Source: a virus | DNA: 21,580 nucleotides | IMG/VR virus record: IMGVR_UViG_3300025728_000042 | Coordinates: 1-21,580 of that record | Strand: one strand, 5' to 3' | Position numbers and translations under genes: made by a program | Shown here: positions 1 through 21,580 of the stretch, one piece after another | Position numbering within the stretch: position 1 is the stretch's first letter | How the letters are laid out: each line of letters begins with the position of its first letter | Notes under the pieces: generated by a model | Seen by the model: only the letters and a program-made list of their open reading frames with translations | What the model was told of the DNA's origin: nothing | Database searches by the model: none

Positions 1-39
1 ACCGTTAACGTATCGCTCTGGATGCGAGTTGGAGAGAAC

Positions 40-88
40 GAAAAGACGGCCCCCGTCCTCTCCGTTGATGGAGAGAACGAGGGCCGTC
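40..88 (-). terminator. Strong Rho-independent terminator at the end of the fibre gene
   Basis: Two 19-nt arms (45-63 and 70-88) pair completely on the minus strand, with two G-U wobbles, around a 6-nt loop (64-69). A TTTT tract follows at 44-41. It lies 16 nt past the stop of the 104..2248 gene and is the best terminator in the window, so it probably ends the tail-fibre and lysis transcript. The plus strand has no U-tract after the hairpin, so it is likely one-directional. Bases 1-39 beyond it show nothing I can assign. Confidence 0.92.
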
Positions 89-103
89 GTGGTTTCGCTG
101 TGT

Positions 104-2248
104 TCAGGCGTCGATCGCGGCGAAGTGGGCCTTCAACGCGGTGCGGACGGTTGCCCGTTCCGCGTCGGTGATCACACGACTGAACATGATGACCTCGGCC
201 ATCGCGACATCGACCGCTGCCCCACCGCTCACGCCGATCATGGCCGTGGTACTCGGAGCTGCGCCGCGGGTGGTGGTGACGACGGCTTCGGTGCCGTTGA
301 TGTCGATACCGAGCTCGTTCGTCGCCTCGTCGTACCAGGCGAACCCGACCTTCCACCCCGCGACCATCGATCCGGTGCTCTGCGCGAGAGAACCGGATGT
401 GACGGATGCTGCGACGACACCGTTGGACCCTCGGCCCAGGGCGAGGTTCCCGCCGCCGATCGACACGAGGTTCGCTTGCACGTTCGCGGGGGTCCGGTTG
501 TTGTAGACGACCACGACAGTGCGGACAGTGTTGTCGCCGGAGGTGTTGTACACGCGCTGCGTGTTCGCCGACGTCGCCGTGTTCGGGGTGACGAACGCCT
601 TGTCGACACCGCCGGGACCGGCTTCCACCTTCGCGGTCGTCCCGCTGTGGGCCATGTGCATCGTGCCGATGACATCCGGCCAGGACGTCGCGAGCTGCCC
701 GATATCGGGCAGGGAGGAGCCGACATACCGGTGGGTCGCGTCGGTGAGCCCATACGAGTGCAGGGCCATCCCGCTGACCGTCCCAGCGAACGTCTTGTCG
801 ACGTTGCCGACACCGTTCGACGCCCGCACGGTCACCGTGTACGCACCCGCCGTGGTCGGAGTTCCGGACAGCACCCCCGCCGACGACATCGACACCCCGG
901 CCGGCAGAGCACCGCTCACAACCGAGAAAGTGATCGCCTCCGTTCCGGTCGCGGTGACCGACCCCGACACGGCCACCCCGACCGTCATCGACGGCAGCGC
1001 GGTTGTGGTGATCGTCGGCGCGACCGGCGTCACCAAGGGTGTCAACCCCCGGGAGGCCATCTCCCGCAGGATCAGCACGTTGATCGCATCGTAGGCGACC
1101 GCGTTGAAATGCAGACCATCGCCGCGGAACGACGTCGGGGTGATCCCATCGGCGATGTCGATCAGATCCTGCGAGGTCGGGGTGATACCGACCTGCTGGA
1201 GCGTGACCGTCGACGTGAGGTATCCCGCCCAGTCGACCCACTGCCTCGGGAAAGCGGCCTTGATCGCCGCGTTGACCGCGTCGAGCGCGAACCGTCCCGA
1301 CGACCCGGGAGAGTCCAGGGTCCGGTTCGCGGGGATCGAGAGGACGATGTGCTGCGACGGATCGCGGTGGTTCCACTCGATGATCCCGCGGATACGGTCC
1401 ACGATCTGCTGAGGAGTGGAGTCGAGAACATCGTTGCGTCCGATGCAGATCGTCATCGCCCGGTTGCGCCAGTCATACCCGGTGAGGAACGGTGCGGGGT
1501 TCGGCACCGCAACCTCTGCGCCCGCGGCGTCACGGATGAACGTGTAGGTGTAGACGCCGCTGGTCTTCACTCGTTGCAGCACACCCGGGACGCCGCCGAG
1601 GGTACCCGCCTGTGTCGTCGTTCCCGAAGACGCGTTCGTGTAGAACAGGTTCGTGCTGACAGTCACGCCGATCGACCCGCTCGCGGGGATCTTCCCACCC
1701 GTCACGGTCAGAAGCACCGGGACGCCGCCCTGGCGGGCAGAGATCTGCGGAGAGGTCTGGCTGCCCTTGCCGATGTCCACGACGTTGTCGACCCCGTAGG
1801 CGTTCTTGATCTCGATGTTGTTGTTGCTGTTGCCCCAGTTCTCTGTCAGCGAGTCGCCGACCTGCAGGATCTGGATAACCTCCGCGCCACCCGACGACGC
1901 GGGCAGTTGAGCAGTCGGCACCTTGCCGTTCGCGTCGAGAGAAGCCAGCCCGGATGGGAGTGCCTTCTGTGCTGCGATGGCCGTCGTGACCTTCGTGGTG
2001 ACTGTGGCGTCGATCGACCCAGCGGCCGTTTCCGCGGCGGTCTTCGCGACTGCCGCGGAAGCTGCGTCCGCTGCAGCCTGCGCGGCCGCCGCGCTCGCGT
2101 CTGCGGCTGCGCCGAAGGCGGACGCGGAGGATGCGGCCGCCGAGGTCGCATCCTCCGCCACAGAGGCGGGTGCGTACTCATCGGGAAACCGCCACACACC
2201 ATCGGTGTCCTGCACGAGCACGGGCACACGGGAAGACTGCGTCGCCAC
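104..2248 (-). CDS. Tail fibre / receptor-binding protein with SGNH hydrolase, Ig-like and LamG-like domains
   Basis: A 714-aa modular virion protein, probably the main receptor-binding fibre. Residues 30-80 are Ala-rich and coiled, followed by a fibre-type motif near 99-116 (SLDANGKVPTAQLP). An SGNH/GDSL esterase domain follows: block I GDSLT with Ser133, block III GRND at 270-273, and block V with Asp377 and His380. Residues 165-255 form a beta-rich insertion inside the hydrolase. Residues 408-492 look like a He_PIG Ig-like domain (LPAGVSMSSAGVLSGTP), and 495-714 resemble a concanavalin/LamG fold. The likely chemistry is deacylation of a cell-wall or surface glycan; the substrate is unknown. 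The start is GTG, with GGAG about 9 nt upstream and only 3 nt between it and the previous gene. It is the last gene before the 40..88 terminator. Confidence 0.88.
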   Translation of the reverse strand: MATQSSRVPVLVQDTDGVWRFPDEYAPASVAEDATSAAASSASAFGAAADASAAAAQAAADAASAAVAKTAAETAAGSIDATVTTKVTTAIAAQKALPSGLASLDANGKVPTAQLPASSGGAEVIQILQVGDSLTENWGNSNNNIEIKNAYGVDNVVDIGKGSQTSPQISARQGGVPVLLTVTGGKIPASGSIGVTVSTNLFYTNASSGTTTQAGTLGGVPGVLQRVKTSGVYTYTFIRDAAGAEVAVPNPAPFLTGYDWRNRAMTICIGRNDVLDSTPQQIVDRIRGIIEWNHRDPSQHIVLSIPANRTLDSPGSSGRFALDAVNAAIKAAFPRQWVDWAGYLTSTVTLQQVGITPTSQDLIDIADGITPTSFRGDGLHFNAVAYDAINVLILREMASRGLTPLVTPVAPTITTTALPSMTVGVAVSGSVTATGTEAITFSVVSGALPAGVSMSSAGVLSGTPTTAGAYTVTVRASNGVGNVDKTFAGTVSGMALHSYGLTDATHRYVGSSLPDIGQLATSWPDVIGTMHMAHSGTTAKVEAGPGGVDKAFVTPNTATSANTQRVYNTSGDNTVRTVVVVYNNRTPANVQANLVSIGGGNLALGRGSNGVVAASVTSGSLAQSTGSMVAGWKVGFAWYDEATNELGIDINGTEAVVTTTRGAAPSTTAMIGVSGGAAVDVAMAEVIMFSRVITDAERATVRTALKAHFAAIDA

Positions 2249-2251
2249 AGG

Positions 2252-2785
2252 TCACACTCCAATCGGGAGGACGATGCTCGTCCCATCAGGAGCGAGCATG
2301 AAAGCCGGGTAGGTCAGGATCAGCAGATCCGGGTTGTCGGGGTCCGGGGCGACCGTCACCGCCAGAGATTCGATCTCGTCACGGATGCCGACAACCTCGT
2401 CACGGATCAACGTCCACGCGGCCACCGCATCCGTTGACGGCTGGTACGTTGCCGGGTCCACCGGGATCAGATCCGCGAGCGTTTCCGCGTCGGCGGGGAT
2501 CGCGACCGGGCCGGACGTGTACCGGCCTGCCGTGCGCCCGGAGGTCGGGTCGATGGTGACCACCGCGTAGCAGCGCTCATCCGTCGCTGGCACATCCACC
2601 GTGACGATCGGGGAGCCGTCCGTGATGTTGATCTCGATGACCGGGGAGAACCGTGCCTCCGCCCCCTCGACAGTGACGGCGAGGACCGTGGGGGCGGTCA
2701 GGTATCGGACCTGCATCACACCCGTCGGTAGTGGCTCATCACCACCCAATGCGCGGAGCGTCGCAGCTACGTCCAGAACCGGCAT
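2252..2785 (-). CDS. Hypothetical tail-associated protein before the fibre gene
   Basis: A 177-aa acidic protein I cannot name by family. The first 90 residues look like beta-strands (alternating V/T/I runs such as PTVLAVTVEG and SPIVTVDVPA). A short helical segment at about 115-142 (WTLIRDEVVGIRDEIESL) is followed by more strands. This strand-helix-strand pattern suits a small fibre adaptor or baseplate accessory. Its ATG overlaps the stop of the upstream membrane-protein gene (TGATG), and it ends 3 nt before the fibre gene, so it is probably translationally coupled to both. A role in attaching or assembling the fibre is inferred from position only. No signal peptide or membrane segment is visible. 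Confidence 0.72.
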   Translation of the reverse strand: MPVLDVAATLRALGGDEPLPTGVMQVRYLTAPTVLAVTVEGAEARFSPVIEINITDGSPIVTVDVPATDERCYAVVTIDPTSGRTAGRYTSGPVAIPADAETLADLIPVDPATYQPSTDAVAAWTLIRDEVVGIRDEIESLAVTVAPDPDNPDLLILTYPAFMLAPDGTSIVLPIGV

Positions 2786-3144
2786 CAGTCCCCCTTCATG
2801 TCACGGCGCAGCACCCGCGAGGTCGCCGCCTGCTGATCCGCCGACTGCTCCGCATCCGATAGCGCCGCCTGCGCGACGAGAGTCGCATCCGTGTAAGCCT
2901 TCGGGATGCCGTCGGACGTGATCGACAGGTACGACACCAGACCCGCGACCGGCGGCGACAGAACCGCGAGGCCGACGGTGATGCCCGCGAGAAGCCAGCC
3001 GGTGGGATCCTGGATCAGCGCGACGATCGCGGTCGCCGACGGCAAGCCTGCGGTCAGGGTCGCGGCGTACGCCTGCGTGGTCGTGCGGACGAACCCGCGC
3101 TTCGCGGCGAGCTTCACAGCCGTGGGGATGATCTGATCAGTCAT
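2785..3144 (-). CDS. Small two-TM membrane protein, candidate holin (r1t-like)
   Basis: A 119-aa protein with hydrophobic segments at about 26-44 and 49-74, a basic N-terminus (KLAAKRGFVR) and a charged C-terminal tail (RVLRRDMKGD). A short N-terminus, two membrane segments and a charged tail resemble r1t-type holins of actinobacteriophages, which open the membrane for the endolysin. The ATG at 3144 has an excellent Shine-Dalgarno (AAGGAG, 5-nt spacing), stronger than those of its two membrane-protein neighbours. It sits 2 nt after the previous stop. It is the third of three membrane proteins downstream of the endolysin, and which one is the true holin cannot be decided from sequence. An alternative is an antiholin. 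Confidence 0.7.
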   Translation of the reverse strand: MTDQIIPTAVKLAAKRGFVRTTTQAYAATLTAGLPSATAIVALIQDPTGWLLAGITVGLAVLSPPVAGLVSYLSITSDGIPKAYTDATLVAQAALSDAEQSADQQAATSRVLRRDMKGD

Positions 3145-3146
3145 GA

Positions 3147-3572
3147 CTACTCCTTGATGGGTTCGGTGTCCTCGGAAGGACCGGAGACGAGGTGGCCGAG
3201 GCCGAGACGCTGCAGGATCGGAGAGGGCAGCATGGGGAGGTCGCCGGGTCGGCCGCGCTGATCCCACAGCCACAGCTGCGTTTCGCGGGCACGGACGGCG
3301 TCGTGCATCTCGCGGGACTCGTCCTTGACCTTCTGCAGCGCTTCCCGCATCGGTGCGACCTGACGCTCGACCTCCGCTTCGATCGCTGCGCGCATGACGG
3401 CCGACAGCTCGATGGCGTCGTCCATGCGGGCGGCGATCGCGGACTCCTGAGCGGTGGCCGCTGCGACACCGACTTCACGGGTCTTGCCGCGAAGGGAGAG
3501 GACTGCGGTGATGATGACGCCGGTGAGGATGAAAAGCGGGCTCAGCGCGCCGATCACCTCGAGGAACGTCAT
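3147..3572 (-). CDS. Single-TM coiled-coil protein of the lysis cassette
   Basis: A 141-aa protein with one N-terminal membrane segment (about 8-27), a basic RGK stop-transfer patch, and a long charged helix at about 35-98 likely to form a coiled coil (AIEAEVERQVAPMREALQKV). The C-terminus is Pro- and Gly-containing. This N-anchored topology recurs in actinophage lysis cassettes and could be a holin partner or a spanin-like protein, although spanins in the strict sense belong to phages of diderm hosts. The ATG overlaps the upstream gene's stop (ATGA), implying coupled translation. Function is inferred from topology and position only. Confidence 0.7.
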   Translation of the reverse strand: MTFLEVIGALSPLFILTGVIITAVLSLRGKTREVGVAAATAQESAIAARMDDAIELSAVMRAAIEAEVERQVAPMREALQKVKDESREMHDAVRARETQLWLWDQRGRPGDLPMLPSPILQRLGLGHLVSGPSEDTEPIKE

Positions 3573-4033
3573 TGCGTCGTCTTCCGTGTCTTGCGGCGTC
3601 GGTACTCCCGCCCGAGCCAGATGATCCGTTCCACGAGCGGGACGGTGATCCCGGCGCACACCCCAGCAATGAAGCCACGCGCGGGGTACTCCGACGTGGC
3701 CAGGGCCAGCAGCAGCGCCGCGTACAGCAGGAGGATGAAGCTGAGCGCACATTTGCTGATGAACTCCAGCAGCCACAGGCGAGGGAACGCGACACCGATC
3801 AGACACCCGACCCCAGCGGCCAAGACCGCGACCGACGCGACCTGCGAGACGGTCTCGTTGTAGACGATCGCGAACGTCGGCATCCCCCCGTTGAGCCCGA
3901 GGATGCTCCCCAGGATGAGCGCGGCGTCGATCAGCGGAAGCACCCACCGCTTCACGTCCCGCGCGATCTCACCCTCAGATGCTGGGATCGCGGCCGGATG
4001 CCAGATCGTCGCCGCCCAGAGGCGGCGGATCAC
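3569..4033 (-). CDS. Four-TM membrane protein next to the endolysin, candidate holin
   Basis: A 154-aa protein with four hydrophobic segments at about 33-50, 65-83, 93-112 and 118-135. It has a charged N-terminus and a very basic C-terminus (GREYRRRKTRKTTQ), consistent with cytoplasmic ends. I chose the GTG at 4033, whose GTGA overlaps the endolysin stop; the frame stays open further upstream inside the endolysin gene, but that extension is Arg/Pro/His-rich shadow sequence. Its place directly after the endolysin makes a lysis function likely. It is larger and has more membrane segments than a classical class II holin, so a holin-associated or superinfection-related role is also possible. Confidence 0.72.
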   Translation of the reverse strand: MIRRLWAATIWHPAAIPASEGEIARDVKRWVLPLIDAALILGSILGLNGGMPTFAIVYNETVSQVASVAVLAAGVGCLIGVAFPRLWLLEFISKCALSFILLLYAALLLALATSEYPARGFIAGVCAGITVPLVERIIWLGREYRRRKTRKTTQ

Positions 4034-4254
4034 TTCGACCCGGCGACCTTGGGCAGCAGATCGAGCTGCGCCTGCGGGATCTGCTTCACCTTGAAGCCCT
4101 CCCCCTGCACGATCGTGAGCTCGCCGGGGAGCACATACCGGCGGGCGCAGTACGCGGCGCCCTGGGTCGGGTTGTTCGTGTCGCACGCCGCGAGGTACAC
4201 GGCGTACACCTCGGGCGACTTGTCGCCCTTCACGTAGGCGATGGGGTTGGGCAT
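4030..4254 (-). CDS. Possible separate translation of the endolysin C-terminal domain from an internal start
   Basis: The endolysin's Met182 codon is preceded by AGGAGG with an ideal 5-nt spacing (AGGAGGACGACATG), as good as the best start sites in the window. It falls at the junction between the linker and the C-terminal domain. Initiation here would give a 74-aa free cell-wall-binding domain, in frame with the full enzyme. Some endolysins, such as enterococcal phage Lys170 and clostridial CD27L/CTP1L, are known to use an internal start to make binding-domain subunits that join the full-length enzyme. That this happens here is inferred from the ribosome site and its position. Confidence 0.5.
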   Translation of the reverse strand: MPNPIAYVKGDKSPEVYAVYLAACDTNNPTQGAAYCARRYVLPGELTIVQGEGFKVKQIPQAQLDLLPKVAGSK

Positions 4255-4797
4255 GTCGTCCTCCTGGATGGCGAAAGTCGGGGTGGGGTTGGGGAACGGC
4301 TTCGCGCCGCCATTCGCTGCCGGGTTGGCGAGCGCGTCGGTGACGGTGAGGGTCCGGCTGAAGTACCGCCACGGCGACACCCGCTGACCCGTGGACAGGT
4401 CCCACGCCTCCATGTGGAGGTGCGGGCCAGTGACGTACCCCGTTGCGCCCACAACGCCCAGGACCGTCCCAAGCGCGACGGTGTCGCCACGGGCGGGTGA
4501 TGGGGAGCCGACCGGTCGGTGCATGTACCGGACACGCACACCCTCAGCCGGGTAGTCGACATCGATCGAGTTGCCCGCGTTGACGTTGGGTCGGTCGATC
4601 GTCGGCCACGCACTGCCCGACTCCCACCCGGACCGGTGCACGACACCGTCGCCGGAGGCGAGGATCACCGACCCTGCTCGGACTCCGTTGTCACCGAAGT
4701 CCACACCGTTGTGCGGGGACGCCGACGAGTACGGGTAGCCGGTGTCGCCGTAGTCGAGGCTGATCGTGTTCGATGCGAACGGGATCGGCAGGCTCAT
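4030..4797 (-). CDS. M23 (LytM-type) zinc metallopeptidase endolysin
   Basis: A 255-aa lysin predicted to cleave peptide cross-bridges of peptidoglycan. The M23 zinc site is visible: His29 and Asp33 in HNGVD, then His126 and His128 in PHLHME; His93 (YMHR) is the usual extra active-site His. A Pro-rich linker at about 158-176 leads to a C-terminal domain (182-255; KGDKSPEVYAV, two Cys) that probably binds the cell wall. The start at 4797 follows AGGAGG with 4-nt spacing. An in-frame ATG at 4815 lies against a terminator hairpin and has no ribosome site. Three membrane-protein genes follow directly, making a lysis cassette. An internal start is listed separately. Confidence 0.9.
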   Translation of the reverse strand: MSLPIPFASNTISLDYGDTGYPYSSASPHNGVDFGDNGVRAGSVILASGDGVVHRSGWESGSAWPTIDRPNVNAGNSIDVDYPAEGVRVRYMHRPVGSPSPARGDTVALGTVLGVVGATGYVTGPHLHMEAWDLSTGQRVSPWRYFSRTLTVTDALANPAANGGAKPFPNPTPTFAIQEDDMPNPIAYVKGDKSPEVYAVYLAACDTNNPTQGAAYCARRYVLPGELTIVQGEGFKVKQIPQAQLDLLPKVAGSK

Positions 4798-4815
4798 GCG
4801 TCCTCCTCGGGGCAT

Positions 4816-4845
4816 GCGAAAGCCCCCGACAATGCCGGGGGCTCA
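4816..4845 (-). terminator. Intrinsic terminator before the endolysin
   Basis: Perfect 8-bp GC-rich arms (4821-4828 and 4836-4843) surround a 7-nt loop. On the minus strand TTTCG follows. It sits between the SGNH tail-protein stop (4858) and the endolysin start (4797). The U-tract is short, so it may be only partly effective and set the ratio of tail-tip to lysis transcripts. Confidence 0.7.
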
Positions 4846-4857
4846 ATCAGGTGGGGT

Positions 4858-5988
4858 TTACAGGCCGATGGTCGCGAGGACCGCGGCGGCTTCCCACGCG
4901 TGACCGACCGCGTTCTCGTGGACGATGTCAGCCATCAGCCCGCGCGCGTCAGCCTGGTCGTGGTTGCCGATCACCGTCGCGAAGTCGATCAGCGGGATGC
5001 CGTACATGTCGGCCTGATTCCAGACGGCGAGGTACATGCCGCCGTACTGCGTGTCGGGGGTGGTGCCGATACCGCCGGGCGCGACGACGACCGCGTTGTC
5101 CGTGACGGCGGCGATCTGCGTGAACACGGTCGGGATGCCACCGGAGGATGCGGCGTTCGTGCCGAGCTGGCAGAAGATCGCGCCCGGCGTGGGGACGATC
5201 GTGCGAAACGACTCCCACAGTCCGATCGGGTTCCCTGCCGCCCAGTGCGAGGCGGCGGCGGTCGGGCGCCCGAGGTTCGTGATCTTCAGTCGAGGCGTCG
5301 CGAAGGCGGGCCGGAAGCCTCGCACTCGCACGCTCGCCGTCGTGCTGAGCACGTACGTGTGCGCTGCGGTTCCGGTGACAGTCGGGGTGATCGCGGTGAA
5401 CCCACCCCCCGCGGGGACGGTGAACGGTTGCGCCGCGCCGCCGTCGACGGTGACCGTGACCGTCCCGCCGGCCGCGGAGTACACCCAGAACGCGCCGCCC
5501 GTGTGCGCCTCCGCGTACGCGAACGACAGGCCGGATGCCGCGCCCGCGTCGATCGTGGCGACACCGTCGAGGTTTGTGTCGGTGCCGCGCTCCATGTTCG
5601 TGAGCGCCCATCGGTCATCCTCGGACGCAGGCGCAGCGGTGATGAACCCCTCCACGCCCCCGAGGGCGCGACGGATCACACCCGGCCATGAGCGGTCCGG
5701 CTGCTTGCCGACCTGCGTCAGAGTGCCTTTCGTCTTCGAGTCGCCGATGCACGCGATCTCGAAGTCGACCCCTGCGTAGAGCGCTGCGGCGATCTGCCCG
5801 CGGATGCGGATCAGCGCGGCGGCGTCGGACCTGTACACGGGCGGCAGCCACAGGCCGGTGCGTGTGCCGGCCCGAGCAGGCACCTGAATGCCAGCGAGCT
5901 CACCACGAGGCACAAAGTCCTTCGCGACGACGGCCTTGCCCGCGGGGGTGAGCGTACGGTCGTCGTTGACGGAGAGGTACCCCGGCAT
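4858..5988 (-). CDS. SGNH/GDSL hydrolase tail protein with an inserted beta-sandwich
   Basis: A 376-aa virion-associated esterase candidate. SGNH blocks are recognisable: IGDSK with Ser84, a block II Gly near 240 (NLGRP), QLGTN with Asn278, and Asp354/His357 in DIVHENAVGH. Between blocks I and II, residues 135-230 form a strand-rich domain (GGTVTVTVDGGAAQPFTVP) like the jelly-roll modules of carbohydrate esterases. The N-terminal 75 residues probably attach it to the tail. The start at 5988 overlaps the upstream stop (TGATG); the open frame extends upstream only as shadow sequence. It is a second SGNH protein, clearly different from the large fibre at 104..2248. Likely substrates are O-acyl groups on surface glycans, which is an inference. 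Confidence 0.85.
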   Translation of the reverse strand: MPGYLSVNDDRTLTPAGKAVVAKDFVPRGELAGIQVPARAGTRTGLWLPPVYRSDAAALIRIRGQIAAALYAGVDFEIACIGDSKTKGTLTQVGKQPDRSWPGVIRRALGGVEGFITAAPASEDDRWALTNMERGTDTNLDGVATIDAGAASGLSFAYAEAHTGGAFWVYSAAGGTVTVTVDGGAAQPFTVPAGGGFTAITPTVTGTAAHTYVLSTTASVRVRGFRPAFATPRLKITNLGRPTAAASHWAAGNPIGLWESFRTIVPTPGAIFCQLGTNAASSGGIPTVFTQIAAVTDNAVVVAPGGIGTTPDTQYGGMYLAVWNQADMYGIPLIDFATVIGNHDQADARGLMADIVHENAVGHAWEAAAVLATIGL

Positions 5989-6488
5989 CAGACACCCACC
6001 GGGCTGCCCAGTGCCACGCCAGGCAGGGTCGTCGGCCAGGCGCGGTCGGTGAGCAGGGTGAGGGTGAAGTTCCAGGCGACACCGGTCTCGGCGTAGTGGA
6101 GCTCCACGTTCCCGCCGTTCGACACGCGCACCCTGGCCGTGTCGCCACCGTTCACGATGCCCGTGGACAGGCGCGACCCCGACGATCCCATGAACGGAGC
6201 GAGGATGCCTCCGAGATCCGTGTTGCTGAGGATCGGCCACGATGCGGTCGCACCGGCGGGCAGGACCACATTGATGAGCTGCCACTCGACGACGTTCCCG
6301 CGTCGCTGCACGACCACCTGCCCCGACGCCACCGCCGAGGTGATGAACAGACCAGAGAGGTCGCGGGGGCCGGTGTCTCCCAGCTCGGTCGTCTCCCCGT
6401 CGATGAGGAGCGCGCGGCGCCCCGTCGCCGGGGTGATGATGCTGGAAAACTCAGCACGGGTGATGAGGGTCTTGTTCGCGTCAGCCAT
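5988..6488 (-). CDS. Hypothetical tail-tip / fibre protein
   Basis: A 166-aa protein with no family I recognise. It is strand-rich, with little predicted helix after the first 20 residues, and ends in a beta segment (NVELHYAETGVAWNFTLTLL) typical of trimeric fibre or head domains. There is no signal peptide or membrane segment. The ATG at 6488 has TAGGAG with 7-nt spacing, and the upstream gene's stop lies within that ribosome site. It sits between a collagen-like protein and an SGNH esterase, which suggests a structural piece of the same tail-tip assembly. Confidence 0.72.
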   Translation of the reverse strand: MADANKTLITRAEFSSIITPATGRRALLIDGETTELGDTGPRDLSGLFITSAVASGQVVVQRRGNVVEWQLINVVLPAGATASWPILSNTDLGGILAPFMGSSGSRLSTGIVNGGDTARVRVSNGGNVELHYAETGVAWNFTLTLLTDRAWPTTLPGVALGSPVGV

Positions 6489-6498
6489 GATCGGGCTC

Positions 6499-6813
6499 CT
6501 ACCAGGTCAGTTCCGGCACGGTGGCCGAGGGGGTCGGGAACGGGGTCGGTCGGGCGATCAACGCGCCCGTGTCGTCAGGGATCAGGTAGTGGGTTGCGGC
6601 GGGTGCGGCGGCACCGTCCCACACCCATTTGCCGGACTCGAGGTGCACACACTTCGCGAGCCCGAGCTTCGACGTGACGGCTGCATCCACAGCGGCGGTG
6701 ACCTGCCCGGTCGGGATCGGCGGCCCCTGAGGGCCCACCGGACCTTGGGCACCCACCGGCCCCTGAGCGCCGCGGAGGTTCGCGAGGAACGTGACCCACA
6801 CAGGAAGCGCCAT
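6499..6813 (-). CDS. Short collagen-like tail protein
   Basis: A 104-aa protein with six uninterrupted Gly-X-Y triplets at residues 15-32 (GAQGPVGAQGPVGPQGPP). This signature of a collagen-type triple helix is common in phage fibres, where it holds three chains together. A short helix (QVTAAVDAAVTSKLG) may prime trimerisation, and a W/Y-containing segment (GKWVWDGAAAPAATHYLIPDD) ends in a Pro-rich tail. The ATG overlaps the upstream stop (TGATG). It is probably a connector in the fibre stack. The triplet run is very short, so any triple helix would need support from the flanking domains. Confidence 0.75.
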   Translation of the reverse strand: MALPVWVTFLANLRGAQGPVGAQGPVGPQGPPIPTGQVTAAVDAAVTSKLGLAKCVHLESGKWVWDGAAAPAATHYLIPDDTGALIARPTPFPTPSATVPELTW

Positions 6814-7274
6814 CAGTGCACCTCAATTTCGTAGTATCCGAGATCGCCAGAAGCGGGCTCGAAGTAGGTACCGGGCAGGGGGGATGATGGCCAAGGCGGG
6901 CCCACGTACAACGCCAGGGACGGGCCATCGCCCATCGTCGCGATGTCGCCGCCTCCAGGCGCCGCGGTGAACTTCCACTGGTTGTGTTCGACGAGACGAG
7001 ATCTCCCATCCCACGCCTCATCGAAGAACGCGACGTCGATCAGGTACTTCACACCCACCCGACCGTCAGCGCCGACGAGTTCGTTCGACGGAATCAACGT
7101 CACGGAGATGGACCCGTCGGAGCCAGAGACCACCACGGGCATCCGCTTGCTCGCGACGAGAACCCCTGGCCGTGTCGCCTCGATCTCCGGGCGGATCGTC
7201 AGCCGCGGCATCCAGTCCCCCAGAACGTGAACGCCGATATCGACGAGTTTCACGGTGTACGTCGCTGTCGACAT
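6813..7274 (-). CDS. Hypothetical beta-rich minor tail protein
   Basis: A 153-aa protein, first gene of the downstream tail-tip and lysis set after the 7345..7380 terminator. It is strand-rich (VKYLIDVAFFDEAW; LYVGPPWPSS) and resembles short N-terminal attachment or Ig-like modules of tail-tip proteins; I do not recognise a family. I chose the ATG at 7274 because GGAGGG lies 3-4 nt before it. An in-frame ATG at 7298 has no ribosome site. A promoter would be expected just upstream, but I see no convincing one. Confidence 0.72.
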   Translation of the reverse strand: MSTATYTVKLVDIGVHVLGDWMPRLTIRPEIEATRPGVLVASKRMPVVVSGSDGSISVTLIPSNELVGADGRVGVKYLIDVAFFDEAWDGRSRLVEHNQWKFTAAPGGGDIATMGDGPSLALYVGPPWPSSPLPGTYFEPASGDLGYYEIEVH

Positions 7275-7344
7275 CAGCCCTCCAAACCACGCCCGCATAG
7301 GGCACTAGGCGCGGAATGCGCGCTGCGATAGATTGACGGGCACG
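7275..7344. promoter_or_regulatory. Divergent intergenic region, probable promoters in both directions
   Basis: This gap separates the start of the minus-strand tail-tip genes (7274) from the plus-strand lipoprotein (7406), so it should drive both. The best plus-strand candidate is weak: TAGGCG (7306-7311), 17 nt, then TAGATT (7329-7334). On the minus strand I see no clear pair. An inverted repeat, GCGCG-5-CGCGC (7309-7323), overlaps the candidate and could be an operator. Evidence is positional more than sequence-based. Confidence 0.35.
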
Positions 7345-7380
7345 AGAAAAGCCCCCCACCAGCTGTCACTGATGAGGGGC
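7345..7380 (-). terminator. Intrinsic terminator for the tail operon, inside the lipoprotein leader
   Basis: Eleven-bp arms (7351-7361 and 7370-7380, two G-U wobbles) with an 8-nt loop are followed on the minus strand by TTTTCTC. It would stop transcripts coming from the tail genes (8454 side) after they have crossed the plus-strand lipoprotein gene in antisense. In the plus direction there is no U-tract, so it should fold in the lipoprotein mRNA leader without ending it. Confidence 0.8.
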
Positions 7381-7405
7381 AACGCCGACCGAGAAGGGGT
7401 CAGCA

Positions 7406-7837
7406 ATGCCCAAAGTAACAGCAGCCATCACGGCCGCAACAGTGCTCGTCGTGATGCTGACCGGATGCGCCGGCACCGTCACACCCGCACCGACAGAAGC
7501 GGCGCCCACGGCCACCGCCGGGCTCGGAACCGATCACGTCGGACCCGCGGCCACGGATGCGCCGCTCGTCGCGACCACACCGGCATCCGCAGCGGGCGGC
7601 GACGAAGCCGCCTACCTGGTGAAAGTCCGCGATCTGCTCGCCGGCATCCAGACGCAGATCCCCGATGCCACAGACGACCAACTCGTCACCGCTGGTCGCG
7701 ATGCTTGCACGCGGTACGCGAGTGGAGAGAACTGGGAAACGATGAGCGTAATCGAGGGAGAGAAGCCGAATAGTGGTGGCCGCTACATCGACACGGTTTC
7801 CATCCTGACCGCGGCGCGCGCGTTCCTCTGCCCCTAA
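7406..7837 (+). CDS. Secreted lipoprotein, DUF732-like, on the opposite strand (moron candidate)
   Basis: A 143-aa protein with a short basic start, hydrophobic core (about 5-19) and lipobox LTGC with lipidated Cys21. It is therefore predicted to be anchored outside the membrane. A Thr/Ala/Pro-rich tether (22-65) leads to a compact domain with Cys101 and Cys142, probably disulfide-bonded, resembling actinobacterial DUF732. It is the only plus-strand gene in the window. The ribosome site is GAAGGGG, 6 nt before the ATG. Its stop overlaps the stop of the convergent 7834..8454 gene. Isolated reversed lipoprotein genes in phages are often expressed in lysogens and can block superinfection or alter the surface; that role is inferred here. 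Confidence 0.85.
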   Translation: MPKVTAAITAATVLVVMLTGCAGTVTPAPTEAAPTATAGLGTDHVGPAATDAPLVATTPASAAGGDEAAYLVKVRDLLAGIQTQIPDATDDQLVTAGRDACTRYASGENWETMSVIEGEKPNSGGRYIDTVSILTAARAFLCP

Positions 7838-8454
7838 GGCACGACTCGACGGAACTCCCCGCTGTAGTAGACGATGGCATCGGGGAAAGACCCCGGCACG
7901 AGTGACTGCGCCACCGTCGACAGCCCGGTCGCGTAGATACCGTCAGCACCGACCAAGAGGGTCGGCCCGCCGCCGTTGATCGCGACGCCGGACGAGTTGA
8001 ACACCACGAAGCGGGAACCGTCGTAGATCCCGAGGAATCCTGACCCGGCGTCGATGCGGCGCCCGTCGGAGAAGTTGATCTGACCGCCAGCGGTCGAAGG
8101 GTCGAGAGTGATGTTCCCGATCTTGATCCGCCCCGCACCGGTCACGTCGACGTCACCCTCGATCGTCACATCACCCGTGATCGACGTCGCACCCGTGATG
8201 GTCCCGTCACCCTCAAGAGACCATGGACCCGTCACCGTCAACGTCCCCGTGACCGTCGTCGTGCCATCGACGGAGAACGTGCCCTCGACGATCAGCGTCC
8301 CGCCGCCCTCGACCCGCAGAGTGCCGCGGATGATGCGGAGAATACCGTCGGTGATCGACGAGTTCTCGAGCGGGTTCGACCGTTGCAGCCGACGCACATC
8401 ATCCTGCAGCTTCCGGATCGCGGCCCACGGGTCCATGAAGTCATCAATCGGCAT
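7834..8454 (-). CDS. Tail-tip protein with beta-solenoid-like repeats
   Basis: A 206-aa protein. After an N-terminal coiled segment (WAAIRKLQDDVRRLQRS), residues 42-112 are short repeats of the type x-V/I-x-G (TTTVTGTLTVTG, SITGDVTIEGDVDVTG). This suggests a beta-solenoid or bactofilin-like stack that would form a stiff trimeric rod. The rest (FLGIYDGSRFVVFNSSG) resembles the small beta domains of minor tail proteins. The start is supported by GGAGGT with 5-nt spacing and overlaps the hub gene by 11 nt. Its TAG stop overlaps the stop of the plus-strand lipoprotein. Probably a tail-tip spike or fibre base. Confidence 0.78.
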   Translation of the reverse strand: MPIDDFMDPWAAIRKLQDDVRRLQRSNPLENSSITDGILRIIRGTLRVEGGGTLIVEGTFSVDGTTTVTGTLTVTGPWSLEGDGTITGATSITGDVTIEGDVDVTGAGRIKIGNITLDPSTAGGQINFSDGRRIDAGSGFLGIYDGSRFVVFNSSGVAINGGGPTLLVGADGIYATGLSTVAQSLVPGSFPDAIVYYSGEFRRVVP

Positions 8455-9532
8455 TCTGTACCTCCGGTGTCACCTTGAAACTCATATCGCCCGACAGCGC
8501 GATCACGCGCCTATCCCTGAACCCGTCAGGGAGACGGGCGGACCCATACGTCCACAACCTGTGCACCCGACCCGGCATGGACCGAGCCGGCCCATCAGGC
8601 CAGATATGCACCCCGTACGACCACTTCTCCGCCCGATCCCGACGACTGTTGTACTCAGCATCCACAGCCGCCTGCAGGCGTGTCTGGTCTTCGATGTCGG
8701 CGAACGTGACCACCGTGTCGCGGATGGGCTGATCCGTCGCACCGGAACCAGAAGTCGGCGCGTACGCGAACGGGGTCTGCTGACCGGTCCCCTTCCCGAA
8801 CCCGAGGATCCCGGTCACGCTCCGCTCCGACGAGAACTTCACCTTCGGCTCCGTCAGCAACGAACCCGGCGCACGAACCGCGAGATCCCACGGCGACCCG
8901 ATCGTCACCGTGACAGCGACGATCGGCTCCCAGAACAAAGACCCACCAGACAGATACGGGCGGAGCATAACCTCACAACCGTCGTCCTCGATCTGCTTCA
9001 AGCAGTTCTCCCACGTCAGCTGCTCTTCCTTGCGCCACGTCGCCGAGAACCCACCGACCGTGTCCGCCAGCCCGGTCACGGGGATCGGCAGAACCCATTC
9101 CGACGACGGCGCCATCGCCGCTTGAAACAGCCGCCGCACGGCCGACGAGTACGACCGGTTCGCGATCGTCAACGCAATCCCATCGGGCGCATAGTCGAGA
9201 ACACCGAACAGCATCCGACCAGGAACCACGAACGCGCGGATCTCTTTCGACTGCAACTCTGACGTCTGCGCGACTTCATCCCAGTCTTCGTCGACAAGAA
9301 CACCCGCATACGCGACCGTCCCATCGGACCAGATCTGCGCGATCGTGTACTTGTTGCCGCGAGTGATCTCCTCGACCACTGATCGGGGTATGCCGGCCCC
9401 GGTCAGCCGGAGCGAGTGCGATCCCGTACCCTGACCGTTCCGACGGGTCGACCAGGAAGCTGACCCCACAAGAGACGTGACGTCCAGGATCGGTGCCCCC
9501 GTGCGGGTCTCGAAGATCACCACCTGCCACAT
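8444..9532 (-). CDS. Minor tail protein, ReqiPepy6 Gp37-like (tail hub / tail-associated)
   Basis: A 362-aa protein in the tail-hub slot directly after the distal tail protein. The order, the N-terminal segment (MWQVVIFETRTGAPILDV), the central ENCLKQIEDDGCEVMLRP region and the end of the domain (DGFRDRRVIALSGD) match the Siphovirus ReqiPepy6 Gp37-like family of actinophages. These proteins form part of the tail-tip hub, comparable in role to Tal/gp27-type proteins, but here no lytic domain is fused. The ribosome site GAGGGGG, 5 nt before the ATG at 9532, overlaps the stop of the preceding gene. Family assignment is from memory of the pattern. Confidence 0.82.
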   Translation of the reverse strand: MWQVVIFETRTGAPILDVTSLVGSASWSTRRNGQGTGSHSLRLTGAGIPRSVVEEITRGNKYTIAQIWSDGTVAYAGVLVDEDWDEVAQTSELQSKEIRAFVVPGRMLFGVLDYAPDGIALTIANRSYSSAVRRLFQAAMAPSSEWVLPIPVTGLADTVGGFSATWRKEEQLTWENCLKQIEDDGCEVMLRPYLSGGSLFWEPIVAVTVTIGSPWDLAVRAPGSLLTEPKVKFSSERSVTGILGFGKGTGQQTPFAYAPTSGSGATDQPIRDTVVTFADIEDQTRLQAAVDAEYNSRRDRAEKWSYGVHIWPDGPARSMPGRVHRLWTYGSARLPDGFRDRRVIALSGDMSFKVTPEVQNAD

Positions 9533-9542
9533 GGCGACCCCC

Positions 9543-10292
9543 TCACACGTACGTGTCAGACACCGACACCGTCATCGACGCCGGCCCCGTAACCGTCGCC
9601 GGCACCCCCGGCGGGATCGTGAACACGTCCGCCGCGGAGGTCACACTGAGCTGCAACACACCGTTGCGGAGCACCCAACCCGTCGACATGTCGATCTCGT
9701 GGGTCTGTCCCGACGTGAGCGCCTGCGTCACCGTCACAGTCCGTCCCTGCGATGAGACGCTGTAAGGTGCAGACCTCGGGCCGACGACAGTGATGGTCGG
9801 GACCGCCGGGAAGTTGCCCCTGTGGAACACATCCACGGAGGAACCCGCGAACGAGTTCACTTCGCCGTACTTGCGCATATCCGGAGCCCACAAGTTCACC
9901 TGAAACTCGGCATCTGTGCCCGTGGCACCGTTCACTCGCACCTGCGTCTTGGACGCCAACCGAACATCCGCGTACGTGGTGCCGAAGTCGTTCTGGACGC
10001 TGATGCGCGCCTTGTCACCGTCAGCGATCAGCCCCGTCAGCCGGTCGGACATCGCCGCGAGTTGCGTCGGTGATCTCGCGATGATCGACCCGGAGATAGT
10101 GATCACCCGCGCGGAAAGATATCCGGGGGTGTCGAACGACCCATGCGCTCCCGGCCGGGCTGTTTCATCGCGGCGTACATCGACACCGTCATCCCACCCT
10201 GACCACCCGTCCGGGCCGATGACATATGCGGCGTCCAAATCCCGCGCCCATCCCTCGAACGTGACCCCCTCGATATGGACGGTGAGCATCAT
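9543..10292 (-). CDS. dit: Distal tail protein (Dit-like, siphovirus tail component)
   Basis: A 249-aa protein that would form the hexameric ring joining the tail tube to the tip. Between the tape measure and the hub is the usual place for Dit. Features fit: an N-terminal split-barrel region (GVTFEGWARD, then DVRRDETARPGAHGSFDTPGY and a strand ITISGSI), a mid RxWAPDxRKYG-like segment, and a C-terminal galectin-like part (TVTQALTSGQTHEIDMSTG). Possible starts are 10310, 10292 and 10289. I chose 10292 because ATGA overlaps the tape-measure stop; 10289 (TGATG) is nearly as good, and 10310 lacks a ribosome site. Confidence 0.85.
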   Translation of the reverse strand: MMLTVHIEGVTFEGWARDLDAAYVIGPDGWSGWDDGVDVRRDETARPGAHGSFDTPGYLSARVITISGSIIARSPTQLAAMSDRLTGLIADGDKARISVQNDFGTTYADVRLASKTQVRVNGATGTDAEFQVNLWAPDMRKYGEVNSFAGSSVDVFHRGNFPAVPTITVVGPRSAPYSVSSQGRTVTVTQALTSGQTHEIDMSTGWVLRNGVLQLSVTSAADVFTIPPGVPATVTGPASMTVSVSDTYV

Positions 10293-12376
10293 CCACCGCC
10301 CATCTGCCACGAGATCTCACGTGCGGCGACGACACCGATCACCTGCTCATCCATGCCCGGCCCCGGGTTCACGACCACAAGGGGACCAGAACGAGAACCG
10401 GCGATACCGTTCTCCAAAGCCGCATTCAGTAGCCCAGTATCAACCACGGACTCGGGTCGGCCTGCCTCAGCGAGGACAGCAAGCGTCCCACCCCGACGGG
10501 GCTGCACAGTGGCTCCCTGCGCGAGGTGAGGGATCGTGCCAATGTCGATACCGACGGCACCACCGGTGAGATCTGACAGGAACCCGCCGAACCCGTTCAG
10601 GCCCCCGATGAACCCGTTGATCAGGTCGATGATGCCGTTGATGACACCGACAGCGATGTTCCGGATGCCCTCCCAGATGCCCGAGAAAATGTCCTGCACA
10701 CCCTGCCACGCCTGCTCCCAGTTGCCCGTGAACACGCCCGTGAGGAACGTCACCAGGCCAGAGAGAACGTCCTGAATGAGTTGGATCATCGGCATGAGGA
10801 TCGAACTGAGCGCCTCCGCGACACCAGCGATGACCGGTCCGAGGAACTCGAACGCGGCCTGCAACGGGATCAGCCCGATCGGGATCAGCACACCGAGAAG
10901 GTTGATCAACGGCTGCAGGATCGTCGTCACCAGTTCGAGCAGTGGGGAGACGAGCTCAAGGATCGGTTCGATGATCGGGATGATCGCCGCCATCAGCGTC
11001 GTGAAGATCGGGGCAAGCGCCTGGATCAACGCGGACAAGACGGGGAGGATAGCTTGAACGAGCGTCGACAACACCGGGATGATGTCCCGGAACACCGGAA
11101 GAATGGCGGCCGCGATCGGTGCGAGCATGCTCAACGCGGGGACCAACGCGCTCACCAGTTGCACGATCAGTGGAGCGATTCCCGCGACCAGTTCACCGAT
11201 CAGTGACCCGAGCTGCACGAACACCGGGAGTGTCTGCGCGAGAACCTCAGCGAGGACATCCGCGAAGATCGATGCGACAGTCTGCAACGCCGGCAGCAGA
11301 GCCTGCACCGCGGAGATCAGCGCGCCCCCGACGGTCTGCCCGATCATCATCAGCGTGTTGAGGATCACCGGGAGGATCGGTTCGAGGACCTTGAACGCCA
11401 ACCCGAGGGGCGACAGGTACGACAGGAGCTCCCCGAACATCGAGAAGTCGAATCCGCTCGTCAACACGGACTGGATCAGTTCGAACGCTGGAGCGAGGAA
11501 CTGTCCGATCTTCTGACCGACGTTCCCGGCGATGACCTCGAGTGGTCCGAGAGCCCCAGTGACCGCCTGGATCGTCGGTGCAAGCTGACCGAACACGCCA
11601 CCCAGCAGCCCTGCACCGATACGACCCAGGGATGACATGAGGTTGTCGAGGGAACCCTTGACAGTGCCGCCGAGTTCCGACGCGACCGTGCCCGAAGCGG
11701 CGATCGCCGCGTCCTGGAACTGCTGGAAGCTGATCTTTCCCGCCGAAGCGAGCCCGAACACTTCACCAGCGGTCACCCCGAGCTGATCAGCGAGTGCCTG
11801 GTAGACCGGGATGCCGCGGTCCGCGAGCTGACTGATGACATCGTTCTGCACACCGTTTGCCTGCGTGGCGGCCTTGGCGTAGATGGAACCCATCTCGCCC
11901 AGCCCGGTACCTGCGGCGGCGGCGGAGTTCGCGACACCCTTGAGGACCTTCTCGAGGTCAGCGCCCGGTGCGATACCGGCCGCGACCACCTGGGCGGCGA
12001 CGCCCGCAGCGTCACCGAGCCCGAACGCGGTGCCCTTGACCGACGCGAGCGCGTTGCTCATGATCGTGTCGACCGTTGCGGCATCGTTCCCGAGGCCGCG
12101 GAGCTTCGCGGATGCGGTGTCGATCGCGTTCAGGCGCTGAAACCCCTTGACCAGCGCGGTTCCAAGCCCAGCGGCGGCGGTAGCACCGACCGCGGCGATC
12201 CCCGCCACCGCGACACCAGAAATCGCCTTCGTCAGCGTCGCACCGAACTTGACGCCCGCCGACTTCACCGCACCGTCAACGTCGGACCCACCCAGAGCGG
12301 AAGAGATCTCCCGCTTCACGCCAGGCATCTTCGTCGTCAGCGTGACGTATGCGTTCGCGACCTCCACCGCTGTCAC
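10289..12376 (-). CDS. Tape measure protein
   Basis: A 695-aa protein, the longest in the tail module, that sets tail length and is expelled during DNA injection. Residues 75-200 match the conserved tape-measure region (LNAIDTASAKLRGLG, VANSAAAAGTGLGEM, LADRGIPVYQAL). Residues about 310-530 are an unusually hydrophobic series of Ile/Leu/Pro helices (ILPVLSALIQALAPIF) likely to form membrane-interacting segments. A Gly-rich region and a C-terminal domain follow. At about 0.15 nm per residue it predicts a tail of about 100 nm. The start is GTG with GGGGG about 6 nt upstream, 18 nt after the chaperone stop. No peptidase or lysozyme domain is visible. Confidence 0.93.
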   Translation of the reverse strand: MTAVEVANAYVTLTTKMPGVKREISSALGGSDVDGAVKSAGVKFGATLTKAISGVAVAGIAAVGATAAAGLGTALVKGFQRLNAIDTASAKLRGLGNDAATVDTIMSNALASVKGTAFGLGDAAGVAAQVVAAGIAPGADLEKVLKGVANSAAAAGTGLGEMGSIYAKAATQANGVQNDVISQLADRGIPVYQALADQLGVTAGEVFGLASAGKISFQQFQDAAIAASGTVASELGGTVKGSLDNLMSSLGRIGAGLLGGVFGQLAPTIQAVTGALGPLEVIAGNVGQKIGQFLAPAFELIQSVLTSGFDFSMFGELLSYLSPLGLAFKVLEPILPVILNTLMMIGQTVGGALISAVQALLPALQTVASIFADVLAEVLAQTLPVFVQLGSLIGELVAGIAPLIVQLVSALVPALSMLAPIAAAILPVFRDIIPVLSTLVQAILPVLSALIQALAPIFTTLMAAIIPIIEPILELVSPLLELVTTILQPLINLLGVLIPIGLIPLQAAFEFLGPVIAGVAEALSSILMPMIQLIQDVLSGLVTFLTGVFTGNWEQAWQGVQDIFSGIWEGIRNIAVGVINGIIDLINGFIGGLNGFGGFLSDLTGGAVGIDIGTIPHLAQGATVQPRRGGTLAVLAEAGRPESVVDTGLLNAALENGIAGSRSGPLVVVNPGPGMDEQVIGVVAAREISWQMGGG

Positions 12377-12394
12377 CCGGCACCCCCGATCGCG

Positions 12395-13092
12395 TCACCG
12401 CTGGTTCTGTTGCCTCCGCAGGTACGCAGCCGCCTTACGGTTCTGCTTCTGCGATTCCGCGCGACGCTGCGACGCGTACTCCGGCTCCGGGTACGGCTTC
12501 GGCTTCTCGCCCTTCGACTGCCGCATCCGGTAGTCGAGGACCCGAACCTGGAAGTCGAGCCCGTACAGCGCACGCTCCTCCGGCGACCACGACGCCGGAC
12601 CACCGACAGAACGCCAGAAAGCGCAGCCCGCCGGGAACCACGCAACAAGATCAGCAAGATCGAACGGCGAATACTCACCCCGCACAGTGCGGAGATTCAC
12701 TCCATAGACAGCCCTGAGCGACGCCCGCAACGCATCCGAATGATGCGCGAGTCCGACGCTCAGGATCAGGAGTTTGGGTTGATCGTCCCCAGCACGGCCA
12801 TGAGGAACGCGGTCACCTCAGTCAGCTTCACCCGCTTCGACTCCGGGTCACGCAGACCGTCGAGGACCGCCTGATAGTCATCGCCGAGGAGACGCTTCAG
12901 CAGCGATGGGACGATCGTCCCGTCACCGTTCTGCATCCGGACGAGCTCATCGAGCATCTCGTAGTCGTCGAGTGCTTCATCCCTGACGACCGCGGACGCG
13001 CCCAGATACTCAACCCTGTGCCCACCGGCCACCTTCGTGACCTTCGGCTCCGTCTGCTTCTCCTGATGATCTGCCGGCTTGCGTGCAGCCAT
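12395..13092 (-). CDS. Tail assembly chaperone GT fusion made by -1 frameshifting
   Basis: The 0-frame G product (108 aa) and the following frame join at a slippery heptamer at 12778-12772. After slipping, 125 more residues are read to a TGA at 12395, giving a 232-aa fusion. The added part is helical and basic at the end (RRAESQKQNRKAAAYLRR). G and GT proteins chaperone the tape measure while the tail tube polymerises, as in lambda. This position between major tail protein and tape measure is diagnostic. The downstream frame has only a TTG near 12730 and no ribosome site of its own, which supports expression by frameshift. Confidence 0.9.
12713..12778 (-). promoter_or_regulatory. Programmed -1 ribosomal frameshift signal
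   Basis: Slippery heptamer C CCA AAC (12778-12772) sits in the correct frame (X XXY YYZ). A 7-nt spacer follows, then an 8-bp perfect outer stem (12764-12757 with 12720-12713). The 36-nt interval between its arms contains a second perfect hairpin (CGCATC / GATGCG, 12747-12731). Slip site, spacer and downstream structure are the three classical parts of a -1 frameshift signal. Confidence 0.88.
12766..13092 (-). CDS. Tail assembly chaperone G (unshifted product)
   Basis: A 108-aa protein made by ribosomes that do not shift, expected to be the more abundant form. It has a charged, Lys-rich start followed by a helical chaperone core (DDYEMLDELVRMQNG, SLLKRLLGDDYQAVLDGL), and ends INPNS before TGA. 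The ATG at 13092 has AGGAG with 7-nt spacing. That ribosome site is itself part of a repeated 9-mer complementary to an upstream hairpin loop (see the regulatory feature), so translation may be controlled. The stop lies in the spacer between the slippery site and the downstream RNA structure. Confidence 0.9.
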   Translation of the reverse strand: MAARKPADHQEKQTEPKVTKVAGGHRVEYLGASAVVRDEALDDYEMLDELVRMQNGDGTIVPSLLKRLLGDDYQAVLDGLRDPESKRVKLTEVTAFLMAVLGTINPNS

Positions 13093-13094
13093 GA

Positions 13095-13159
13095 TTCGAC
13101 TCCTGGTTCTTCGACTCCAAAGTTGAGGCTGCTGGGGTGGGAGTCGAAGTCACCCCAGC
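13095..13159 (-). promoter_or_regulatory. Structured RNA element with loop complementary to the chaperone ribosome-binding site
   Basis: Directly after the major tail protein stop, perfect 9-bp arms (13159-13151 and 13139-13131) display an 11-nt loop containing TTCGACTCC (13148-13140). Its exact complement GGAGTCGAA occurs twice downstream, at 13118-13110 and 13103-13095. The second copy contains the chaperone gene's Shine-Dalgarno, so the loop could pair with it (pseudoknot) or with the first copy. The hairpin may also act as a terminator or RNA-processing stop, though no U-tract follows. The pairing is seen in sequence; regulation is inferred. Confidence 0.6.
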
Positions 13160-13170
13160 CGCCAGTCACG

Positions 13171-13722
13171 TCAGTCCTCGTCTTCGGTGACGACGCTCAG
13201 CACCGTGTAGGCGCCGATGATCTCCCCGATGAACGGGAACCCCGCGATGTCACTGTTCACGTACACCCGGTCACCGTCGGCGATGATCTCGAGCCGCGGG
13301 ATGACGATCCGCTCGTGAATCGTCACGTCATCCGAGTCGTACAGGTCGATGACCGCGGCGCGCGCGGAAACCTTCTGCCCCGGCCGGCGCTGCTCCGTCC
13401 GCACCCCGGCGGTCTCCGACGAGCTCGTGATGTCATACCGCAGCGAACGGGTCTGGGCCTTATCCTCGAGCGCCACGAACGACACCGTCGTACCGGGCGT
13501 CTCGATCCGCGTCCGGACCACACCGTTACCCTGATGCCCACGGATCTCCGACTTCGAACCCGTCGGGGTCTCCGTGATGCCGTCGGAATGCAGCCACCCG
13601 ACATCCTCGAAACCGGTCAGCGCGCCGCTGATCGTCGTGGGCAGGCTCGTCCCGACGGGGGCGAGATGGATCGCATCGATGTCGGACCCGAAGTTCCGGG
13701 CGTTGGCAGCGTTCACGGCCAT
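13171..13722 (-). CDS. Major tail protein (tail tube)
   Basis: A 183-aa protein whose hexamers would form the tail tube. Support comes from its place before the chaperone pair and tape measure, its size, and family-like features: an N-terminal motif on positional identity (NFGSDIDAIHLAPVGTSLP), GALTGFEDVGWLHSDGITETP, and a beta-rich core. The acidic C-terminus (VVTEDED) is common in actinophage tube proteins. The start at 13722 has a near-perfect AAGGAG with 6-nt spacing, as expected for a highly expressed gene. It is flanked by a terminator-like hairpin upstream and a structured element downstream, so its mRNA may be a discrete, stable unit. No C-terminal Ig-like domain is fused. Confidence 0.9.
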   Translation of the reverse strand: MAVNAANARNFGSDIDAIHLAPVGTSLPTTISGALTGFEDVGWLHSDGITETPTGSKSEIRGHQGNGVVRTRIETPGTTVSFVALEDKAQTRSLRYDITSSSETAGVRTEQRRPGQKVSARAAVIDLYDSDDVTIHERIVIPRLEIIADGDRVYVNSDIAGFPFIGEIIGAYTVLSVVTEDED

Positions 13723-13762
13723 GTGTGTCTCCTTGGTGTGAGCCGGTCATGGCCGGCATGGG

Positions 13763-13792
13763 AAACCCCCCTGTCACAGCGACAGAGGGGAG
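13763..13792 (-). terminator. Terminator-like hairpin before the major tail protein
   Basis: Ten-bp arms (13766-13775 and 13781-13790, one G-U wobble) with a 5-nt loop are followed on the minus strand by TTTCCC. It lies between the tail terminator gene (stop 13805) and the major tail protein (13722). The U-tract is short, so partial termination or a 5' stabilising hairpin for the tail-protein mRNA are both possible. A smaller inverted repeat (13742-13757) lies next to it. Confidence 0.65.
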
Positions 13793-13804
13793 AGAGGGTT
13801 TGGT

Positions 13805-14167
13805 TCAGCGCTGGGCGCGGACCATGAGCGCGTATGTCGCGCGATACCGGTCGGACGATTCGTCTGGTGCGTAGTACGGCCTGGTTACTTCCTCGACGCC
13901 GCGGACGAGCGGCATCCCGGTGTATCCACCGAGGAACCCGTTTCGGATGTCGTCTGAGAGATCGGATGCCGCGACCGTTGAAGGCGCCCATACGTCAACC
14001 GTGATCTGTACCCGTTCCAGGACACGGTTGACTGCGGCACCACCGTTGACCCATGCGCGCACGAACGTTTTAGGTCGGGTGGTGGGCACTTTCGTTGCCA
14101 CCGTCACCCCCGGCACGAGACCCCGGATAAAGGGGAGAACCATCGCCTCAACACCGATGAGCTTCAT
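13805..14167 (-). CDS. Tail terminator / tail completion protein
   Basis: A 120-aa protein in the slot just before the major tail protein, where siphophages encode the protein that caps the finished tail tube and joins it to the neck. Features fit this group: start KLIGVEAMVLPFIRG, strands PKTFVRAWVNGG and RVQITVDVWA, then SDDIRNGFLGGY and a final strand RYRATYALMVRAQR. The ATG overlaps the previous stop (ATGA). It is followed by a terminator-like hairpin, so it may close the neck-gene transcript. The identification is mainly from position and fold-like pattern. Confidence 0.78.
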   Translation of the reverse strand: MKLIGVEAMVLPFIRGLVPGVTVATKVPTTRPKTFVRAWVNGGAAVNRVLERVQITVDVWAPSTVAASDLSDDIRNGFLGGYTGMPLVRGVEEVTRPYYAPDESSDRYRATYALMVRAQR

Positions 14168-14403
14168 CGCGACCCAACCACGCGCTCGAGAACAGCGTGA
14201 TCCGCCTGCTGTTTAGCGCCCTGCGCGTTCGCCGGTCGCACGAAAGCGCGTGCGGTGTACTTGTGGGGGACGATGTTCGCCTCAAAATCTGGTCCGGCTT
14301 GCTGTGCCATGAGACGCGCGCGGCGGACCACGATGGATGTCACTTCACGCGACGTCATGACCGCGTTGATACCGCGGATCTTCAGCCTCACGGGAACGGT
14401 CAT
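14164..14403 (-). CDS. HK97 gp10-like neck protein
   Basis: A 79-aa protein. The layout with a helix VTSIVVRRARLMAQQAGPDFEANI, a short strand pair and ARAFVRPANAQGAKQQADHAVLERVV matches the compact HK97-gp10-like head-tail joining proteins of actinophages (A-x-x-AGPGF-type signature), which are shorter than their proteobacterial relatives. It probably acts in the neck, between head closure and tail terminator. The start at 14403 has GGAGGAG 4 nt upstream. It overlaps the next gene by ATGA, giving a tightly coupled pair. Confidence 0.75.
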   Translation of the reverse strand: MTVPVRLKIRGINAVMTSREVTSIVVRRARLMAQQAGPDFEANIVPHKYTARAFVRPANAQGAKQQADHAVLERVVGSR

Positions 14404-14415
14404 GACACTCCTCCT

Positions 14416-14757
14416 TCACCCGTCGACGCGCCAGAGTTCCACCGGCATCGACCATCGACCCGGCGTGTTCTGTTCGGTGTAGTGCTGGGGGTCTCCCACG
14501 ACGCGGAGAGGCTCACCGCCGCGCACGCTGATGAACGCTCCGCGCAAAGTCGCGGGATAGCCCTTCGGGAAATGCAAGTTCCATTCGACACGGTCACCAT
14601 CGGGTCGGCTGGTGTCACTGAGATCAGCGCGTGGTCCCGGTGCGACGAGAACATCGTCGACAGTCTCCGGCTCCGACAGCTCTACAGTCTGGTTCCCGTG
14701 CGCATCCTCGCCCACCACTATGGGGCGCTGCACGGCGACAGATTCACCGACAATCAC
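14416..14757 (-). CDS. Head closure (neck) protein
   Basis: A 113-aa protein placed where the second head-tail connector is usually encoded. It is a small beta-barrel type: VQRPIVVGEDAHGNQTVELSEP, VDDVLVAPGPR, VEWNLHFPKGY, and RGGEPLRVVGDPQHYTEQNTPGRW. The last motif (V-x-G-x-P with closing W) is typical of phage head closure proteins. The GTG start at 14757 overlaps the upstream TGA (GTGA), preceded by AGGGTGG. The frame stays open further upstream within the adaptor gene, but that stretch is Arg/Gly-rich shadow sequence. It would plug the portal after packaging. Confidence 0.8.
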   Translation of the reverse strand: MIVGESVAVQRPIVVGEDAHGNQTVELSEPETVDDVLVAPGPRADLSDTSRPDGDRVEWNLHFPKGYPATLRGAFISVRGGEPLRVVGDPQHYTEQNTPGRWSMPVELWRVDG

Positions 14758-15158
14758 GGTGCCCACCCTGGCGTGGTGATATCGGCTGCCGCGGGAGCCT
14801 GATATCCCAGAGGCACCGTGAACGCCAGCTGAACATCGCACCCCAGGAGAGCCTTGTCGGCCTTCGTAAGGTACAGATCGCCCGTAGGGTTCGCGTACTG
14901 CGTTGTCTCCTGGTACGGGCCCGCACCCGACTGCACCGACGTGACGCCGATGCCGCCGGGCAAAGCCATCGCGCGCTTCACCATCTCGCACGAAACAATC
15001 AGCCGCGCATCCAGTTCCTGCATCGTGGCGGGAACCGAGGGCGGACAGGCGGCATCCAGGCGAACGGCCGCATCTCCGAGCAGAGTCGCGGCCAGTGGTA
15101 TTTCCTGGTCTGTGAGGGTGCGCCACCTAGCTTCGAGGTCGTAGATCGTTGCATACAT
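14754..15158 (-). CDS. Head-tail adaptor, Gp19/Gp15/Gp42-like
   Basis: A 134-aa protein with the start typical of the phage Gp19/Gp15/Gp42 family (YATIYDLEARWRTLTDQE, then a helix ATLLGDAAVRLDAA). It continues with a helix for ring formation (LDARLIVSCEMVKRAMAL) and a C-terminal part with the GPYQETTQYANPTGDLYLTKAD motif. Such proteins form the first ring under the portal. The ATG at 15158 has AGGGGG with about 7-nt spacing and follows the capsid gene by 17 nt. It overlaps the head closure gene by GTGA. Confidence 0.85.
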   Translation of the reverse strand: MYATIYDLEARWRTLTDQEIPLAATLLGDAAVRLDAACPPSVPATMQELDARLIVSCEMVKRAMALPGGIGVTSVQSGAGPYQETTQYANPTGDLYLTKADKALLGCDVQLAFTVPLGYQAPAAADITTPGWAP

Positions 15159-15175
15159 GGCGCACCCCCTTTCGA

Positions 15176-16393
15176 TCAGGCCGCGTCGGTGTAGGTGACG
15201 AAGGCGCCGAGCGCGTCGGACTTCACGAAGCCGTAGTAGGCCTCCACGAGCAGCAGAACGAGGTTGTTCTGGAACGCGGAGATCGTGTTGCCGTTCTCGT
15301 CGACGACCGAGGCCTCATTCGAGATGCGGATCGTGATGTCCATGCCCTGGCCCCACGCCGCCTGCGACCAGTCGCCACCGATCGCGCGGAGCTTCGTGTC
15401 GATCGACGGCGAAGCTCCCACGGTGACGGTCGCGTTGGTGCCGCCGGTCAGTGCCGACGCCGCGACGATGGGGGCGACCGCTCCGCCGAGGGGCGACAGC
15501 GTGATCGTGTACGGGCCACCAGCGGAACCGGATACGGTCGCGCCAGCCCACGGTGCACCGATGGCTCGGACAGCGGTCTGCACTGCCGACGATGCCGCGT
15601 TGTACGCGAGATCGGTGGTGAAGACACCACCGATGCCGAGCCGGAACGTACCACCCGTCGGGGAACCCGTGATGGTCACGACCTGGATGCGGTTTCCGGA
15701 CCGACGGTACGATCCCGAAACACCCCGGTTGTAGTACGCCGGGTAGCCGATCAGGTTTCCGCCCTGGAAGCCGAGCGCCGGGTTGTCGACCCAGAGAGGC
15801 CGGCCCTGCGCATCGGTGGAGAGCTTCAGCGTCGGGCGGAGACGCGGGTCTGCCGCGAATCCACTGAAGTCGTAGCCGGCGTCGACGACGAGCTTCTCAC
15901 CCTGGACCAGGTCGTTGTACGTACTTCCCGCCGAGGATGCTGCGGTACCGAGTTCGACGGTGGAAGCGCCCTTCGTGAGATAGTCCGCGAACGGGCCGGC
16001 ACCGCCGGTGCGCAGATCCTTGCCGTGGATGCAGGCGTGGTCGAACGACCGCGACAGTGCCACCGGGAGGTCCTGCTTGAGCTGGTCGTACAGGCCAGCG
16101 GGGTTCGTGCGTGCGACCTCTTCCGACACGGGGACGATGAGGGCCAGCTTCTTACCGGTCATCATCTTCACGCCGAACGCGCCGGAACCGACCGGCTTCG
16201 CCTGGCCTTCCGACACCCACCCGGCGGCGGGGATGTCCATCGACACGGGGATCGCGGTGTTCGCCGCGATCGACAGCGGGACTCGACGGGCGAGCTGCTG
16301 AACGGCGGACACCTCCTGCGTCTTCTCGAAGATGGGCTGCGTGACCTCCGGGGGCAGCAGCGTGGGGGCGACACTCGAGAGCTGAGTGACCAT
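15176..16393 (-). CDS. Major capsid protein, HK97 fold, with inserted domain
   Basis: A 405-aa capsid protein. HK97-family features: E-loop region with WVSEGQAKPVGSGAFG (59-74), spine-helix region VSEEVARTNPAGLYDQLKQDL (89-109), and A-domain parts LIGYPAYYNRGVSG (214-227) and GGDWSQAAWGQGMDITIRIS (339-358), ending in FQNNLVLLLVEAYYGFV. Residues about 235-328 are extra: a beta-rich module (VVTITGSPTGGTFRLG, DLAYNAASSAVQTAVRAIG, GGPYTITLS) inserted into the A domain. No N-terminal delta domain is seen; a separate scaffold gene precedes it. The start has AGGAGGAG with 5-nt spacing, the best in the window, suiting very high expression. Confidence 0.93.
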   Translation of the reverse strand: MVTQLSSVAPTLLPPEVTQPIFEKTQEVSAVQQLARRVPLSIAANTAIPVSMDIPAAGWVSEGQAKPVGSGAFGVKMMTGKKLALIVPVSEEVARTNPAGLYDQLKQDLPVALSRSFDHACIHGKDLRTGGAGPFADYLTKGASTVELGTAASSAGSTYNDLVQGEKLVVDAGYDFSGFAADPRLRPTLKLSTDAQGRPLWVDNPALGFQGGNLIGYPAYYNRGVSGSYRRSGNRIQVVTITGSPTGGTFRLGIGGVFTTDLAYNAASSAVQTAVRAIGAPWAGATVSGSAGGPYTITLSPLGGAVAPIVAASALTGGTNATVTVGASPSIDTKLRAIGGDWSQAAWGQGMDITIRISNEASVVDENGNTISAFQNNLVLLLVEAYYGFVKSDALGAFVTYTDAA

Positions 16394-16404
16394 GTGATCT
16401 CCTC

Positions 16405-16884
16405 CTAGGAGCGGTTGAGTTGGTTGGTGAGGAATTCACCGAAGACCTGGGCGGGCGTGCCCGCACTGGCAGGGCCCGGAGTTTTCCCCTGATTCGGGAT
16501 GACGGGACCCTTCGGGGCCTCGCCACGGAAGGTGAGGAGCGCGTCAGCGGATGCTTCGATCTCCGCATGTGTGCTGCCGGCGAGCAGTTCCACCGGGACA
16601 CCCTTCGCGGCAGCGACCTCGGCACGAACCGAACGCAGTTCCATCTCAGCGGCACGTTTCTCCGCAGCTTCGGCGCGGTCCAGAGCCTTCTGCGCCTCCG
16701 TCTTGGATGACTCCTCGATCTCAGCGAGACGCCGTGCGGCATCCTCGTTTGCTTTCGCAGTCGCCAGGTTCGCCTTCGCGCGGTCCTCCCATTTACGGGC
16801 CTCCGCCTTCCAGTCGGTTTCCTTCGGCTCCTGCTGTGCCGGTGTTTCAGCCGTCTCCCCCTGCGGGGTCTCGTTGTCAGCCAT
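16405..16884 (-). CDS. Capsid scaffolding protein
   Basis: A 159-aa, highly charged, helical protein directly before the major capsid gene. Residues 25-90 form a long Ala/Glu/Lys coiled coil (KWEDRAKANLATAKANEDAARRLAEIEESS). A Pro/Gly-rich segment and a C-terminal helix (QVFGEFLTNQLNRS) follow, the likely capsid-binding tail. This is the layout of dispensable scaffold cores in actinophages, which guide procapsid assembly and then leave. There is no protease motif. I chose 16884 because GGAGGG lies 4 nt before it; the open frame to 16950 runs through three hairpins and a non-coding-like stretch. Confidence 0.87.
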   Translation of the reverse strand: MADNETPQGETAETPAQQEPKETDWKAEARKWEDRAKANLATAKANEDAARRLAEIEESSKTEAQKALDRAEAAEKRAAEMELRSVRAEVAAAKGVPVELLAGSTHAEIEASADALLTFRGEAPKGPVIPNQGKTPGPASAGTPAQVFGEFLTNQLNRS

Positions 16885-16906
16885 GCGGCCCTCCGATGGT
16901 GTCGTA

Positions 16907-16969
16907 TGCCCGTGCGGGCACATTGGTAACGCCCACCGGAAGGCGGGCACGCCACGGTGTGCACCGTGG
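16907..16969 (-). promoter_or_regulatory. Three tandem hairpins before scaffold and capsid genes
   Basis: The 89-nt gap holds three inverted repeats: CCACGG-6-CCGTGG (16969-16952), a 7-bp GCCCGCC/GGTGGGC stem with TTCC loop (16948-16931, one G-U), and TGCCCG-TG-CGGGCA (16920-16907). None is followed by a U-tract, so ordinary termination is unlikely. An RNA-processing site, mRNA-stabilising leader, or protein-binding control of capsid expression is possible. A weak TTACCA-17-TACGAC promoter-like pair lies within it. Confidence 0.5.
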
Positions 16970-16973
16970 AAGA

Positions 16974-17750
16974 TCAGGAACCGATGGGCGCGAGTACTGT
17001 TTCGGTTCGGTCATACCCGCGCACATTGAAGACGCGGGTTTGACGCTCGTAGAACGTGGGGACGGCTACGCAGTCACAGTTGTCGTGATAGGAGGCAGCA
17101 AGCCGTTTAGTTCCGCGCGCTTTCACCCCGCCGCCGATGCCGCCGACGAGGCGATTACCGTCCTCGTCAAACCCAGACCGGTCAGAGCCCCGACCGATCA
17201 CTGCACCAGCTGCTTGTGCTGACCGGTAGACCACGCCACGGCCCGCAAGCATGCGGCAGAAGTCGCAGTTGTCCGCACCGGACAACTGACGCGACCACCT
17301 GACCGCAGCCACCTTCCCCGACCGTGCGTCATTGCGGGCCAGAAGGTCGATAGTTTCCCTCGCGGGCTGCATCACCAGACGCTGCGAAGCGCCCAAGAGA
17401 GCTGATGTGAACGCGTCGAAGGACGGGTCATCGCCGAACAAGAAACCAGTTGCCCACCGGACGGACCCCTCGGACTGAGCCGTCTTCGCAGGCTGGGCGA
17501 AGACCGACGCAACGGAACCAGCAGACGGCGGAAGTTCCCGAAGCTGATCGTAGAAATCAGCGCCGAGGATGGCCGCCGTGTCACCGTAAGCAGTCATGAA
17601 ATCCGGGAAGTACTGAAGCAGCACATCCCGGACCCTGACCGGATCACTATCCTGGTTGAACGTTGCCAGAAGGTCCCGAAGCTGCTGTTGCATCAGAGAC
17701 ACCAGAGCCCCCGACGCCTCCCGGAATTCCCCCACCTGCTGCGCCGACAT
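16974..17750 (-). CDS. MuF-like minor capsid protein
   Basis: A 258-aa protein in the slot between portal and scaffold, where a few copies of a MuF/SPP1-gp7-like protein are encoded and packaged inside the head. The C-terminal signature is clear: a CxxC pair (Cys162, Cys165 in NCDFCRMLAGRGVVY) and HDNCDC (His222, Cys225, Cys227), a probable zinc site. The N-terminal half is helical. The chain ends soon after, so no toxin or ART domain is fused. The ATG at 17750 has GAGGGGG about 7 nt upstream and lies 104 nt inside the portal gene, a long overlap. Confidence 0.86.
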   Translation of the reverse strand: MSAQQVGEFREASGALVSLMQQQLRDLLATFNQDSDPVRVRDVLLQYFPDFMTAYGDTAAILGADFYDQLRELPPSAGSVASVFAQPAKTAQSEGSVRWATGFLFGDDPSFDAFTSALLGASQRLVMQPARETIDLLARNDARSGKVAAVRWSRQLSGADNCDFCRMLAGRGVVYRSAQAAGAVIGRGSDRSGFDEDGNRLVGGIGGGVKARGTKRLAASYHDNCDCVAVPTFYERQTRVFNVRGYDRTETVLAPIGS

Positions 17751-19134
17751 TCCTCAGCCCCCTCGCCGCATCCACAAGCTGAGTGATACGAGAACTCGCC
17801 TCCGAACGCCGTTTGTCAGCGAGCAGCCGCGTGATCTCCGCCTGGCTGAATCCTGCGAACTCCAACGCAACCTCAGAGTCAGACAGCCACGGGAAAACAG
17901 ACGACAGCTTCACCAACGCGTCCGCCGACGTCGACGGGGAAGTGAAAGACGGATTCGCCCATGACACGTCGATGTCATCAAGCCCCGGTGTGTCACCGTC
18001 GCGCAGACGAACGATCCGTTTCGCGACACGCGACAGCGCGGAACCCATGATTCTGTTCTGCGCGCGCGCCGTGTTTACGAGGCGACGGTCATCAGCGTAG
18101 AGAGCCTCCGCAGACGGAGGGTTGTCGGTCACGATTCCCAAGTTCGACACGGGAACCCCCGTGGCACCCGAGAACTGCGTCGCGATCATCCGGTACATGT
18201 CCGTCAGCGGCTGCATCGTCATCTGCGGCAGCTGCTTCACATCGGGCGCGTCACCGTTCTCGTCACGCGTGAACGCAAGGAACACATCGATAGCGGCCTG
18301 CCACTTACCCTTACGGAACGCATCCTCAGCAACGCCAAGGAGCGCTGTGCGGGGCACGGCATAGAAGTCCGATGCGATCTCGGAGCGCACGATTGTCAGC
18401 AGGGCACGATCGGTGATGTTCATCACAGCCCGGTTGATCCGCGACCGCCCGAACGGGCGCGTCAGCGACGGCGCGTACACGATCGGTTCCGCCAACACCT
18501 CCCCCAGCCGATTTGCCCGGCGTGCCGCCACCCATGACCCGGACGGCCGACGCGTCAACGACAGCACAACGTCGGGGAGCAACACGTCCATCGCGGTCGG
18601 CTGGCCCTGATCATCGGTCTCGGTGACTGCCAGCATGTCCCGCACCACACGGCGACGAGAATCCCACCGCGCCGCCGACCACGTCGCGTCCCGCGCCATG
18701 ACCAGGACTTCAGGCTCCCCCGCCTGAACATCACCAAGAGCGGTCGTGATGAACGAACACGAATGGGTGTATGCCGACTCGACGGCCTGCGGCAACTCAA
18801 GGTCGAATCGGTTCTGCTTCAACAACCCACGCAAAGCGAAAGGATCCTGCTCACCACCGGGCGTCACGAACCCCTCGAACACGGACCGCTCAGCCAAAGC
18901 CGTCACAGCCTTGTCCGGCCACTCCGACACCGCCTCGACCCGGGCGATAGCCTCCTGCGGAATGTTGCCAGACGGCTTGATTCGCACCTTCATGTCCCGA
19001 TACTTCGACCGGAGCACATTGCGCTGGTTCGTCGCCATCCACACGTTGAACAGCCCCTTGATGGCGTCGAGCTCAACGTCATCAACACCCGAAACAAACT
19101 GGGGAGCAGACCACACACCGACGAAAGCACTCAC
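17647..19134 (-). CDS. Portal protein (SPP1 gp6-like)
   Basis: A 495-aa protein forming the dodecameric DNA channel at one capsid vertex. Recognisable stretches: NVWMATNQRNVLRSKYRDMK near the start, PFGRSRINRAVMNITDRAL in the middle (the conserved PFGxSRI core), SGATGVPVSNLGIVTDNPPSAEAL for the wing/stem, and a low-complexity Gly-rich tail. The GTG at 19134 overlaps the terminase stop (GTGA) with AGGTG upstream. A start further up at 19200 would add 22 residues without a ribosome site. The last 104 nt also encode the start of the MuF-like gene in another frame. Confidence 0.93.
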   Translation of the reverse strand: MSAFVGVWSAPQFVSGVDDVELDAIKGLFNVWMATNQRNVLRSKYRDMKVRIKPSGNIPQEAIARVEAVSEWPDKAVTALAERSVFEGFVTPGGEQDPFALRGLLKQNRFDLELPQAVESAYTHSCSFITTALGDVQAGEPEVLVMARDATWSAARWDSRRRVVRDMLAVTETDDQGQPTAMDVLLPDVVLSLTRRPSGSWVAARRANRLGEVLAEPIVYAPSLTRPFGRSRINRAVMNITDRALLTIVRSEIASDFYAVPRTALLGVAEDAFRKGKWQAAIDVFLAFTRDENGDAPDVKQLPQMTMQPLTDMYRMIATQFSGATGVPVSNLGIVTDNPPSAEALYADDRRLVNTARAQNRIMGSALSRVAKRIVRLRDGDTPGLDDIDVSWANPSFTSPSTSADALVKLSSVFPWLSDSEVALEFAGFSQAEITRLLADKRRSEASSRITQLVDAARGLRNVGAAGGGIPGGVGGSGVSDATAASGPSGNVQPG

Positions 19135-20609
19135 AGAAGCACCTGCTTTCGTCCGGGAACTCTCTTCGACGTGCGAGCGGCCCAATAAGCCACGCACCAC
19201 GCCTCCACGGGCGTCTCATCACCATCAGGAACAGTCGCGAACCAACCCCACTGACCCGATGTTCCGCGCTTCTTCGCGTCAGACACAGCCACCGACGCAT
19301 CCAGCGAGTCGCCAGCCACACCGACAGAGTGTGTGACCGTCCTCGACCGGATCGCATCCTCTGCGAGCGTGTTCGCCGCGAAGTAGTCCGTCGTAGACAT
19401 GACCTTGATAACGGGCTCAGGGACGCCACGGTCGCGCAACGCGGTCCTCAACGCGGCCCCGGCGGCACCCGCGATCGCGATCCACGCCGTCTTCCGCCAC
19501 CGTTCCGTAAGCCAGTCCGCAAGCGCGTCAACACCCGCATCAGTCGGACCCGAGTAGGCGGCGATCAACTCAACGTGCACCCCGTCTGCATGCTTCACCG
19601 CACCACAGGTCGAAACCCGCGACCCGTCAAGCGAAAACGCCACCCCGAACGAACGAACACCCTCCGACGGCGCGATATCCGTCTCCGCGGTCTTCCAAAA
19701 CTCGTGAGACCACCGCCGTGTACCCTCAGCGTCGTCATCCCAGATTCCGAGTCCCTCACGCTGAAACGATGCGTCGCCCAAATTCTTGCGCATGCGCTGT
19801 ACCGCCGTGCGGGGGGTCCTCGACGGAAAGGACGGATTCGCCGACTCAACCGCTTCCCAGTCAATGAATCCAGGCCTCCACGACGAGACACGCGTCGAAG
19901 GATCTGCTGAACACTCGATGTAGACCATGTCATCGCTCTCGCCAGACAGTGCCTCACGACGACGCCTCTTGAACTCCTCACCCATGTCAGTCGGGCGCGG
20001 CGGCGTCCCCACCATGAAAAGAAGCGGGTCCACGGCCTGGTTCATCGTCGGCACGAGATCGTCAAGTGTCTTCTCGGTGACCCGCTGTCCCTCGTCGAGA
20101 ATCAGCAGACCGACTTTGGTGAAGCCCAGCCCGAAACCACGCTCCCGGGCGCCGAAGAGTATGCGAGACCCATTCTCGAACTCAACCGACCAGTCCCCGG
20201 AGCCGACGCGCAGCTGCTTGATATATGGCGCAACCTTCGGCCGCTTCGCCATGGCTTGCATCGACCGAAAGGTTTCCCCTGCCGTGGGCAACTGATGGGC
20301 AGTCCAAATCGCAAGCATTCCAGGTCGCAACATGCACAGCGCAAATGCAATAGCGCCAAGGAAGAAGGTCTTCCCAACCTGTCGCGGGATTGACATCACA
20401 TTCCCGCCGACGGACGACGCAAACGACCCGTCCTCGCGGCGCCCGAAGACGATAGAGCCCGCACCGTCCTGCCAAGGATCGAAATCAATGCCGAGACGCT
20501 TAGCTTCCGCCTTCACACTCGGCCACGAAGTGGTCTTGATCCCCGAAGGGATGATGACGTGTCTAGCGGCCTCAGATAGCCGCGGCGTCAAACTCCGCGT
20601 CATCGACAT
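19131..20609 (-). CDS. terL: Terminase large subunit
   Basis: A 492-aa packaging motor. ATPase domain: Walker A-type SIPRQVGKT at about 73-81, adaptor-like WTAHQ near 102-106, Walker B LLILDE at 168-173, and coupling motif VGTPPRPTD at 200-208. Nuclease (RNase H-like) domain: first acidic strand FGVAFSLDGSR, AIAGAAGAALRTAL, and a late Asp in VAVSDAKKR. It packs concatemeric DNA through the portal and cuts it. The start at 20609 (GAGGGTGG upstream) overlaps the small subunit by 38 nt; ATG 20603 is an alternative. The open frame to 20735 is shadow of the small subunit. Confidence 0.94.
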   Translation of the reverse strand: MSMTRSLTPRLSEAARHVIIPSGIKTTSWPSVKAEAKRLGIDFDPWQDGAGSIVFGRREDGSFASSVGGNVMSIPRQVGKTFFLGAIAFALCMLRPGMLAIWTAHQLPTAGETFRSMQAMAKRPKVAPYIKQLRVGSGDWSVEFENGSRILFGARERGFGLGFTKVGLLILDEGQRVTEKTLDDLVPTMNQAVDPLLFMVGTPPRPTDMGEEFKRRRREALSGESDDMVYIECSADPSTRVSSWRPGFIDWEAVESANPSFPSRTPRTAVQRMRKNLGDASFQREGLGIWDDDAEGTRRWSHEFWKTAETDIAPSEGVRSFGVAFSLDGSRVSTCGAVKHADGVHVELIAAYSGPTDAGVDALADWLTERWRKTAWIAIAGAAGAALRTALRDRGVPEPVIKVMSTTDYFAANTLAEDAIRSRTVTHSVGVAGDSLDASVAVSDAKKRGTSGQWGWFATVPDGDETPVEAWCVAYWAARTSKRVPGRKQVLL

Positions 20610-20859
20610 CGGCACCACCCTCGGTGTCCTCGGCGCCCTTAGCCCGAAGCGTCTCGATCTCCTTCGACAAGAGAGACACCTGACGGTGAAGAGCAGCTTT
20701 CGCCGGGCCCTTCTCTGCAGGCAGATCCTCGACAATCTCCGCCCGCTGCGCTAGCAGGATCTCAAGGTAGTTGCCCCCCTCGATCGCCTCGGCGAGAGTC
20801 TTGGGTTTCGGCGGCGCCTCATCATCGCCCACCGCCCGCAACGGGTTCGTGCGAGTCAT
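20572..20859 (-). CDS. terS: Small terminase subunit (candidate)
   Basis: A 95-aa acidic protein directly before the large terminase. The core TLAEAIEGGNYLEILLAQRAEIVEDLPAEKGPAKAALHRQVSLLSKEIETL resembles the short helical core of actinophage small terminases (a G-x-x-LE-x-LLA-x-R then a second helix). It would recognise the packaging site and load the large subunit. The ATG at 20859 has GAGGAGG with 5-nt spacing. The acidic tail (DVDDAEFDAAAI) overlaps the large subunit gene. No HTH is obvious, which is usual for this short group. Confidence 0.75.
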   Translation of the reverse strand: MTRTNPLRAVGDDEAPPKPKTLAEAIEGGNYLEILLAQRAEIVEDLPAEKGPAKAALHRQVSLLSKEIETLRAKGAEDTEGGADVDDAEFDAAAI

Positions 20860-20981
20860 GTCCGCCTCCTCGCAAGAAAAAACGTCGTAGATAGAACGGC
20901 CCAATGCCGCGGGTGGGCCTGGGGTGTCCGGGGGGAGGGGGTGGCGCCTGGTGCTGTTTCGGGGGTGTGCGTGGTGTCTTT
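20860..20981. promoter_or_regulatory. Strand-biased noncoding gap between HNH and small terminase
   Basis: A 122-nt gap. The plus strand has five G-tracts of 3 to 6 G within 20911-20941, fitting a G-quadruplex motif; the minus-strand RNA is correspondingly C-rich and G-poor, like a Rho-loading site. A T6 run lies just before the terminase ribosome site with no hairpin. Candidates are a packaging (cos/pac) site, a promoter or Rho-dependent termination after the HNH gene. I see no clear -35/-10 pair. Confidence 0.4.
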
Positions 20982-21356
20982 TCACCATGTGACGAGGTTG
21001 GTGGTGTGTGCTCCTCGTGTGGTGCCCCGGGTGGTGAGTGCGGCTTTGGCTTCGGTGAGTGTGCGGTTGGATTTCCACCGGTTGCAGTGTCTGTGCATGA
21101 GGCGGCAGTTGCTGCGTTCGTATGGTGATCCGCCGCGGCTGACGGGTATGTCTTCGTCGACTTCGGCTCGCATGTCGTTTGGGATGCATCCTGTGCACGT
21201 GCCTCCGGGGCACCGGGGTCCGTGGTGCCCCGGTGTCATCCCGAGCGTTTTGTCTACCCACCCCCCGCATAGTGCGCAGTGGGTTTCTTCTGCGATGACC
21301 CTGGTGCGTAGTTCGCGGCGGCGGTGTCCGTTCGCGTTCCGTGGGGTTTTCGACAT
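20982..21356 (-). CDS. HNH endonuclease
   Basis: A 124-aa HNH nuclease. Zinc ligands are visible as Cys27/Cys30 (CALC) and His88/Cys91 (HRHC). The beta-beta-alpha core is AEVDEDIPVSRGGSPYERSNCRLMHRHCNRWK, in which the usual first His of the DHI motif is Glu68/Asp69, a variant seen in phage HNH proteins. Asn83 and His90 complete the signature. An insert with three extra Cys (49, 54, 57) sits before the core. HNH proteins next to terminase assist terminase cleavage in HK97-like phages, so a packaging role is likely. The ATG follows the preceding stop with no gap. Confidence 0.88.
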   Translation of the reverse strand: MSKTPRNANGHRRRELRTRVIAEETHCALCGGWVDKTLGMTPGHHGPRCPGGTCTGCIPNDMRAEVDEDIPVSRGGSPYERSNCRLMHRHCNRWKSNRTLTEAKAALTTRGTTRGAHTTNLVTW

Positions 21357-21488
21357 CTAGTCGTACCCGAGGATGTAGTGGGGGCGTGTCGTGTGGTCGT
21401 CGTCTGCGGGGCCGGGTGCGGCGATGTCGCAGCAGTACATCGCGGCGATCGCTGACGTGTACTCGGACCCGCAGTCACAGGTGAACAT
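21357..21488 (-). CDS. Cys-rich 43-residue mini-protein
   Basis: A 43-aa ORF, below usual gene-calling limits. It starts MFTCDCGSEY and has a second pair CC at 19-20, giving a CxC...CC pattern like a small zinc knuckle; the rest is Asp/His-rich (PADDDHTTRPHY). Its ATG overlaps the upstream stop (TGATG) and its TAG abuts the HNH ATG, so it sits in a coupled operon. No function assigned. It could be a nucleic-acid-binding accessory to the HNH and terminase genes, but that is only context. Confidence 0.55.
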   Translation of the reverse strand: MFTCDCGSEYTSAIAAMYCCDIAAPGPADDDHTTRPHYILGYD

Positions 21489-21580
21489 CACAGGTCCGGG
21501 GTGCTCATGCGGGATCCGATCTCTTCGCCGTACACGGTGACTAGGTGGTAGCAGTCCTGACCGGTGACGTGGCAGAGAGG
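21488..21580 (-). CDS. 3' end of a small gene cut by the window edge
   Basis: The last 30 residues of a gene running off the right edge, ending at TGA 21490-21488. It contains CHVTGQDCYHLVTVYGEE, a Cys/His-containing segment that could be half of a zinc-binding motif. It overlaps the mini-protein ATG by 1 nt. Too little remains to name it. Confidence 0.45.
   Translation of the reverse strand, partial: PLCHVTGQDCYHLVTVYGEEIGSRMSTPDL

What the first reader, a model, noticed from the sequence alone, without database searches (positions are those of the whole stretch)
13095..13159. RNA hairpin whose loop is exactly complementary to the tail-chaperone ribosome-binding site
Between major tail protein and chaperone genes, a perfect 9-bp hairpin displays TTCGACTCC in its loop. 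The complement GGAGTCGAA occurs twice downstream, and the second copy holds the Shine-Dalgarno of the G gene. Three copies of one 9-mer in about 55 nt, one inverted inside a loop, is unlikely by chance. It suggests a pseudoknot or switch with the first copy as decoy, which could set the ratio of tube protein to chaperone. Seen: the sequences and complementarity. Inferred: the switching.
Basis: partly seen in the sequence, partly recalled or inferred. Interest (0 to 1): 0.72.

Follow-up and report, generated by a model that had tools for sequence, protein, structure and literature searches.

The report
Conserved RNA switch before tail-chaperone gene
Many phages of actinobacteria, TM4 among them, carry just before the tail-assembly chaperone gene an RNA hairpin whose loop can pair with either of two matching downstream sites, one of them the ribosome-binding site; the letters differ from phage to phage but the pairing is kept, which points to an undescribed RNA element that controls how much chaperone is made.

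Summary
Of 55 distinct loci, 52 have a loop complementary at 6/8 or better to two downstream copies (44 at 7/8 or better, against 1.5% of shuffles). The loop falls into at least 11 unrelated sequence families, and both copies follow it each time (permutation 0/20,000). The element precedes the tail-chaperone gene in phages of Mycobacterium (TM4), Arthrobacter, Gordonia, Rhodococcus, Rothia, Propionibacterium and Microbacterium. Copy 1 sits about 12 nt after the hairpin, as an H-type pseudoknot needs; copy 2 sits in the ribosome-binding region. The two pairings exclude each other and are about equally strong (median -16.2 and -15.3 kcal/mol). A blind scan ranks this gap first in three of three genomes. 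Rfam has no match and the open papers searched hold no description. Best reading: an RNA element with two alternative pseudoknots that sets chaperone translation. Pairing is strongly supported; translational control and switching are inferred, and no regulator is known.

The parts
13171..13722 (-). major tail protein (MTP) gene; its stop codon is 7 nt before the extended hairpin
   Evidence: PHROG 117 E 2.9e-22; Pfam Phage_TTP_17
13151..13159 (-). stem S1, 5' arm GCTGGGGTG (extends to 13163 past one mismatch)
   Evidence: stem kept by compensatory changes in relatives
13140..13150 (-). hairpin loop ACTTCGACTCC; 13140-13149 is complementary to copy 1, 13140-13148 also to copy 2
   Evidence: covariation
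13131..13139 (-). stem S1, 3' arm CACCCCAGC (extends to 13127)
13119..13130 (-). spacer L3 between hairpin and copy 1, G-poor in relatives
   Evidence: G 9% and C 41% over 52 loci, median 12 nt
13109..13118 (-). copy 1 GGAGTCGAAG, 3' partner of the loop in pseudoknot 1
   Evidence: 10-nt exact complement; follows the loop in 52/55 loci
13095..13103 (-). copy 2 GGAGTCGAA, 3' partner of the loop in pseudoknot 2; contains most of the Shine-Dalgarno (AGGAG 13104-13100)
   Evidence: across loci copy 2 overlaps the SD core in 38 of 52 and lies between SD and start in 8
12766..13092 (-). G-like tail chaperone gene, the regulated gene
   Evidence: PHROG 1526 (unknown function); position and -1 frame fusion
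12772..12778 (-). CCCAAAC slippery heptamer giving the G-T fusion in the -1 frame (T part down to 12395)
   Evidence: frame translation; PHROG tail assembly chaperone for 12395-12730

Best explanation
The gap between the MTP and chaperone genes encodes a cis-acting RNA element of the sense transcript. A GC-rich hairpin shows a loop that can pair with copy 1 (pseudoknot 1, compact, leaves the ribosome-binding site of G free) or with copy 2 (pseudoknot 2, covers the SD or SD-to-start region). The two are mutually exclusive and close in strength. Copy 1 leaves the RNA polymerase first, so I expect pseudoknot 1 to form by default and the RNA to partition between an open and a closed state, giving G a set, lowered initiation rate that does not depend on direct coupling to the heavily translated MTP gene. 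Shown here: sequence, conservation, covariation, geometry, positions. Inferred: that pseudoknots form in the cell, that pseudoknot 2 blocks ribosomes, that the states exchange. Unknown: any regulator.
For: Covariation: 35 distinct loop segments; loop:copy1 95% and loop:copy2 94% standard pairs, against at most 54% and 57% in 2000 row permutations, with all four Watson-Crick pair types at most columns (register chosen for pairing, so one search is the cleaner test). Own versus swapped, each pair optimised alike: 11 unrelated families 16.3 against 5.7, 0/20,000 permutations reach it. Both copies >=7/8: 44/55 loci against 83/5500 shuffles. Independent phages: 14 of 17 named records with a gap of about 80 nt or more carry it, 13 by the detector (0 to 17 per 1000 shuffles) and Gsput1 on a second hairpin by eye. 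Blind whole-genome scans of BaileyBlu, TM4 and the window put this gap first each time, once per genome. Geometry: S1 13 bp, L1 3, L2 2, L3 12 nt, L3 only 9% G. Copy 2 at the RBS in 46 of 52. Duplex energies -16.2 and -15.3, anti-SD:RBS -9.3 kcal/mol. Relatives without the element start G inside or within a few nt of the MTP stop in nearly all cases.
Against: No experiment. A test for RNA-specific wobble pairs is only suggestive (14 G-U against 7 A-C internal mismatches, p 0.09; 22 against 17). In BaileyBlu, Urla and L035 copy 2 pairs weakly. Maco7, Ziko and MalagasyRose have a gap but not the element. Energies are of isolated duplexes; pseudoknot energies were not computed. The loop-copy search picks the best register, so percentages are upper estimates.
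Confidence: 0.62

Rival explanations
1. Autogenous operator: the pseudoknots are the binding site of a phage protein (MTP, G or GT) that locks one state when in excess, as in T4 gene 32 or rpsO. This adds a ligand to the best explanation.
For: Known pseudoknot operators work so (PMC3014915; PMC10931766). Position right after the MTP gene and before G suits feedback.
Against: Loop and copy sequences are unconserved between phages with MTP about 55-75% identical, so a protein would have to read shape only. No RNA-binding protein was identified.
Confidence: 0.18
2. Activating pseudoknot: only loop:copy1 matters and helps ribosomes load on G, as in repZ of IncIalpha plasmids; pairing with copy 2 is secondary.
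For: Copy 1 has the tight spacing to the hairpin and is the stronger partner in BaileyBlu, Spartoi, Paito and Gaia. [quoted passage not shown]
Against: Copy 2 covaries just as well and is the stronger partner in 19 of 52 loci; an activator would not need it.
Confidence: 0.12
3. The hairpin is only a transcription terminator, RNA-processing or stability element after the MTP gene, and the repeats are incidental.
For: 13-bp GC-rich stem starting a median 7 nt after the upstream stop.
Against: No U-tract follows it in the window; loop and both copies covary; this combination occurs once per genome, in this gap.
Confidence: 0.04
4. DNA-level repeats: binding sites of a DNA-binding protein (operator or stoperator), inverted by chance inside a hairpin.
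For: Three related copies, one inverted; the wobble test for RNA is not significant.
Against: Fixed order (hairpin, copy 1, copy 2 at the RBS) on the sense strand; strongly strand-biased spacer (G 9%, C 41%); compensated 13-bp stem; not repeated elsewhere in the genome.
Confidence: 0.03
5. Copies stay matched by template switching or gene conversion between nearby repeats, without function.
For: Concerted change of three nearby copies could arise mutationally (general knowledge; not tested).
Against: Copies keep fixed positions relative to hairpin and start codon over very divergent phages.
Confidence: 0.03

Closest known systems
H-type pseudoknot operators at ribosome-binding sites (E. coli and mycobacterial rpsO/S15, alpha operon/S4)
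   Same: A pseudoknot in or near the RBS controls initiation (PMC10931766)
   Different: Here there are two or three alternative 3' partners for one loop, the sequence is unconserved, and no ligand is known
T4 gene 32 leader pseudoknot
   Same: Phage pseudoknot upstream of a phage gene; [quoted passage not shown]
   Different: Gene 32 pseudoknot nucleates protein binding over an A+U-rich leader; no alternative partners are described; different phages and gene
IncIalpha repZ pseudoknot
   Same: A pseudoknot just upstream of the RBS of the regulated gene (PMC8383071)
   Different: repZ's pseudoknot activates and an antisense RNA competes with its formation; neither is known here
SAS/ESAS of cluster K mycobacteriophages and the similar motif of Microbacterium cluster EF
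   Same: Repeats at ribosome-binding sites with an upstream inverted repeat (PMC3203893; PMC7302621)
   Different: SAS is one conserved 13-bp sequence repeated 11-19 times in the non-structural half, and its authors find little support for RNA pairing; TM4 carries the present element too, at gene 14-15, as a separate thing

Membership tests
Translational H-type pseudoknot leader | hairpin loop complementary to a stretch 3' of the hairpin with short L1/L2 and sufficient L3 | tested here: met
   S1 13 bp, L1 3, L2 2, L3 12 nt medians over 52 loci
Translational H-type pseudoknot leader | pairing maintained by compensatory change | tested here: met
Translational H-type pseudoknot leader | one pairing covers the SD or start region | tested here: met
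   46 of 52 loci
Translational H-type pseudoknot leader | pseudoknot forms and changes translation | not testable with these tools
   needs probing and reporters
Rfam families | match at gathering score | tested here: not met
   0 matches in the window and in 20 related loci
SAS/ESAS (cluster K) | 13-bp GGGATAGGAGCCC consensus, many copies, non-structural genes | tested here: not met
   different sequence, structural gene, one element per genome (definition)
T4 gene 32 operator | pseudoknot far upstream followed by A+U-rich leader | tested here: not met
   spacer C-rich, copy 2 within the RBS
IncIalpha repZ type | pseudoknot required for translation; antisense RNA blocks it | not testable with these tools
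   no expression data
Intrinsic terminator | hairpin followed by a run of T | tested here: not met
   AGCCTCAACTTTGG follows the core hairpin

The most novel reading that the evidence does not exclude
A large, undescribed family of phage RNA switches: one hairpin loop with two competing 3' partners, shared by structure only and not by sequence, controls tail-chaperone synthesis in many actinobacteriophages as an alternative to direct stop-start coupling.
Probability: 0.5. Interest if true: 0.88.

Novelty: new variant of a known kind. Interest (0 to 1): 0.8.

Why it matters
Tail chaperones are expected to be needed in a set, low amount relative to the tube protein (established for lambda G/GT; from my own knowledge). 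Here a layer of control at initiation of the same gene, besides the G/GT frameshift, appears to be old and widespread, and it was hidden because no sequence is conserved, so homology searches and Rfam do not see it. It is testable at once with TM4-like leaders in M. smegmatis. A compact two-partner pseudoknot would also be a rare natural bistable RNA. A 2010 review could name only one viral pseudoknot used in autoregulation of translation (PMC3014915).

Tried and rejected
Exact-pattern scan of IMG/VR for the window's own loop and copy found nothing, as expected for an unconserved sequence. Chaperone protein as query gave no viral-contig relatives; MTP worked. Rfam: none. SAS/ESAS rejected on definition. 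The G-U against A-C test is inconclusive. MAFFT alignment of concatenated segments put gaps in, so pair counts were done by script. Lactococcus, Streptococcus, lambda and phiC31 records have G close after the upstream gene (0 to 42 nt) and no room for the element. L5 was not available. The fourth copy inside G (12836-12844) looks like chance. Literature searches found no earlier description; only open-licence papers were searched.

Full report
WHAT IS THERE. The window is a 21.6-kb virus record whose virion genes run on the minus strand. Between the stop of the major tail protein gene (MTP, 13171-13722) and the start of the G-like gene (12766-13092) lie 78 nt.

GENES. MTP matches PHROG 117 and Pfam Phage_TTP_17. 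G matches PHROG 1526, of unknown function. The next reading frame matches PHROG tail assembly chaperones, and a CCCAAAC heptamer just before the G stop opens the -1 frame into it, the usual G/GT arrangement. So the element lies directly before the chaperone gene.

RELATIVES. DNA searches found almost nothing, but the MTP protein found 47 IMG/VR loci, 8 loci in Microbacterium, Mycetocola, Plantibacter and Leifsonia genomes, and phage records. Most of them show the same plan after MTP with other letters: loop CGGCTCC with copies GGAGCCG and GGAGCC just before the ATG; loop CTGACCCCA with two TGGGGTCA; loop CCTCCGAC with GTCGGAGA and GTCGGAGG; loop GGTGATGGCTC with GAGTCATCACC-ATG. TM4's MTP reached much further (728 records; 25 cluster K loci). 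By detector or eye the element is present in TM4, Paito and Gaia (Mycobacterium), BaileyBlu, Renna12, Shambre1, Urla and Kepler (Arthrobacter), Gsput1 (by eye) and Phistory (Gordonia), Sleepyhead (Rhodococcus), Spartoi (Rothia), B22 and Doucette (Propionibacterium; Doucette by eye), BelmontSKP and vB_MoxS-R1 (Microbacterium). It was not found in Maco7, Ziko or MalagasyRose, nor in phages whose chaperone gene starts at or close after the upstream stop: Cracklewink, phiC31, Javan520, 63301 and lambda. Among close relatives too, loci without the element (L027, L033, L047, L055, L068, L071, L076) start G overlapping the MTP stop or within a few nt of it. Gap-with-element and stop-start coupling thus look like two alternative arrangements.

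IS IT MORE THAN CHANCE. Single phages: 0 to 17 of 1000 dinucleotide shuffles of the downstream segment match the loop as well as the real one in 13 named phages and the window (the Gsput1 row there scores a wrong hairpin). Whole genomes: scanning every hairpin on both strands of BaileyBlu, TM4 (first 50 kb) and the window, the MTP-G gap is the best hit in each (17, 16, 19), while all other hits (12 to 14) are about as frequent as in shuffled genomes. Swaps: for 11 loop families with less than 70% identity, the loop matches its own downstream segment with a two-copy score of 16.3 on average against 5.7 for another phage's; 0 of 20,000 permutations reach the observed mean. Strict count: 44 of 55 distinct loci have both copies at 7/8 or better, against 83 of 5500 shuffles; at the lenient 6/8 the figures are 52 of 55 and 21%. 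Column by column, all four Watson-Crick pair types occur at most loop:copy positions, and the hairpin stem also varies with compensation. These columns were put in register by pairing, so the swap test is the fair one.

ANATOMY (medians of 52 loci). Stem 13 bp; loop 13 nt; 3 unpaired loop nt before and 2 after the pairing segment; 12 nt from stem to copy 1 (middle half 10-13); 8.5 nt between the copies (4-14); copy 2 ends 5 nt before the start codon; the hairpin begins 7 nt after the preceding stop. The spacer is 9% G and 41% C on the coding strand. Copy 1 keeps its distance to the hairpin and copy 2 keeps its distance to the start codon. Short L1 and L2 with a single-stranded L3 long enough to cross the stem is the classical H-type pseudoknot plan (established knowledge). 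Copy 2 overlaps the SD core in 38 loci and lies between SD and start in 8, so the common factor is the initiation region, not the SD letters. Some loci have a third copy (L028, L032, L056, cluster K). Isolated duplex energies are -16.2 for copy 1 and -15.3 kcal/mol for copy 2, with copy 1 stronger in 21 loci and copy 2 in 19; anti-SD pairing is -9.3.

HOW IT MOST LIKELY WORKS. Because both copies use the same loop segment, only one pseudoknot can form at a time. Pseudoknot 1 can form first during transcription and leaves the RBS free; pseudoknot 2 covers it. I infer a two-state leader that gives G a set, reduced initiation rate. The hairpin next to the MTP stop may also keep terminating ribosomes from drifting into G, which would separate G from the very active MTP gene. 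Any trigger is unknown; tail proteins are the natural candidates. Confidence by step (my judgement): conserved element 0.95; loop pairs with both copies in RNA 0.85; controls G translation 0.7; real switching between states 0.45; protein trigger 0.2.

WEAK POINTS. No experiment exists. The wobble-pair test that would separate RNA from DNA function leans to RNA but is not significant (14 G-U against 7 A-C). Strand-specific spacer composition, fixed sense order and position at the RBS are the better arguments for RNA. Copy 2 is weak in BaileyBlu, Urla and L035.

KNOWN OR NEW. Rfam has no match in the window or 20 relatives. Seven literature searches gave no description; the Microbacterium phage survey and the cluster K and J papers mention frameshifts, SAS/ESAS and other repeats but, in the passages retrieved, not this. 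Subscription papers and preprints could not be searched. SD-covering pseudoknots are a known kind; two competing partners for one loop, conserved by structure alone over many actinophage lineages, is a new variant of it.

Noticed in passing
12772-12778 (-): CCCAAAC slippery heptamer 3 nt before the G stop codon TGA; the -1 frame is open to 12395, so G and G-T are probably made by frameshifting.
   Followed up: partly
12836-12844 (-): Fourth exact GGAGTCGAA inside the G coding sequence; relatives generally lack an equivalent (TM4, L094 and Shambre1 have one 8-mer each), probably chance.
   Followed up: yes
L027, L033, L047, L055, L068, L071, L076 near locus position 2500-2600: Relatives without the element start the chaperone gene overlapping or a few nt after the MTP stop (GTGA, TGAGCATGG), so direct coupling seems to replace the element.
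   Followed up: partly
L042, L049, L051, L053, L059, L061, L063 after the MTP gene: The hairpin lies about 150-300 nt after the MTP stop in one lineage, with a small extra reading frame in between; the hairpin still appears to start just after a stop codon.
   Followed up: no
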